Of a DNA stretch of 64,000 nt, positions 1 through 64,000 are shown piece by piece. The position numbers and the translations under genes were made by a program. Each line of letters begins with the position of its first letter. The stretch's first letter is position 1. The stretch is from Flavivirga jejuensis (GTDB lineage: Bacteria > Bacteroidota > Bacteroidia > Flavobacteriales > Flavobacteriaceae). Location of the stretch: the NCBI RefSeq assembly GCF_030540765.1, contig NZ_JAUOEL010000003.1:62001-126000 (forward strand), written 5' to 3'. The notes under the pieces were generated by a model that was not told the origin of the DNA, did no database searches, and was given only the letters and a program-made list of their open reading frames with translations.

Positions 1-1203
1 TTTTTAATTGTAAAGCCTTGTTGCATATAAATCGTCCTTTGTTAATAGAGTCTATCTTTTTACTATATTTTTCACCATTATCAAAACACAATTTTTTATA
101 ATCTTCTGGAGACTTCTCTCCTATACCTCTTACAAACTCATATTGTATTGATTGCATTGAACTTAAATCTGAATTCACTTGTGCACCGTCCCCCATAAAC
201 TTTGAATTACCTCCATCAATTAAATGAAAAATTTCTTTTCCAGGTTCAACAAATACAAAACTGTAGATATTACTTGGCAATACAACAATTATACCTGTAG
301 GGCAAGGCACAGGGATTTTTACAGAGAAACTACCATCTTCTGCAATTTTAACTATATACGACTCCTGACTACCCGTAAAAATATTATTAACACTAACTGT
401 ACCTGTTTTTTCTTTACCACTACTAGTATACCCCTTTATTAAGCCTGAATAGGTAGTAAAACCATGTTTAATATCTTCTTCTGTATACCAATCATTATTT
501 ATAGGTTTGAAATTAGGGTTATGTACTTTTTTTGTACTATACACTTTATATTGTTTAGGGCTTTTAGCAAAATTCACCAATCCATTTTTCCCTAGTTTAG
601 CATAAATCGTTTTTAATTGACCTGCCTTCTCTAAGCTTATAATATATTTTTTGCCTTTAACCTCAACAGATTTATATTTCCAAACAGTGCCATCTACTAC
701 TGCATTTTTTAAATAAAAACCATAATCCCATTGGTTACTTCCATCTGTCAACATCCAATTGCCCATAAGTACTTTTGGTATGGGTAAATCTTCTTCATTA
801 AGGATTATATCATAGATGGTCCATCTATCTTTATCTTCTCCAAAATCAATGCTTTTTACCTTAGGATTTAATTTAGGAAAATATAAGCTATAAATAACCT
901 CTCCCGATTCTGGTATAGGATGCCATGTATTTAATTTAATCCCTTCAGCCTTTGTTATAAACAACTTATCCTCTCCATTTGTATCTTTTATATAAGTACT
1001 TTTCGGAACGCTTATTCTAGATACTGATCCTTGATTTCGCTTGAGACGAAAATGCAAAACGGTCGTGGTGTCTAACAATTCTATTTTTGTGATGATTCCA
1101 GGAATAGAACTAAATCTGCATTCTGGATTTTCAATTGTTTTTTGTGCAAACGTATAGGTACATAATAGTCCTATAAAGAAGTTGATGATGATATTTTTTT
1201 TCA
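1..1203 (-). CDS. Secreted TlpA/thioredoxin-like family protein, 3' end cut by window edge
   Basis: An open frame runs from an ATG at 1203 (minus strand) to the left edge with no stop, so the gene is partial. It opens with a signal peptide ending near TFAQ. Residues of about 25-130 resemble the N-terminus of the protein at 3602-4684. A GNW module follows (LPIPKVLMGNW, then WDYGFYLKN), of a kind I associate with flavobacterial TlpA-like disulfide reductases. After that comes a beta-rich stretch resembling the domain found before thioredoxin folds. The catalytic CxxC, if present, lies outside the window. Being downstream of a LytTR system, it may share that system's stimulus. The reading frame is certain; the family call is inference. 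Confidence 0.7.
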
Positions 1204-1439
1204 TGGCGATTACTAATAGGTTTGGTTTGATTGTTAATTGCTTTTTGTTTTAACCTGCGTAAAACATAAATCAGACAAAGGTTTTTAATTGCTTAAAAAA
1301 CCACGTAAAACTTATGTTATGCTGGTTGATTCATTCTTATACAACAAATATATTACACATGCGTCTACTTTAGGCTTAACAATTAGCTATTATTACCATT
1401 TAATTAGTATTTAGACTTCTTTGACTAGAATTTAGAATA

Positions 1440-2192
1440 TCATCTTAAAGACGCCAATTTACTTAGCGTTTGTTCTTTTTTATGCTTAGAAACACTTACC
1501 ATACTACCATCTTTCATTAAAATATAACCGCCATCTTTTTTTACAAAAGATTTTACATGTATGCTATTAATTAAATGCGATTGATGTGTTCTGATAAATT
1601 GATATGAAGATAGCATGTCATCCCACTCCTTTAGCGTTCGCGATACTAGTATTGAATCTCCGTTAGCCAAATAAAACATGGTGTAATTATTTTCTCCTTT
1701 ACATCTTATAATATCATCGATCGATACAAAATAAAGTTCTTCTGCCGTTGGTAATGCTATTTTTTTAGGTTGATTTATATCTCTTAAATTTTCAACCAAC
1801 ACCTTTAATTTTTGATTTTCTTTTTTATCTGAAACTACCTGAGCAACTCTGGACACGGCATCCTTCAATTCTTGTATGGCCACTGGTTTCATTAAATAAT
1901 CGAGTGCACAGGATTTAATTGCCTGAAGTATGTATTGATTGTAAGCTGTTACAAAAATCACTTCAAAGTTAACGTCTCCCATAGATTCCAACATATCGAA
2001 ACCATTTTTAGCTGGCATTTCAATATCCAAGAATACTAAATCGGGTTGCAGCTTTCTAATCGCTTCTATGCCTTCTTCTGCAGAAAATTCCATGGCGACA
2101 ACCTCTACATTAGGGCAGTTTCTTTTTAACAACCCTTTCAGGTTTTCTAAATTATGAACTTCATCATCAATTATGATGCTTTTAATTATCAT
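1440..2192 (-). CDS. LytTR-family response regulator
   Basis: A two-domain regulator of 250 residues. The N-terminal receiver has the acidic pair D9-D10 and a predicted phosphoacceptor D56 in LVFLDIEMP, with a conserved lysine near 102 (LMKPV). The C-terminal third is a LytTR DNA-binding domain (EELYFVSIDDIIRCKGENNY and FIRTHQSHLIN motifs). It lies 44 bases after the LytS-type kinase and is almost certainly its partner. Targets are unknown; the neighbouring secreted proteins are the obvious candidates. Confidence 0.93.
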   Translation of the reverse strand: MIIKSIIIDDEVHNLENLKGLLKRNCPNVEVVAMEFSAEEGIEAIRKLQPDLVFLDIEMPAKNGFDMLESMGDVNFEVIFVTAYNQYILQAIKSCALDYLMKPVAIQELKDAVSRVAQVVSDKKENQKLKVLVENLRDINQPKKIALPTAEELYFVSIDDIIRCKGENNYTMFYLANGDSILVSRTLKEWDDMLSSYQFIRTHQSHLINSIHVKSFVKKDGGYILMKDGSMVSVSKHKKEQTLSKLASLR

Positions 2193-2236
2193 GTACGTCC
2201 ATTTTTAAAACGTTTTTTAATGCTATCTCTTTTATA

Positions 2237-3583
2237 TCAATACCTTAAAGGCAATAAAATTTCAACTACTGTTCCCGTTTCCCTTGTATTATTAGAAATA
2301 TCAATGATCTCAACTTTTGCATTGGTTTTATAGCTTTCATTAATTAAATTAATACGGTTTTCAGCTAATTTCAACCCATACTTCTCTCTCTTTAAACCTG
2401 TATCTTTTTTAGCTTGAGCCTTTTTAATACCAATACCATTATCTATAATAAGGCACGATAAGTTTTCTTCTTCTATTTTAAATTCAATACTTAGTTTTTT
2501 CTCTCCTTTTTTTTCATTTAACCCATGAATAATAGCATTTTCAACAAACGGTTGAATTAACATCGCTGGAACTTCTGTTAAATATGTGTCTATTTTCGGG
2601 TCTATCTTTATCATGTAATGAAAAGGAAAACGTAACTTTTCTAATTCAAGATATTTTTTTATTGATTCAATCTCGTCAGATAACGGTACTACTCCTTTTT
2701 CCGATTTATCTAATGTTAACCGCATGAGTTGTGAAAATTCGGTTAAATAATGATTTGCACTAATGCTGTCGCCTTTGTTTATAAAATTCTGAATAGCACT
2801 TAACGCATTGAACAAAAAATGGGGATTCATTTGTGATCGAATACTTTTAAGCTGCATTTCGGTAAACATGCGTTTCGCTACTTCTTTCTTTTTAGTCATA
2901 GCTATTTTCCACTTAAACAGATAATACCCAATAAACAAAAACAACAAAATAATTATAGAAATAAAACTTATAAAATGCTTTTGAAAAAAAGATTCTTTCT
3001 TGAAAAGAATCTCTTTTGAAAAATTTGTTCGTAAAAAGTGTCCATCTTCATTAAAATAACTATAGGAAAAATAATACTCACCGTCTTTATATAAAACAAA
3101 ATAATGTTTAGAATTATCGGTTGAAATTATATAATCTACTTTATAGGAATAATCAGAAAAAAGCACTTCATCTTCTAATATTTTTATTTCGTTTTTAGAT
3201 GCATACCATTTACCTATAATTGCATCAGGTAATTTATTTGTTATACTTCCTTGATTCTTTACAAGTTTTGTTATTTTATAACCTTCATCTAAATAAATAC
3301 CAGCAGAATCAATTTCTGTAAGACTAACATATTTTACATTAAAATCATCTACACAAGTCAAGTTTATAACCTCTTTTTCTTTTACTATATCATTATAATA
3401 ATATAATTCATTTTGAATAACGATGTATTCTGGAGCAACAACTAGCATGACATTATTTTTATCATCTACCCAACTTCCAAAAATAGAATCTGGAAGCTCT
3501 GAAGGTAACATACTTATTCCTTGTCCAAATAATAAAACAGGAATAAAAAGTATAGATAAAATGAAGCGTCTTTTTTGTTTCAA
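2237..3583 (-). CDS. LytS/YpdA-type sensor histidine kinase with periplasmic GW-module sensor
   Basis: A kinase of 448 residues. It has a signal peptide (1-21), a periplasmic sensor of about 180 residues, one membrane helix near 203-223, a His_kinase domain with H255 in the QMNPHFLFNA box, and a HATPase domain with the N-box QPFVENAIIHGL and the IDNGIGI motif. The sensor contains two copies of a module starting LPDxIxGxW (near 30 and 118). The same module occurs in both neighbouring secreted proteins. The gene sits between the secreted protein at 3602-4684 and the LytTR regulator, apparently in one transcription unit. Confidence 0.92.
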   Translation of the reverse strand: MKQKRRFILSILFIPVLLFGQGISMLPSELPDSIFGSWVDDKNNVMLVVAPEYIVIQNELYYYNDIVKEKEVINLTCVDDFNVKYVSLTEIDSAGIYLDEGYKITKLVKNQGSITNKLPDAIIGKWYASKNEIKILEDEVLFSDYSYKVDYIISTDNSKHYFVLYKDGEYYFSYSYFNEDGHFLRTNFSKEILFKKESFFQKHFISFISIIILLFLFIGYYLFKWKIAMTKKKEVAKRMFTEMQLKSIRSQMNPHFLFNALSAIQNFINKGDSISANHYLTEFSQLMRLTLDKSEKGVVPLSDEIESIKKYLELEKLRFPFHYMIKIDPKIDTYLTEVPAMLIQPFVENAIIHGLNEKKGEKKLSIEFKIEEENLSCLIIDNGIGIKKAQAKKDTGLKREKYGLKLAENRINLINESYKTNAKVEIIDISNNTRETGTVVEILLPLRY

Positions 3584-3601
3584 ATAAAGAGGTTTTACGT
3601 T

Positions 3602-4684
3602 CTATTTTTTAATCTTTTTGTACTTAGTTTCCATCTGGCCTCTGGGGCTTAATACGTATTCGCCATTTATCTTATTCGCGATGTATATACTGAATTCCCC
3701 CTGATTATATAGAATATACCAAATGACATCATCAGATTTAGATTCCGCCACATGATCAATACGTTTTTTTTTGCTACCTAATGTGTTTTCAGATGTTTTA
3801 TCATAGAAGTAAAAGAAATCGTCTGTTACGGTTAGTTTACTAATTCTATTTTTATGAACCCAATTCCCTTTTATAAATTCAGATCTGTTATTACTTGGCT
3901 TCTTTTTAAGACTGCTCAATTTGTCTGTCCTAATAATCATATTTTCATTATCAAGGCTTAAAATTTCAAAAGAGTTAGCAGTAGTCTCAATCTTAAATTT
4001 ATTGTTTCCAATTTTTTGAATACTCCGATAATATCGAATCCTAAAATCAGAAACAATATACTCTGGTGTCGTAATTAATATAAGTGTACCATATTTATCA
4101 TACCAATTACCAAAAAACGCTTTCGGTAAATCCTCAGGAAACACATCACCATCACTTTTTCCTGTTTTAACTTCTCCTAATTGTTTGTCTCTATTATTTA
4201 TTGAAGATTTGTTTTTGCTATCAAGATGTTCACGCATATTCCGCCACTTTGATGATCTAAAACTGTATCCATTCTTAGAAACATCTAATTTATATATGAA
4301 TTTATTACCTCTAGAGTTAGATTCATCATAATTTATCTCTTTAACATCTTTTCTCAAAGCAGGAAAATATAACTTATATCTTATTTCAGCTGTTCGCGAT
4401 AAATAATACTTCTCAGCTACTCCAACCCCTTCCCCTTTAATAACATATAAACGCCCCTCATTGGTCAAACTACTTTCAATATAGGTTGCGCTTGGGATGT
4501 AAATCCATCCGCCCCTAGGTTTTCTTACATGAAAATGGAGTATGGTTTCTTTTTCTGTAAGCTCTACTTTTTCTATTTCCCCAGAAATATTGCTATAAAT
4601 ACAATCTGGCTTGTGAATAACTTTCTGACCATAGGTATTGATAGAAAATATTATAATGAATAAAATTAAAAGACGTTTTTTCAC
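3602..4684 (-). CDS. Secreted protein of unknown function sharing the kinase sensor module
   Basis: 360 residues with a signal peptide (cleavage near NTYGQ). Residues of about 20-140 resemble the N-terminus of the partial gene at 1-1203. The C-terminal half carries two GxW modules (LPKAFFGNWYDKYG and FIKGNWVHKN), close in layout to the sensor half of the adjacent kinase (shared APEYIV/TPEYIV and YYR/YYN). It is the first gene of the presumed kinase operon, ending 18 bases before the kinase start. It could be a ligand-binding partner or decoy of the sensor; no enzyme motif is visible. Confidence 0.8.
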   Translation of the reverse strand: MKKRLLILFIIIFSINTYGQKVIHKPDCIYSNISGEIEKVELTEKETILHFHVRKPRGGWIYIPSATYIESSLTNEGRLYVIKGEGVGVAEKYYLSRTAEIRYKLYFPALRKDVKEINYDESNSRGNKFIYKLDVSKNGYSFRSSKWRNMREHLDSKNKSSINNRDKQLGEVKTGKSDGDVFPEDLPKAFFGNWYDKYGTLILITTPEYIVSDFRIRYYRSIQKIGNNKFKIETTANSFEILSLDNENMIIRTDKLSSLKKKPSNNRSEFIKGNWVHKNRISKLTVTDDFFYFYDKTSENTLGSKKKRIDHVAESKSDDVIWYILYNQGEFSIYIANKINGEYVLSPRGQMETKYKKIKK

Positions 4685-4822
4685 TACCTAATAAGTTTTA
4701 AACAAATATAATGCACTAACTAAAAAAACCTAATAGCTAATTAGAGTTTAGTATTAAAAAATGAGTGATTTGCTACAATAGACTAGAATACGTTTTTATT
4801 TTTTATAAAAACCTTTATAATT

Positions 4823-6127
4823 CTACTTCTTACGCATATAAACACTAATAGGGACTCCTTCAAAATCAAAGTGTTCGCGAAGTTTGTTTTCTAAAAAACG
4901 TTTATAGGGATCTTTTACGTATTGAGGTAAGTTACAGAAAAATGCAAATTGCGGTTGTGGTGTTGGCAGTTGCATAATGTATTTAATCTTTACATATTTA
5001 GCTTTATATGCTGGCGGTGGGTAACTTTCTATAATAGGAAGTAAAACATCATTAAGTTTACTCGTTTTTATCTTTTTAGAACGGTTTTTATAAACCTCAA
5101 CAGCAGTTTCTATGGCTTTAAAAATACGTTGTTTGGATAATACTGAAATAAATACGACTGGTACATCTGTAAAAGGCTCGATTTGTTTTCTAATCGCCTT
5201 CTCATATTCTTTCATTGATTTATGGTCTTTCTCTACTAAATCCCACTTATTAACCAAAATAACAATACCTTTTCTGTTACGTTCTGCTAACCAAAATATA
5301 TTTTGAACCTGACCATCAAAACCACGTGTAGCATCTAAAACTATAAGACAAACATCTGCATGCTCTATGGCTCTTACACTACGCATTACCGAGTAAAATT
5401 CTAAATCTTCTTTTACTTTAGATTTTCTACGTATGCCCGCAGTATCAATTAAATTAAACTCAAAACCAAAACGGTTATATTTTGTATCAATAGAATCTCT
5501 GGTGGTTCCTGCAATATCTGTGACGATGTATCTGTCTTCTCCTATTAAAGCATTAATAAATGATGATTTCCCTGCATTTGGACGACCAACAACAGCAAAG
5601 CGTGGTAATGCTTCTTCTTCTACGTCTTCTTTTTCTGGTAATGCTTCAACTAAAGCATCTAATAATTCTCCTGTACCGCTACCATTTATACTAGCTATGT
5701 TATAATATTCTCCTAATCCTAAGGAATAAAACTCTACGGCCTCTTTAGAACGTTTCGCATTATCCACTTTATTAACGACTAAAAACACTGGCTTATTCAC
5801 TTTTCTAAGTAAATTAGCAACATCTTCGTCCATACCAGTAACTCCATTCTCAACATCTACCATAAAAATGATAGCATCAGCCTCATCAATAGCTAATTCT
5901 ACTTGCTTATCAATTTCAGCTTCAAAAACATCATCACTACCTAATACATACCCTCCAGTATCTATAAGTGAAAACTCTTTGCCGTTCCAATCACTTTTAC
6001 CGTAATGACGATCTCTTGTAACACCACTTACAGCGTCAACGATGGCTTCTCTTCGTTGTATTAAACGATTAAAAAATGTTGACTTCCCTACATTTGGTCT
6101 TCCTACGATAGCTACTATATTACTCAT
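4823..6127 (-). CDS. der: Ribosome-assembly GTPase Der (EngA)
   Basis: 434 residues, the usual length. Two tandem GTPase domains are visible: the first with [14 protein letters not shown] and NKVD, the second with [14 protein letters not shown] and NKWD. A C-terminal KH-like domain follows. Der is needed for maturation of the large ribosomal subunit. A single gene, not closely linked to era (7334-8215), although both are in the same 4-kb block. Confidence 0.98.
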
Positions 6128-6255
6128 AATCTATAAATGGTATGCAACAGCCTAAGGCTGATTTGTTTATATTACCCGCTGGTAATATTTTGCAAAAATA
6201 GGAAATATAGTCTACTCAAAGTTCTTTTTTATAAAGATTAAAACGATTTATATAT

Positions 6256-6672
6256 AGAAACTGTTTAAATGTTATCCTTTAGTTTATTTTGTCGTCTTAT
6301 GCCCTCATTCTGCAGCAAAATTTCTTTAAACCTGAGTTCGACGTAAGGAAAATGAGGCTATTTTTTTTAAAACTGTTTATTAAACATTTATCTTAAGCAA
6401 GTGAATTTTAAATATCTGAAATATATTAAAATCTATTAATTTCAAGCTAAAAACCAATAAACATACCATCTTCTTCCTTAAATTATTATTGACTAGCTAG
6501 CTAGCTAGTCAATAATAATTATAAGTTGAATCTAGCATATTTATTGACTTTTATCTACGATCCTTACGTCAAACTCAGGTTTTAAATAACGATGCTATTC
6601 GCATTTATTTTGCCTTATCTGGGAACTTAATCCACCCAAACTAATTCCAAAAACAAAACTTAAACAGTTTCT
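6256..6672. repeat. 13-bp inverted repeat enclosing the first MITE copy
   Basis: AGAAACTGTTTAA at 6256-6268 is repeated exactly inverted at 6660-6672. The pair encloses the 253-bp MITE-like element. This suggests a nested insertion, or an older repeat into which the MITE moved. The rest of the der to 6717 gap holds no gene. Confidence 0.6.
6328..6582. mobile_element. MITE-like non-autonomous element, copy 1
   Basis: The ends are near-perfect terminal inverted repeats of 22 bp (left AACCTGAGTTCGACGTAAGG; right its complement with one mismatch). No open frame lies inside. At 6481-6520 is a perfect 40-bp palindrome around GACTAGCTAGCTAGCTAGTC. A second copy, inverted and roughly 85% alike by eye, lies at 63630-63880. 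A target duplication is not clear (TTTAAA occurs at both edges but is offset by one base). Confidence 0.8.
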
Positions 6673-6716
6673 TAATAGAAAAAATAGTAATTTACTGTAC
6701 TGAAAACACGAATGAT

Positions 6717-7232
6717 ATGCCAGCAACAAATGACATTGTTTTAAGACCGCGTTTTAAAATGAAACTTAGTACCAATAACCAATCTGTTTTAAAAGATTTT
6801 GAAGCTTTAAAAGCTAACCAATCTGAATTTATTGTAACGAGATTAGATAATCATGTCTTTATTAAATTCCCAAAAGAAAAACAGACTTTTTGGTCACCAC
6901 AGCTACATTTAGAGATTGACGAAATTGATGATAATTCTAGTGTAGTTCATGGATTATTTGGCCCTAACCCAACGGTTTGGACCATGTTTATGTTTTTCCA
7001 TTTTATAGTCGCTAGCTTATTTATAGCTTTTAGTATATGGGCTTATACTAATTGGATTTTAAAAGAAAGTTTTGCTCTACAGGTTGGTTTGATGCTTTTA
7101 ATGGTTGTTATTTGGATTGCTTTATACTTTGCTGGTAGTATTGGAAAAGCATCTAATGTAAACGAAATGGGCGCATTAAATAATTTTATGAATGGGGTTA
7201 TAAATAAAAGGATCATACCTAGATCCAGCTAA
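6717..7232 (+). CDS. Small membrane protein of unknown function
   Basis: 171 residues. A soluble N-terminal part of about 85 residues (LRPRFKMKLS; VTRLDNHVFIKFPKEKQTFWSPQLHLEID) is followed by two hydrophobic segments (near 93-117 and 120-142) and a short cytoplasmic tail. The N-terminal part resembles GTP-binding-protein-associated membrane proteins annotated as hypothetical in Flavobacteriia. It is the only plus-strand gene among minus-strand neighbours der and era. No catalytic motif is recognised. Confidence 0.78.
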   Translation: MPATNDIVLRPRFKMKLSTNNQSVLKDFEALKANQSEFIVTRLDNHVFIKFPKEKQTFWSPQLHLEIDEIDDNSSVVHGLFGPNPTVWTMFMFFHFIVASLFIAFSIWAYTNWILKESFALQVGLMLLMVVIWIALYFAGSIGKASNVNEMGALNNFMNGVINKRIIPRSS

Positions 7233-7333
7233 AAAATTGGAGGTAGTCTGCATACTGACATAGCCACGGTGCACCCACAAATATTGTATCTATATTTAAC
7301 ACTACCCAATCAAGAAGAAAACATTAACATCGT

Positions 7334-8215
7334 CTACTGGTTATACCCAAAACGTTTTAGTTGATTTTGATTACTTCTCCAATTTTTATTTACTTTAACA
7401 TAAAGCTCCAGATGAATTTGTTTACCAAAAAATTTCTCTAAGTCTTTTCTAGCTTCAACTCCTACACGCTTTAAAGCACTTCCTTTATGTCCTATAATAA
7501 TACCTTTTTGAGTCTCGCGCTCTACCATAATAACAGAACGAATTCTAATAATATTTTCTTCTTCAAAAAATTCTTCTGTGTCAACTTCTACCGCATAAGG
7601 AATTTCTTTTTTATAATGAAGCAGAATTTTTTCTCTTATACTTTCATTTATAAAAAAGCGCTCTGGTTTATCTGTTAATTGATCTTTTGGGTAAAATGGA
7701 GGCGATTCTGGAAGTAATTCTATAATTCTATTAAATACTTCTTTTACTTGAAAGCCTTCTAATGCCGAAATAGGAATAATTTCTGCATTTGGTACTTTTT
7801 CTGCCCAAAGTTGTACTTGAGTTTCTAATTGTTCTTGATCGGATGTATCAATCTTATTTAAAAGTAATAATACTGGAATTTTTGAACTCTTAATTTTCTC
7901 AAAGAACGCTTCATCTTTTAACGCTTGTTCTCCTATTTCGACCATATAAAGTAATACATCGGCATCTTCGAAAGCAGACTTTACAAACCCCATCATAGAT
8001 GCTTGCAACTCATAAGCTGGTTTTATAATACCTGGTGTATCACTAAACAACACTTGAAAACCCTCTCCATTTACTATTCCTAAAATTCGGTGTCGTGTGG
8101 TTTGTGCCTTGGATGTTATAATAGATAATTTCTCTCCCACAAAGGCATTCATTAATGTAGACTTACCTACATTAGGATTACCAATAATATTTACAAAACC
8201 TGCTTTATGGCTCAT
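7334..8215 (-). CDS. era: GTPase Era
   Basis: 293 residues. The Ras-like GTPase domain shows GNPNVGKST, DTPGI and NKID; the C-terminal KH domain shows IIGHKGSALKRVGVEARKDL. Era binds the 3' end of 16S rRNA during small-subunit maturation. The start at 8215 places the G1 motif at the expected distance of about 12 residues. Confidence 0.98.
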   Translation of the reverse strand: MSHKAGFVNIIGNPNVGKSTLMNAFVGEKLSIITSKAQTTRHRILGIVNGEGFQVLFSDTPGIIKPAYELQASMMGFVKSAFEDADVLLYMVEIGEQALKDEAFFEKIKSSKIPVLLLLNKIDTSDQEQLETQVQLWAEKVPNAEIIPISALEGFQVKEVFNRIIELLPESPPFYPKDQLTDKPERFFINESIREKILLHYKKEIPYAVEVDTEEFFEEENIIRIRSVIMVERETQKGIIIGHKGSALKRVGVEARKDLEKFFGKQIHLELYVKVNKNWRSNQNQLKRFGYNQ

Positions 8216-8284
8216 ATATTCTTTGTTTTTATCAATGCAAAGTTACGATGTTTGTACTTTACTACACCATGCATCCTTTAAAAC

Positions 8285-8316
8285 AAAAAACAGGAAGCAT
8301 ATGCTTCCTGTTTTTT
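8285..8316 (-). terminator. Rho-independent terminator after the FKBP gene
   Basis: A perfect 32-bp palindrome (core CAGGAAGCATATGCTTCCTG, flanked by six A on one side and six T on the other), 29 bases beyond the stop of the minus-strand FKBP gene. It can work in both directions. Confidence 0.85.
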
Positions 8317-8344
8317 ATAAATTATAAGTTAAGATTTTTTTAAA

Positions 8345-9073
8345 CTACTTAACTATTTCTAGTAATTCTACTTCAAAAACGAGCGCAGCAAATGGCTTAA
8401 TAACACCTCCTGGTCTTGGCGTTGCTCCGTATGCTAATTCTTGAGGAATGAAAAATTTGTATTTAGAACCTACAGACATTAACTGTAAACCTTCTGTCCA
8501 TCCTTTTATAACTTGGCTAACCCCAAACTGTGTTGGTTCTCCTCTATCTACAGAACTATCAAACACAGTTCCATCTATTAAAGTACCATGGTAATGTACC
8601 TTAACTTTTGATGCAGGAACAGGCTTCTCTCCAGTACCCGCTTTCATAACGATATATTGTAATCCGCTTTCTGTAGTCTCAACACCTTCTTTTGATATGT
8701 TATCAGCTAAAAACTTTTCACCAGCAATTTTATTTTCTCCAAATTCCTCTTCCGCTTTTTTAAGAGCTTCTTCTTGCTGCGCTTTCATTTCAGCCTCTTG
8801 CTTTTTCTTAAAGTATCCTTGAATAACAGCATTAACTTTCTCTTTCTCTATCAAGATATTGGTTGAATCAAGTCCGTTTCTAAGTCCTTGAATGTAAAGA
8901 TCTATATTTGCTTCTTCAAATCCTCCTCTTAATTGTTGGCCCATATTTAAACCTATTGAATAACTAACAGAGTCTATTTGTGTTGTTAATGGTTTATTTG
9001 TAACACCGTTTTTATTACATGAAACGGCAAGTAAAGCGATTGTAGCTAAACTTAAAATTTTTAATGTTTTCAT
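8345..9073 (-). CDS. FKBP-type peptidyl-prolyl isomerase lipoprotein
   Basis: 242 residues with a lipobox LLAVSC (Cys19), so probably membrane-anchored. An N-terminal helical dimerisation region (about 30-125, with a charged EAEMKAQQEEALKKAEEEF segment) is followed by a C-terminal FKBP domain (VKVHYHGTLIDGTVFDSS, then FAALVFEVELLEI). This is the FkpA/Mip architecture of periplasmic folding helpers. Flanked by terminators at both ends, so monocistronic. Confidence 0.93.
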   Translation of the reverse strand: MKTLKILSLATIALLAVSCNKNGVTNKPLTTQIDSVSYSIGLNMGQQLRGGFEEANIDLYIQGLRNGLDSTNILIEKEKVNAVIQGYFKKKQEAEMKAQQEEALKKAEEEFGENKIAGEKFLADNISKEGVETTESGLQYIVMKAGTGEKPVPASKVKVHYHGTLIDGTVFDSSVDRGEPTQFGVSQVIKGWTEGLQLMSVGSKYKFFIPQELAYGATPRPGGVIKPFAALVFEVELLEIVK

Positions 9074-9202
9074 TTTTCCTTTATTATTTTAGTTGTCTTA
9101 TGCGACATTAATATAATTGCTAGAATTTCTAACTAATAATGTCTCACCATAATTTGGTTAAATTTATTTGAATGCCAAAAGTAACAAATTTACATACATA
9201 AA

Positions 9203-9232
9203 AAAAACCTTCCTGAATATTGGAAGGTTTTT
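9203..9232 (-). terminator. Rho-independent terminator after the KDPG aldolase gene
   Basis: An 11-bp stem AAAAACCTTCC / GGAAGGTTTTT with an 8-base loop, just after the end of the minus-strand aldolase gene and before the FKBP gene. Confidence 0.85.
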
Positions 9233-9264
9233 AAGTTATGTAAAATATTACAGTACTCTTTCTA

Positions 9265-9933
9265 TTAACTTCTAACGTCTTTAATAAGACCAATAGAAAA
9301 TTTTATTAGTTCTTCTATTTTGGCATAATCAAACTGTCCGTTAGCATCTTTGGCTATTAATTTAGATCCCATTCCAACACAAGTAACTCCTGCATTAAAC
9401 CAAGCTTCTATACTCTCTTTTGTTGGAGAGACACCACCTGTTGGCATAATGCTCGTCCAAGGTTGAGGGCCTTTAATGCCTTTTACAAATTGTGGTCCGT
9501 AAATATCTCCAGGGAATAGTTTAACAATCTCACATCCTAATTCCTCAGCTCTTGCTATTTCAGTTAACGTACCACAACCAGGAGACCATAAAACCTTTCT
9601 TCTATTACAAGCAATGGCAATATCTTCTCTTAAAACAGGTGTTACAATAAAATTAGCACCTAAAGCCATAAACCTTGAGGCAGCAGCAGCATCGGTTACA
9701 GAACCAACCCCCATTACCATGCCTGGCAACTCTTTAATGGCATATTTTATTAATTCACCAAAAACCTCGTGAGCAAAATCACCTCGGGCAGTAAACTCTA
9801 GTAATCTAGCACCACCATCGTAACAAGCTTTTAATACTTTTTTACTTGCTTCTATATCGCTATTATAAAACAAAGGAACTAATCCTGTATTCTTCATAAC
9901 TTCTGCAACTTCTATTCTTGTATATTGTGCCAT
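9265..9933 (-). CDS. 2-dehydro-3-deoxy-phosphogluconate (KDPG) aldolase
   Basis: Splits KDPG into pyruvate and glyceraldehyde 3-phosphate, the last step of alginate/uronate breakdown. I choose the ATG at 9933 (MAQYTRIEVAEVM) over the upstream ATG at 9984, because the extra 17 residues are unlike the family. From there it is 222 residues. Family motifs include LEFTARGD, GVGSVTDAAAASRF, VTPVL, WSPGCGTLTE and the Schiff-base lysine region EIVKLFPGDIYGP, then PTGGV. It lies 72 bases after KDG kinase in one operon, which ends in a terminator at 9203-9232. Confidence 0.94.
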   Translation of the reverse strand: MAQYTRIEVAEVMKNTGLVPLFYNSDIEASKKVLKACYDGGARLLEFTARGDFAHEVFGELIKYAIKELPGMVMGVGSVTDAAAASRFMALGANFIVTPVLREDIAIACNRRKVLWSPGCGTLTEIARAEELGCEIVKLFPGDIYGPQFVKGIKGPQPWTSIMPTGGVSPTKESIEAWFNAGVTCVGMGSKLIAKDANGQFDYAKIEELIKFSIGLIKDVRS

Positions 9934-10005
9934 GTGTGTTATATGTTTATTTGTTTTTTGTTGAATTGTATTTTTGTTAAACACAAAAAATTCAACTATT
10001 AATTA

Positions 10006-11046
10006 CTATCTAGCAACTCTACCTGAAGCGTCCCCGCCCATTAATTTTTCTACCTCATCAACAGTAGCTAAGTTGGCATCTCCTTTTATTGTGTGTTTTA
10101 AACATGATGCTGCTACAGCAAAGTCTAAAGCATTCTGGTCATCTTCAGGATATTTAAGTAATCCGTAAATTAAACCTCCCATAAAACTATCACCACCACC
10201 TACTCTATCAACAATATCGGTAATTTGATACTGGCGTGTTTCGTACATTTTTGATCCGTCGTATAAAACACCTGCCCATGTATTATGAGATGCAGAAATT
10301 GACCCTCTTAAAGTTGTAATTACTTTTTTAGCTCTTGGGAATTTCTCCATCATTTGTTTACAAACAGATAAGAAAGCTTCTGCTTTTACATCGTGTCCTT
10401 GCGTTGTAATATCCAACCCTTCTGGTTTAATATTAAAATGTTTTTCGGCATCTTCTTCGTTTCCTAAAATAATATCACAATAAGATGTTAACTCTGTCAT
10501 GATCGCTTCACGGTCTCCACCAAATTTCCAAAGTTTAGCTCTGTAGTTTAAATCTGTAGAAACAGTAATTCCTTTAGAACTTGCCGCTTTTACAGCTTCT
10601 AAACAAACATCTGCAGCGCCTTGCGAAATTGCAGGTGTAATACCTGTCCAATGGAACCATTCTACACCTTCAAAAACAGCATCCCAATCAATCATACCAG
10701 ATTCGATTTCTGCAATTGCAGAATGTGCTCTATCATACACCACTTTACTTCCTCTTGAAACGGCTCCAGTTTCTAAAAAGTAAATACCTAAGCGGTCACC
10801 TCCATAAACAATTTTATCTACGCCAACGCCTCTTTTACGCATTTCCATCATGGCACACGCACCAATATCATTTTTAGGTAAACGTGTTACAAAATCTACA
10901 GGAACACCATAATTAGCTAATGATACTGCCACATTAGATTCTCCACCACCATATACAACATCAAAGTTATTCGCTTGAGAAAATCTTAAAAATCCTTGGG
11001 GTGCTAATCTTAGCATAATCTCCCCAAAAGTGACTACTTTTTTCAT
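10006..11046 (-). CDS. kdgK: 2-dehydro-3-deoxygluconate (KDG) kinase, PfkB family
   Basis: 346 residues of the ribokinase/PfkB fold. It opens with the KVVTFGEIMLRLAP motif and ends with the anion-hole/ATP signature DIVDRVGGGDSFMGGLIYG, where the second D is the catalytic base. Phosphorylates KDG to KDPG, the substrate of the next gene. The unusually tight operon with KDPG aldolase, the divergent LacI gene and a PL7 alginate lyase elsewhere in the window fit a cytoplasmic alginate-monomer pathway. Upstream lies a perfect LacI-type operator at 11083-11100. Confidence 0.93.
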   Translation of the reverse strand: MKKVVTFGEIMLRLAPQGFLRFSQANNFDVVYGGGESNVAVSLANYGVPVDFVTRLPKNDIGACAMMEMRKRGVGVDKIVYGGDRLGIYFLETGAVSRGSKVVYDRAHSAIAEIESGMIDWDAVFEGVEWFHWTGITPAISQGAADVCLEAVKAASSKGITVSTDLNYRAKLWKFGGDREAIMTELTSYCDIILGNEEDAEKHFNIKPEGLDITTQGHDVKAEAFLSVCKQMMEKFPRAKKVITTLRGSISASHNTWAGVLYDGSKMYETRQYQITDIVDRVGGGDSFMGGLIYGLLKYPEDDQNALDFAVAASCLKHTIKGDANLATVDEVEKLMGGDASGRVAR

Positions 11047-11082
11047 TTTTTTAATTTTTATTTAATTGTTTAGCTCGCAATA

Positions 11083-11100
11083 TGCTTAAACGTTTAAGCA
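11083..11100. promoter_or_regulatory. LacI-type operator O1, next to kdgK
   Basis: A perfect 18-bp palindrome TGCTTAAACGTTTAAGCA with the central CG typical of LacI-family sites. It is 37 bases upstream of the kdgK start, fit for repression of kdgK/KDPG aldolase by the divergent LacI protein. Confidence 0.88.
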
Positions 11101-11145
11101 GTCTTTATAAATAAAATCAAAGCTTGAATATAAAAGACTTGAAGC

Positions 11146-11175
11146 TTTGATTATTAAACTAAAGCATTATATTTG
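11146..11175 (+). promoter_or_regulatory. Predicted Bacteroidota-type promoter of the LacI gene
   Basis: TTTG at 11146-11149 and TATATTTG at 11168-11175 are 18 bases apart, close to the TTTG / TAnnTTTG consensus of Bacteroidota sigma-A. The -7 box overlaps operator O2, which implies autorepression. Confidence 0.6.
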
Positions 11176-11194
11176 CTTAAACGTTTAAGCAAAT
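11171..11194. promoter_or_regulatory. LacI-type operator O2, at the lacI-family start
   Basis: A perfect 24-bp palindrome built on the same core GCTTAAACGTTTAAGC as O1. It overlaps the predicted -7 box and ends 10 bases before the TTG start. Centres of O1 and O2 are 91 bases apart, which would permit looping. Confidence 0.9.
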
Positions 11195-11204
11195 ATATAA
11201 AATT

Positions 11205-12233
11205 TTGAGTAATAATAAAAAAACTACTATTAAAGATATAGCGAGTGTTTTAAATATTTCTCCTGCTGCTGTATCAAAAGCGCTTCATGATGACTCTCGA
11301 ATTAGTGATAAAACAAAGGAAGCGGTAAAAAAAGTAGCGAAAGACTTAAACTATCAACCAAACCATCTTGCAAGTGCATTACGCAAAGGAAAAAGTAACT
11401 TAGTTGGGGTTATTGTTCCCAGAACAAACAGTAACTTTTTCTCTTCTGTGATTCAAAATATAGAGGAAGAATTAAATAAAAAAGGATACAATATCATTAT
11501 AACACAATCTAACGAATCTTATAAAAAAGAATGTAGTAACATTGATACGCTTTTATTTACACAGGTTGATGGCATTATAGCTTCTATGGCTAATGAAACT
11601 GTTGATTTAGAATATTATGAAAAAATTAAATCTAAAGGCATTCCTTTAATTTTATTTGATCGTGGGGAAAACGATTTAAACGTAGACTATATTGGAATTA
11701 ATGATTACGACAGTAGTCAATTAATTGTTGATCATTTGGTACAACAAGGCTGCAAACGAATTGCTCATATTGGTGGTTATAAACATACACGTATTTTTAA
11801 CAATAGAATTAGAGGTTATATTGATGCTCTTAAGAAACATAAGCTTCCTTTAGAAGAAGCTCTTTTAATTGAAAGTAGCCTTACCACTGAAGACGGGCGT
11901 GATAAAATGACGCAACTACTAGCTTTAAAAAACAAACCAGACGCGGTGTATATTGCTGGTGATTATGCTGCTTTGGGAGCCTTGCAAGTATTAAACGAAC
12001 TGGGCATAAAAATACCTGAAGAGATTGCTTTAGTAGGTTTTGGCAATGAACCTTTTACAGCTATGGTGACTCCTACTATTACAAGTATAAATCAACATAG
12101 TGCTAAAATTGGAAAACTGGCTGCTAAAACTTTTTTGGAACACGTAAAGAAAACGGTTGTTAAGCAACAGTTGAATAAAATAATATTGGATGCTGAACTA
12201 ATTGTTAGGGACTCTTCTAATAGAGGTGTTTAA
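11205..12233 (+). CDS. LacI-family transcriptional regulator of the KDG operon
   Basis: 342 residues. The N-terminal helix-turn-helix (TTIKDIASVLNISPAAVSKA) and hinge (YQPNHLASALRKGKSN) are followed by a periplasmic-binding-protein-like sugar domain (LVGVIVPRTNSNFFSSV to the C-terminus). The start is TTG: no in-frame ATG precedes the HTH, and the TTG lies at the usual distance. Two palindromic operators in the divergent region suggest it represses both itself and kdgK. The likely effector is KDG or a related sugar acid (inference from the neighbours). Confidence 0.92.
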   Translation: MSNNKKTTIKDIASVLNISPAAVSKALHDDSRISDKTKEAVKKVAKDLNYQPNHLASALRKGKSNLVGVIVPRTNSNFFSSVIQNIEEELNKKGYNIIITQSNESYKKECSNIDTLLFTQVDGIIASMANETVDLEYYEKIKSKGIPLILFDRGENDLNVDYIGINDYDSSQLIVDHLVQQGCKRIAHIGGYKHTRIFNNRIRGYIDALKKHKLPLEEALLIESSLTTEDGRDKMTQLLALKNKPDAVYIAGDYAALGALQVLNELGIKIPEEIALVGFGNEPFTAMVTPTITSINQHSAKIGKLAAKTFLEHVKKTVVKQQLNKIILDAELIVRDSSNRGV

Positions 12234-12685
12234 ACTTTTTTGATTGAAGCGAAAGATTCCTTTTTTTTACTGAATTACAGTATTCTCATAATCTTTTAAA
12301 GAAGGTTTATATTTTATTATTTATATCTTATTTAAACAAAATATAATTCAAATTATTTATAGCTCATTTGAAATAATAACTGGTATTATTTAATTTTTAA
12401 TCATCTAAAATATAAATGTTACTCTATTTCTTTATAAAGTAGCTTCTTCATATTATTGCTCTTATTTTTACCGCCACTAAGCACAGTTAGCAATAAACTA
12501 TACCCGAGCCTCAATAACTAAGTTTAACTATTATTAAATACAAATTTACATATAAGTATATTTATTAGTGTTTTAGTTAAAAACTAATAATGAAGCCACT
12601 CTATATAGTAAAGTAGCTTCTTTATTTAAATGACATAACAATGAAGATGCTTCCTTAATAACACTGGAGGCAATCCCAATGTTAA
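12234..12685. other. Intergenic region, convergent
   Basis: Lies between the ends of the LacI gene and the oxoamine synthase gene. No frame is convincing. At about 12594-12620 GAAGCCACT pairs with AGTAGCTTC (one mismatch) ahead of a T-rich run, a possible weak bidirectional terminator. The rest is AT-rich with no pattern I can name. Confidence 0.4.
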
Positions 12686-15106
12686 CTAATTATTTTGCAT
12701 AACCCCCATTAACTCTAATGAGAAATTGTCTTTGGCTTGTATATAGGACATTTTTGGTATAACAGTGGCTCCTACTTTTTTCTTTTCAAAGGATGCAGTC
12801 ATACCAAAATCTATCCTATTAAACTTAAGTTCTGTAGCCCGTTTAATTGTCTGATACAATAGCTGTCTATAAACTTGGTGCTCGTCTGTGTAATTATAGT
12901 CCATTCCTATAAAAGCTGGCGTGTAAGTGTTTCCCATATTATTGTAACAAAACATAACACCTACTGGAATATCCGATTTTCCAGCGTTAAACTCTTTTTT
13001 TAAATAGAGCGTTAAAAACTCCCAATTAGGATGTTGAGCCATCATTGTGAATAGTTTTTTTGGTAAAGGAAACATATTCAAAGCAAGGTTGTTTTTATTC
13101 ACATTATGATACAATTCATAAAACTGATCAATTTCCTTTTTCTTAGGTTCTTTATTATATACAATCTTAAAACGATCCTCATAGGGCAGAATATCTTTCT
13201 TAAAGTGTTTTCTGGAACGCGTAGATAAACTATCAGGATACCCATCTATATTGTTCCAATAAAGATCTAGTATTTGACATGAATCGGGCATCACCATCTT
13301 AATAAATCCTTGTTCGTGGAATAACTTACTAAGTTCATCATCATGTTTAAAATCTCTTAACACCAACCAATTTGAGTTAAATTGTTGATCCAATTCTTCG
13401 ATTTTATCCAACATCTGTTTTATTGCCAATTTCCAATGTGGGTGTGATTTATCTACATACATATGTTCTCCTTCTGTAAACGGCGACCCCATACCCAACA
13501 CCCTAGAGGTAAGATAATAAGGATCTTTTTTTCGTGTTTCCTCTAATTTAATAGACACAGAAATTGGTGCAAGCATATCATCTTTTCCAAGGGCATATGT
13601 AAAAAATGTAGCCAATACTGGCTTATCTTTTTCATCTTTAATGATAATATAGTGAAAGTCCCAGTTGTTTTCAGAACGTTTATTTTTCGTAAAAACTTTT
13701 TCGAGAAAAAGGAGACCGTCCCAATCAAAAACACCCTGTTTACCCATAAGTTTGTTCCATGTATCTTTATCGATACGCTCTATAGTCTGTTCATATTCAA
13801 CACGAACTTCTTCTACAAGCTTCTTTTTTGGTGTCTCATTTAAAATAGGCAGTTTAAAAGCTGCTCTTACTTTAGCAGGGGTGGTATGAGTGTCTTCTAA
13901 AGCTTTAGGATAGTGATAAACCAAAGCTTGTACCAAGCTTATTATTTCTTTTGCCTGATTATGTCTAGAAATGGTTACTCTTATTCCTGTATTTTTTACT
14001 GGTATTGCTGGGAATATTCCCAAATTCACAAAAAACCCTTCTTTCATCAATCTATTCACTAAATTATATCCTGTAACAGGCATTCCTGTTCCTATATAAA
14101 ATACAGGAGAATTATTTCGTTCTACTAAAGGGAGGTCTGTATTTTCTAATAATGTATTAAATAAGGTTATACGTTCAAGTAGTTCATTTTGTAACATATA
14201 AATCTCGGGGGTAAGATGAATCTCGGCAGATGCAATTGCTGCTGCCACAGAAGCTGGTTCTAATTGAGCCGAAAAAGTTAAAGGCCCCCCAAAGGTTTTA
14301 ATTTTATGATGCCTTTTCTTATGAGTACATACAGCCACTGCTCCACTAGCTCCAAACGTTTTACTTAAGGTTCCAAATAACAACACATTATCTGGCAATT
14401 CTTTTAGTTTACTAAGTACATAACCCGTCCCGCGTTTCCCCGTCCAGCTCATACCATGAACATCATCTAAGTACAAATGTAATTGCGGATATTTATCACA
14501 TAACTTCATAAGATCTTCTAATGGAGCTACGTCGCCATACATTGAATAAACACCATCTGCCATATACCATATCTTTTTGTACTTAGAGGATAGTTTTTTA
14601 ATTTTATCTTCTAACATATCAAGATTGTTGTGTCTAATCATCTCAATGGGTACACTACGGGTTTTAAGTACATTCGCGGCACTTTGCACACTCCAGTGTA
14701 CTTGATGATCTAAAACAATGGCATCACCATCTTCAACAGCACTAGGAATAACTCCAAAATGACCAAGTGTACTATTTTTTGTAATAATAACAGGGGCATC
14801 GTACAACTGGGCAATCTTTTCTTCAAGATTACGATATAACGGATTTGAAATATAACTTTTAGAAAGTGGAAACTGTGTTCCATATTTATAAATGGCTTCT
14901 GCAGCAGCTTCCTTTAAACGCTTGTCTTGCTCCAAACCTAAATATCCAGTTGTCCCAAAATGAAAAAGATCTTTTTGCTTTATTCTTATCTTTCTTCCTG
15001 TAAAATTATCTCCTTCGGCATATAAATGTAATACGCCTTGTTCTTTTGCATCTGTAAATACTTCATTAACGGTGTCGAGAAAATTGTTATGCTTGATTTT
15101 TGCCAT
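12686..15106 (-). CDS. Fusion of PLP-dependent alpha-oxoamine synthase and BioF2-like acetyltransferase
   Basis: 806 residues. Residues of about 45-400 are an alpha-oxoamine synthase (AONS/SPT/KBL family): GTTGYLGL, DHQVHWSVQSAA, the LYLDDVHGMSWTG motif (D214, H217) and the PLP lysine K249 in GTLSKTFGASGA. Such enzymes condense an acyl thioester with an amino acid and release CO2. Residues of about 430-806 resemble the BioF2/GNAT group (RIDFGMTASFEKKKVGA near the end). No signal peptide. Substrates cannot be read from the sequence; options are a sphingoid or sulfonolipid base or a CqsA-like signal. Three 21-bp direct repeats lie upstream (15220-15282). Confidence 0.82.
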   Translation of the reverse strand: MAKIKHNNFLDTVNEVFTDAKEQGVLHLYAEGDNFTGRKIRIKQKDLFHFGTTGYLGLEQDKRLKEAAAEAIYKYGTQFPLSKSYISNPLYRNLEEKIAQLYDAPVIITKNSTLGHFGVIPSAVEDGDAIVLDHQVHWSVQSAANVLKTRSVPIEMIRHNNLDMLEDKIKKLSSKYKKIWYMADGVYSMYGDVAPLEDLMKLCDKYPQLHLYLDDVHGMSWTGKRGTGYVLSKLKELPDNVLLFGTLSKTFGASGAVAVCTHKKRHHKIKTFGGPLTFSAQLEPASVAAAIASAEIHLTPEIYMLQNELLERITLFNTLLENTDLPLVERNNSPVFYIGTGMPVTGYNLVNRLMKEGFFVNLGIFPAIPVKNTGIRVTISRHNQAKEIISLVQALVYHYPKALEDTHTTPAKVRAAFKLPILNETPKKKLVEEVRVEYEQTIERIDKDTWNKLMGKQGVFDWDGLLFLEKVFTKNKRSENNWDFHYIIIKDEKDKPVLATFFTYALGKDDMLAPISVSIKLEETRKKDPYYLTSRVLGMGSPFTEGEHMYVDKSHPHWKLAIKQMLDKIEELDQQFNSNWLVLRDFKHDDELSKLFHEQGFIKMVMPDSCQILDLYWNNIDGYPDSLSTRSRKHFKKDILPYEDRFKIVYNKEPKKKEIDQFYELYHNVNKNNLALNMFPLPKKLFTMMAQHPNWEFLTLYLKKEFNAGKSDIPVGVMFCYNNMGNTYTPAFIGMDYNYTDEHQVYRQLLYQTIKRATELKFNRIDFGMTASFEKKKVGATVIPKMSYIQAKDNFSLELMGVMQNN

Positions 15107-15219
15107 TTTGAGATTTTTTATGGGGTTAATTTAATCTGCAGCATTATTAGTTTAATCTATAAACTTAATATATTCTGATTATATAAAACTATACAAATTA
15201 ATCGCCAAATCTGAGTAAA

Positions 15220-15282
15220 ATCCCTGTGTATTCAGTAAAAATCCCTTATAGATAAGTTTTTATCCCTCTAAGACAAGTTTTA
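15220..15282 (-). promoter_or_regulatory. Three tandem 21-bp direct repeats upstream of the oxoamine synthase gene
   Basis: Read on the minus strand, units at 15262-15282, 15241-15261 and 15220-15240 each end in GGGAT, the first two containing AAACTT(G/A)TCT. The period is exactly 21 bases. The same pattern appears at six other places up to 25.8 kb. Spacing of two helical turns fits AraC-type proteins. Located 114-176 bases before the start of the gene at 12686-15106. The rest of the 15107-15649 gap is AT-rich with no gene. Confidence 0.65.
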
Positions 15283-15649
15283 TATAAATAAAAAAATATT
15301 TTAAGATTTAATACAGCAAAAAATACATCTAAATAATTGAATTATAACATATTAACACCTATTAATATTGAAAAATAATTCATTAATTAGGAATTAAATG
15401 GCAAAACACAATTAGCCCAAAAGTTACTTATAAAGAGTTAAAATGTACGGTTTTACCCCAGCTCTGTTAAAATAATTGTAATTATATTTGTTTTGTCCTA
15501 GTTTATTTTGTGCTAATTTGTTTCGCTTAATAACAAGACATTTCTCTCTTAAACCGAAAATTAATTTAACAATAATTAAAAACTAAACCATATGTATATA
15601 AATATTTAAATAAACATTATTTTTTGAATCCCTAAATTTTTAAATAATT

Positions 15650-16033
15650 TTGAAAGAACATATAGAAAATGAATACGCTAAGTTCTGGATTGAAAAAGAT
15701 ATTCTCTTTTTTGTTTACAAAAACGGAATCTCTATAGATCAATCTGTAGCTACAAAAATTGTAGAAGATAGACTCTCATTACAACAAGGCAAAGCTTTTT
15801 TAATCTTTTGTGACATGAGAGGTATTAAAAGCATAAACAAAAGTGCAAGAAACTACTTAGCCATAGAAGGCTCTGTACTAATTAAAGCAGTAGCTTTATT
15901 AGTCAATAACCCACTAACTAGTGCCATATCAGGCTTCTATATTAAAACTAGTGATCCTGCTATTAAAACTCAAGTATTTACAAAAAAAGAAGATGCTTTA
16001 GAGTTTTTAAACAATGAAACCCCAAAATTTTAA
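15650..16033 (+). CDS. STAS/SpoIIAA-like small protein, copy 1
   Basis: 127 residues, start TTG at 15650 (no in-frame ATG fits the conserved N-terminus). Opens KEHIENEYAKFWIEKDILFFVYKNG and has a central LIFCDMRGIKSINKSARNY stretch, typical of STAS-like single-domain proteins found beside signalling genes in Flavobacteriia. The next gene is a close paralog, separated by six bases. Heads a plus-strand run leading into two AraC regulators, so a regulatory or partner-binding role is likely. Function unproven. Confidence 0.75.
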   Translation: MKEHIENEYAKFWIEKDILFFVYKNGISIDQSVATKIVEDRLSLQQGKAFLIFCDMRGIKSINKSARNYLAIEGSVLIKAVALLVNNPLTSAISGFYIKTSDPAIKTQVFTKKEDALEFLNNETPKF

Positions 16034-16039
16034 AATGAT

Positions 16040-16414
16040 TTGACAGACTATATTGAAAACGAGTTCGCCAAGTTTTGGATTAAAAAAGACATTCTTTATT
16101 TAGTCTACAAAAATGGAATCTCACTAGACCAACCTGCAGCTATAAAGGTTGTAGAAGACAGACTCTTATTGCAAAAAGGTAAAGCATTTTTAATTTTTTG
16201 TGACTTGAGAGGCCTTAAAAGCGTAGATAAAGGAGCGAGAAACTACTTCGCAGGCGAGGGAGGTGTACTAATTAAAGCCATTGCTTTATTAGTTAAGACG
16301 CCATTAACTAGCGCTATATCAGGTTTTTTTATTAAAGCTAACAGACCAACTTTTAAGATTGAAAAATTCACCAAAGAAGCGGATGCTTTAGAATACCTGA
16401 ACCTTATTTCCTAA
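16040..16414 (+). CDS. STAS/SpoIIAA-like small protein, copy 2
   Basis: 124 residues, again with a TTG start. It aligns along its whole length with the preceding gene (IENEFAKFWIKKDILYLVYKNG; FLIFCDLRGLKSVDKGARNYFAGEG), so the two arose by tandem duplication. Seventy-seven bases separate it from the first AraC gene. Two adjacent TTG starts suggest deliberately low translation. Confidence 0.75.
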   Translation: MTDYIENEFAKFWIKKDILYLVYKNGISLDQPAAIKVVEDRLLLQKGKAFLIFCDLRGLKSVDKGARNYFAGEGGVLIKAIALLVKTPLTSAISGFFIKANRPTFKIEKFTKEADALEYLNLIS

Positions 16415-16491
16415 ATAACTATAAACTTATACTGTTGTTTTATAATCTTTGATTTTAGTATTAAACCCCAAATTTTAAATAAGTCTAAACA

Positions 16492-17472
16492 ATGAACGAA
16501 GATAAAACTAATAAGGAAAGAATAGAACAAATCCATACCATGCTTATGGAGTTTGCCAGTGGAAATTTTGCTTACAAGCTTGAAAGATCTAATCTGGATG
16601 ATGATATTGAAGCGCTCACTGCATTGGTTAATATGACCTTTGAAGAAATAAAAGATTCTTTTCTCCATCAGGGTTATGCAAACCAAAGTGAAACTTACAA
16701 GCACCTTATTCAAATGTTCTTTGTATTAGATGTAGAGGGTACTATTGTCGCTTTTAATTCTCGTATAAAACAAATGTTATTTTTTGATGATAATGAATTA
16801 CAAGGAAATCCTTTTTCTACGTTTTTAACTCAAAATTCAAAATTAGCTTGGAATGATTTAAAATCTAAGTTGGTTAGTACAAACTTAGATGCATATGAGG
16901 AATTTATTATGCTATCTTTTAAAACCAAGCAAAATTTAATTTTAACAACTAATTGCTTGGCAAGCTTATTTAATGATCGGACTAATAAATCGGAAAGAAT
17001 TGTGATTACGTCTATAGAAATTATTAAAAACAGAATAGAAAGAGAGAATTTAAACTCTGGAATGGGCATAAGCGAGACAGCTGGTGAGGCTCCAAATAAC
17101 AGTAAGAAAAATAAACAGTTAAACTTAAGTTTTTCGGATATTAGAAAAATCCGAAATGTCCATAATCATATAGTTAATAACTTAGACAAGCAGCTTTCTC
17201 CATTAATAGAATTAGCACATACTTTTGGAACAAATGAATACAAATTAAAATATGGATTCAAACAATTATATGGACAAACTGTTTTTCGTTTTTTAATAGA
17301 TGAACGATTAAGGAAAGCTAGTATATTGATTCAACATACAGATACTTCCATAAAAGAAGTAGCCCATGTAACAGGGTTTGTAAGTGCGCCGCATTTTTCT
17401 AAAGTTTTTAAAGAAAAATATGGGTTTACCCCAAGAGATTTGAGAAAACAATCTAATCGCAATCTGAAATGA
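16492..17472 (+). CDS. AraC-family regulator with HAMP-like and PAS domains, copy 1
   Basis: 326 residues. Residues of about 10-55 look like a soluble HAMP-type segment (FASGNFAYKLERSNLDDDIEALTALVNM). A PAS domain follows (about 65-170, FFVLDVEGTIVAFNSRIKQMLFF). The C-terminal 100 residues are an AraC HTH pair (LIELAHTFGTNEYKLKYGFKQLYG; SIKEVAHVTGFVSAPHFSKVFKEKYGFTPRDLR). No membrane segment, so the sensor is cytoplasmic. Its close paralog starts 110 bases downstream. Candidate binding sites are the 21-bp direct repeats. Confidence 0.88.
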   Translation: MNEDKTNKERIEQIHTMLMEFASGNFAYKLERSNLDDDIEALTALVNMTFEEIKDSFLHQGYANQSETYKHLIQMFFVLDVEGTIVAFNSRIKQMLFFDDNELQGNPFSTFLTQNSKLAWNDLKSKLVSTNLDAYEEFIMLSFKTKQNLILTTNCLASLFNDRTNKSERIVITSIEIIKNRIERENLNSGMGISETAGEAPNNSKKNKQLNLSFSDIRKIRNVHNHIVNNLDKQLSPLIELAHTFGTNEYKLKYGFKQLYGQTVFRFLIDERLRKASILIQHTDTSIKEVAHVTGFVSAPHFSKVFKEKYGFTPRDLRKQSNRNLK

Positions 17473-17582
17473 TTTATAAGAAATTTTACACAGATTTATT
17501 TTTTCGAATAAAATAATCTCTAATTTTTCTTGTTTAAATAATATAAAATCTCTCGTACTAAATAAATTTAAATACCGTATTT

Positions 17583-18575
17583 ATGCTCGATGATGATATT
17601 AATAAAGAAAGAATAAAACAAATACATACCATGCTTTTGGAGTTTGCCAGCGGAAACTTTGCTTACAAACTTGAAAGATCTAATCTGGATGATGATATTG
17701 AAGCGCTCACTGCATTGATTAATATGACCTTTGAAGAGATAAAGTCTTCTTTTCTCCATCAGGGATACGCAAATCTAAATGAAACTTACAAACATCTGGT
17801 TCAAATGTTCTTTGTATTAGATATGGAGGATACTATTATTACTTTTAATTCTCGTATAAAGCAAATGTTGTTTTTTAATGATAACGAATTACACGAAAAT
17901 CCTTTTTCTACATTCCTAACTCAAGATTCAAAATTAGCTTGGAACGGCTTAATGTCTAAGTTAGCACATATAGATATGGATGCTCATGAAGAATTTATTA
18001 TACTATCTTTTAAAACTAAACAAAATTTAATTTTAACAACCAATTGTCTAGTAAGTAAATTTATTGATAAGACTAATCAATCGAAAAGAATAGTGATTAC
18101 CTCTGTAGAAATTATTAAAAATAGTACAGCAAGAGACATAGCATTACGGAACTTTGTAACATCCCGAAAGGAAGCAAGCAAAGCCATCAAACAGGCTAAT
18201 AATAGTAAAAAAAGTAAACAGTTAAACCTAAGTTTTTCAGATATTAGGAAAATCCGAGAAGTTCATGATCATATAGTTAATAACTTAGACAAACAGCTTT
18301 CTTCTTTAGTAGAATTAGCACATACTTTTGGAACGAATGAATTTAAATTAAAGTATGGCTTTAAACAATTATACGGGCAAACTGTTTTTCGTTTTTTAAT
18401 AGATGAACGATTGAGAAAAGCGAGCCTATTAATTCAACATACTGATACTTCTATTAAAGAAATAGCTCATATAACAGGGTTTATAAGTGCACCGCATTTC
18501 TCTAAAGCTTTTAAGGAGAAGTATGGGTTTACGCCCAGAGATTTAAGGAAACGATCCAAAGACTACGACATCTAA
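17583..18575 (+). CDS. AraC-family regulator with HAMP-like and PAS domains, copy 2
   Basis: 330 residues, collinear with the previous gene and most similar in the HAMP-like and HTH parts; the linker between PAS and HTH is the most divergent section (residues about 185-215). The DNA-contact helices of both copies are nearly the same (SIKEIAHITGFISAPHFSK), so both probably recognise one operator while sensing different signals through PAS. Dispersed repeats begin directly after its stop. Confidence 0.88.
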   Translation: MLDDDINKERIKQIHTMLLEFASGNFAYKLERSNLDDDIEALTALINMTFEEIKSSFLHQGYANLNETYKHLVQMFFVLDMEDTIITFNSRIKQMLFFNDNELHENPFSTFLTQDSKLAWNGLMSKLAHIDMDAHEEFIILSFKTKQNLILTTNCLVSKFIDKTNQSKRIVITSVEIIKNSTARDIALRNFVTSRKEASKAIKQANNSKKSKQLNLSFSDIRKIREVHDHIVNNLDKQLSSLVELAHTFGTNEFKLKYGFKQLYGQTVFRFLIDERLRKASLLIQHTDTSIKEIAHITGFISAPHFSKAFKEKYGFTPRDLRKRSKDYDI

Positions 18576-18586
18576 TTATTAAGGAG

Positions 18587-18870
18587 GGGCTAAAAAGTGT
18601 CATTCAGACACCAGATAAAAATTTTAACTAGCGGAAGAAATGACGTAATTGGGGTATCATCCTATGTTTGTAAAAAGTTACTGTCATTAAGGCTATCGAA
18701 AACAAAATATATTTTGTTTGAAGATATAAGCGAAGCTTACGACTGAAGAATCTTTAGAGATTAATAATAAAGATTCTTCGCTGTGCCATGAACGACAAAC
18801 GATTGTAAATTAAGTATTTATAAAAAAGTCAATGATAGCGAAGCGAAGAATCTCTCTCTTATTAAATCAA
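18587..18870. repeat. Dispersed repeat family R1, copy a
   Basis: Shares with other R1 copies the strings AAAAAGTGTCATTC, ATGACGTAATTGGG, AACAAAATATATTTTGTTT and an imperfect hairpin GAAGAATCTTTA ... TAAAGATTCTTC (18745-18779). No gene lies between 18576 and 19185 apart from these repeats. Confidence 0.7.
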
Positions 18871-19185
18871 ATAAAAATTAAAAGCTCATATAACTATTAG
18901 TAAAATAATTTGTAAAAGGATATTTATTAATAACTATTTTAGATAGATACTAATAAAAAGAGGGAAGAGCAAGACACGATTGATACATCACATCAAATTG
19001 ATCTATACATGATGATTATACAATTTACCTTTAGGGCTTTCGAAAAAGCAGAAATAAAAAATCTAAACCTTTCAATTAGTGGTTGGGTTTTGGAATTTTA
19101 GGGTGCTTACTAACTACAAACAAGTCTGTATTCTTTATTCTAACAGCGAAGCGGTCTTTATTCTTTGACATTGATAATTAAAAAG

Positions 19186-19254
19186 AAAAAACCAGAGCGC
19201 ATTCTATATAGAAAGAATTTAAAAACTTAAGAATAGAGATAGCTCTGGTTTTTT
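19186..19254 (-). terminator. Long-loop terminator hairpin after the 206-residue protein gene
   Basis: A perfect 13-bp stem, AAAAAACCAGAGC paired with GCTCTGGTTTTTT, encloses 43 bases that can themselves pair partly (ATTCTATATAGAAAGAAT). It lies 46 bases past the stop of the minus-strand gene at 19301. A T-run follows on either strand. Confidence 0.75.
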
Positions 19255-19300
19255 TGGGGATCTTAAAAGAGAGACCTTAAGGCCTACTCACAAATTATGA

Positions 19301-19921
19301 TTACAAAGTAATATGCGGTAGACTGTCTAATTTAAACAAGGAGTCACTTGATTTTATTTTTTTAACAAGATCGGTTCTATCAATACCAAAGTCGCTGGAT
19401 AGGTAGTGAATCTGTGTTTTTTCTTCTGATGAATCCTTGGATGTTGTAAAAAAGCAATGCCAATGTTCACCACAATCTATAATCCTGGCAACAGACTTAG
19501 AGTCTTTTTTAGAAAACTCAGAAATATATTGACTCAACGTGTACCCAAACTCATGATAAGCCTTAAAGATAAAAGACGTTAGAATTTCTAAAGGAAGAAA
19601 TAAGCCATCGAGTAACTTTTCCTGGTCTTTTTTTCTATTGGTATTTAAAAGCTTTATTAAGTTTTCTGGAATTTTTATTTTTTGAAAGTCACTTTTTAGT
19701 TTTAACCAATGATCATGAGCGCCTTTGAATATCTCGTTGCTTGTAGGAGTAAGTCCCTTTTCTCCAATCATCTCTTCTTTAGGCACACCATTTAAGACCA
19801 TTTGCTTCACAATAACGGCATTCCCATATTGTTTAATAGGGTTTTCCTTTTCAAACTCTCTATCTTCGAACATGATGAGTTTTTTGTTGGTCTTTTTATG
19901 AGTAAATATACGTTGTATCAT
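19301..19921 (-). CDS. Hypothetical protein of 206 residues
   Basis: I do not recognise a family. The protein is soluble and rich in lysine, with a possible later start at the Met of MFEDREFEKENP. A predicted helical core (NLIKLLNTNRKKDQEKLLDGLFLPLEILTSF) precedes IDCGEHWHCFFTTS. It is a lone gene with a clear terminator, framed by repeat-rich DNA and by the 21-bp direct repeats at 19975-20016, 54 bases upstream. Its isolation in a repeat-rich region suggests acquisition, which cannot be tested here. Confidence 0.65.
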   Translation of the reverse strand: MIQRIFTHKKTNKKLIMFEDREFEKENPIKQYGNAVIVKQMVLNGVPKEEMIGEKGLTPTSNEIFKGAHDHWLKLKSDFQKIKIPENLIKLLNTNRKKDQEKLLDGLFLPLEILTSFIFKAYHEFGYTLSQYISEFSKKDSKSVARIIDCGEHWHCFFTTSKDSSEEKTQIHYLSSDFGIDRTDLVKKIKSSDSLFKLDSLPHITL

Positions 19922-19974
19922 TGTTTTATAATTATAGATTGGGTCTATGCAAATAGGCTAACAAAAATCGTAAA

Positions 19975-20016
19975 CAAAATTTACTTTTTAAGGATAATAA
20001 CTTACCTGAGAGGGAT
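19975..20016 (+). promoter_or_regulatory. 21-bp direct repeat pair
   Basis: Two units, each ending GGAT at a 21-base spacing (19975-19995 and 19996-20016; second unit core AACTTACCTGAGAGGGAT). The pair lies 54-95 bases before the start of the gene at 19301-19921, but in the opposite orientation to that gene. Confidence 0.5.
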
Positions 20017-20049
20017 TTATTTAATCCTGATATAGTATACTACATTAAA

Positions 20050-20111
20050 AACTGGGTAGTTTTCTACTTGAAAAGAGTTTTTAGACAACTACAAATTAGT
20101 GCTACCCAGTT
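20050..20111. other. Hairpin with 10-bp perfect stem
   Basis: AACTGGGTAG (20050-20059) pairs with CTACCCAGTT (20102-20111) around 42 bases. On the minus strand it is followed by TTTTTAATG and could act as a terminator or end of a small RNA, but no gene upstream on that strand needs it. Confidence 0.45.
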
Positions 20112-20172
20112 AAAGGGGGGTGATTATAAGTAAATTTAAATCAATTACAAAAGTAAATAATAATGCGGGTGT

Positions 20173-20214
20173 GAGACTTGCCAGAAAAGGAGTAAAAATT
20201 GTCTGAGAGGGATT
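20173..20214 (+). promoter_or_regulatory. 21-bp direct repeat pair
   Basis: Units GACTTGCCAGAAAAGGAG and AAATTGTCTGAGAGGGAT with their GG(A/G)A motifs 21 bases apart. Not embedded in the larger R2 repeat, so an independent occurrence of the motif. Confidence 0.5.
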
Positions 20215-20264
20215 AATTGTTATAAAAGACTGTAGTACATGTCAAAAATTAATAATATATCAGA

Positions 20265-20900
20265 TGTTAGTCTGAGATCTGAGTTAAAAATTTAACTAGC
20301 GTATGAAATGACGTAATACGGGTGTCATTCAGAGAGATCTGTGTTAAAAATTTTAACTAGCGGATGAAATGACGCAATACGGGTGTCATCCAGAGGCATT
20401 AGACCAAAAATTTCTCAAGTGGAGGGAATGACGTAATTGGGTGTCATTCAGAAGGAGGTACGACTGAAGAATCTTTAGAGATTAATTATAAAGATTCTTC
20501 GCTGCGCTCTGAATAACAAGCAATTGAAAATTAGTTGTTTACAAAACACGTCAATGGTAGATTTGAGATAAAAAAAATTATCAAGTGGAGGAAATGACGT
20601 TATAGAGTATGGTCAGGTTAGTAGTTTTTTTGTCATTCCTGCGAAGGCAGGAATCCACATGATCGAATATTTTTAAAGTTATGAAAAACAACATCTTAAA
20701 AAATAACGTCAATGGTAGGCTATCGAAAACAAAATATATTTTGTTTGAAGATATAAGCGAAGCTTACGACTGAAGAATCTTTAGAGATTAATTGTAAAGA
20801 TTCTTCGACTCCGACAATTAACGATCAAAAATTAAGTATTTATAAAACACGTCAATGGTAGCCTTTCGACTCCGATCAAGTCAGGCTAAAGTCGAAACCT
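20265..20900. repeat. Dispersed repeat family R1, copy cluster b
   Basis: Several R1 segments in a row: the unit TTTAACTAGCG(T/G)ATGAAATGACG with GTGTCATTCAGAG is repeated near 20290, 20350 and 20410, followed by two GAAGAATCTTTA hairpins (near 20465 and 20771) and an ATTCCTGCGAAGGCAGGAAT palindrome (near 20635) that recurs at about 36305. No credible gene is seen between 19922 and 22570; a 66-residue frame at 20855 is not supported. Confidence 0.75.
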
Positions 20901-21312
20901 ATATGAAATTATCGGTTTTAAGAGCTTTCGGTTTGTTTCGCAAGGCGCCTTCAATGAAAAAATATTTTAATTTCACGAATGCTAAAGGAGACAAACACCT
21001 TATAATGTTGACTTTCACACCTAAAACAGGCTTATTCTTTAGAATACAAAATTAGATTTCGAGGTCATGTCTGACGATAGGAGACATCACATAAAAAGAA
21101 AGTTTTATTGAATATTGCTATTTAGCTATTAATTATGTGATTCATAGTTTCAAACAAAATAGACTTTATTTTCGAAAGTGTTCAAAAATGATCTAAAAGA
21201 ACTCAATAGATTCTAGATATTAATTCCAGTTACGCTCAATCTCCAGAATCCCTATAAAAATGTGACCGGGCGCAACCGAAATCATATATCAGACTAAAAC
21301 AAAGATCAACAG

Positions 21313-21354
21313 TAAAACTTAATTGAAAAGGATTAAAACTTGTCTAAAAAGGAT
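21313..21354 (+). promoter_or_regulatory. 21-bp direct repeat pair within R2
   Basis: Units with cores AAAACTTAATTGAAAAGGAT and AAAACTTGTCTAAAAAGGAT, exactly 21 bases apart. Follows an R2 block (CTACGCTCAATCTCC, then GGGCGCAACCGAA) at about 21210-21300. Confidence 0.6.
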
Positions 21355-21560
21355 ATTTCACAAATGTGAATTAGTGTTATATGGGCCAAGTATTATGAAT
21401 AGTGGGGTAAGAGCGTGTTTCTTGATTTTAAATTAAGACACAAATTCACATGAATTGAGTTCCTTGTGCTTGAAGAGTGGCTGTACGTTCATAGAGTTTG
21501 CAATAGATATGTCGTAAAAAAGAAAACCATTATTCATTGTAAGTTATAAGTTAAACATTC

Positions 21561-22560
21561 AAAGTTAACTAAAAACAAGTCTTTATTCTAAAAGCGAAGT
21601 AGTCTTGGTTCTTTAACGCAATACATTGTTTTTTTGTTTCGGCTACGCCTCAATCTGTAGAATTCAAATAATAGATGATGACTGGGCGCAACCGAAGTCA
21701 AAAAGACAAAAATTACTAACCAAAACAAAGGTCGATGATATGATTTAACTGAAATGGATTAAAACTTACCTGAAAAGGATTTTACTTGGGAGGTGGTGGA
21801 AGTTAGAAGTTAGGAGTTGGAAGTTGGGAGATGGAAGTAGGAAAGTGAAATCGAAAAGAATTCCTCTGGTAAAGCTATAAAGTTTTTTCATTTATAAAAT
21901 TCATTATCAAAGAAGAACTATTATTTGTTTTTTTAAACCGATCCTTGAAAGTTAACTAAAAGCAAGTCTTTTTTCTTTATTCTAAAAGTGAAGCGGTCTT
22001 GGTTCTTTAACACAATAGATTGTCTTTTGTTTCGGCTACGCTCAATCTGTAGAATTCCAATAAATGGGGACTGGGCGCAACCGAAGTCAAAAAGACAAAA
22101 ATTACTAACCAAAGCAAAGATCGATGATATGATTTAACTGAAATGGATTAAAACTTACCTGAAAAGGATTTTACTTGGGAGGTGGTGGAAGTTAGAAGTT
22201 AGGAGTTGGATAGTGAAATCGAAAAGAATTCCTCTGATAAAGCTATAAAGTTTTTTCATTTATAAAATTCATTATCAAAGAAGAACTATTATTTGTTTTT
22301 TAAAACCGATCCTTGAAAGTTAACTAAAAGCAAGTCTTTTTTCTTTGTTCTAAAAGTGAAGCGGTCTTGGTTCTTTAACACAATAGGTTGTCTTTTGTTT
22401 CGGCTACGCTCAATCTGTAGAATTCCAATAAATGGGGACTGGGCGCAACCGAAGTCAAAAAGACAAAAATTACTAACCAAAACAAAGGTCGATGATATGA
22501 TTTAACTGAAATGGATTAAAACTTACCTGAAAAGGATTTTACTTGGGAGGTGGGAGTTAG
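21561..22560. repeat. Tandem repeat R2, about 2.7 copies of a 368-386 bp unit
   Basis: AAAGTTAACTAAAA(A/G)CAAGTC marks unit starts near 21561, 21947 and 22315; the later two units are about 368 bases apart and almost the same. Each holds TTTCGGCTACGC, GGGCGCAACCGAAGTC and a 21-bp repeat pair (21739-21780, 22128-22169, 22496-22537). Runs up to the end of the outer-membrane gene at 22571. Single diverged copies lie near 21210-21360 and 25600-25771. Confidence 0.85.
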
Positions 22561-22570
22561 GAATTAGAAA

Positions 22571-25234
22571 TTAGAAGTTGTTGAATTTCCAACTAAAACT
22601 TAACATAAAGTACTGTTTAAGAACGAGACTTTGAGAGTCTTGGATGTAATTTTGAGTAGCAATACGTCTGGCGTTTGTATTTTGATTTAATAGATCGTAA
22701 ATCTTTAAATTTAAAGAACTTTGATCTTTAAACATAGCATAAGAAAGGGTTGTATTCCAGAACCAAGCGCTTTTTTGAAACCCTTCAGCAACATTTGGGT
22801 TATAATTAAAGCTAATATCATGCCGCCATTCAAATTTTTTAGGGATGAATGTGGTTATCTGCATACCGACTGCATGATTAATAAATTCCTGGTCTTCAAA
22901 ATCGTCTAGATCAAATGTGGTTTTGTTAAATGATAACCTATAATTTGGTACGATCATCATAATAGCATCCCATACAAAGGTAATACCTACATGGGGGTTT
23001 AAAGCTGTATTGTTTGAGGTATATTGTACCTCATTATTAAAGTTAACAGATCTGTTTAAACTTGTAGAAAGGCCTATGTTATACTTAAATGTTTTTAGAG
23101 AATCTATTTTTATGGTTTTATTATAACCACCACCAGCACTTAAACGATAGCCTCCGTTTACATTTGCATAGCTTGTGTTTCTCACAAGATTTTCGTCAAT
23201 AGTTGTTTTAGTAACCACCTGATTGTTGCTTAAGTTAGCATATATATGACTATAAAAACCGCTGCGTTTTTGAAAATGAAACGTGTTATGTCCTAAATAA
23301 AAACTATGGGTATTGGTAGGTTTTAAATTAGGATTTCCAGTTACTGTATTTATAGGGTCTGAAACATCTTGAAACGGTTGTAGTTGTGATAATTGCGGGG
23401 GCGTATTATTTAAGCCGTAACTAGCATATATGTATGATTTTGGGTTAAATTGATACTGAAAACTCGATCGTAATTCTACAGTTTCAAAATCACGTGTTAA
23501 ACTTAAATCGGGTCTTAGGAAATCAGTGCTTTGCAAGGTTCTAAATACATATCCTGCTTCAGAACTAACAGACCATTTTTCTTTTTTATAAGTAAGCCTT
23601 AAAGCTGGGGTGCTCCTTTGAGTTATATATTCAAAATCTGTGCTTAAATCTGTATCAAACAAAGTAAAATCTTGCGTGTCTGCATCAAAAGCGTAAGTAC
23701 TGTTTATATTTTCCTGTGTATCATTTCTATAATTAAATTTAAAATCTAAAAACAAAGTGTTAGCTTTTAAAGGCCATCTAAAAGAAGCACTTGTATAGAG
23801 TCCTTTTGTTTTTCGATCTCCATTTGTAAATTGTTTTCTATCAATAGTTTCGGGGTTATCTCCAAAAATAGCAGTTTCCGAATTTAAATAGGTATCGGTC
23901 TCCGCAGTCTCGTACTTATTTAAGATATTAAATTTTAAATAGGCTCCCTTTTTACCAAATCGCTTTGTTATATCTAAACGGTTATTAAAATTTCTATTAG
24001 TAGTTTCTGAAAATGAAGACGAGCTAGATTGATTTGTTAAAGTGTTTTCTGAATCTCGAGACTTATTATTTCCAGACGTTTCTGCGTTGTTTTTAGAAGC
24101 ATTAAATGATGGATTTATATTGATTAAAAGTGTAGAGTCTATTTTGATATTAAATCCTAAGCCAATAGTATGATTAGCACCTTCGTTATATGATTTTGTA
24201 CTTGAACTGGTAGTATATCTTGAATCTGAGAGAATATAAGCACGTTCTGTTGTATTCTCATTTTCTGAACGGCTATTAGAAAAAAAATAGTTAGCAGAGA
24301 GATCACTCTTTTTTCTCAATTTATCGACATAATTAACGCCATAATTTTGAGATACGACGATACCTTGTCCGCTTGTGCGCCCACCCCCAAAACTAAACCC
24401 AGGCGAATTGATATTGTTTCCACCTGCAAGCATACTAATACGTTGGTCGTTATCAAAACGATTAAGCATCCCTGCAAACTCGTAACGCTTATTTGTTCCC
24501 GTACCCGCTGCAATTTGTCCGAAAGTACCATTGTTATTTTCTTCTTTTATAACAAGGTTAACCGTTTTTTTTTCTTTGGCACCTTCGTCTCCTGCAAAAG
24601 CTTCAGCTTTAGTTTTGGTATCTGTAATTTGAATGTTATCAATAATGTCTTTGTTTAAATGCCGTGTGGTTATTGTTGGGTCGTTGCTAAAAAATGGCTT
24701 TCCATTTACCAAAATATTATCTACAGCTTTCCCATTTATGGTTATTTCTCCTTCCTCATTAACTTCTACCCCAGGTAATTGCTTTAATAAATCTTCAACA
24801 TTAGCATCTTTTTTAGTTTTAAAAGACGAGGCGTTGAACTTTAAAGTGTCTTTTTTTATGACAACTGGCGGGTTAACTTTTATAAAGATTTCCTCTAACG
24901 CATTGAGATCTGCTTTTAGGTTAATAGTATCTAAATTAATAAGATTCTGATCTAAATGAATAGATTGATAGTGGGTTTGGTAACCAACATACGAGATATA
25001 AAGATTTAAATGTTTATCGCTAGTTTTACCTTCTAAAGAAAACCTGCCATGTCTATCTGAAATAGTATAAGTAACTAATGCACTATCTTTAACGCGCTCT
25101 AAATAAATAGTGGCAGCTTCTAAAGCCATTTTATCTGTTTCTGTTATTAATGCTCCAGAAATTTTAAATGATTTTGCTTGTCCGAAAACTCCCGTTACGC
25201 AGAGCATTGTAACTATAAAAAAACAATATTTCAC
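22571..25234 (-). CDS. Outer-membrane beta-barrel protein with carboxypeptidase-like N-terminal domain
   Basis: 887 residues. Signal peptide (GVFGQ), a CarboxypepD_reg-like domain (about 22-95, ISGALITETDKMALEAATIYLE), a plug-like domain (EDLLKQLPGVEVNEEGEITINGKAVDNILVNGKPFF), then a large beta-barrel ending in the aromatic LSFSWKFNNF. This is the TonB-dependent-receptor-like outer-membrane family that lacks a SusD partner. No specific substrate is indicated. It stands alone between R2 repeats and an IS relic. Confidence 0.87.
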   Translation of the reverse strand: MKYCFFIVTMLCVTGVFGQAKSFKISGALITETDKMALEAATIYLERVKDSALVTYTISDRHGRFSLEGKTSDKHLNLYISYVGYQTHYQSIHLDQNLINLDTINLKADLNALEEIFIKVNPPVVIKKDTLKFNASSFKTKKDANVEDLLKQLPGVEVNEEGEITINGKAVDNILVNGKPFFSNDPTITTRHLNKDIIDNIQITDTKTKAEAFAGDEGAKEKKTVNLVIKEENNNGTFGQIAAGTGTNKRYEFAGMLNRFDNDQRISMLAGGNNINSPGFSFGGGRTSGQGIVVSQNYGVNYVDKLRKKSDLSANYFFSNSRSENENTTERAYILSDSRYTTSSSTKSYNEGANHTIGLGFNIKIDSTLLININPSFNASKNNAETSGNNKSRDSENTLTNQSSSSSFSETTNRNFNNRLDITKRFGKKGAYLKFNILNKYETAETDTYLNSETAIFGDNPETIDRKQFTNGDRKTKGLYTSASFRWPLKANTLFLDFKFNYRNDTQENINSTYAFDADTQDFTLFDTDLSTDFEYITQRSTPALRLTYKKEKWSVSSEAGYVFRTLQSTDFLRPDLSLTRDFETVELRSSFQYQFNPKSYIYASYGLNNTPPQLSQLQPFQDVSDPINTVTGNPNLKPTNTHSFYLGHNTFHFQKRSGFYSHIYANLSNNQVVTKTTIDENLVRNTSYANVNGGYRLSAGGGYNKTIKIDSLKTFKYNIGLSTSLNRSVNFNNEVQYTSNNTALNPHVGITFVWDAIMMIVPNYRLSFNKTTFDLDDFEDQEFINHAVGMQITTFIPKKFEWRHDISFNYNPNVAEGFQKSAWFWNTTLSYAMFKDQSSLNLKIYDLLNQNTNARRIATQNYIQDSQSLVLKQYFMLSFSWKFNNF

Positions 25235-25599
25235 ACGCTTAAATTTTAGTAATTAACCAAATAAAAAACTGAAAATTTGTGTGAACATGTTGTTCTCACA
25301 TAAAATATTAATAAAGAAGTGGTTTAAGCTTTTTTGATTGAAGCGAAAAACAACTATTTTGTAGTCAATTAAAGCATTTTTGCAATTCATAGTAGTACTA
25401 TGGAGCAATAAAAAGGCAAAAATTGAGTAAAAAAGAGCATTTTCCAGCCAATAGAAAAAAGCTTAAATCACTTCAAAAGGAGCGTTTTTTTCAGAGTTCA
25501 TTATGTATCTTTTTGGTATAGGCATTAATTTTTTGAATTCATGTTACAAGTTTTTAAAGAGGAAGTCATTTTGTTAACACGCAACGATAAAAATTGATC

Positions 25600-25771
25600 A
25601 GTACTTAAAATATCGTTCTTTTCAGCTCCAGCTACGCTCAATCTCCAAAATCCCAATAAAGGAGAATGGACGCAGCCGAAGTTGAAAAGACAACTAACTA
25701 ACTAACAACTATGGAACAAATATCGATGATAAAATTTAACTCAAATGGATTAAAACTTGTCTGAAAAGGAT
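25600..25771. repeat. R2 dispersed copy upstream of the outer-membrane gene, with a 21-bp direct repeat pair
   Basis: Shares CTACGCTCAATCTCC, the CGCAGCCGAAGT stretch and TCGATGATA with the tandem R2 units. It ends in a 21-bp pair at 25730-25771 (second core AAAACTTGTCTGAAAAGGAT). The remainder of 25235-25924 shows no gene. Confidence 0.7.
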
Positions 25772-25924
25772 GTAATGAAGCATTTGAAAGTTTTTTGCAA
25801 TTTACTTGCTAGACCGAATGCCTAGAATTACCTAATAGACCCCGCTCAAAAGAAACTAAAAAAGGATAATTTTGAAATAAAAGGAGGAATAAAACTCTTT
25901 ATGATATCACTATCACCTTCCCTG

Positions 25925-26529
25925 TATTTGTGCATATTATGAGGCAGCTCTATATGATGTAAATACAATGGATATTATTCCATATGAAGTTGGAACTTAC
26001 TACATTTTCAATAGAGCTATATCGATTTTAAACGACTATATGAAATTACTAAACGTTCTTCTTTTTTTGTTATAAGAGCAAAGTCAATAAGAAAACAGGA
26101 GTAAAAGTTGACCAAATTGGAGTACAGGTTTTTATATTTCTAAGGATTATCTCAATAAAACTAAACGAATCAAATATTATGATATTGAAACTAAGCGCAC
26201 TTTTATTTTTTTAACAAACAATACAGATTTAATAACAGAGCAAATAACACTTTTGTATAAAAACCGTTGGCAAATTGAGTTGTTCTTTAAATGGATAAAG
26301 CAACATTTAAAATTAAATCTTTTTGGAGAGTTCAGAAAATGCTGTAATAATACAAATTTACACAGCAATGACTACTTATTGTCTTGTTGTAATTGTAGGA
26401 CATAATCTAAAATCAGAGCATTCAACTTACGGAATCTCACAAATTTCAAGTATCTCGTTATTAGGTAAAACATCCATAAATGAGTTATTCATGAATACAA
26501 ATTTCTCATTATCAATATTTAATATATAG
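25925..26529 (+). pseudogene. Relic of an IS4-family transposase
   Basis: Pieces of one transposase occur in order in different frames: EAALYDVNTMDIIPYEVGTY, YIDFKRLYEITKRSSFFVIR, LYKNRWQIELFFKWIKQHLK (which holds the E of the DDE site region) and SSENAVIIQIYTAMTTYCLV. At least three frameshifts separate them and the 5' part is missing. A one-base loss near 26321 splits the last two pieces. Terminal repeats were not found. The element is dead. Confidence 0.85.
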
Positions 26530-26711
26530 AACTGACGTTAGTAGTATAAATGCATAATATTGATATTAATTTCAAACAATCTATACATAAAAATAGTGTT
26601 GTTAGCCAGCCATATCAATTTACCAAAAGAACAACTAAGTTAGTCCCTTCTCTTATAAATAGCCTATAGAGCAATCAATCTTAAAATTAATTTTTCTATA
26701 TTCATAATCAT

Positions 26712-27869
26712 CTACCTAATAACTAATGTTTTATCATTTATTTCATAATTATTGATAACATTAGTACTCTTAATAGCCATTAAAATATCTTCAATACTAT
26801 TACTTTTATTGAATGTTCCAATAAATCGTTCTTCTTTTTGTACTGTATTTTCAATGATAACATCCATATCGTACCAACGAGATAGGACTTTCATAATCTC
26901 GTTTAGAGGCATACTTTCAAAACTAAAGACACCATCTTTCCATGCAACTTCATTGTAGATATCAACCTTAGCCACACTTATATTATTCGTTTCGAGATTA
27001 AGACTTAATTGCTGGTTTGGTACAAGGGTTTTACTTTTATTAGTGTAGGAAACAGCTACTTTACCTTCCACTAACGTTGTATATATATTTGTCTCACCTT
27101 TATAAGCTTTTATATTGAACTCAGTACCTAAAACCTCAACTTCCTGAGATTGATGAAATACCTTGAACTTAGCTCCTTTATGAGCTGTGCTTGGAGACAC
27201 ATCAAAATAGGCTTCACCATAGACTAGTTCTACTTGTCTGGTTTCCCCATTAGTAAACGCCACAGGGTATTTTAGTTGAGATTCTGAATTCAACCAAACT
27301 TTGGTGCCATCGGATAATACTATATAGAATTGACCGCCTCTAGGGATGGTTAAGGTATTATAGTTGTTGGTCGTTGATTGTTGGTTGTTAGTAGCCTCGT
27401 ATATTATCTCTTCACCGTTACTGGTAACGCGAGTCGTTTGATACGCAGTTCCCTTTTCTAAAGTGACTTCTGAACCATCCTCTAACGTTAAGATGGCTTT
27501 ATCTATACCTTTCTCGATATTGTTGTTTACAATTATAGGTGCTTCGAAATCAATAACATTTTGATCTCTGTTATTTAAAACAAAGGTTATTGAGATTAAT
27601 AATACAACAGAAGCCGCTATACCATAAGACCATAATCTAAATGATCTTTTTGAACGCTGGATTCTTCCCTTAACAACCTTCCAATCTTTTTCTGTATCTA
27701 TTTGCTTTAAAAGTTCTAAGCGTTTACCCTCTTTAATATCCATAAGCATCTGAGATTTTGTTTTTGTATCGAAAATCTCAGATTTTTCTAAACCACCCGA
27801 GGTTTCTTTTTTAATTAGCGAGGCTGCTAATTTCTTTGAGAGTGATTTGATTTTATTGGAATTATCCAT
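26712..27869 (-). CDS. FecR-family anti-sigma factor
   Basis: 385 residues. A cytoplasmic N-terminal part of about 75 residues, one membrane helix (about 79-98, YGIAASVVLLISITFVLNN), a FecR domain (TIPRGGQFYIVLSDGTKVWLNSES to LVEGKVAVSY) and a C-terminal DUF4974-like domain (FSFESMPLNEIMKVLSRWYDMDV). In Bacteroidota such proteins relay a signal from a TonB-dependent receptor to an ECF sigma factor. The sigma gene at 31751-32278 is its likely partner, though 3.9 kb away; no SusC gene follows. Confidence 0.9.
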   Translation of the reverse strand: MDNSNKIKSLSKKLAASLIKKETSGGLEKSEIFDTKTKSQMLMDIKEGKRLELLKQIDTEKDWKVVKGRIQRSKRSFRLWSYGIAASVVLLISITFVLNNRDQNVIDFEAPIIVNNNIEKGIDKAILTLEDGSEVTLEKGTAYQTTRVTSNGEEIIYEATNNQQSTTNNYNTLTIPRGGQFYIVLSDGTKVWLNSESQLKYPVAFTNGETRQVELVYGEAYFDVSPSTAHKGAKFKVFHQSQEVEVLGTEFNIKAYKGETNIYTTLVEGKVAVSYTNKSKTLVPNQQLSLNLETNNISVAKVDIYNEVAWKDGVFSFESMPLNEIMKVLSRWYDMDVIIENTVQKEERFIGTFNKSNSIEDILMAIKSTNVINNYEINDKTLVIR

Positions 27870-28286
27870 TAATAATATTTTAGATTATATATACTTCTTG
27901 TGCTTTTGTTCGCAAAAATACAAGATTAGTTATATAATATATACAACTAAAAACAAAAAAGGGTGGTAAAATAGGGTATGTTAAGCAGGCACTTACATTT
28001 TTTTTATTAAAAAGTTCAGAATGATGTTTTGGGATTTAAAGTCGAAATGCTTTAAAATTAAGCTTAATAATGTCTTCGATTGCGCTGCTTTAGATTACAA
28101 CTAAATTAATACACGAATTGCACAAAGGTTGAGATATCTATACCTAACATTAACACGAATCAGACTTTCAGTCTATCAAATCTATAGATTTGAAGCTTAT
28201 TATGCCTTTGGCTTGGTAAACCCGTAGTCAGGTTCTCTAAAAATAGTCACAACTTAACTCGAACTAGATTCTTACTAAAAGACTCA
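27870..28286. other. Intergenic region with R3 repeat
   Basis: No gene. At about 28110-28175 lies a repeat (CACGAATTGCACAAA, then CCTAACATTAACACGAATCA with an AGACTTTCAGTCT hairpin) that recurs at about 34592-34685. Confidence 0.5.
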
Positions 28287-29759
28287 CTATCTATCATCAA
28301 CCCCTTCACTAAAGACGATCTCATAAGATTTAGAATCTTTTATTAATGCTTTTGCAAACGACTGTAGGTCTTTAGCTGTAATTGCATTTACCAGGTCTTT
28401 AAAGTTTTTAGGAGCATTCATATTATAGCCCTCACGAAAGTAATTTATTAGCAAACTCATATCGTAACTATTATAATTCTCTTGCAGTTTTCTTTCTTTT
28501 AAAAAATTGGCCTTTGTTTTATCCAAGTCTGTTTGTGCTATAATTCCATTTGTTATCTTTTTTATCTCCTGACTTGCCATACTTATAAACTGCTGTACGT
28601 TGTCTGGATTGCAATCGAAGGCTATCTGTAAAGATACTTGTTCTAAAGGTCGTTTTAACATACTAGCTTGTATGCTCAGTCCATAAGTTCCACCGACTTC
28701 TTCCCGTAAGTTTTCTGTAAATCGCAATCGTAAAATATCACCCAGTGCTTTTGCTATTAATTCGTTTTTTAAACTATATGCCATTGCCTTCTTATATCCA
28801 ATTCTGACTGAACTCTTAGCTACTTCTATCTTTAAGGGAATATCTTTATCTATAGTATCTTGTAACCAAGGTTCTGAATTATCCTGCCACATCTCTTTAA
28901 CATCATTTGTTGGGATACTGGCAATATATTGTTCCAATAAGGTTCTTAATACGCTCTTTTGAATATCTCCTACTATAAAAAACTCAAAATCGGCCGCATT
29001 ATTAAAACGCTCTTTATATACCGCTTTTAATTTATCGTAGGACACCTCTTTAACAAAGTCATGGTTAAACAAACGCTGTTTGGGATTGTTATTCCCATAT
29101 AAAGTAGTTGTAATACTATCGTTTATTTTTTCATTAATGGTATGGCTTCTTTTAATGATATCATTATCTATATGCTTCATTAGGACTTGATATGCATCGG
29201 CATCGAATCGAGGTTTAACAAAATGCAAATGAATCATTTGCAATAGCGTCTCTACATCCTTTGTTATTGAAGATCCGCTGATGCTTTCTGTTAAATTAGA
29301 AATATGTATACTTGTATTGGCAGTTTTTCCTGCCAGTATTTTTGGCAGATCGGTCTTTGAATAATCGCCCAAACCAAAAAAGGGCATCACTTTACTCAAC
29401 ACTTGCGCTGTAGCAAAGTCACAATCTTTTATTAATGAAAAACCTCCATAACTTATTGCTTTGAACTGTACATCGTTCTTATTTTTGTCTGCAAACTTAT
29501 AATGTACTTTTATGCCATTGCTTAAAGTGAAGGTTGTAGACCCCGTGACTTGCAACATATTTTCGGATACGATAGTCCCTGGATCCAGATTAACACCAGA
29601 CATCAATGTTTGTGCATTACCATTTACCGAAAACAGTAATATTACATTTACGACCAATAAAAATGAAAGTACGGATAATATGTTTTGTATGTTTTTGGTG
29701 GGTTTTATATATAAACAACACATTATTAAAATATTTTGGATATTATTTTCATCATTCAT
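28287..29759 (-). CDS. C-terminal half of an M16-type zinc peptidase behind a signal sequence
   Basis: 490 residues. Residues of about 30-50 form a hydrophobic leader (ILSVLSFLLVVNVILLFSVNGNAQ). From about 60 the protein matches the second half of flavobacterial insulinase-like peptidases (PGTIVSENMLQVTGSTTFTLSNGIKVHYK; GGFSLIKDCDFATAQ; LREEVGGTYGLSI, the R/Y-type substrate motif). The catalytic HxxEH motif of the first half is absent and no remnant of it was seen upstream. It may be an inactive partner subunit or a decayed fusion. It interrupts the sigma-FecR arrangement. Confidence 0.75.
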   Translation of the reverse strand: MNDENNIQNILIMCCLYIKPTKNIQNILSVLSFLLVVNVILLFSVNGNAQTLMSGVNLDPGTIVSENMLQVTGSTTFTLSNGIKVHYKFADKNKNDVQFKAISYGGFSLIKDCDFATAQVLSKVMPFFGLGDYSKTDLPKILAGKTANTSIHISNLTESISGSSITKDVETLLQMIHLHFVKPRFDADAYQVLMKHIDNDIIKRSHTINEKINDSITTTLYGNNNPKQRLFNHDFVKEVSYDKLKAVYKERFNNAADFEFFIVGDIQKSVLRTLLEQYIASIPTNDVKEMWQDNSEPWLQDTIDKDIPLKIEVAKSSVRIGYKKAMAYSLKNELIAKALGDILRLRFTENLREEVGGTYGLSIQASMLKRPLEQVSLQIAFDCNPDNVQQFISMASQEIKKITNGIIAQTDLDKTKANFLKERKLQENYNSYDMSLLINYFREGYNMNAPKNFKDLVNAITAKDLQSFAKALIKDSKSYEIVFSEGVDDR

Positions 29760-30004
29760 AGATTATGAATCCTAATAATAAAGAATTTATTGAAAAGCGA
29801 TCTTGTAGTAGAATTCAATGTCGTTAAGTTAAGAGAGAAAGTCTGTCTGGGTTTTTTGATATAGTTAACCGTTGTTTTAATATCATTCTGGCTTTAGCTT
29901 ATCCTGACTATAATCGAAATGCTTAATGTAATAAAATAGAATAAATTTAATGTAATGATATTTTGACAGAACCATCAAGTACTCTTTTTTAATCAAAAAA
30001 TAAT

Positions 30005-30033
30005 GGACAACCGATTTATAATAACGGTTGTCC
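30005..30033 (-). terminator. Hairpin terminator on the minus strand
   Basis: GGACAACCG pairs exactly with CGGTTGTCC around 11 bases; on the minus strand ATTATTTTTT follows. No gene is seen immediately upstream on that strand, so its role is unclear. Confidence 0.55.
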
Positions 30034-30211
30034 TTATCCTACTTAAAAAATGTTGCCTTTAGAGTGACTAATTCAAAAAACAACCCGTTTATTTAATTCG
30101 TATGTCAATATTTATTACAGGACAAATTCATACTTTTTTTTGATGTTTTTTCACCACCAATTCACAAATTTTTATAATCGCCCTCATCTTGATTTTTCTA
30201 TTCTCAAAAAC

Positions 30212-30830
30212 AAAAGGGAACAGATCGTTTGAATTCTTAACTACTCTAACCTAATTAATCTTAAAACCAATCTTATTCCCTTTTTATCATAACTTCTTCT
30301 TTTATTTTTTTAGACTAATGTCTTCACTAATCCTCATGCGTTTCGATATTCAGATATTCAGGTTCAATACAAAATTCTTAAAACTGACTATCCTCAAAAG
30401 TAAGCCGTATAGAACCTGACTAGTATTTCTCTAAAACAATCTACAAAACCATTTCCTAACATGTTACTCTTTTCTTTGTGCTCTATATTCTAATTAAAAG
30501 GGAACAGATGACTTGAATTCTTAACTACTCTAACCTAATTAATCTTAAAACCAATCTTATTCCCTTTTTATCATAACTTCTTCTTTTATTTTTTTAGACT
30601 AATGTCTTCACTAGTCCTCATGCGCTTCGGTTTTCAGGTTCAATACAAAATTCTTAAAACAGACTATTATTTCTCTAAAACAATCTACAGAACCATTTCC
30701 TAACATGTTACTCTTTTCTTTGTGCTCTATATTCTAATTAAAAGGGAACAGATGGTTTGAATTCTTAACCACTCTAACCTAATTAATCTTAAAACCAATC
30801 TTATTCCCTTTTTATCATGGCACTTTTATA
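30212..30830. repeat. Tandem repeat R4, about 2.4 copies of a 244-284 bp unit
   Basis: Units start with AAAAGGGAACAGAT at 30212, 30496 and 30740. Each opening segment of about 75 bases is bounded by AAAAGGGAA and TTCCCTTTT, so it can fold into a hairpin. Unit 2 lacks about 40 bases of unit 1; the third is cut short. Not coding on either strand. The wider 29760-31700 stretch has no supported gene. Confidence 0.85.
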
Positions 30831-31700
30831 TTTTTCAATCTATCGTTTTCTTTTTTAATGCTCCTATTCAGACTAGCCCCTTCGCTATTCTCTATACTTT
30901 TTAATAGCCGAGTTACTATTTTTTATAGTTATTTATTAGTTATTCTTTTTTATTATAAACTCATCTTGACTTATTTATGATTTAAAACAACTATGCCTAC
31001 CCATAGGTAGTATTTAGACCTTGCTTATTTTTTAAATTTATAGCTATAGCAATCACTACAAAAAAATAATTTCAATAAAAAAGTACAAGATGAGTTATGT
31101 AATTAATACAACAAAAAATAAAATCGGGTGGGTTTTCTGTAAGAAAAAATTTATATATAAGAAGTTTATTAAAATCAGCTACCTCAGCTTTTTCTGGCTG
31201 GCTAGCTCGAAGCAGATATATACAGGTGTTTCGCTGGTTTCACCCCCAATTAATTCGCCTACAGGTTTTTACCTAAAATATCAAAAACCAAAATACCGTA
31301 TTTAGAATCTCGTTTTATTTATTATACACTATTTTTACAATAAGGAATTTATAAATTTTGTGATTTCACGGGAACGCAAACTCTTCGAGATCCTCCGAAT
31401 TTTTCATTTGAAAAACCTACTTCCCTTAAAAAAGTTACGTTGTACCCACATCTTTTAAGGAAGGTTTCTATTTTAACGTGAACTTCGGCGTTAACTAGAA
31501 CAGATAAATAACATTTATACACCTGATAAACAGTTATTTGTAAATATAGACAGAACTAAGCGTGAGTGACGAGACATTTCATAAAGATAAGATTCCTACT
31601 CGAACAACCTTAAGACGAATTCTTTTCGATTCAACAAAACTTATGTTGAACGTTATTGAATTACAAAATAGACTTTGTACTAAAGATAGTAAGTAAAACG

Positions 31701-31717
31701 TGCCTAGAAACTAGGCA
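31701..31717 (-). terminator. Short terminator hairpin after the ECF sigma gene
   Basis: TGCCTAG and CTAGGCA around AAA, 34 bases after the minus-strand stop at 31751 and followed there by CGTTTTAC. Confidence 0.55.
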
Positions 31718-31750
31718 TGACTGCCCCATTTCTATGTGTCTTTTAATTTA

Positions 31751-32278
31751 TTATTTGATTCTTAAAAAACTAAGGATATCCCTTAATTTTCGGTAGGCCA
31801 CTTTTTTATGGTCTTTAACCGTATTGATAGATATAGATAGTTCATTAGCTATTTCGTTATTCGTATAGTCTTCTATACTCAATCTAATAACTTGGGCTGC
31901 TTTATCTGGTAATTTATTGATGGCCTTTTCTATAACACTGGTTGTTTCTATAACTACAGCTTCAGACATATAGAACTCTTCGGTATCGTACATTTCTATA
32001 TTTGCAAGCTCATAACGCTCTGTAAGTTTATAGCTTTTACTTTTTAGATAATTGAGACTTCTATTTTTTACAGCTTTATAAAAAAATCCTGTTGCATGAT
32101 TTTCGTTTTCAAAAGAGATTTCATCTTCCCAAACTTTAACAAAAACCTCTTGAACAATATCTTTCGATATTTCCAAATCGTTAAGGTATTTATATGCAAA
32201 TACACAAAGCTGTGGATATAAGCTTTCAAAAAGCTTTTTGAAACTTTTTAGTGTAAATTTTTTTTCGCCTTCCCTCAT
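31751..32278 (-). CDS. ECF RNA polymerase sigma factor
   Basis: 175 residues. Region 2 is visible at about 10-80 (DIVQEVFVKVWEDEISFENENHATGFFYKAVKNRSLNYL) and region 4 at about 115-170 (LPDKAAQVIRLSIEDYTNNEIANELSISINTVKDHKKVAYRKLR). This is the type paired with FecR anti-sigma factors in Bacteroidota. Its probable partner is the FecR gene at 26712-27869, with repeats and an M16 fragment between them. Confidence 0.93.
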   Translation of the reverse strand: MREGEKKFTLKSFKKLFESLYPQLCVFAYKYLNDLEISKDIVQEVFVKVWEDEISFENENHATGFFYKAVKNRSLNYLKSKSYKLTERYELANIEMYDTEEFYMSEAVVIETTSVIEKAINKLPDKAAQVIRLSIEDYTNNEIANELSISINTVKDHKKVAYRKLRDILSFLRIK

Positions 32279-33125
32279 TGGCTCTGTAAGAAATAAGATT
32301 CGCTAAACTAAGTAATTATTCATTAATCTTGTAAAAATGTACGCAATTATTTGCTAATTTCCTGAAAAAAATAAACATATATATTCTCAAAAGATTTTAA
32401 ATTTCCAATAAAAATATAATATATTAAAACAGTAAAAAACAAACTAGGCTCTTAACTAATTAATTTACAAAGGGATGCAAATATAAAAAAATACCAGTTA
32501 TTTAATAATAAATTAAACTCTATTTGTATCTTTTTTGTATACTCCTTAATCTCCAAAAGAACCATTTTTGTATTAAAAATAAGAATTATGTGTCGTTTCA
32601 AACTTATATAAGTAGCTTATTTCCTACGTTAAAACGATTAAAAACCTCTAATTTTTAAAAACCGAAACGCATTGATAGCATAATCAGTCTAAAAAGGTTT
32701 TCTATAAACTTGATAATATTCTTTTAAGTTTTTTATATGATGGTTATTCATTTACTTCTTAAAATGATTCAATATCAATTTAACTTGATCAAATATTTTA
32801 TCCTAATTATTATTTAAAATAAGCTATAAATAATTTGAATTATATATTGTTCAGATAAGATAGGAATTACGACAATTGTCGGAGTCGAAGAATCTTAAAA
32901 ATAAAGCAATAAAATTTATGAGATTCAGAAGGAGGAACGACTGAGTAGGTTTTAAATAAAACATTCATAAGTTTACTTATAGATATACTTGTGTTTAATA
33001 ATAGTTAAATTTAACTATTAAATTTCAGGTATAGTATGTCGCTAGGCTAAACTATATCTTAACTGATTAAATTGCCTATCGGTAGATCTACGGATTTAAG
33101 GCAACGCCTCTTTTCTATTAAAAAT
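32279..33125. other. Intergenic region with an R1 fragment
   Basis: AT-rich and without a gene. Around 32876-32950 is a fragment of R1 (GGAGTCGAAGAATCTT, then CAGAAGGAGGAACGACTGA). Confidence 0.5.
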
Positions 33126-34397
33126 TTAATATGATTTTTTAAAATCTATAACTTGTCCGCTTAATAGTCTATTACAGGTTATGGTTAAATCTTCATTACC
33201 GTCATAATTTATGGTAAATACACTTTCTTGATTTGGCATTAAGGTTTTAAGGGATGTTGTAGATTTGTTACCGTTAATTGAAAGGTATGTATCGTAATAA
33301 ATAGGTGCTGTTCCTATGTTTTTTACTGTTAGCAAAGATTTATTATCGGTCTTTTCAAATTTTGTTATTTCAAATTTATATCCTGTATTGATACTGGCCT
33401 CTTTTATTCTATCTGACGTTTGATATTCATATTGATCGTTTCCAATCATATATGAAATATGAAATCTGTTTGCAAATGACTCGTATGATTCTCCGTGAGG
33501 CCCATTTGGCGATAATACATTTTGCTGATCATAGTCTGTGTAATAATTAAATTCGCCTCCTATAGCTGCGTTTTGATATCTAGTTGTACCAAAGAAATTA
33601 AAACGGGGTTCGTTTACTTCTCCATGTTCTTCGCTCATAAAGGAATCATCAAATATTCCAAAAGGGATGTCTAATAGTGACGTGTTAGTACGTAAAGGCG
33701 TTACGTTAGTGTCTTCGGCATCAATAGAAATAGACCAATGTAAATTATTAAATACGGCATCTAGTTTATTTAAAAATGTTATTTGATAGTCTTTTGAAGG
33801 GAATGTTTCTCCTAATATAAAAGGGCCATCATAAATATGGTATTCTGCCCATAAACCAAAACCAACTTGTAAAAAAGCTAATCTGTTATCGTCATCATAA
33901 CGTTCGGCAAATTTTTCAAAAAATGCTAATGTAAAGTCTTTTAATTCTTGATGCGACCAATCTGGAAACCATGTTTCTTTATTTTCACTTAGTCCTTTAG
34001 TTTCATTATAATCGGGTAATTCTTTTATGTATTTTGGAACGGATGTTAGTTCTCCCACATAGGCATATCTAAACCGAAGAATAGCTTGATGATTTCTTGA
34101 GGCTATGGCGTTTAATTTATCTTCAACAACTGTCCAGTCATAAACACCTTCTTCAGAAACGATATCTTCATAAAGCATATATGAGTATTCTAAAGTATGG
34201 GCTCCCGAACTAGCATTTGTATTACCATCCCACACCACAATACCTGTCATGGGCTGCACATTTTCAAATTCAGAAACACCTCCTTCGTTTAAAATCGGAC
34301 TTTCAACAATAGTATCGTCATTAACATTGTCGCTTCCCCCACCACATGCAATAATAAAGCAGCCAAAACTTAAAACTATGAGTACTATTTTTTTCAT
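33126..34397 (-). CDS. DUF4832-type lipoprotein, predicted TIM-barrel glycan enzyme
   Basis: 423 residues with a lipobox CFIIAC. The middle resembles the DUF4874/DUF4832 barrel of the protein at 37501-38877: YSYMLYEDIVSEEGVYDW, ILRFRYAYVG, FLQVGFGLWAEYH (counterpart of FVQAGFIGSWGEWH) and a late beta domain. The conserved acidic E in the WAEYH motif is a plausible catalytic residue, as in clan-A glycosidases, but this is not demonstrated. Likely a surface or periplasmic component of the adjacent PUL. Confidence 0.75.
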   Translation of the reverse strand: MKKIVLIVLSFGCFIIACGGGSDNVNDDTIVESPILNEGGVSEFENVQPMTGIVVWDGNTNASSGAHTLEYSYMLYEDIVSEEGVYDWTVVEDKLNAIASRNHQAILRFRYAYVGELTSVPKYIKELPDYNETKGLSENKETWFPDWSHQELKDFTLAFFEKFAERYDDDNRLAFLQVGFGLWAEYHIYDGPFILGETFPSKDYQITFLNKLDAVFNNLHWSISIDAEDTNVTPLRTNTSLLDIPFGIFDDSFMSEEHGEVNEPRFNFFGTTRYQNAAIGGEFNYYTDYDQQNVLSPNGPHGESYESFANRFHISYMIGNDQYEYQTSDRIKEASINTGYKFEITKFEKTDNKSLLTVKNIGTAPIYYDTYLSINGNKSTTSLKTLMPNQESVFTINYDGNEDLTITCNRLLSGQVIDFKKSY

Positions 34398-34953
34398 AAC
34401 TATTTATTTTCTTTTTTAAACAGGGCAAACCTATGCTTTCCTTTTTGATGCTTTTGCCACGAATTCACATTTTTTTTATTGCATTTTTTTTGACTTTTTT
34501 TATTTCTTAAAAATGGCTATTGGTTTTATAGAATTTAACTTGTAACAACTAGGGTTGCAAACTAAACCTTGAGCATCAAGCGATAATTTAAGACACGAAT
34601 TACACAAATTTACACCAATAGCATCTCAATGTGTCTGAGATCTCTATGCCTAACATTAACACGAATCAGACTTACAGTCTGTCTTAGACCCGTACAGGTT
34701 TGAAATCTGCCGGTAGGCAGAAAAATTCGTGAAATTAGTGTCTACCTTTTTATATCGTATTATTTTTTAAGCATGTCTATTCATTATCTATATCTATCCA
34801 TTAATATTTTTGGGTAAATCGTAACTGTTATATATTTGATTACTTTTCTTATGTATAGCACTACTTTTCTAAAAGTCTTTAATCTGAATAAATTTCGATT
34901 CATTTTCGGTTAAAAACAAAAAGTCAAGATGCCTTCATTTTATTTTTCAAACG
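34398..34953. other. Intergenic region with R3 repeat
   Basis: No gene. Holds a second copy of the R3 repeat at about 34592-34685 (ACACGAATTACACAAA, then TAACATTAACACGAATCAGA) and the hairpin CTGCCGGTAGGCAG near 34708. Confidence 0.5.
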
Positions 34954-36060
34954 CTAAATTTTTATATATGTTTTATTTTTATTCATATACCATAATAAGA
35001 GGTAAATAATCCCAAAGCCTCCAGCGGTAGCAAAAGCATTATAGTATGCTCCTAGATATTGCTCAAAACCAAAAAGTAATTCTTTTGCTATTTCTGGGAA
35101 GTTTATTACATGGGATATCATATAAGCAGTAATTGCATTTATACCAATAACTTTTAATGGTATCCCCCATTTTACATAGCCCTTAACATCTATAATCCAA
35201 TAGAATATTGCTAATAATAGGAAGCATATTCCAGATGAAACTAATACAAAAGAGCTATTCCAAAGTTTTTTTACAATAGGATGCCATATATTTAATATTA
35301 ATCCTAATACTACAGCTGCAATACCAATTAAAACAAGGTTCTGTGCTACTTTTTCTCTCGGTAATTTAGACCGAAGCACTTCTCCTGCAAACAAACCAGA
35401 TAGTGTTGTGGCTATAAATCCTAAACCACTTAATAGCCATGTATATTGATAACCATCATCGAAGTCACCAAAAACAAATCTATCTATATAAATAGCAATA
35501 TTCTTATCTGGTAATAATTCGCTATTACCACTACCAGGTACACCAGCAAACTCTAATAGTAAAGCATAAATAATAAGGCAAACCGCGAAGAGCATATATC
35601 TCGCTTTTTTACTTAAGTGTATATATACTACACACGAAAAGAAGTACCCTACAGCAATAGCTTGTAAGGTGTTACTAAAAATTTGGAATTCATTAATATC
35701 CAGATGCAATAGGTTTCCTTGAACGATCCACCCCAAAACGAATAATATTATAAAACGCTTTATTAAATGTGGATATAGTTTTGCTTTATTATCAATTTCT
35801 TGAACTCTTCTTTCCATAGAAAAAGGAATCACCACACCAACAACGAAAAGAAAAAGAGGCATAACAATATCGTAAAAATGAAAACCAAACCATTCTGGGT
35901 GTGAAAACTGAGTCGCTAAAGTGTTTGTAAACGCTGTTTGTGAGCCTTCATGTAAATCTGCAAAAAAACGATCTGCAAAAATAATCATGAGCATATCGAA
36001 GCCTCTTAAAACATCGATAGACATTAAGCGATTGTTTGTTTTTGTAATTGTTTTATTCAT
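34954..36060 (-). CDS. NagX/HGSNAT-like membrane acyltransferase (DUF5009 type)
   Basis: 368 residues with about ten hydrophobic segments. It opens with RLMSIDVLRGFDMLMIIFADR, the signature of the COG4299 group that includes NagX and heparan-alpha-glucosaminide N-acetyltransferase, and has GFHFYDIVMPLFLFVVGVVIPFSM. In other Bacteroidota such genes sit in chitin/GlcNAc loci. It agrees with the amino-sugar theme of this PUL, from which it is separated by R1 repeats. Confidence 0.85.
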   Translation of the reverse strand: MNKTITKTNNRLMSIDVLRGFDMLMIIFADRFFADLHEGSQTAFTNTLATQFSHPEWFGFHFYDIVMPLFLFVVGVVIPFSMERRVQEIDNKAKLYPHLIKRFIILFVLGWIVQGNLLHLDINEFQIFSNTLQAIAVGYFFSCVVYIHLSKKARYMLFAVCLIIYALLLEFAGVPGSGNSELLPDKNIAIYIDRFVFGDFDDGYQYTWLLSGLGFIATTLSGLFAGEVLRSKLPREKVAQNLVLIGIAAVVLGLILNIWHPIVKKLWNSSFVLVSSGICFLLLAIFYWIIDVKGYVKWGIPLKVIGINAITAYMISHVINFPEIAKELLFGFEQYLGAYYNAFATAGGFGIIYLLLWYMNKNKTYIKI

Positions 36061-36189
36061 TTTTAATCTAAAAATTTTCTGATCCTTGGGTCGGGTCTGT
36101 CTGCTGGTAAAGGCAGGGTTCTATTTATGGCTCTTTTGAAGCCTTTATAACTGCTTTTTTGACTGTTCTGGGTGAGGTAACATACAAAA

Positions 36190-36612
36190 ATAAGTAGTGT
36201 CATTCTATGTTTGCAAAAGGTTGGTGTCATTCAGAGACCTGAGATAAAAAAATATCAAGTGGAGGAAATGACGTTATTGAGTATGGTCAGGTTAGTAGTT
36301 TTTTTTCATTCCTGCGAAGGCAGGAATCCACATGATCGAATATTTTTAATGTTATGAAAAACAACGTCTTAAAAAATAACGTCAATGGTAGGAGGTACGA
36401 CTGAAGAATCTTTATCATTAATCTCTAAAGATTCTTCGCTGCGCTCTGAATGACAAGTGATTAAAAATTAAGCATTTATAAAAAACGTCAATGATAGCAA
36501 AGCGAAGAATCTTAAAAATGAAGCTTTTAAAATTTATAAGATTCTTCAGTCGTACCTCCTTCTGAATGACATTTAGAGATTCTTCATGGTATTCAGAATG
36601 ACACTTTTTAGA
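36190..36612. repeat. Dispersed repeat family R1, copy d
   Basis: Contains the ATTCCTGCGAAGGCAGGAAT palindrome and flanking ATCGAATATTTTTAA and AACGTCAATGGTAG stretch also found near 20640-20710, then GAAGAATCTTTA/TAAAGATTCTTC, and ends in the inverted GAATGACACTTTTTAGACAACCTC. A separator between the PUL core and the gene at 34954. Confidence 0.75.
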
Positions 36613-36629
36613 CAACCTCAAAGGTTATT

Positions 36630-37472
36630 TTATTTTAGTTTTATTTCGATAGAAGAACCATCTCTGTCTTCTGGATAAAACTCGGTACCCCAATTTAACC
36701 ACATTCCAAAATTAATAGTTTCACCTGTTGCTCCAAGTAAACTTTTAGGCAATCTCATTTCTAAAGCATTAGTCTCGTCATCAATAATGATTACCCCACT
36801 TGTTTCAAAGGTGGGATCTAATCCTATCCAATTCCATGTAAAACCACCGCCAGTACCTGTATGGGTGTAGAAACTGCCTTCTCCAGGTGCTAGGGAACCT
36901 TCAAATAAATAATCAGCACCAATATTCCATGCTTCATTATATCCAGTTCCATTATCTTCATCTATATTAAAAAGCATATCTACAATATCCAATGTCATAT
37001 CTGGGTCTCCTTCTAAATAAATATCGATATTAGCTCCTTTGGTATAATACTTCATTTTTTTGATAACGCCTGATGGAAATTCATTGGAAACGGGTACTAC
37101 ATCCCAGTCTTCAAAACCCCCATCTATATCGATATTTGCATTAATAACAATCGGAGCTATAATCGTTTTAGAAACATAAGCTTCGGCTCCAGATTCACCA
37201 ATTGCTGTTAATGTAACTGTAAGTTCTCCTCCAACAATATCGTAGTTGTAAACAGGATTTTCTTCTTCGGAATAAAAGTAAAGATCGCCAAAATCCCATC
37301 TGTAGCTTGTTGCACCTTCTGAAAGGTTAGTAAATGTAAATTCACTCTCATCATTAGAAAATGAAAAGTCTGCTATAATACCTTCATTTGAAGTTGTTTC
37401 AGTATCGTCTGATCCACAACCTGCAAGTAGTGAAACAGCCAATAAACAGTAGAAAAAATTTAGTTTTTTCAT
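36630..37472 (-). CDS. PKD and CBM9-like lipoprotein
   Basis: 280 residues with lipobox SLLAGC (Cys19). A PKD domain (about 35-105, ISEGATSYRWDFG-type, here NLSEGATSYRWDFGD) is followed by a CBM9-like/DOMON domain (about 110-280, IDIDGGFEDWDVVP; MLFNIDEDNGTG). Probably a surface glycan-binding protein. It is the last gene of the SusC-led block, 28 bases after the DUF4832 gene. Confidence 0.8.
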   Translation of the reverse strand: MKKLNFFYCLLAVSLLAGCGSDDTETTSNEGIIADFSFSNDESEFTFTNLSEGATSYRWDFGDLYFYSEEENPVYNYDIVGGELTVTLTAIGESGAEAYVSKTIIAPIVINANIDIDGGFEDWDVVPVSNEFPSGVIKKMKYYTKGANIDIYLEGDPDMTLDIVDMLFNIDEDNGTGYNEAWNIGADYLFEGSLAPGEGSFYTHTGTGGGFTWNWIGLDPTFETSGVIIIDDETNALEMRLPKSLLGATGETINFGMWLNWGTEFYPEDRDGSSIEIKLK

Positions 37473-37500
37473 AATAAATTTATTTAGAGATTAAATAGTT

Positions 37501-38877
37501 TTAATTAATAATTAATGTGTGTTGTAAATCATTGAGACCTTCTGTTGATTCCCAAGTATCTGTATTTGCTAATTGTATTGAATATTCTGGTCGGTCTGAC
37601 AAAGTATCATGGGCATCTTCTATTTTTAAAAGCAATTGATAATTTCCAGACGGAATTCCAGAAAGACTAACAGACTCGTTTAAATCGTAATCTATAGCTG
37701 GAACAACTTTTCTAATATCAAAGTTTAATACTTTCTTATAAATTGTGCCATCGCTAACGGCTCTGAATATTAAAAATGTATTCTTAGCATTGTAAACTGG
37801 TGCAAAACCAACATTGTCTATAATCGTGTTTAGATCAAAGCTACCGTTAGACGTTGCTTCTTTTTTTAAACTAGCAGATTTTAATACCAGTCTATAACCT
37901 AGTTCTTTTTGAAAATCTGTAAAACAACTATTATTTCTCCATACGTTTAATACGGGTCCATAATAATCAAGATTTAAATAGGTCCATTTTAGTAAAGACA
38001 TCTCTGTATCTGCGGTTGCGCAACTTGCTGTTGGAATACCACTTGGAGGACAGGTTTCTCCTCCTGTTGGAACAAAGAGTGCTTCTTTACTTATATAACT
38101 TTTTTCTATAGCAACATCATTGTAGGTTCCATAATCGTCTACGCTTGCTAAAAAGCAATCATTATGAAAACCAACGCGCGCCATATCGCTTGTACCATAA
38201 CCAACATCGGCTCCTATGGCTGTTGTATAATCAAAAATTTCTTGTTTATATCCTGGTGTTCTCAATTGAATTTTTATACTTTCTGGGAATGCTTCTAACA
38301 ATTTGTTTAATACTGCTGTTCTATTTTCTGTTGTATTTAAATCATTTGTTGTTGTATGCCATTCTCCCCAAGACCCTATAAAACCTGCTTGTACAAAAGC
38401 AATCACATCTGCATGATCTTCAAAAATGGTTTTTAATTGATCTAAATGAGATTCAATGATATTAAGCGGTGCATCGGTATCGCTTTGATTACTGTTATAA
38501 GCAAAACGTAAAACACATTTTACACCAGCTTCTCTTAGGTTTTCAAAATCTGTTTTTATTAAATCTAATTGCGCTGTGCTTAAATCTGAATCTTTAAAAG
38601 CATCTAAATAATACAACCGTAAAATGATAGTAACATTTTCATTCATTAAACTTTGAAGTGTAACCAAGCTAAGTGGCGTACCTTCTGAAGCAACACTCCA
38701 TGTGTGCATGAACCCACGTTCTGGATTTGAAATAACCGCGTTTGATGCTGTATAAGTAATATCACTTACAGTCTCATCAACAGGTACTTCATCATCATCT
38801 GAAGAAACACTATCGCTACCACAGCTAATAATTGCACAAACAATTATAAATGTTAAAAATTTATATTTCATATTCAT
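37501..38877 (-). CDS. DUF4874/DUF4832 lipoprotein, predicted glycan-active TIM barrel
   Basis: 458 residues with lipobox AIISC. Motifs of the family: NPERGFMHTW, VTIILRLYYLDAFKD, VKCVLRFAYN, VIAFVQAGFIGSWGEWHTT, then a second half ending in a beta-sandwich. The E of GEWH and the D/N residues on preceding strands resemble a glycosidase active site, but no activity is established to my knowledge. It follows the GH109-like gene by 20 bases, so the two act together. Confidence 0.8.
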   Translation of the reverse strand: MNMKYKFLTFIIVCAIISCGSDSVSSDDDEVPVDETVSDITYTASNAVISNPERGFMHTWSVASEGTPLSLVTLQSLMNENVTIILRLYYLDAFKDSDLSTAQLDLIKTDFENLREAGVKCVLRFAYNSNQSDTDAPLNIIESHLDQLKTIFEDHADVIAFVQAGFIGSWGEWHTTTNDLNTTENRTAVLNKLLEAFPESIKIQLRTPGYKQEIFDYTTAIGADVGYGTSDMARVGFHNDCFLASVDDYGTYNDVAIEKSYISKEALFVPTGGETCPPSGIPTASCATADTEMSLLKWTYLNLDYYGPVLNVWRNNSCFTDFQKELGYRLVLKSASLKKEATSNGSFDLNTIIDNVGFAPVYNAKNTFLIFRAVSDGTIYKKVLNFDIRKVVPAIDYDLNESVSLSGIPSGNYQLLLKIEDAHDTLSDRPEYSIQLANTDTWESTEGLNDLQHTLIIN

Positions 38878-38897
38878 TTTTTTATGATTGCTAACAA

Positions 38898-40256
38898 CTA
38901 ATAGCTGTCTTTAATCCAATTATAAGGCTTTCTTTTCACCCAGTTACCTCTAGTGAAATCTGGAAAGTCTTGTGGTGCGCCATTATTTTCTATAGAAGCT
39001 TCAGATAGTGGTGTAATAGCACTCCATGCTGCTGCATCATAAGCGTCCATGGGTGGTGCCACGTTTAATTTTGCCGCTTCTACAAAAGCATGCATCACAA
39101 AGAAATCCATACCACCATGTCCAGCGCCATTGGCTAATTCACCATACTTTTGCCATAATGGATGATCGTATTTTTTTAACCACGCATCAGCTGCATCCCA
39201 TTCATGAGGTTTTGTTTTTCCGTCGATATGAATTCTATTACCATCAACTTCCCACAAACCATTGGCACCTTGCACTCTAAACCCTAAGGAGTATGGTCTT
39301 GGTGAATTGGTATCGTGTGTTACAATTATAGATTCTCCATTCGTTGTTTCAATGGTAGATGTAATGACATCACCTAGCTTAAATTTTATCTTTGCATTTG
39401 GATGATTTTCACCTCCATGCTTAACAATATAATTATGTAACCCAACACCTTTAGTAGCTGTAGAGGTTAACGTCATGAACCTATTCCCTCGGTTGATATC
39501 AGACATTGCTGCTATTGGACCGATACCATGCGTAGGGTATATATCTGCATTTCTTAAAACGGAATGTTGTGTTCGCCACACAGATTCTGAAATACCTTTT
39601 TCTCCAAACTCAACACCTTTACCATAGGCCGTTTTTCCGTCATTAAATTTAACATGTCGTAAATCATGTTGATACCCACATCTAAAATGGAGTAATTCTC
39701 CAAAAACATCTTGTTTAACCATATTTAATACAGCCATAATGTCTCTTCGGTAGTTTACATTTTCAAGAATCATTAAATGCGTTCCTGTTTGCTCATGTGT
39801 ATTTACAAGATCCCAACATTCTTCCATGGTATTTGCTGCGGACACTTCTAAACCTGTATATTTACCCGCTTTCATGGTATCTTTAGCCATACGTGTATGC
39901 CATAACCAAGGTGTAGAAATTACAACGGCATCTACTTCTTCTAAAGCAAGAAGGTTTTTGTAATCGTAATCATCTTTACCAAAAATTAACGGTTTTTTAT
40001 ACCCTTTTTTTGTAATGAGCTCTGTTGCAAGGTTTGTTCTTTTAGGATCTATATCGCAAATTGCTATAATATTGATATCGTCTCTTAGTAACAGGTTTTT
40101 TAAATGATTTGTGCCACGTAAACCAACACCAATCATTCCTATTTTTAATTTATCTGCATTATTATTTCCATGTATTCCAAAAGTAAACCCTGGAAGTAAT
40201 GAAACTCCTGTTCCTAGTATGGCTGTTTTTTTGATAAAGTCTCTTCTAGAATCCAT
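38898..40256 (-). CDS. GH109-like (alpha-N-acetylgalactosaminidase family) oxidoreductase-fold protein
   Basis: 452 residues. A twin-arginine signal (SRRDFIKKTAILG) precedes a Gfo/Idh/MocA fold with the NAD site IGMIGVGLRGTNHL. It matches GH109, whose members hydrolyse terminal GalNAc by an NAD-dependent redox mechanism: HTRMAKDTMKAGKYTGLEV, YRRDIMAVLNMV, GELLHFRCGYQHDLR, HGIGPIAAMSDINRG, HGGMDFFVMHAF. Transport by Tat with bound NAD is expected. Substrate specificity for GalNAc is family-based inference. Confidence 0.85.
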   Translation of the reverse strand: MDSRRDFIKKTAILGTGVSLLPGFTFGIHGNNNADKLKIGMIGVGLRGTNHLKNLLLRDDINIIAICDIDPKRTNLATELITKKGYKKPLIFGKDDYDYKNLLALEEVDAVVISTPWLWHTRMAKDTMKAGKYTGLEVSAANTMEECWDLVNTHEQTGTHLMILENVNYRRDIMAVLNMVKQDVFGELLHFRCGYQHDLRHVKFNDGKTAYGKGVEFGEKGISESVWRTQHSVLRNADIYPTHGIGPIAAMSDINRGNRFMTLTSTATKGVGLHNYIVKHGGENHPNAKIKFKLGDVITSTIETTNGESIIVTHDTNSPRPYSLGFRVQGANGLWEVDGNRIHIDGKTKPHEWDAADAWLKKYDHPLWQKYGELANGAGHGGMDFFVMHAFVEAAKLNVAPPMDAYDAAAWSAITPLSEASIENNGAPQDFPDFTRGNWVKRKPYNWIKDSY

Positions 40257-40302
40257 TATTTCTCCACTTTTATATTATATTTTAATAGTATTATCTTTAG
40301 AA

Positions 40303-40349
40303 AAAGGGTTGTTTGTACTTACTCTCAAAAAATAACAAGACAACCCTTT
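40303..40349 (-). terminator. Hairpin after susD, possible partial terminator
   Basis: AAAGGGTTGT pairs with ACAACCCTTT around 27 bases, between SusD (ends 40367) and the GH109-like gene. On the minus strand a T-run follows. Such structures often reduce expression of the enzyme genes relative to susCD. Confidence 0.6.
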
Positions 40350-40366
40350 CATCAAACTAACTAAAC

Positions 40367-41839
40367 TTAATTATAACCTGAGTTTTGTATGAACAACCCT
40401 TTACCTTCACTTATTTTACTTAATGAAAAAGGGAATAACGCTTTGTAATCGGCACTTTGACTAGCGGCGCCATTTAAATCATTCGCATATTCAGTGTATT
40501 TGCCATGTCTAATTAAATCCGAACGGTATTGTCCGTTTTCACACCAATACTCATGAGATCTTTCTAATAAAATCATGGTATTAAAAGTATCTATATCTGC
40601 ATAGTCTGCTAATTCAATTGGATCTATCTGTGCTCTTTCTCTAACAATATTAATTAAATCTATAGCCTCTTGAGTTGGTACATTTGTTTTATTTGCTAAT
40701 GCTTCAGCTTTAGATAATAGTACATCTGCATATCTGTATAAAATAATATCAACTGTTGTTAAATCTGTATCTCTATCTGCATCTTCTGCTATTTTAAGAG
40801 GCAAAGGGCCTAATTGTAAAAATGTTCCAGGGTTTGATCTGTTATAAATAATCTCATCTGTACCTTCATATTCTGCTATTAAGTTTGTTTTACGAATATC
40901 GCTGGCTTCAAACGAATCATAGAATGCCCAAGAACTTTGTATGGTACCAAAACCACCTCGGTTAGGATAATTACTTGGTAAAACCATTAATTGCCATTGG
41001 TTTTCGCTTGTTCCATCACCATCTGCCGGAACCGAAAATATCACTTCTTTACTCTCAACTGGAGCTTCTACATCCCATAAACCAACATAATCATCTTCTA
41101 ACTCATAGTATCCCATAGCTATTATTTCATTAGCCTGTGTCTCTACATCTTCCCATCTTTTTTCATGCAGGTACAATCTAATTAATATCATTCTAGCCAT
41201 ACCTTGGCTAAATCTACCGTAATCGGCTTCACTAGGGCTTGGTAAATCTTCAGCAGCATCTAGTAAATCTTGCTCTATAAAACTTACCATTTCTGCATTT
41301 GTAAGTTTAGCTAAAGGTTCTTCGGCTAAAGGGTTTTGTAAGATTTCTAAAGGAGCCACTACAAAAGGGCCATACATATCGAAAAGTTCGTAACTTAATA
41401 ATGCTCTGGCACATTTAATTTCTGCAATACCTCGTTTTCTTAAATTATCGTTAGCAGAAGACCCTTCAATGGCTGCTATGTTCAAAGTCATTTCGCTAAT
41501 TTTATTGTAAAAATCATCATAAAACCTTGTAATATCTGATGATGTAGGATTGTAACTATGTAAGGTTTGTACTTGTTGAATACCATAAGGTCCTTGTAGA
41601 ATCTCTGTAGTTGCATCTAGCATAAACATTAATCCGCGCTCTGATGTTGAATGAATACCGTTCGCCCAAGAACCTCTTAAAGGATAGTATGATCCTATAA
41701 CCAAAGCTTCAATATCAGATTCAGATTGGGGAAATAAAGTTGGGTTAATTTCTGAATTATCAACATAATCTAAATCAGGACTGCAAGCCAGCACAAAAGT
41801 CACTAAAATACTTAGTAAGCCAATTTTTAAATTTTTCAT
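40367..41839 (-). CDS. SusD/RagB-family glycan-binding lipoprotein
   Basis: 490 residues with lipobox FVLACS (Cys19). SusD features: IGSYYPLRG near the start, AEIKCARALLSYELFDMYGPF, TPR-like helices, ADVLLSKAEALANKT, IVRERAQ and the late LLERSHEYWCENGQYRSDLIRHGKY. Works as the lid of the SusC pore. Starts 12 bases after SusC. Confidence 0.95.
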   Translation of the reverse strand: MKNLKIGLLSILVTFVLACSPDLDYVDNSEINPTLFPQSESDIEALVIGSYYPLRGSWANGIHSTSERGLMFMLDATTEILQGPYGIQQVQTLHSYNPTSSDITRFYDDFYNKISEMTLNIAAIEGSSANDNLRKRGIAEIKCARALLSYELFDMYGPFVVAPLEILQNPLAEEPLAKLTNAEMVSFIEQDLLDAAEDLPSPSEADYGRFSQGMARMILIRLYLHEKRWEDVETQANEIIAMGYYELEDDYVGLWDVEAPVESKEVIFSVPADGDGTSENQWQLMVLPSNYPNRGGFGTIQSSWAFYDSFEASDIRKTNLIAEYEGTDEIIYNRSNPGTFLQLGPLPLKIAEDADRDTDLTTVDIILYRYADVLLSKAEALANKTNVPTQEAIDLINIVRERAQIDPIELADYADIDTFNTMILLERSHEYWCENGQYRSDLIRHGKYTEYANDLNGAASQSADYKALFPFSLSKISEGKGLFIQNSGYN

Positions 41840-41850
41840 GTTTTTATTTT

Positions 41851-44800
41851 TTAAAATTTTAAGTCTATACCTAATGTGTATGTTTTAACGTTTGGATAAG
41901 CTGCTACTAAATTAGAGGCATCTCTATCTGTGTCCACCAATCTAGGATCGAATCCATTTGTTTCCGGGTCTACACCACTGTAAGGTGTTATAACAAATAA
42001 GTTTTGAGCATCAAAACGTATTGCAGCACTATTAACTAGTTTACCTACCCATTTTGATGGTAGCGTATACGACAGCGATAAGTTTTGAAGTCTTATAAAC
42101 CATGCGTCTTGCAAGAAGAAATCTCCTGAGTCCCATTCTGAAAAACCAAAATGTGATCCTGGTCTGGTATTTGTTGGGTTATCTGGCGTCCATCTATCAT
42201 ATACACTTGTTAGTGCATTTCGTCCATTTGAGGCAACTGGTAATGCTGTTACTCCTAAAGCAAAATCTGTTTGGTCTATTATTTGTCTTCCAAACATGCC
42301 ATTAAAATGAAAGTTAAGTTGAAAGCCTTTATAGCTTATAGAGTTACTAAAACCTGCAATAAAATCTGGATCGGAAGTACCTAACAATACAATATCTGCT
42401 TCATCTATAATACCATCTGGAGCACCTGTTCTTAAGAATACACCATTTTCATCTACTAAAGGATCGCCAGTAATCTCACCACCTACTCTAGAAAAACCAT
42501 TAACGTCTTTAATTTTTATTTGCCCTGGTACTAAACCGTCTTGTGCTGGAACAACATCTCCAATTTGCATAACTCCGTCTGACAGATATGAAAATTGACT
42601 ACGAATAGGGTCGTTTACATTCTCATAAACTTCTGGTTTCCAATCTGGAGCTCTTTCTTTCCAGGTATCTTTAAATTTAGAAAAGGTAAATGTACTCTGC
42701 CATTTAAAATTATCAGTTTCTACGTTTACTGTAGATAATGTAAATTCAATACCTTTACTTTCTGTAGAACCAACATTTGCAATTATTTCATTTACGGCTT
42801 GAAATGAGTTAAGTGGTTTTATTTGAAGGAGATCTGAAATTTCTTTACTATAAACCTCAAGTGATCCTGAAATTCTCCCGTCAAAAAAACCAAAATCAAG
42901 ACCTAAATTTATTTCTTTAGTAGTTTCCCACTTTAAATCGGGGTTATCTAATGTATTTGCTATCACTCCTGTTAAAACAGATTCATCTGGACCTAAATAG
43001 GCAGACAGTGGTAATAGGGAACCAAAAGCACTACCATCTATAGCAGAATTTCCTGTTTCTCCATAACCAACCCTTAGCTTTAATAAAGATATTTTATTAC
43101 TTAAATTTTTGATAAATGGCTCTTCTGATACATTCCACGCTAAAGCCATAGATGGAAAAATACCATATTGTCTATCTTGAAAAAATACGCTACTGCCGTC
43201 TCTACGCACCGTAGATGTTAAAATGTATCTGCCTTTATAGATATAATTTAATCTTCCAAAAAAAGAAACAACATTACTTTCAATCAACGATGAAGCTACT
43301 GTTCTTCCCGATTCTCCAATACCTAAATTGTTAAATAAAAAGGAATCTGTAAGAAAGCCTGTAGCGCTACTAGAAGAACCTAGCTCTTCAGATTTTTGCC
43401 TTTCATAACCTGCTAATAAATTAAAATCGTGATTGTCTCCTAATCTTTTTGAATAATTTAAAGTAAAATTAAAAGTACGGTCATTCAATTCGCTTTTATT
43501 AATTGATGCGCTACTATTTACCAAATCACCATATAATGTTGTTTTAGGTAAATAAGCATTTCTAACACTATTCCCTTTATCAATTCCAATTTGGAAACGC
43601 CCAATAAGCCCTGGTAAAGGTTTAACCTCCAAATAAAAATTTGTTAACGTTCTGTCTATAATACCTTCATCTGTAATAGTTAGTAGTGAAAATGGATTCG
43701 GTTCTAATGCATTATCCGGATTAATTGGATAATTACCAAACTCGTCAATAGCTTGAATATGTGGTCCATATTGTATCGCAGATCGCACTAATCCAGAATT
43801 TTCAAATTGATCTCCTCCTAGCTGGCTATTTTCATTGTTAATTCTACTTATACTAAGATTCATACCTAAACTTAAAAAATTATTAAGTTTTTGATCTAAA
43901 TTAAATCTTAATGATGCTCTATCGAACCCAGAGTTTTTTAGAACACCTTTCTGTTCGTATAAATTCCCAGACATATAATACTTCGTGGTTTCTGTACCTC
44001 CTCTTAAAGATAAGTTATGCTGCTGCGTACTACCATCTCGGGTTACTAAATCTAACCAATTTGTTCCTTGTCCTGCATTATTAATTTCATCATCTGAATA
44101 AAATCTTGTAAAAGCAGTACCAAAAACAGGATCTTCAATGGCTTCCTCAAGCGTTGTATTACCATATGGAAATACGCCATTTAAAAATTCCCAATTTTCT
44201 CTTGCTGCATCATTTCGCAACTGCATCCATTCTGGTAAAGCTATAATATCGAAACTATCTGCGTACGCTTGAAATGAGTATGACGTTGAATAATCTACTT
44301 GTACTTTCCCAGACTTCCCCTTTTTAGTAGTTAGTATAATAACACCATTTGCAGCTCTTGCTCCATAAATTGATGTCGCACTAGCATCTTTTAAAACAGA
44401 TATTGATGCTATATCATTTGGGTTGAAAGAATTCAAAATACTTTGTGTTCCACCGCTATATTTATTACCACTATCTGGTTGTTGAAATTCATTAACTGGA
44501 AATCCATCAAGAATTATTAGGGGGTCATTACTGGAATTAACAGACCCTGCACCTCTAATTTGTATATCTAATCCGCCACCTGGTTGTGCACTATTTTGAG
44601 TAATTTGTAAACCCGAAACTTTACCTCTAAGTACATCTCCAACTGAAGGTGAAGATGAAAGCACTAGTTCTTCTGTTTTAACTGTAGAGATTGCACCTGC
44701 TACATCTTTCTTTCTTTGAGTACCATATCCAATTACCACCACTTCATCTAAACTTGCATTATCTGTTACTAATGCTGCATTTATAGTAGATTGACCATCA

Positions 44801-45156
44801 ATTGCTATTTCTTGTGTTACAAAACCCAGATAAGAAAAAACCAATGTTGTTGCGCCATTAGAAACATGGAGCGTATACTTACCATCAAAATCTGTTGAGG
44901 CTCCGTTATTTGTTCCTTTTACTAAAACTGAAGCTCCTGGAAGTGGTATGCCAGCATCATCGGTAACGGTTCCCTTAATTATTATTTCCTGGTTGCTAAT
45001 AGTCTCTATTTTTAAAGAAATATTAGAGTTCAACGAATATGTATTCGCATTTATTTGCGTTAAAGAGCATATGAATACTAATAAGATTAGCTTCATTCTT
45101 AAATCAAATTTAAATTCATTACTCTTTATGCCGAGTAGCGTCTTGATTTTTTTCAT
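41851..45156 (-). CDS. SusC/RagA-family TonB-dependent outer-membrane transporter
   Basis: 1101 residues. A signal sequence (from Met21, MKLILLVFICSLTQINA, which may be the true start at 45096) is followed by a CarboxypepD_reg-like domain (about 58-125, IKGTVTDDAGIPLPGASVLVKG), a plug domain beginning with DEVVVIGYGTQRKKD and a 22-strand type barrel ending YTLGIDLKF. Imports glycan fragments with the SusD partner. A hairpin at 45207-45236 lies in its leader. Confidence 0.95.
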   Translation of the reverse strand: MKKIKTLLGIKSNEFKFDLRMKLILLVFICSLTQINANTYSLNSNISLKIETISNQEIIIKGTVTDDAGIPLPGASVLVKGTNNGASTDFDGKYTLHVSNGATTLVFSYLGFVTQEIAIDGQSTINAALVTDNASLDEVVVIGYGTQRKKDVAGAISTVKTEELVLSSSPSVGDVLRGKVSGLQITQNSAQPGGGLDIQIRGAGSVNSSNDPLIILDGFPVNEFQQPDSGNKYSGGTQSILNSFNPNDIASISVLKDASATSIYGARAANGVIILTTKKGKSGKVQVDYSTSYSFQAYADSFDIIALPEWMQLRNDAARENWEFLNGVFPYGNTTLEEAIEDPVFGTAFTRFYSDDEINNAGQGTNWLDLVTRDGSTQQHNLSLRGGTETTKYYMSGNLYEQKGVLKNSGFDRASLRFNLDQKLNNFLSLGMNLSISRINNENSQLGGDQFENSGLVRSAIQYGPHIQAIDEFGNYPINPDNALEPNPFSLLTITDEGIIDRTLTNFYLEVKPLPGLIGRFQIGIDKGNSVRNAYLPKTTLYGDLVNSSASINKSELNDRTFNFTLNYSKRLGDNHDFNLLAGYERQKSEELGSSSSATGFLTDSFLFNNLGIGESGRTVASSLIESNVVSFFGRLNYIYKGRYILTSTVRRDGSSVFFQDRQYGIFPSMALAWNVSEEPFIKNLSNKISLLKLRVGYGETGNSAIDGSAFGSLLPLSAYLGPDESVLTGVIANTLDNPDLKWETTKEINLGLDFGFFDGRISGSLEVYSKEISDLLQIKPLNSFQAVNEIIANVGSTESKGIEFTLSTVNVETDNFKWQSTFTFSKFKDTWKERAPDWKPEVYENVNDPIRSQFSYLSDGVMQIGDVVPAQDGLVPGQIKIKDVNGFSRVGGEITGDPLVDENGVFLRTGAPDGIIDEADIVLLGTSDPDFIAGFSNSISYKGFQLNFHFNGMFGRQIIDQTDFALGVTALPVASNGRNALTSVYDRWTPDNPTNTRPGSHFGFSEWDSGDFFLQDAWFIRLQNLSLSYTLPSKWVGKLVNSAAIRFDAQNLFVITPYSGVDPETNGFDPRLVDTDRDASNLVAAYPNVKTYTLGIDLKF

Positions 45157-45206
45157 ATTTTTGCTATGATTTTATTTATTAGAGATTAAATTAAGTCACT
45201 TATGAT

Positions 45207-45236
45207 AACCGGAAAATGCTGCAACATTTTTCGGTT
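45207..45236. promoter_or_regulatory. Hairpin between the mutase gene and susC
   Basis: AACCGGAAAATG pairs with CATTTTTCGGTT (one G-T pair) around CTGCAA. On the minus strand it lies 50 bases before the SusC start, with no T-run on that side; it could be part of the susC leader or protect the 3' end of the upstream message. Confidence 0.4.
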
Positions 45237-45329
45237 TTTAAGTTAATGTCTGTTAGCGTTAAAGTCTTTTCATAATTCATTTTTAAGTGGTTTTAGTTAT
45301 TTTAGCTTTAAGTTGTTTTATTTAATCAT

Positions 45330-46712
45330 TTAAATGACCGCTTCTATTTCATTAATAAATCTTTCTGCTAAATCGGTTGCATTCTTTTTAGATTTCCCCT
45401 CGGTATATATTCTAATTATAGGTTCTGTATTTGATTTTCTCATATGAACCCATTCGTTTTCAAAATCAATTTTAACACCATCAATAGCATTTACTTCTTC
45501 ATGGTTATATTTATTGGCAATGGTCTCTAAAATTTTATCGACATCAATTTGTGGTGTTAATTGAATTTTATTTTTACTTGAGACGTAATTCGTATAGCTA
45601 TCTCTAAGTTGTTTGCAAGACATTTTTATAGTTGCCAAATGCGATAAAAATAAAGCGACACCAACTAAGGAGTCTCTTCCGTAATGTGATTCAGGGTAAA
45701 TAATACCGCCGTTACCTTCACCTCCGATAACGGCATTTGTAGATTTCATTAGCGCGACAACATTGACCTCTCCAACCGCGCTGGCTTGGTGTTTGCATCC
45801 ATGTTTTTCGGTGATATCTCTTAAGGCTCTGGAAGAAGACAAATTAGACACAGTATTCCCTTTTGTTTTTCCAAGAACATAGTCTGCACAAGCTACAAGC
45901 GTGTATTCTTCTCCAAACATAGAACCATCTTCATTAACCAGTGCCAACCTATCTACATCTGGGTCTACAACAATTCCGAAATCTGCTTTTTCTTTGACTA
46001 CCAGGTTAGAAATATCTGTTAAATGTTCTTCTAAAGGCTCTGGGTTATGCGGAAAATGACCATTTGGCTCACAATATAGCTTAACACATGCTACACCTAA
46101 TTTTTCTAGCAATGCAGGAATGGCAATACCACCTGTAGAATTTACAGCATCTACTACTACTTTAAATTTAGCAGCTTTTATGGCCTCTATATCAACTAAT
46201 TCTAAACTTAAAACTTTTTGGATATGTCTATTAATATAATCCTTTTTTATTGAATATGTTCCTAAATCATCAACTTCTGAAAATTCGTAAAAACTATTTT
46301 CTACAAATTTTAAAACCTCAGCGCCATCGTTTGCGTTTAAAAACTCTCCTTTATTATTCAATAATTTTAAAGCATTCCATTGTTTTGGATTGTGACTTGC
46401 TGTTATAACAATACCGCCATCTGCCTCATCAAGCACCACTGCAACTTCTACCGTTGGTGTTGTAGATAAACCAATGTCTGTTACATTAATACCTAAACCA
46501 ATAAGCGTGTTGCTTACTAAATTGCTTACCATTTCTCCAGAAATTCTAGCATCTCTTCCTACAATAACAGTTAATTTATCTTTGGTTGTTTGTGTTTTTA
46601 ACCACATACCATAAGCCGAAGCAAACTTTACGATATCAATAGGTGTTAGGTTATTATCTGCATGACCTCCTATAGTTCCTCTAATTCCTGATATTGATTT
46701 TATTAATGACAT
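45330..46712 (-). CDS. Phosphoglucosamine/phosphohexose mutase (GlmM-like)
   Basis: 461 residues from the ATG at 46712 (MSLIKSISGIRGTIGG). The longer frame from 46766 overlaps the preceding gene and adds residues unlike the family. Active-site serine loop VITASHNPKQWNALK, metal loop VDPDVDRLALVNEDG, sugar-binding GGEGNGGIIYPESHYGRDS and phosphate-binding MRKSNTEPIIRIY. Interconverts amino-sugar 1- and 6-phosphates, which links the GHMP kinase product to the NagB step. Gap of 16 bases to the preceding gene. Confidence 0.9.
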   Translation of the reverse strand: MSLIKSISGIRGTIGGHADNNLTPIDIVKFASAYGMWLKTQTTKDKLTVIVGRDARISGEMVSNLVSNTLIGLGINVTDIGLSTTPTVEVAVVLDEADGGIVITASHNPKQWNALKLLNNKGEFLNANDGAEVLKFVENSFYEFSEVDDLGTYSIKKDYINRHIQKVLSLELVDIEAIKAAKFKVVVDAVNSTGGIAIPALLEKLGVACVKLYCEPNGHFPHNPEPLEEHLTDISNLVVKEKADFGIVVDPDVDRLALVNEDGSMFGEEYTLVACADYVLGKTKGNTVSNLSSSRALRDITEKHGCKHQASAVGEVNVVALMKSTNAVIGGEGNGGIIYPESHYGRDSLVGVALFLSHLATIKMSCKQLRDSYTNYVSSKNKIQLTPQIDVDKILETIANKYNHEEVNAIDGVKIDFENEWVHMRKSNTEPIIRIYTEGKSKKNATDLAERFINEIEAVI

Positions 46713-46728
46713 CTGTTTTTTACTTAAA

Positions 46729-48657
46729 TTAAAATTTCCATCTAACAAATGCTTCCATCGCTGCATAATGTGATAAGCCTAGTTGATCGTATAAATCTGC
46801 AGTTTCTTTATTTCTATCTTCGGCACGTTGCCAAAATTCTCTACTATCGGAGCCTTGAAATACCACGCCGTCCTTTTGCGATTGGTGTTTAAAAATACCT
46901 TTCCTCTTTTCAAGAACTTGATCGGGTCCCATAGGAACTGCCATTTCAATCTCGTCAATCCCCCATTCTTTCCATGCACCTCTATACAACCACACCCAAC
47001 AGTCTTTCATAAATGGTTTTTTCTTTAATTTTTTAACGGCTTCAAAAACGGCATCTAAACATACTTTATGCGTACCATGCGGGTCTGCTAAATCGCCTGC
47101 GGCATATATTTGATGTGGTTTTATTTTTTCAATAAGGTTTATAGTTATTTTAATATCTTCTTCACTTAAAGGTTTTTTATCAATAGCCCCCGTTTCATAA
47201 AAAGGGAGTTCCATAAAGTGGATTTGATTTTCTGGAATACCTACAAAACGACAGGTAGCTTGGGCTTCTCCTTTTCTTATGAGGCCTTTTATATACCTTA
47301 CTTCAGGAATATCTATTTCACTTACTTTTTTGTTTTCAAGAAATTTTATGGCTTTTTTATAAATGGTTTCTGCCTCTTTATTTTCTATTTCAAACTTGTT
47401 ATTATAATCACAAACAAAACTGGCAAATCGTAATGCTTCACTATCGTCAACCGCAATATTTCCAGAAGTTTGATACCCTACATGTACTTCATGCCCCTGC
47501 TCTTGTAATCGTTTGAAAGTGCCACCCATACTAATGATATCATCATCTGGATGCGGACTAAAAATCAGCACGCGTTTTTTTATAGGATCTGCACGCTCGG
47601 GTCTGTTACTATCATCCGCGTTGGGTTTGCCTCCAGGCCACCCTGTAATAGTATGCTGTACTTTATTGAAAATTTTTATGTTAATATTATAGGCTGGTCC
47701 CGAATCTGCTAACAAGTCACTCATGCCGTTTTCAATATAATCGGCATCGGTAAGCATTAATATGGGTTTCTTTATATGAAGTGCTAAACCCAGTACCGCT
47801 TTCCTGATTATTTTATCAGTCCATACAATTTCTTCAACTAACCAAGGGGTGTTAATTCTTGTCAATTTTGAAGAGGCTTCTTGATCAATGATAAAAGTGG
47901 CATTATTATGTTCTTGTAAAAACGAAGCAGGCACTTGGTTAGTAACAGGGCCTTCAACCGAGGCGTTAATAATTTTAGCTTTTCGTTCGCCCCAAGCCAT
48001 TAATATAACCCGTTTGGCTTCCATTATTTTTTTAACACCTAATGTAATAGCGGTTCTAGGAGTATTGCTCAATCCTCCAAAATCACCACTTGCTGCAACT
48101 CTTGTGATATGATCTAAGGCCACCAAACGTGTTTTAGAATTTTGCAAAGACCCCGATTCGTTGAATCCGATATGTCCATTGCCTCCAATGCCCAATATCT
48201 GTAAATCGATACCTCCAACAGCTTTAATTTTAGCTTCATATTGGTTACAATAATTAGCAATCTCTTCTTTTGGCAATGTTCCGTCTGGAATGTGAATGTT
48301 CTCTGGCAATATATCAACGTGATTGAACAGCAACTCTTTCATAAATCGCACATAACTATTTACAGAATCGGGTTCCATTGGGTAGTATTCATCCAAATTG
48401 AAAGACACTACATTTCTAAAACTCAGACCTTCTTCTTTATGCATGCGCACCAGTTCTGCATATAAACTTTTAGGAGAAGATCCTGTAGCTAAACCTAATA
48501 TACAAGGTTGTTTTTGTGCTTGTTTTACCCTAATAAGGTCAGCCATTTCTTTAGCTACCGCTTTTGATGCTGTAGATGAGTTTTCAAAAACTACGGTCTC
48601 GATCTTTTCGAACCTTTTTTCAAAACCTGTTGCGCTATCTATTGTACTTTTTAACAT
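46729..48657 (-). CDS. Glucosamine-6-phosphate deaminase fused to a PIG-L/LmbE domain
   Basis: 642 residues. Residues of about 15-260 are NagB (GLATGSSPKSLY, FNLDEYYPM, LGIGGNGHIGFNESG). Residues of about 365-642 are a PIG-L type deacetylase-like domain (FSPHPDDDIISMGGTF with the metal-binding HPDD, and DLADPHGTHK). The deaminase turns GlcN6P into fructose 6-phosphate. The second domain might remove the acetyl group first, so that one protein covers two steps (inference). This fusion is common in Bacteroidota. Gap of 17 bases to the transporter gene. Confidence 0.9.
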   Translation of the reverse strand: MLKSTIDSATGFEKRFEKIETVVFENSSTASKAVAKEMADLIRVKQAQKQPCILGLATGSSPKSLYAELVRMHKEEGLSFRNVVSFNLDEYYPMEPDSVNSYVRFMKELLFNHVDILPENIHIPDGTLPKEEIANYCNQYEAKIKAVGGIDLQILGIGGNGHIGFNESGSLQNSKTRLVALDHITRVAASGDFGGLSNTPRTAITLGVKKIMEAKRVILMAWGERKAKIINASVEGPVTNQVPASFLQEHNNATFIIDQEASSKLTRINTPWLVEEIVWTDKIIRKAVLGLALHIKKPILMLTDADYIENGMSDLLADSGPAYNINIKIFNKVQHTITGWPGGKPNADDSNRPERADPIKKRVLIFSPHPDDDIISMGGTFKRLQEQGHEVHVGYQTSGNIAVDDSEALRFASFVCDYNNKFEIENKEAETIYKKAIKFLENKKVSEIDIPEVRYIKGLIRKGEAQATCRFVGIPENQIHFMELPFYETGAIDKKPLSEEDIKITINLIEKIKPHQIYAAGDLADPHGTHKVCLDAVFEAVKKLKKKPFMKDCWVWLYRGAWKEWGIDEIEMAVPMGPDQVLEKRKGIFKHQSQKDGVVFQGSDSREFWQRAEDRNKETADLYDQLGLSHYAAMEAFVRWKF

Positions 48658-48674
48658 TACTTAATTTTCTTTTT

Positions 48675-50489
48675 TTATAAAATGGTTGCTTTGATTTTTT
48701 TCCAAACTTTTGTTAATAAAACACCAGAAATTGCAGTTACAACAGTGAGTGCCATGGCATAATTATAATCGCCATAAATCCAATATCCTGTGGCAAACAT
48801 GCAGCTATAAATTAACACACAACCGAGAAGCATGGCCAAAATACCAGAAGGAACGCTCCAGCCTTCACCAGAATCTACTAGTGTTATATTTTCGGCTTTG
48901 GCATCGTTAAGCACCTTAGTCCATCCTGGACCACCTGGTTGAATTTTTTTGTAAAAACTTTGAAGTACGTCCTTACTTTCTGGTTGTGTGATATAGGTTG
49001 CTATTAACCAAATTATTGTAGTGACTAAAACAACGAAGGGATATTCTAAATAGTCTTGGAAAATACCTGTTTCTGAATTAAAAAGATAAGCTCCAACAGG
49101 TGTTAATTTTAATAGTATTGAAATAATACCAGATGCAAACATCGCTGTAATTTCACTCCAAGCATTGATACGCCACCAAAACCAGCGTAAAATAAATATA
49201 AGTCCTGTACCAGCGCCAAAGACTAATAAAACTTCAAATAATTGTAAAGCATTTTGTAATAATAATGCTAATATGGCGCTAAACACCATTAGGATAACTG
49301 TTGAGATTCTACCAACGGCTACCAATCGTTTTTCTGAAGCGTCTGGATTGATTTGTTGTTTATAAAAATCGTAAACAATATAGGATGACCCCCAATTTAG
49401 TTGTGTTGAAATGGTACTCATATAGGCAGCAATTAAAGACGCCAGCACCAAACCAAGTAAGCCACTTGGTAATTTAGTAAGCATGGCAGAATACGCCAAA
49501 TCATGTCCTAATTTATCATTGGCTATATTAGGGAATGCTTCTTGAATACTTGCTAAATCTGGAAAGACTACTAACGATGCTAGTGCTACAAGAATCCATG
49601 GCCACGGACGTAATGCATAGTGCATAATATTAAAGAAAAAAGTAGCTCCTATGGCATGGTTTTCGTCTTTTGCTGCTAACATACGTTGTGCAATATACCC
49701 ACCACCACCAGGCTCGGCTCCTGGATACCAAGAACTCCACCATTGTACTGCTAAGGGTATAATTAATAAGGTTATTAATGCTTGTTTATCACTAAAATCT
49801 GGTAGTATAGACAACTTGCCTGCAACATGTTCGTTAGACATCATGGCTTCTATACCCCCTACTTCTGGTAAGTTTACTAAATAATAAGCTGCTCCAATAG
49901 CACCACCCATGGCCACAAAGAATAAAACAAAATCTGTATAGACCACGCCTTTAAAACCTCCCAACGCACTAAATACTACTGTAACAAGACCAGCACTAAT
50001 AACGGTTTGCCAGGGCTCTAACCCCAACATAATACCACCTATTTTAATGGCCGCCAGTGTTACTGCAGACATCGTAATCACATTGAAAATAACGCCTAAA
50101 TAAATGGCTCTGAATTTTCTTAAGAAAGTAGCAGGTTTACCACCGTATCTAAATTCGTAAAATTCGATATCGGTATTTACATTAGATTTACGCCATAATT
50201 TGGCATATACAAAAACGGTTAGCAATCCTGTTATTAAAAATGCCCACCATACCCAATTACCAGATACACCGTTAGTTCTAACAATATCGGTCACTAAATT
50301 TGGTGTATCTGTTGAAAAGGTTGTTGCCACCATAGAAACTCCTAATAACCACCAAGGCATCGTTCTGCCAGAAAGAAAAAACTCTGAGGTATTTTTACCC
50401 GATTTCTTGGAAACATAAATGCCTATAGACAGCGTTACTGTAAAAAACAGTATTATTAATGTGTAATCTAATGTGCTTAAGGACACCAT
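48675..50489 (-). CDS. Sodium:solute symporter (SSS family)
   Basis: 604 residues, about 14 hydrophobic segments. SSS motifs: FFLSGRTMPWWLLGVSMVATTFSTDTPNL, FKGVVYTDFVLFFVAMGGAIGAA, GSSYIVYDFYKQQINPDASEK. Probably brings the monosaccharide released in the periplasm across the inner membrane, in place of an MFS permease. Four bases separate it from the epimerase relic upstream. Confidence 0.92.
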   Translation of the reverse strand: MVSLSTLDYTLIILFFTVTLSIGIYVSKKSGKNTSEFFLSGRTMPWWLLGVSMVATTFSTDTPNLVTDIVRTNGVSGNWVWWAFLITGLLTVFVYAKLWRKSNVNTDIEFYEFRYGGKPATFLRKFRAIYLGVIFNVITMSAVTLAAIKIGGIMLGLEPWQTVISAGLVTVVFSALGGFKGVVYTDFVLFFVAMGGAIGAAYYLVNLPEVGGIEAMMSNEHVAGKLSILPDFSDKQALITLLIIPLAVQWWSSWYPGAEPGGGGYIAQRMLAAKDENHAIGATFFFNIMHYALRPWPWILVALASLVVFPDLASIQEAFPNIANDKLGHDLAYSAMLTKLPSGLLGLVLASLIAAYMSTISTQLNWGSSYIVYDFYKQQINPDASEKRLVAVGRISTVILMVFSAILALLLQNALQLFEVLLVFGAGTGLIFILRWFWWRINAWSEITAMFASGIISILLKLTPVGAYLFNSETGIFQDYLEYPFVVLVTTIIWLIATYITQPESKDVLQSFYKKIQPGGPGWTKVLNDAKAENITLVDSGEGWSVPSGILAMLLGCVLIYSCMFATGYWIYGDYNYAMALTVVTAISGVLLTKVWKKIKATIL

Positions 50490-50493
50490 ATTT

Positions 50494-50727
50494 TTATTGC
50501 TTTATTATTAATTGGTTATAACTAATGGTTGCTTCCAGACCTTGTTGCTGTAATGTATAATCTGGTTTAAAACCTAATTCTTTAAACTTTTTTGAACTTG
50601 TTATGGCATGTTTTATAACTCCATAAATTATTAGAGAGGTATCTAAAAAAACTTGATTATGTAAAGTCTCTGTTATATGGCTTCTTATAAAACCAGTATC
50701 TCCTGTAATAATATATTTCGTCATCAT
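50494..50727 (-). pseudogene. Remnant of an NAD-dependent sugar epimerase with internal deletion
   Basis: A 77-residue frame. Residues 1-22 (MMTKYIITGDTGFIRSHITETL) match the N-terminus of NAD-dependent epimerases, but the glycine motif GGAGFIGSH is damaged to GDTGFIRSH. Residues of about 42-73 (ITSSKKFKELGFKPDYTLQQ, LEATISYNQ) match the C-terminus. The roughly 230 residues between are gone, in frame. Spacing of 10 and 4 bases to its neighbours shows it once was a normal member of the operon. Confidence 0.8.
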
Positions 50728-50737
50728 TATTTTATTA

Positions 50738-51640
50738 TCAATTATGTTTTAATACTGCATTCACTGCCAAACCCCAATCTAAATTGACAAAATGCTTTTT
50801 TAAATATTCTTTTACTGCAACGATATCTTCCTTTGCTGTTAAATCTGGTACATGCTCTGCAAAGGGAATTCCTTTTACGTCTTTAGGATACTCTTTTACG
50901 ACATTCAACAGCACTGTAGGCAACTCTTTTTCATCTCTTTCTGGATGTACGGGACAATCTTTTAAATATTGATATAACACATCTCCCTGAAACTTAAAAG
51001 CGTTCATACTAACTCTTACTTTTCCTTCTGCGTCTTTGGATTTACTAACCGTGTTTGGTTCTGGTTTTTCAATAATGTCTATGAGATGATTTTCATTATC
51101 TAATATTGCAATGGCAAAACGTGAAATACGTTCTGAAGGAAACTCTAACGAATCACGATCATAACTTATAAAAGCATTCGGACTTTTAGTCGTTCTTAAA
51201 GCATGTAATGCTTCTGTCGAATATAAGTTGTCACTATTACAAACGGTATAAAACTCAGAATTCAATTCTGGGTATTGTTCTACGGCCTGGAATAATGCAT
51301 CTGCTGTACCAAATGGTTTCACTCTCTCTTTAGGGATATACTGTACTGCAAAAGAGATATTTAGCCCATGAAAATCATTATTCTTTTTCTTATTACCATA
51401 GAATTCTTGAAAAAGGGATCCGTTTTCACTAATAATTATGTATACATTTTTATAGCCTGCTTCTTTTGCATTATATAATAAATAGTCTAATAACGGCCTC
51501 CCTTCTGGGCCTACGCCTATTAAACCTTTACTTCTTTTGTTAGCTTGCTCAACTTCCTCTTCTGTTAAATTTTTAGCATCTGTTTGCTTTTTCATTCGGG
51601 ATGAAGCGCCTCCTGCTAATATGATTAAATTAGTATGCAT
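50738..51640 (-). CDS. Sugar-1-phosphate nucleotidyltransferase
   Basis: 300 residues of the NTP_transferase fold: LIILAGGASSRMKK at the start (nucleotide-binding loop), GRPLLDYLLYNAKEAGYKNVYIII, PFGTADALFQAV, TVCNSDNLYS, and DIIEKPEPNT. It begins one base after the stop of the GHMP kinase, so the pair is translationally linked. Expected to convert the sugar 1-phosphate to a nucleotide sugar. Which sugar is not readable. Confidence 0.85.
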   Translation of the reverse strand: MHTNLIILAGGASSRMKKQTDAKNLTEEEVEQANKRSKGLIGVGPEGRPLLDYLLYNAKEAGYKNVYIIISENGSLFQEFYGNKKKNNDFHGLNISFAVQYIPKERVKPFGTADALFQAVEQYPELNSEFYTVCNSDNLYSTEALHALRTTKSPNAFISYDRDSLEFPSERISRFAIAILDNENHLIDIIEKPEPNTVSKSKDAEGKVRVSMNAFKFQGDVLYQYLKDCPVHPERDEKELPTVLLNVVKEYPKDVKGIPFAEHVPDLTAKEDIVAVKEYLKKHFVNLDWGLAVNAVLKHN

Positions 51641-51641
51641 A

Positions 51642-52742
51642 TTATACGTTTACCTTTTTAGTTGTGTTTATTATTCTTGCGCCAGGATCTACCGATACTT
51701 GATACGCATCTTTTCCTCCAGCATTTTTAATACCTTCTATAATTTGTTGTTCTTTACCTTGTGGCGCTAAAGCAACAATACTACCACCGCCGCCAGAACC
51801 AACTATTTTAGCTCCTAACGCACCAGCACCTAATGCTCCTTCTATCATAGCATCAATAGTTGGAACTGTAATTTTTAAAGCATTTTTTAAGATATTATGA
51901 TGTTCGGTCATTAAGGCTCCTAGCTTCTTGAAATCTGGATACTCTTTTTTAAATTCAACCAAAGCTTTTCTTGTGATATCATGATTTATAACAGCAGCAT
52001 GAAAATAGGGTTGTAAAGTATCTGGTATGTAGTTCAAATACTTTTTTAAATCTTCTCTTTTTGCCTTTTTTATATCAAAGTCTTTAATTTCTTTTTTTAC
52101 ACAGAAAATAGCTTCCCAAGCTTTTTCTCTTAATTTACTTAAAAGTCCTACGGTTTCTTTAGGGATTCCAGACTCACCAATTATAAGACCTTCTAAAGGG
52201 CTGTTAATTATTTCATATGAAAAATTATCTCCCGTTTCTACATAAACAATATTACCTAAGCCGATACTGTATTGATCCATTTTACCTCCTGGTGCTCCTT
52301 GTTCTAAAACTTCACCCTCATAGGCCATTTGAGATATAAATTCAGGGGTTACATCTGCAGTAACTCCATAGGCTTCGATTAAAAAGTACACCCACGAAAC
52401 AACAACAGCAGACGAACTTGAAGTTCCTGCATTAATTGGTAAGGTTCCTATTATTTCAATATCGTAACCTTTATTAGGAATACAACCATGCCGCTTTAAA
52501 ACTCTAAGAGCATATAACAAATGATCTCCTTTAGAAATCGTCGTTGTATCATCATCAATATGTATTATTCGCTTTTCATTAATATCTGGTGTGTTGATAT
52601 TTAATGTTCGTCCGCCATTTTCAGTAGCTGTTAATTTTATATTAAGACTTATGGCACAGGCTATTATTGGCAAACCTAAATAATCCTGATGGTCTCCAAA
52701 TAAGCATGTTCTTCCTGGCGCTATTGATATAATTTCTTTCAT
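51642..52742 (-). CDS. GHMP-family sugar kinase
   Basis: 366 residues. Motif 1 APGRTCLFGDHQDYLGLPII (galactokinase-like), motif 2 LPINAGTSSSSAVVVSW (ATP loop), a substrate region QGAPGGKMDQYSIGLG, and motif 3 KIVGSGGGGSIVALAP. Phosphorylates a sugar at C1. First gene of the long minus-strand operon and divergent from a LacI regulator. Given the GH109, NagB and mutase genes, an N-acetylhexosamine is a plausible substrate, but a neutral sugar such as galactose or fucose cannot be excluded. Confidence 0.87.
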   Translation of the reverse strand: MKEIISIAPGRTCLFGDHQDYLGLPIIACAISLNIKLTATENGGRTLNINTPDINEKRIIHIDDDTTTISKGDHLLYALRVLKRHGCIPNKGYDIEIIGTLPINAGTSSSSAVVVSWVYFLIEAYGVTADVTPEFISQMAYEGEVLEQGAPGGKMDQYSIGLGNIVYVETGDNFSYEIINSPLEGLIIGESGIPKETVGLLSKLREKAWEAIFCVKKEIKDFDIKKAKREDLKKYLNYIPDTLQPYFHAAVINHDITRKALVEFKKEYPDFKKLGALMTEHHNILKNALKITVPTIDAMIEGALGAGALGAKIVGSGGGGSIVALAPQGKEQQIIEGIKNAGGKDAYQVSVDPGARIINTTKKVNV

Positions 52743-52870
52743 TTAAATTGGAACAATTTTGATTTTAAAACAGATGTTAACATTACTTTTTTGTTAATAA
52801 ATCATCCTTTTTAGTTGTTATTATGTGCCGAATGTATTTATTTATTTTCAATAAAAAAAGGAAAACACAC

Positions 52871-52917
52871 AAAAATGTGCTCGAACACACAAAAATAATG
52901 TTATCGAGCACATTTTT
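52871..52917. promoter_or_regulatory. Inverted repeat, probable operator for the divergent LacI regulator
   Basis: A perfect 14-bp inverted repeat AAAAATGTGCTCGA / TCGAGCACATTTTT around 19 bases, 38 bases before the regulator start. GTGCTCGAACAC inside is itself a near-palindrome with the central pattern of LacI operators, and ACACACAAAAAT is directly repeated. It may control both this gene and the PUL operon starting at 52742. Confidence 0.65.
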
Positions 52918-52954
52918 TGTAATGTTACTCTTAAGTTTTATATATTTGCTCTAT

Positions 52955-53998
52955 ATGAAAACATATACTATTAAAGATATTGCCAAATTAGCTGGCGTTT
53001 CAAAAGGAACAGTAGACAGAGTAATACATAAAAGGGGGAAAGTTTCTCAAAAAGCTTTTGATGCCGTTACAAAATTACTAGAGGAAATTGATTATCAGCC
53101 CAATCCCATGGCTAGAAATCTAAAAAACAATAAAATTTATGACATTTGTCTGGTGCTTCCTAATCCTGAGGAAGATAGTTTTTGGGAACCTTGTATCTTA
53201 GGAGCTAATCAAGCCATTGAAGAATTCAAATCTTTTGGAGTAAATATTAAATTGTTTTTTTACAGTCCAACAAGCACCAAATCTTTCCAAGATGTTAACA
53301 ACAAAGTCTTAAAATTAAAGCCAGATGCTGTTTTACTAACCCCCCTATTCTATAAAGAAAGTGTAAGTGTTGCTAAAAATTATCAATTGGCTGGTATTAT
53401 AGTGAGTATTTTTAACAATCAAATAGATTCGAAGCAAGTGGTTAGTTTCGTTGGCCAGAACTTATTTCAAAGTGGTAGAGTTGCTGCTCAATTAATGCAT
53501 ATGATTGTTCCTGAAAAATCTGAAGTCGTTATTGTTCATATTGATGAGACATTCAATAATGCCATACATATGCAACAAAAAGAAAAAGGATTTAGAGATT
53601 ATTTTGGCGAATTTAGAGGCACAAACAATAATGTGTCGGTACTTAGTGTAAAGCAAGAAAACCTTTATCAGTCACTTATAGAGTTTTTAAAATCTAATCA
53701 AAATATTTCTGGGATTTTTGTAACCACATCTAAGGCTTATAAAGTCGTAGAAATTCTTCAGCAGAACAATTTCAAAAACATTAAACTTATTGGCTACGAT
53801 TTATTAACTGAAAATATTGATTTATTAAAAAGCAATATTATATCATTTTTAATTCACCAAAGCCCCAAAACACAAACTTATCTCGGATTAACTTATTTAG
53901 TTGAGCATTTCCTTTTTAAGAAAGAAATTCCTAGCAAAAAGCTGTTACCTATAGATATCGTAAATTCTGAAAATTTGGGTTCTTATTTAGAAAATTAA
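52955..53998 (+). CDS. LacI-family transcriptional regulator of the amino-sugar PUL
   Basis: 347 residues from ATG 52955 (MKTYTIKDIAKLAGVSKGTVDRV). A frame extending to 52823 is open but its first 44 residues are hydrophobic, unlike the family, and overlap the operator-like inverted repeat. HTH at about 5-25, hinge YQPNPMARNLKNNK, then a periplasmic-binding-protein-like domain with LVLPNPEEDSFWEPCILGANQA. Divergent from the GHMP kinase operon, so a regulator of it. Overlaps the convergent next gene by four bases. Confidence 0.9.
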   Translation: MKTYTIKDIAKLAGVSKGTVDRVIHKRGKVSQKAFDAVTKLLEEIDYQPNPMARNLKNNKIYDICLVLPNPEEDSFWEPCILGANQAIEEFKSFGVNIKLFFYSPTSTKSFQDVNNKVLKLKPDAVLLTPLFYKESVSVAKNYQLAGIIVSIFNNQIDSKQVVSFVGQNLFQSGRVAAQLMHMIVPEKSEVVIVHIDETFNNAIHMQQKEKGFRDYFGEFRGTNNNVSVLSVKQENLYQSLIEFLKSNQNISGIFVTTSKAYKVVEILQQNNFKNIKLIGYDLLTENIDLLKSNIISFLIHQSPKTQTYLGLTYLVEHFLFKKEIPSKKLLPIDIVNSENLGSYLEN

Positions 53999-54636
53999 TT
54001 ATCGACAAGTTTTAATACTCCAAATGAGTCAGGTATATGAAAATTTGGAGTTTCTGTTTTTGGATCAACCCAAGTTATCCAGACAGGTTTATAGGTCGAA
54101 TCATTTTGTTTATAATATTTTGCTCTGTAAATCCCAGTTTCTATCGTTTGATTATTTATTAAATTTAAGGATTTCAAAGATGTCATACTTATTTTACCTT
54201 CTACAGTAAACCTTTTATTATTAGAATTAGATTTTACAATCAAATCCTGTTTTGGCCAATCCCAATCAAAATTAAAATCTTTATTTGGAAAGGCTTTAAA
54301 ATCCATAATTCTTGGAGTTGGATCTATTTCCAAACAATAATATGGTGTAAGAGATGGATTTATTCTAAAAAAGAGCTCTACTCTATCTGAAACATTTATA
54401 CTATTAAAACCAGTGTCTGTATTATCTATATGTATGGTATCATCAAAAACATGAAAACAAAAAAACAAATAATCTTCATCCCACAAAGCTTTAAATTCTG
54501 TTCTAGCTTCTTTTTTGTTTTCCCAAGGTGAGCTAAAATCTGTTAAAACATGAGCGTTATCCCAAAGATTAGAATCGCCTTTCCCTGTAATAATTAATTG
54601 CTTAGTTGGTATTGAATTTACATTATATATTTTCAT
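53995..54636 (-). CDS. CBM9-like/DOMON domain protein without signal peptide
   Basis: 213 residues that form a single carbohydrate-binding family 9-like fold: DSNLWDNAHVLTDFSSPWENKKEARTEFKALWDEDYLFFCFHVFDDTIH, DRVELFFRIN, YYCLEIDPTPRIMDFKA, IPDSFGVLKLV. The usual signal peptide is absent, so the protein seems cytoplasmic, or the start is misplaced (no better start is visible). Convergent with and overlapping the LacI gene. Presumably binds or senses a glycan fragment for this PUL. Confidence 0.78.
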   Translation of the reverse strand: MKIYNVNSIPTKQLIITGKGDSNLWDNAHVLTDFSSPWENKKEARTEFKALWDEDYLFFCFHVFDDTIHIDNTDTGFNSINVSDRVELFFRINPSLTPYYCLEIDPTPRIMDFKAFPNKDFNFDWDWPKQDLIVKSNSNNKRFTVEGKISMTSLKSLNLINNQTIETGIYRAKYYKQNDSTYKPVWITWVDPKTETPNFHIPDSFGVLKLVDN

Positions 54637-54887
54637 CTTCTCTTATAAAATTCCTAAAATAAGATATCCTTTTCGAAGCTTATTGTAGAAGTGTTTTAAT
54701 TTTTTCAATTGGCCACAAAATAGCTAATAATTTTATTCTAGATGGATGTCTTCTGTTAAATTTGAATTTTTTGAGTTAAAAACAAAAGTTGCATTCCATG
54801 ATAAAGAGAATAAAAAAATTCTTAAAATTGACTGTACCAGCCTTTGCCTGTAGGCAGGCACTCAATGTCTTTAAGTTAAGGCTAAAA

Positions 54888-55160
54888 TGTCAGTCTGAGA
54901 TGTGTGTTAAAAATTTTAACTAGCGGATGAAATGATGTAATTGGGATGTCATTCAGGAGGTACGACTTAAGAATCTTTAGAGATTAATTATATAGATTCT
55001 TCGCTGTGCTCCGAATGACAAACGATTGTAAATTAATCATTTATAAAATTCGTCAATGGTAACGCAATCGAAGACCTTATAACCATAGTTTTTAATAGCA
55101 TTTCGACTACGCTCACAGACAATTGAGGTGCTAAAAACTCTTAACTTAAAGACATTGAGC
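54888..55160. repeat. Dispersed repeat family R1, copy e
   Basis: TTTTAACTAGCGGATGAAATGA, the GATGTCATTCAGGAGGTACGACTTAAGAATC stretch and a damaged hairpin ending AGATTCTTCGCTG; then TTAACTTAAAGACATTGAG. Between 54637 and 55343 no gene is seen. Confidence 0.65.
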
Positions 55161-55343
55161 CCCGAGACAGAGCCTAGAAAAATTCTTTTCGATAAAAGGC
55201 TGAACACATATCGGTTTCAATGACTCTTTCTACTTTATTAATGTTTTATTAACGAAAAAATAATCCTACATATTATAGTATAAAACTTACATTTTATTTA
55301 AAAAAAGTAATATATTAGCTACAACAAATAAATAATAAGTATA

Positions 55344-56870
55344 ATGAAAAAAATTATTAAAATACTCACAGTAACCGTTGTATGCTTTTCTGTTTTGGCT
55401 TTTTTTACAATTAAGAAAACTGAGTTTTCAAAATACAAACCCGTTAATACAGGGCACTCATTTGCTCCAATTACGTTTTCTTCAACAGTGCCAACAGATC
55501 CTAAAGGAGGCTATAATTCCAGCCCGGAAGAAATGGCAGAATTTGCCTGGCAAGAATTTATCGCTGTAAATTGGCCAGCAGCGACCAACTCTAATCCTGC
55601 TTCGTCTGGTTACAAACGTGGTACACCTTCTACAGCTACACTTGGAGCAACAGGGGCTGGAGGAACTGTTGTTTGGGAAACCTTTGCTCATAGAGTAGAA
55701 CTTTATCCTGGCCCACAAGGCCCTTTACCTGCTATAGAAGATGCTCCTATTAATTATCAATATCCTTCTTTTGTAACCATTACCCCCGGCCCTGGAGCAA
55801 CTAAAACGTTATTTAATAATTTAGACGAAGCAAGCGAGATTACTTTGGCTGATATGTATTATACGCCTATGATATCTCCAAATACTACAGATGCATCTTT
55901 ATTATATGAAGCTAAGGCGAATAATGTAATATATGATTATGTTAAAGACAATAGTTTTCAAAATCAAACAACCCGCAATAACGCTGCTGGAAATACCATG
56001 AAGAAGATTAACAATCAAACTTATGGAAGTCCTTTATTTGAACTCCCTAATGGCTCTGTAGAAATGAAAGCCACCTGGAGACGTTATGACCCAACAGCCG
56101 ACAATCTAGACGAATTTCATCATACAAAAGCTATTTGGTATTCGGGGAAGAGTCCTACCTTTCAAGTTCATAATGATATATTCTTATTAATAGGATTGCA
56201 TGTTATCCAAAAAACACCCGAATTCCAAACGTTTACATACGCAACATTTGAACATGTTTCAAACGAAAAAAATGGATTCCGATTTGTAAATACACATGCC
56301 GAAGTAGATAGCACAACCATACCAGGGCGTTCTATTCCAGAAGGAGGGGTTATTAAAGCCATTCGACAATATCCAATACCAGATGGTACAGATGGTTCTT
56401 TTAATTTGGTTGCTTACAATTCACAGGTTCAAAACCAATTGAAAACGCAATTTGGTAATGATATCGTATGGGCTAATTATCAACTTATCGGTATCCAAGG
56501 TCAAGTAACAAACAATCCAACGGCAGAAGTACCACCTCAAACGTTCTTTCTATCAAATTTTGTGACAGAAACAAACAATACACTTCAATTTTTCCAAGGG
56601 ACACTAACAGGAACATTTGCTAATATTGTTGACCCTAACACTCCTAAAGTACACAAGTTGGTAGAATCTGGTGGGACTTCAAAGTTTGAGGCATTCACTG
56701 CTGGTGGTTGTTTAGGTTGTCATGGATCTCAAGGACAAACCGGAGGTTATGACTTTAGTGTTATTTCTGCTAAAGGGAATTTCTTTATTCCTGAAGCTCC
56801 TGAAGATTATCCATCTGGGGTAAAAGTGGTAAACCAGAATTCACAAGGATTCCCTTTAAAACAAAACTAA
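55344..56870 (+). CDS. Secreted protein with a single c-type haem motif, CTQ-oxidase cluster
   Basis: 508 residues. An N-terminal hydrophobic segment (about 5-24) could be a signal peptide or anchor. It holds EMAEFAWQEFIAVNWPA, VVWETFAHRVELYPG, RRYDPTADNLDEFHHTKAIWYSG and, near the end, one CLGCH (Cys456, Cys459, His460), the covalent haem c motif. A c-type cytochrome next to a CTQ quinoprotein could accept electrons from it. The family is one I know only as uncharacterised cytochrome-like proteins. Starts a plus-strand run of four genes. Confidence 0.78.
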   Translation: MKKIIKILTVTVVCFSVLAFFTIKKTEFSKYKPVNTGHSFAPITFSSTVPTDPKGGYNSSPEEMAEFAWQEFIAVNWPAATNSNPASSGYKRGTPSTATLGATGAGGTVVWETFAHRVELYPGPQGPLPAIEDAPINYQYPSFVTITPGPGATKTLFNNLDEASEITLADMYYTPMISPNTTDASLLYEAKANNVIYDYVKDNSFQNQTTRNNAAGNTMKKINNQTYGSPLFELPNGSVEMKATWRRYDPTADNLDEFHHTKAIWYSGKSPTFQVHNDIFLLIGLHVIQKTPEFQTFTYATFEHVSNEKNGFRFVNTHAEVDSTTIPGRSIPEGGVIKAIRQYPIPDGTDGSFNLVAYNSQVQNQLKTQFGNDIVWANYQLIGIQGQVTNNPTAEVPPQTFFLSNFVTETNNTLQFFQGTLTGTFANIVDPNTPKVHKLVESGGTSKFEAFTAGGCLGCHGSQGQTGGYDFSVISAKGNFFIPEAPEDYPSGVKVVNQNSQGFPLKQN

Positions 56871-56913
56871 TTATTTCTAAACTAATTATTTCTAACTTTA
56901 AAATACAATTAAC

Positions 56914-57285
56914 ATGAGTACAGTAACAATTAACAGTTATGCAGATGTAACAACACAGCTAAACAATTTCGTGTCAGCAAACAGCCTTACTCCAGGACTA
57001 GCACAGCATGGTGCGTTTTGGACAACCTTAACCTATACGGAGTTCACAACAGGAACGGTTCCTGTTTATGGGATTCCTATCCTTGTTATAAATGATTCGG
57101 AAAATTCAAATATTATTCAGGTACTAAAAGGAGGTGCTGCCAATAAAACGGGATTCCCAGATATGCCAAAGCCAAGTCCTCCGTATAATTCAGAAATCCC
57201 AACTCAAACTGCTATTATTCAAGCATTATCTGACTGGATAGACAATGGCTGCCCTGAGTTTGCTAAAAACACTTATAATACATAA
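56914..57285 (+). CDS. Small protein of unknown function in the CTQ-oxidase cluster
   Basis: 123 residues, no signal peptide, starting 43 bases after the CxxCH gene. No family is recognised. It contains GLAQHGAFWTTLTYTEFTTG, a glycine/proline stretch (KGGAANKTGFPDMPKPSPPYNSE) and ends AIIQALSDWIDNGCPEF, which resembles the tail of some cytochrome-like and copper-enzyme partner domains. The single Cys is in that tail. Placement suggests a subunit or maturation partner of the oxidase. Confidence 0.7.
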   Translation: MSTVTINSYADVTTQLNNFVSANSLTPGLAQHGAFWTTLTYTEFTTGTVPVYGIPILVINDSENSNIIQVLKGGAANKTGFPDMPKPSPPYNSEIPTQTAIIQALSDWIDNGCPEFAKNTYNT

Positions 57286-57861
57286 TTACAACTATACATG
57301 CTAACACTTTAATAAAAAAATTATTAACGGCTTCTCATTATTTTAATGAAGCGTTTGTATAAAACGCTTTTAAGTTAAAGAATAAAAAGGTCAAACCTCA
57401 GGGCAAGCCCTGAACCCAATAATAGGAATCGACACAAGGGTCGAGGTATTAAACCTAGACCCTACTTTTAGCGGGATTAGTTCAACTTACAATTTTGAAT
57501 GCGTCTTACAGATTTCTCAAAATTGAGTTTTCCTGCCACGTAATAAGCGCGGACTAATAAAATTAATTTAAAGAAGATTTTCAACGAGTAATTTTTCATT
57601 GTGACAGTATAGTATTATTAAAGATAAGTTTATTACAAATTATAATAAACACTAAACCACCACTCCTATGGACTTCTAGTCCATAGGTTCGTTTTGGCAG
57701 ACTGAAAGTCTACTTCGAGATATACCAAAAGAATAAACATTGTAAAACTGAATTCCTGTGAATTCATGCCAAAAGTTTTTAGAAGTTGAAAGCGACATAC
57801 ACTTATGTTCATCCTTTTAAATACAGTTGCAACCAATAAATTAATATAAACAACAAAATTT
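57286..57861. other. Long gap inside the CTQ cluster, with hairpin
   Basis: No gene. CCTATGGACT/AGTCCATAGG around TCT (57665-57687) is a strong hairpin, followed by an AGACTGAAAGTCT hairpin of the kind in R3. The oxidase gene downstream probably has its own promoter. Confidence 0.5.
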
Positions 57862-59970
57862 ATGAGTAATGATTTAAATTTTAGAATTCACCCTGCTATT
57901 GGCATTGCCCGAGTGGGAAACAGTGATGAATACTATCTAGCTCCTGAAACAGCTGCTGGAGACACATCTGGTGACATTAGCGGCGGCTTACCTATAAAAA
58001 AAGGTACAGAATCAACTACGATTACCAGTGATGATTTACGTGATAATACCACCGAACAAAAATTTAAACGCCAGGCAGCACGTTTTAAAATTTATCAATA
58101 TGCTGCAATAACTGGAGAAGAGACATATCCTCTAGGTCCAGATGCTACCTTGCAAGAAGTTAAAATTGGCTCTAGTGTTAATGGGCAAATGGTTACAGAT
58201 ATTATTTGGTCTGTACATATGGCTAATAAAAAAGCCCAATTTTATGAGTCTGATCCTGCAGGAGGCGGGGGAGCCACAACATTTAGCAATGGTAATTTAC
58301 CGCCGTTAAGAAATCCCGATTATCCAACAGCAGGAGCGCCAGCAGCAGACCCACAACGTTTAAAATCACTATTCATTGATCCAGGACCACGTACAATATC
58401 TGGGGTAAATACACCAGCCGTTGCTTTTGATAAGGATACAACGGCATCTTATTATAACGATATAAGCAAGACTGTAAGTGAAATTGCCAACTATCCTAAA
58501 TCTTTTCCTGGTGATGCATTCAATGACCTCATAGAACCACAAGGTCCCATTACCTCTTTAGGAGAGCTTCAAACAGATGAATTTGGACGCTTGATCGTAA
58601 CTGGTGGTTATGGGAAATCGGCCAACTGGGGAAAACAGAAATTAACAGGTCCAGTAGATAACAATGGTTGGTTTGACGATGCAGGAGACGGCCCTGTTTC
58701 TGCAGTTATAGTATTAAGTGATGGCTCTCAATTAGCTGTACAAGGCAGTGCCTGGGTAGCAGCAACAGATCCATCATATGCCCCTCAGATAAAAAATGTC
58801 GTTTCTCTTTGGGAGGATATCTACGATGCATGGGTGCGTGATTTAAGATTGATTCCAGAATTGTATGATGGAACTTCTTTTAATGACAATTACATTCCAG
58901 GATTTGACAATCAAGTAACAGGAGTTTTTGAAGGTGCCGAACTCCAGCAATGGATTGCTAATCTTCCATTATACCCTGGGTCAACCTCTGGAGGAAATCC
59001 ACACGCTGGTCGTCCTACAACTTACAATAGCGGCTCGCCCACTAATAAATTCTTTACACTACTTAGAAACCCTAATCAAGATCAATTTGACATTTATGCT
59101 CCAGATGGTAGCCCATCGCCATACATGCCGTTAAGCCTTGGAGACTCTGGGCAAAGTTTCTTGAGTGTTACAAAAACACAATATTTCTTTTTAACGCAAT
59201 GGAGTTTAAAAAAATGTAATGAAACCTCTTCGGTATTGGGAGCGGGAGAACTACTGGATCAAAACACCCTTCTCAATTGTTTGGGAGGTCGTTTTAGTCC
59301 TGGTATTGATCTAACCTGGATAGTACGGAATAAGGATTTGTACATTGACGATTGGGAAAATTCCAATACGGGACCTTTTAGAATAAATTCCCAACAACTC
59401 GATTATGGAAATATAACACCTGGACAAGCCTTTTTAACAGAAGGTTATGTTCCTTTTCATTCCACAACAGGAATTCAACCTGGTGATATACTTAAACTAA
59501 TGGCCATACCATGGCATACTGATTATAACTCTTGTGCTAACCATCCACCTTCCACAAATGAAACTACAGTTTATCCAACATCAGCACCTCCTTCATACGG
59601 ACCGTCATCTTATGATGATTATAGTTTCTGGTCTTGGCCAGCCCAACGTCCAGTTGCGGTATTTACGAGCACCAAACCGTATACTGAGAAAGCTCAGTGG
59701 TTTACCTTAAGAGGCCCTGGAACAGATCCTATTAAAGATCCATCAGTACCAAAAAGTTCGGGAACACCTGAACAGAATGTGTGTCGTTACCAGTCCATCG
59801 AAGACATTATGACTAATTGGCAAAAAATAGGCGTAGTCATGGAAGCTACTACCATTGATGGGATCGACGATTTTGGTTATCCTACGGGTTGGTATCTGGA
59901 AGCAGAAAGTCAGTTTGAAGACGGTGAGTCTGTACCACCATGGCCAAATTTTTTACCAAAGTCTTCGTGA
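57862..59970 (+). CDS. LodA/GoxA-family CTQ-dependent oxidase
   Basis: 702 residues, no signal peptide, the usual length. It opens with the family signature FRIHPAIGIARVGNSDEYYLAPE. The cofactor region is conserved: DYNSC (Asp554, Cys558), like the Asp512/Cys516 pair of lysine oxidase LodA, and a tryptophan just before PAQRP (Trp592) as the likely cross-link partner; the Cys-Trp spacing is shorter than in LodA. Members oxidise the amino group of an amino acid, releasing H2O2 and NH3. The substrate is not predictable. LodB-like gene follows at 60452. Confidence 0.9.
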   Translation: MSNDLNFRIHPAIGIARVGNSDEYYLAPETAAGDTSGDISGGLPIKKGTESTTITSDDLRDNTTEQKFKRQAARFKIYQYAAITGEETYPLGPDATLQEVKIGSSVNGQMVTDIIWSVHMANKKAQFYESDPAGGGGATTFSNGNLPPLRNPDYPTAGAPAADPQRLKSLFIDPGPRTISGVNTPAVAFDKDTTASYYNDISKTVSEIANYPKSFPGDAFNDLIEPQGPITSLGELQTDEFGRLIVTGGYGKSANWGKQKLTGPVDNNGWFDDAGDGPVSAVIVLSDGSQLAVQGSAWVAATDPSYAPQIKNVVSLWEDIYDAWVRDLRLIPELYDGTSFNDNYIPGFDNQVTGVFEGAELQQWIANLPLYPGSTSGGNPHAGRPTTYNSGSPTNKFFTLLRNPNQDQFDIYAPDGSPSPYMPLSLGDSGQSFLSVTKTQYFFLTQWSLKKCNETSSVLGAGELLDQNTLLNCLGGRFSPGIDLTWIVRNKDLYIDDWENSNTGPFRINSQQLDYGNITPGQAFLTEGYVPFHSTTGIQPGDILKLMAIPWHTDYNSCANHPPSTNETTVYPTSAPPSYGPSSYDDYSFWSWPAQRPVAVFTSTKPYTEKAQWFTLRGPGTDPIKDPSVPKSSGTPEQNVCRYQSIEDIMTNWQKIGVVMEATTIDGIDDFGYPTGWYLEAESQFEDGESVPPWPNFLPKSS

Positions 59971-60451
59971 ATAATTTGAGTAATACGAAATAAAAAATTT
60001 CTTAAAGCCAGCTTCCCTTTGCCAGCCAGACAGGCTTGGGGTAAAGCCTGGAGAAATTCCTTTCGATTAAATAGATTTTAAGAATATGTGTTCCACGACT
60101 TGATTAGATACTCAATGTCGTGGAATATCTTTTTTATGTAGACATCTATTTTGTTTTTAACGTCAGTTCGATATATTAAATATTGATAATAAGCAATTTG
60201 CGCATATAAATAATAAAATTGTTCATTCCGAAGGCTATCAAAAACAAAATATATTTTGATTAAAGGTATGAAGCGTAGTTTTTGAGGAGGCATCTCAATT
60301 TTATGAGATATCTCCTCACTCATGCTTCGCTCTGTCGACATAACAAAACATGGTTTATCAGAAATATACATTATTTATCTTTTTTAATTTATGTCGAGTT
60401 TCACGTTTTTAATACTAGCTCTAATTTTAGGTTGAAAATGGTATTACTTAC
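59971..60451. other. Gap between the oxidase and flavoprotein genes, with hairpin
   Basis: No supported gene. Around 60225-60260 is an R1 fragment (AACAAAATATATTTTGAT) and at 60284-60317 a hairpin GAGGAGGCATCTCA / TGAGATATCTCCTC (12 of 14 paired). A 97-residue minus-strand frame here is not supported. Confidence 0.5.
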
Positions 60452-60481
60452 ATGGAGAGGAAAGATTACATTGAAACAGGT

Positions 60482-61618
60482 ATGAAAAAAACAAAACATT
60501 CAGAAAACTACGAGGTTGTCATTATTGGTGGTGGCCCTGCAGGAACAGCAACAGCAATTCAATTGGTTCGATTGGGAATACAATCGGTATTGATTGTAGA
60601 AAAAGGGAGTTATTCTGATAGTAAAATAGGAGAAAGCCTACCGCCGAACACCAATGTATTACTGCGGCAACTAGGCATATGGCATGCCTTTAAGTTGGAA
60701 GGGCATCTACAAGTGGGAGGTAGTTGTTCTATTTGGGGTAGTGCCGAATCTGGTTATAATGATTATTTTATCAATCCCCATGGATTGGGTTGGCATTTAG
60801 ATAGAAACAAGTTTGAACGTTTTCTCGCCAATCAAGCCTGTAAATTAGGAGCTGAATTACGAACAAAAACACTATTTGAAAGCATTGTTTCTGAAACCAA
60901 TACAGGTTTTTGTTTAGAAATTCAAAATGAAAAAAAAGAAACAACCAAGATTCAGGCACGTTTTGTGGTAGATGCCAGTGGAGCTCATGCTATATTCGCT
61001 AGAAAAAGAGGGCCTTCTAAAAACATCCTTGATCGTTTGATCTTTCTTTCTGGTTTCATTGAGATACCTAATGCCGTCAACTTTAGTTCGCTTACTATGT
61101 TAGAAGCTGTTGAATATGGCTGGTGGTATTTTGCGGTTTTACCTGGCAAACGTGTTATTGCCGCCTTAGCAACAGATCCAGAAGTTGTTAACAAATATGA
61201 ATTGACTAAGCCTGAGCACTGGCTGGCACTCTTAAGAGAAACCAAAGTATTGCCTTTGCAGTTAAAACCGCACTTAAACCTATGCGAAAAAATAATAGCA
61301 AGTCCTGCTTTATCATCTTCCCTACCACAACCTTGTGGTCCAAATTGGTTGGCTGTTGGTGATGCCGCTTCTTCCTACGATCCTATTTGTTCTCTTGGTA
61401 TTCATAAAGGTTTGCTAACAGGTATGGAGGCAGCAAAGACCATTACGGAAATCTTAAATAACTCGAACGAAAATGCTTTAAAAAACTATCACGATTTTCT
61501 AGAAACCGATTTTAAAAAATACAAAAAAAGCAGAGATTATTTTTATGGATTGGAAAATCGTTGGGCACATTCTCCTTTTTGGAATCGAAGGAAAAACCCT
61601 AATCATATACTATCATAA
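60482..61618 (+). CDS. LodB-like FAD-dependent protein for CTQ formation
   Basis: 378 residues from ATG 60482 (MKKTKHSENYEVVIIGGGPAGTATAIQL); an upstream ATG at 60452 in frame would add 10 residues and cannot be ruled out. Dinucleotide-binding GGGPAG at about 16-21, VDASG near 165, and the halogenase-type flavin motif GDAASSYDPICSLGIHKG. In Marinomonas, LodB is required to make the cysteine tryptophylquinone of LodA. Here the partner is the gene at 57862, with a 481-base gap rather than the usual tight spacing. Confidence 0.88.
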   Translation: MKKTKHSENYEVVIIGGGPAGTATAIQLVRLGIQSVLIVEKGSYSDSKIGESLPPNTNVLLRQLGIWHAFKLEGHLQVGGSCSIWGSAESGYNDYFINPHGLGWHLDRNKFERFLANQACKLGAELRTKTLFESIVSETNTGFCLEIQNEKKETTKIQARFVVDASGAHAIFARKRGPSKNILDRLIFLSGFIEIPNAVNFSSLTMLEAVEYGWWYFAVLPGKRVIAALATDPEVVNKYELTKPEHWLALLRETKVLPLQLKPHLNLCEKIIASPALSSSLPQPCGPNWLAVGDAASSYDPICSLGIHKGLLTGMEAAKTITEILNNSNENALKNYHDFLETDFKKYKKSRDYFYGLENRWAHSPFWNRRKNPNHILS

Positions 61619-61913
61619 CTCTATTAGGCTCTAGATTCATACATCCAGTACATAAATAGCAGATATAACAATAATTGGATCATTTTAAATAACTATTGAA
61701 TAGCCTCAACGCCTTATGTCTCCATCATCTCATCAATTCTTTTCTATTAAATAAGCATGAAGGTTTTAAGTTCCTAAAAAATCAAGTTTATTGAAAAAAT
61801 AGTGATAAAACACTAACAAAACACACTCATATATATTAAATATTCAATTATTTAATATTTTTTTTGCTTAATTATTGATTTTATTCGAAATTTTTACTTA
61901 TTTTAGCCTCGCC
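61619..61913. other. Intergenic region upstream of the PL7 gene
   Basis: AT-rich, no gene. The GATTTTATTCG and TACTTATTTTAG stretch at about 61878-61908 may hold the PL7 promoter, but the match is loose. Confidence 0.35.
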
Positions 61914-61953
61914 AAATTGGTAAACCAATTTGGTAAAGCAGTTTGGTAAACCA
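61914..61953 (+). promoter_or_regulatory. Triple 13-bp repeat with TGGTAAACCA cores, upstream of PL7
   Basis: TGGTAAACCA, TGGTAAAGCA and TGGTAAACCA lie at 61918, 61931 and 61944, exactly 13 bases apart; the first is part of the palindrome AAATTGGT-AA-ACCAATTT. The pattern is close to known FadR/GntR-type hexuronate operators (AATTGGTATACCAATT). It is 89-128 bases before the PL7 start and implies repression relieved by alginate products. Confidence 0.75.
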
Positions 61954-62041
61954 CTTTTTAGAAAATTTGATTTTTATAATATAGATTAAAACTTAGCAGT
62001 AACGACTAAACATTGCTGAGCTTAAACTAAACTATAATATT

Positions 62042-63373
62042 ATGAAAAAAAATGAATTTTTTTTTAAGAAAAAATATTGCTTAAATGCTTTATTTATTGC
62101 CCTATTACTTCTGGTAACAAATTGTTCCAATGAAAATCTCGCTCTTGAGGCCACAAATGATGTTGAGCAAGTAGTTGACGAAAACACAAAAATCCCTTCT
62201 ACTGCTAAATCCGATAAATCTGTTAAGATGTCGATTAATTCGGTTTCTGCCAGTGCACAACATAGCTCTACTTACTCTGCAGCAAAAGCCACAGATGGCA
62301 ATTTAAATACGCGGTGGACTGCCAATGGAACTGTATATTTATATTTAGATCTTGGTTCTACAGCATTAATTGATTATGTTAAAATTGCACATCATGCAGG
62401 AAATAGCAGGGTATACAAAATGAAGTTCCATGTACGTAATTCAACTAGTGGCAGTTGGAATCTTGTTGGAACTAAATCGAGTCCAGGCAATACTAGTAAT
62501 TTTTATGATTACGACCTTGTTAACAGTAATAACAGATACATGAGAGTTACATGTACTGGTAATTCTTCAAATGGTTATAGTGATATCAAAGAGATAGAAC
62601 TTTGGGGAACACCTGGTGGCGGTACTACTCCTCCTCCTAGCGGTTCAGCTAAAGATATTTTAGGTGGCCTCACAAATTGGAAGTTAAATGCATATTCTGG
62701 TTCTCTTAATGTAGGCAGTAGCAACAATGGGCTGTCTTATGTTGACAGTGCATCAAAAAATGACAACTCAGGTTGGTTTTATGGCTCTAACGGATTTGCT
62801 TATTTTAAAACGTACCCAGGTAATCCAACAAGTGGAGGTTCGTCTAATCCAAGAACCGAATTAAGAGAAATGACTTCAAACGGTTCTTCCACAATACATT
62901 GGGATGGCACCACTAGTACGGAACATTCAATGAAATGGACCGTTAGGGTAGATGATTTACCACCATCTGGAAAGGTATGTTTTGGTCAAATTCATGCAGA
63001 AAGTGGCTCATCTTATGATGACATCCTCCGAGTTCAAGTACAAGGAAGTAGTGGACAAAATTCTGGCTCTGTAACATTGAGGCTTCTAGGGTATGCTACT
63101 GAGGAATTATTAGGTAGTGGACAGTCCATTAATTTCAATTTTAATATGGACACCGCTTATTCTTTTGAATTGGCCATGAAAAATAAAATCGTAAAACTTT
63201 ATGCATTAAATTCTAGTGGTTCAAGAACGAGTACTCTTTTTACTTCAGGAAGTATAAATTCTGATGGCAACTATTTTAAAGTGGGATGTTATTTACAGTC
63301 TACATCTAGTAGCCATAGTGGTTCTTCTGTTTATGGGTTAGTGGGAATTTCATCTCTTAGCGTTTCCCATTAA
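62042..63373 (+). CDS. CBM32 / PL7 alginate lyase lipoprotein
   Basis: 443 residues with lipobox LLLVTNC (Cys28). A discoidin/CBM32 domain (about 62-188), a GGGTTPPPSGS linker and a PL7 domain (about 205-443) follow. The three PL7 motifs are intact: RTELREM (from Arg271), QIH (316-318) and YFKVGCYLQ (from Tyr411). QIH is the variant linked to guluronate-containing blocks. A cell-surface enzyme that feeds the KDG pathway encoded at 9.2-12.2 kb. No neighbour in the same operon is seen. Confidence 0.93.
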   Translation: MKKNEFFFKKKYCLNALFIALLLLVTNCSNENLALEATNDVEQVVDENTKIPSTAKSDKSVKMSINSVSASAQHSSTYSAAKATDGNLNTRWTANGTVYLYLDLGSTALIDYVKIAHHAGNSRVYKMKFHVRNSTSGSWNLVGTKSSPGNTSNFYDYDLVNSNNRYMRVTCTGNSSNGYSDIKEIELWGTPGGGTTPPPSGSAKDILGGLTNWKLNAYSGSLNVGSSNNGLSYVDSASKNDNSGWFYGSNGFAYFKTYPGNPTSGGSSNPRTELREMTSNGSSTIHWDGTTSTEHSMKWTVRVDDLPPSGKVCFGQIHAESGSSYDDILRVQVQGSSGQNSGSVTLRLLGYATEELLGSGQSINFNFNMDTAYSFELAMKNKIVKLYALNSSGSRTSTLFTSGSINSDGNYFKVGCYLQSTSSSHSGSSVYGLVGISSLSVSH

Positions 63374-63418
63374 AAATAAAGAGGTTTAACTTAAAACAAA
63401 GCATGTTATGAAATAACT

Positions 63419-63625
63419 GTAAAGAGGCTGTATAAAAAGTGTCATTCTGAATTTTACCGAGAAACAAAATATATTTTGTTTTAAAAGTAGCAGTGAAGCT
63501 GTGAAGAATTTATAAAATTTTAATATTTTGGTTTTCAAACAAATAAAATGCTTCACTTTTCTCTGAATGACAAATTGTTTTGCTCTGAATCACAAAGTTT
63601 ATCAATTGTTAAACAGCCTCTTTAC
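63419..63625. repeat. R1-type element bounded by perfect 13-bp inverted repeats
   Basis: GTAAAGAGGCTGT at 63419-63431 returns inverted as ACAGCCTCTTTAC at 63613-63625. Inside are AAAAAGTGTCATTCTGAA and CAAAATATATTTTG, typical of R1. This gives the boundaries of the R1 family in one copy. Confidence 0.7.
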
Positions 63626-63629
63626 TTTT

Positions 63630-63880
63630 AACCTGAGTTTGATCTAAGGATCGTAGATAAAAGGCAATAAATATGCTAGATTCAACTTATAATTATTATA
63701 AACTAGCTAGACTAGTTTATAATAATTTAAGGAAGAAGATGGTATGTTTATTGGTTTTTAGCTTGAAATTAATAGATTTGAATATGTTTCAGATATCTAA
63801 AATTTACTTCATTAAGATAAACGTTTCATAAACAGCATTTTACAAAAACAACCTCATGTTCCTTAGGTCGAACTCAGGTT
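63630..63880. mobile_element. MITE-like non-autonomous element, copy 2 (inverted)
   Basis: Terminal inverted repeats (left AACCTGAGTTTGATCTAAGG) differ at two of 21 positions. Central hairpin AATTATTATAAACTAG / CTAGTTTATAATAATT (63691-63727). Its reverse complement matches copy 1 at 6328-6582 over the full length. It lies between the R1 element and the partial gene at 63895. Confidence 0.8.
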
Positions 63881-63894
63881 TTTATTGTATTTTA

Positions 63895-64000
63895 TTACAA
63901 ATTAAGCTTATAACACATAACGTTGTTATGAAAAAAGGTGGGAACAAGTAACATCTGTGTTTCTGGAATATAATCGATATCTGCTGCATAAATGCCATCC
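63895..64000 (-). CDS. C-terminal end of a protein, possibly beta-propeller
   Basis: The minus-strand frame enters at the right edge and ends at the stop 63895-63897. The 34 visible residues (DGIYAADIDYIPETQMLLVP then TFFHNNVMCYKLNL) look like the last blade of an SMP-30/NHL-type propeller, where similar VPTFFDN and YKL endings occur. The family is a guess from a short tail; the frame itself is well supported. Confidence 0.55.
   Translation of the reverse strand, partial: DGIYAADIDYIPETQMLLVPTFFHNNVMCYKLNL

Follow-up and report, generated by a model that had tools for sequence, protein, structure and literature searches.

A LodA-like CTQ oxidoreductase encoded beside a candidate haem redox partner in Flavivirga jejuensis

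Known LodA and GoxA are O2-using enzymes. In Flavivirga jejuensis, a LodA-like gene is preceded by two further genes, one of which encodes a protein with a CxxCH motif, and this locus raises the question of whether a LodA-family enzyme might pass its electrons to a haem protein. The window analysed here is a stretch of 64,000 nt, positions 62,001-126,000 of the forward strand of contig NZ_JAUOEL010000003.1 (GCF_030540765.1). Four open reading frames on the + strand had been reported in an earlier note on this DNA, and all are present in the window, with the following features.

55344..56870, + strand: predicted monohaem c-type protein, 508 aa (ORF; hydrophobic N-terminus; unnamed family)
56709..56723, + strand: CxxCH haem-attachment motif, C456-H460 of the 508-aa protein (sequence)
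56914..57285, + strand: 123-aa protein, assigned by profile and hhalign as a free-standing N-terminal domain of lodA-operon tyrosinases (ORF)
57286..57861, no strand: gap of 576 bp from the 123-aa gene to lodA (no predicted gene)
57862..59970, + strand: LodA-like CTQ oxidoreductase, 702 aa (ORF; LodA_N, LodA_C; 2ymw, 3weu)
59521..59535, + strand: codons of D554 and C558, the latter the predicted CTQ cysteine (3weu alignment)
59635..59637, + strand: codon of W592, the predicted CTQ tryptophan (3weu alignment)
60452..61618, + strand: LodB/GoxB-like flavoprotein, putative maturase, 388 aa (ORF; NF038171, NF038174)

The intergenic distances (43, 576 and 481 bp, in order) are loose, and a single transcript for the four genes is therefore uncertain. 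The 57286-57861 gap contains no listed ORF of at least 80 aa, and a check of repeats at the locus gave none accounting for the gene spacing.

Judged from its sequence, the 702-aa protein is a LodA-like CTQ oxidoreductase with the CTQ residues in place. It matches LodA_N (3.4e-52) and LodA_C (1.1e-34) in Pfam, both above cut-offs, and 2ymw and 3weu in the PDB, both at about 1e-42. In a profile alignment to the solved LodA 3weu, whose residue numbers were counted along the printed alignment, D554, C558 and W592 pair with LodA D512, C516 and W581; LodA C516 and W581 are the cofactor residues (PMC4417212). All three residues are invariant across ten LodA-like proteins, and W592 additionally across three diverse ones. 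The earlier note was thus right about the positions of the CTQ residues, and formation of the cofactor is predicted. With 239.7 bits against an NCBIfam equivalog cut-off of 600, and 160 bits against one of 750, the protein was rejected as L-lysine 6-oxidase proper and as glycine oxidase GoxA proper, respectively. A nearby LodB is a mark of LodA-like oxidases, and a LodB-like gene (60452-61618) lies downstream of lodA; its product scores 271.8 bits with LodB (NF038171) and 223.8 bits with GoxB (NF038174), both below the curated cut-off of 400, and 164 bits with QhpG, below the cut-off of 240. A search for further members of the window LodA clade in the families to which genomes G408 and G599 belong (1 and 13 genomes, respectively) gave no new LodA locus.

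The 508-aa protein contains a single CxxCH (C456-H460) and has no Pfam or NCBIfam family above cut-off; it belongs to a family of which one scan gave at least 246 relatives. The motif is present in 83 of 83 profile matches (duplicates counted) and in 92 of 93 distinct relatives, the remaining one having CxxxCH, and in an alignment of 46 sequences it is invariant, together with H286 and K242. We infer that the protein binds haem. Two open frames of its own genome that carry both ResB and CcsA domains count for a redox partner. It had been described as a secreted CxxCH protein: the motif is indeed there, and the basis for export is a hydrophobic N-terminus, detected by a crude hydropathy measure that found none in the LodA-like and 123-aa proteins. 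This difference counts against a redox partnership, the compartments of the haem protein and LodA not obviously matching, and so does a Foldseek search that gave no match supporting a function. No P460 was among the folds listed.

The 123-aa protein had been regarded as of unknown type, a view that no longer holds. A profile built from six tyrosinase N-termini matches it at 1.3e-8 (among 2419 ORFs), and hhalign gives a probability of 97.5% for the same comparison; by these matches and an alignment, it is a free-standing form of a domain that in sister lodA operons makes up the N-terminus of the tyrosinase. The kinship was detected from the tyrosinase side only, the reverse search, which started from the small protein with a profile of two sequences, returning only copies of itself and of a 122-aa homologue, which lies immediately downstream of the haem gene at locus L027. 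No Pfam match was obtained, so that the central copper domain of tyrosinase (PF00264) was not found. Two other candidates were rejected: a haem-less cytochrome-c-like domain had been suspected by eye, and the predicted model (pLDDT 70.5) matched nothing; the tail of the L126 LodA, in which the small domain was sought as a fusion, gave no match. A search for tyrosinase elsewhere in the own genome also found nothing, but the control likewise lacked any match. Separately, ORFs of 83-85 aa downstream of two haem genes (L034, L043) are related to the N-termini of another tyrosinase type (L021, L086); that this group and the window small protein share one domain is not supported by hhalign (probability 27%).

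Co-occurrence across genomes had been proposed as a check on the four genes. The exact set was found in the window and at no other locus, whereas the pairing of the haem family with LodA was borne out. In one draw of 395 genomes, the haem family occurred in 9 of 11 LodA-bearing genomes versus 15 of 384 without LodA (Fisher p 1.1e-10), and among 19 LodA loci located by starting from LodA, 5 have a haem gene inside the lodA cluster; both results count for a redox partner. Overall, relatives were found in 24/395 class-level genomes by profile search and in 10/397 family-level genomes by protein search, own genome counted in each. Counted against a redox partner are the 13 of 19 LodA loci with no haem gene in the read stretch, the four of nine double-positive genomes whose haem gene lies elsewhere than lodA, and two genomes of the host genus searched without a haem-protein match. 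The linkage is recurrent: Bacteroidota operons such as L018, L093, L124 and L182 comprise, in order, tyrosinase, lodA, a gene of 147-159 aa, lodB and the haem gene. Mapped onto the tree of the haem family, LodA linkage requires 6 changes, at least 5 of them forced by well-supported branches, and the linkage has thus been gained or lost repeatedly, which also counts for a partnership. Moreover, the LodA proteins of the window and of L123, which are each other's closest, have haem neighbours from different haem subfamilies. That the four genes are neighbours without functional link is the explanation to which we attach the least weight: it would fit the loose spacing, the uniqueness of the four-gene set and the loci L026 and L027, whose haem proteins are nearest to that of the window and whose read stretches contain no LodA. 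It is opposed by the co-occurrence, the repeated linkage and the match of the small protein to a domain found in tyrosinases of lodA operons.

A haem partner specific to CTQ enzymes is not supported, since the 93 haem relatives had a GMC flavoenzyme nearby in 27 cases, a tyrosinase in 13 and LodA in 12. Downstream of the haem gene at L183 come an FAD-SLDH-type small subunit (PF12318) and a GMC enzyme, a layout which, like the CxxCH in 92/93 relatives, was counted for a redox partner. The tyrosinase and GMC neighbours, which have no CTQ, and the 13/19 LodA loci without a nearby haem gene also make it very improbable that the haem protein assists CTQ formation, in the manner of MauG for tryptophan tryptophylquinone, even if c-type haems have been proposed for the final cofactor oxidation in quinohaemoprotein amine dehydrogenase (QHNDH; PMC7876137). 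Counted against a redox partner are 38 of the 93 haem genes, which lie near none of the five counted partner types (in 27 cases with 6 kb or more on each side), and three that adjoin a GH31 glycosidase, which is no oxidoreductase. Such varied neighbours, which include a 600-aa family without Pfam match (8/93), and the many haem genes without an oxidase neighbour would suit a separate enzyme that shares a pathway with LodA, acting on its substrate or product, and exchanges no electrons with it. We consider this decidedly unlikely: unrelated substrates for one family are harder to picture than a redox module, and the small domain is common to tyrosinase, LodA and haem loci.

Electron transfer to haem is, we infer, the best reading. 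At a probability of about 0.45, the cluster would encode a CTQ amine or amino-acid oxidoreductase together with a haem protein as its redox partner. After maturation by the LodB-like flavoprotein, the LodA-like protein would oxidise an amine, leaving reduced CTQ, whose electrons the membrane-anchored monohaem protein would accept, directly or partly beside O2, and pass on; the respiratory chain, proposed in the earlier note, would be a hypothetical destination. The 123-aa protein might serve as an adaptor joining the two, which would then meet in one compartment. The haem family would constitute a module, which other genomes pair with further enzymes, tyrosinases and GMC flavoenzymes among them. 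The O2 use of LodA and GoxA counts against this reading. It is unlikely, in our view, that the LodA-like protein works simply as an O2-using oxidase of the usual, peroxide-making kind and the haem protein as a peroxidase- or peroxygenase-like consumer or user of the peroxide. To our knowledge, peroxide is not an expected tyrosinase product, and the layout of GMC enzyme and small subunit suggests electron transfer; a second LodA in the own genome has an N-terminal extension of 370 residues, in which a catalase domain was sought and no Pfam match at 0.01 was obtained. In favour of a role in peroxide use, the invariant H286 and K242 could be catalytic, iron or haem modules accompany other LodA-like proteins (a Haem_oxygenas_2 fusion at L126, a preceding ferritin-like gene at L125), known LodA produces peroxide, and fusions of LodA-like proteins with catalase-type domains are tabulated in Table 3 of PMC4417212, which is also the source for the peroxide.

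A bolder form of the redox-partner reading is possible yet doubtful: the cluster might encode not an oxidase but a CTQ amine dehydrogenase, in which a docking domain shared with tyrosinases connects a LodA-family enzyme to a haem protein. The haem family would then be a plug-in electron acceptor that bacteria have joined time and again to enzymes based on quinone, copper or flavin. The LodA family is known for oxidases that make peroxide and have antimicrobial effects (PMC4417212); if a recurrent haem partner is real, some of these enzymes would send electrons elsewhere, and their likely biology would change. From sequence comparisons, the haem protein looks like a reusable redox partner of unrelated oxidising enzymes. 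Its family has a near-strict CxxCH, recurs beside oxidoreductases of unrelated types and matches no Pfam or NCBIfam model above cut-off, so a role found for one haem-enzyme pair could suggest one for many unannotated genes. The tyrosinase kinship of the small protein offers a concrete docking hypothesis.

Among known systems, LodA/LodB (L-lysine 6-oxidase and its maturase, Marinomonas mediterranea) and GoxA/GoxB share with the window LodA_N/LodA_C, the CTQ residues and a downstream LodB-like flavoprotein; unlike in these, the window LodA is under both equivalog cut-offs, lodA and lodB are 481 bp apart, and the haem and 123-aa proteins are encoded upstream. The tyrosinase-lodA operons (PMC4417212) also resemble the window in LodA, LodB and tyrosinase-related sequence, but the window has the tyrosinase N-terminal domain alone, as its own gene, and lacks the 148-aa gene. 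Operons of lodA, a small gene (138-142 aa) and lodB with tyrosinase are known from Bradyrhizobium (PMC4417212, Fig. 1B legend), and the main text of that paper contains no word starting with "cytochrome". QHNDH combines a CTQ cofactor with a c-haem protein in its gene cluster; its alpha subunit carries two haems (PMC7876137), versus one CxxCH here. The earlier note had drawn a comparison with QHNDH; kinship with its haem subunit was rejected, the Pfam haem-binding domain (Dehyd-heme_bind) having no match in the window protein and one, at E 0.2, among 46 relatives.

Cytochrome P460 likewise has a CxxCH near the C-terminus and a G-S-x-x-x-K stretch. Matches to PF16694 at 0.5 or better were obtained for 4 of 46 haem relatives, including L016, which has an extra C-terminal P460 domain (1.8e-11), and none for the window protein in Pfam; the L123 haem protein matches P460 weakly (0.0021). 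With hhalign, the comparison with the haem family was not significant over the domain, the likeness lying at two motifs, so that across Pfam, PDB profile search, hhalign and Foldseek a P460 fold is at most suggested. Three-part membrane FAD dehydrogenases of the sorbitol/gluconate type include, as their third subunit, a cytochrome c with three haems that accepts the electrons. The haem relatives found with a GMC enzyme, and at L183 with the PF12318 small subunit as well, recall this arrangement, in which the window would have a CTQ enzyme instead of GMC.

The four open reading frames of the earlier note were all present, on the + strand:

55344-56870, + strand, predicted haem protein of an unnamed family, 508 aa
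56914-57285, + strand, small protein, 123 aa
57862-59970, + strand, LodA-like protein, 702 aa
60452-61618, + strand, LodB-like protein, 388 aa

They are separated by 43, 576 and 481 bp, so that one shared transcript is not assured. Upstream of the haem gene lies a perfect 20-nt inverted repeat (54861-54880 and 55140-55159, 259 nt between the arms). A CBM9 protein and a LacI-type regulator precede the cluster, and an alginate lyase (PF08787) that also carries an F5/8 type C domain (62042-63373) follows it immediately. The 702-aa protein carries both LodA domains and matches the solved L-lysine 6-oxidase structures 2ymw and 3weu at about 1e-42; it scores below the LodA and the GoxA cut-offs. The 388-aa protein is LodB/GoxB-like and also scores below both family cut-offs. 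Conservation of D554, C558 and W592 had been claimed before and is borne out, since the three residues are invariant in 10/10 aligned LodA-like proteins and, in the profile of these proteins aligned to 3weu, pair with D512 (counted along the same alignment), C516 and W581, the last two being named as the CTQ pair of LodA in PMC4417212.

The 508-aa protein contains a single CxxCH and has a hydrophobic N-terminus: its maximum 15-residue Kyte-Doolittle mean, a crude measure, is 2.63, while LodA reaches 0.65 and the 123-aa protein 0.48. Searches of Pfam and NCBIfam gave the 508-aa protein no family above the cut-off. A ten-member profile gave 83 matches in the loci then retrieved, duplicates counted, with CxxCH in all 83. 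With a larger profile the number of distinct members was 93 (loci of at least 5 kb, window copy excluded); the motif is CxxCH in 92 of them and CxxxCH in the other. P50, W69, K242, H286, Y379, N405, E409 and the Cys and His of the haem motif are invariant in 46 aligned members. The AlphaFold2 model was fair (pLDDT 76.9, pTM 0.82), and a Foldseek search of the PDB with it returned nothing at E <=0.001 (best 0.6). The host has two open frames, each containing ResB and CcsA domains, and can therefore probably attach haem c. It also carries a second haem-family gene (484 aa; contig 23, L024:9232-10686), which lies some 85 kb ahead of the window copy and has no obvious oxidase neighbour. Haem-family members with a second CxxCH, about 575-590 aa in length, were seen at L016 (8836-10569), where this second motif sits in an extra C-terminal cytochrome P460 domain, and at L045 and L064, both assigned solely by resemblance to L016.

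The haem family and LodA occur together more often than expected. Of 395 genomes drawn at class level, 11 have LodA_N and 24 the haem family, the latter in a second search with the same handles, hence treated as the same draw; both were present in nine genomes versus 0.7 expected (Fisher p 1.1e-10, uncorrected for genome size, lifestyle and relatedness). The two genes share one cluster in four of the nine (the window's genome, G408, G427, G639), are no more than 5.5 kb apart and on one strand in one (G757) and stand at separate places in four (G127, G320, G480, G599). Seen from the LodA side (class and phylum draws, 19 loci in 16 genomes, window counted), a haem gene belongs to a same-strand cluster at five loci (window, L122, L123, L124, L182), is about 5.5 kb off at one (L120) and is absent from the stretch read at 13, some of these stretches being cut by contig ends. 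LodB is near LodA at 18/19 loci, the exception being L126, where the contig ends with lodA. The co-occurrence check proposed earlier thus succeeds for the pair of families and fails for the exact four-gene set, which was seen at no locus besides the window. Moreover, the haem gene is poorly conserved within the genus, two same-genus genomes having given no match. The host's second LodA-like gene (1078 aa, contig 12, L025:8506-12964) is followed by a LodB-like gene, has no haem-family gene near it, and its N-terminal 370 residues match nothing in Pfam at 0.01. Elsewhere, L126:3-3929 encodes a LodA-like protein reaching the contig end with a Haem_oxygenas_2 domain (PF14518, 1.6e-20), and at L125 a ferritin-like gene (PF12902) immediately precedes lodA.

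The haem family is not LodA-specific. The genes up to 6 kb away, on both strands, were classed for 93 distinct haem genes, a set picked by haem similarity and not random, which combines genome-search loci with the best 80 of 246 confirmed relatives from a contig scan with the ten-row haem alignment. A GMC enzyme is near 27/93, LodA near 12 (eight of these also near a tyrosinase, L120 counted), a tyrosinase without LodA near five and a GH31 glycosidase near three. Eight adjoin a family of about 600 aa (range ~540-710), two members of which were scanned and matched nothing in Pfam, with members at L019:7571-9400, L022:10910-12724, L172, L173, L174, L175 and L176. None of these five partner types is near the other 38, of which 27 have 6 kb or more on each side. 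The GH31 gene, an unusual neighbour for a redox protein, directly follows the haem gene at L066:11576-14437 (identified by Pfam scan), L053:6960-9833 and L098:11619-14393 (both by resemblance). At L183 an FAD-SLDH-type small subunit (PF12318, 3.5e-7) and a GMC enzyme come after the haem gene; the counterpart small protein at L059 matches nothing in Pfam at 0.01. Three-part FAD dehydrogenases have an electron-accepting cytochrome c as their third component, and by this analogy the L183 layout is the best pointer to a possible electron-transfer role for the haem family. Common at tyrosinase and haem loci (L018:8302-8748, L021:8631-9095, L027:7875-8339, L093:11692-12126 and others) is a membrane protein of 140-155 aa that begins with a Cys-rich stretch and resembles MerC weakly, below cut-offs; the window cluster lacks it.

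In a LodA tree (23 rows, midpoint root), haem-linked loci fall in three groups, the window group (2/4), the tyrosinase-operon group (7/8) and the long-LodA group (4/4), figures biased by loci found via the haem gene (all four long-LodA loci and L018, L036, L069 and L093 of the tyrosinase-operon group); when only loci reached through LodA are counted, linkage in the tyrosinase-operon group is 3/4. In the haem tree (57 rows) the LodA label requires six changes, gains or losses, and well-supported branches force at least five of them. The window LodA and its closest relative (L123) have neighbouring haem proteins from different subfamilies, a sign of separate recruitment; the L123 branch of the haem tree is long.

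The 123-aa protein is related to a tyrosinase domain. A profile built from six N-terminal stretches, taken from lodA-operon tyrosinases, matches it at 1.3e-8 among 2419 ORFs and at 1.6e-9 in a second set, with an hhalign probability of 97.5%. In a ten-row alignment (A5), Y9, F35, W36, G53, S65, L71, G74, P82, D83, P87, I102, W108 and I109 do not vary, and Y52, G112, C113 and P114 are almost invariant; the window version has no counterpart of the long insert of variable sequence found in the tyrosinase versions, several of which are rich in Cys there. At the L027 locus of Mucilaginibacter rigui, a haem gene with about 50% identity to that of the window precedes the gene of a 122-aa homologue (55% identity), and the tyrosinase (534 aa) lacks the N-terminal domain, its copper domain starting at residue 45; no LodA lies within this 21.6-kb locus. 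The window thus appears, from sequence comparison, to contain a lodA cluster with the tyrosinase N-terminal domain as a stand-alone protein, which, judging from the tyrosinase fusions, may act as an adaptor.

The most likely reading, to which we give a little under even odds (roughly 0.45), is that the CTQ enzyme would pair with the haem protein as redox partner, the 123-aa protein serving as adaptor. Known LodA and GoxA use O2. The main difficulty is location. By the same crude hydropathy measure, a signal-like N-terminus was found in none of nine further LodA-like proteins and in one of nine tyrosinases (L033), whereas 43/46 haem proteins have a hydrophobic stretch within the first 70 residues. 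If the partnership is real, it would imply an unrecognised export route or an indirect link.

Operons of lodA, a small gene and lodB, with tyrosinases and multicopper oxidases, are described in PMC4417212, in whose main text a term search found no word starting with 'cytochrome'. Among the matches listed, titles and opening abstracts of the open-access literature linked no haem protein to LodA, and nothing was found joining GMC enzyme, small subunit and cytochrome. To conclude, the observation made in the earlier note stands and its interpretation stands in part: the cluster is a LodA/LodB system with a recurrent putative haem partner of an unnamed family.
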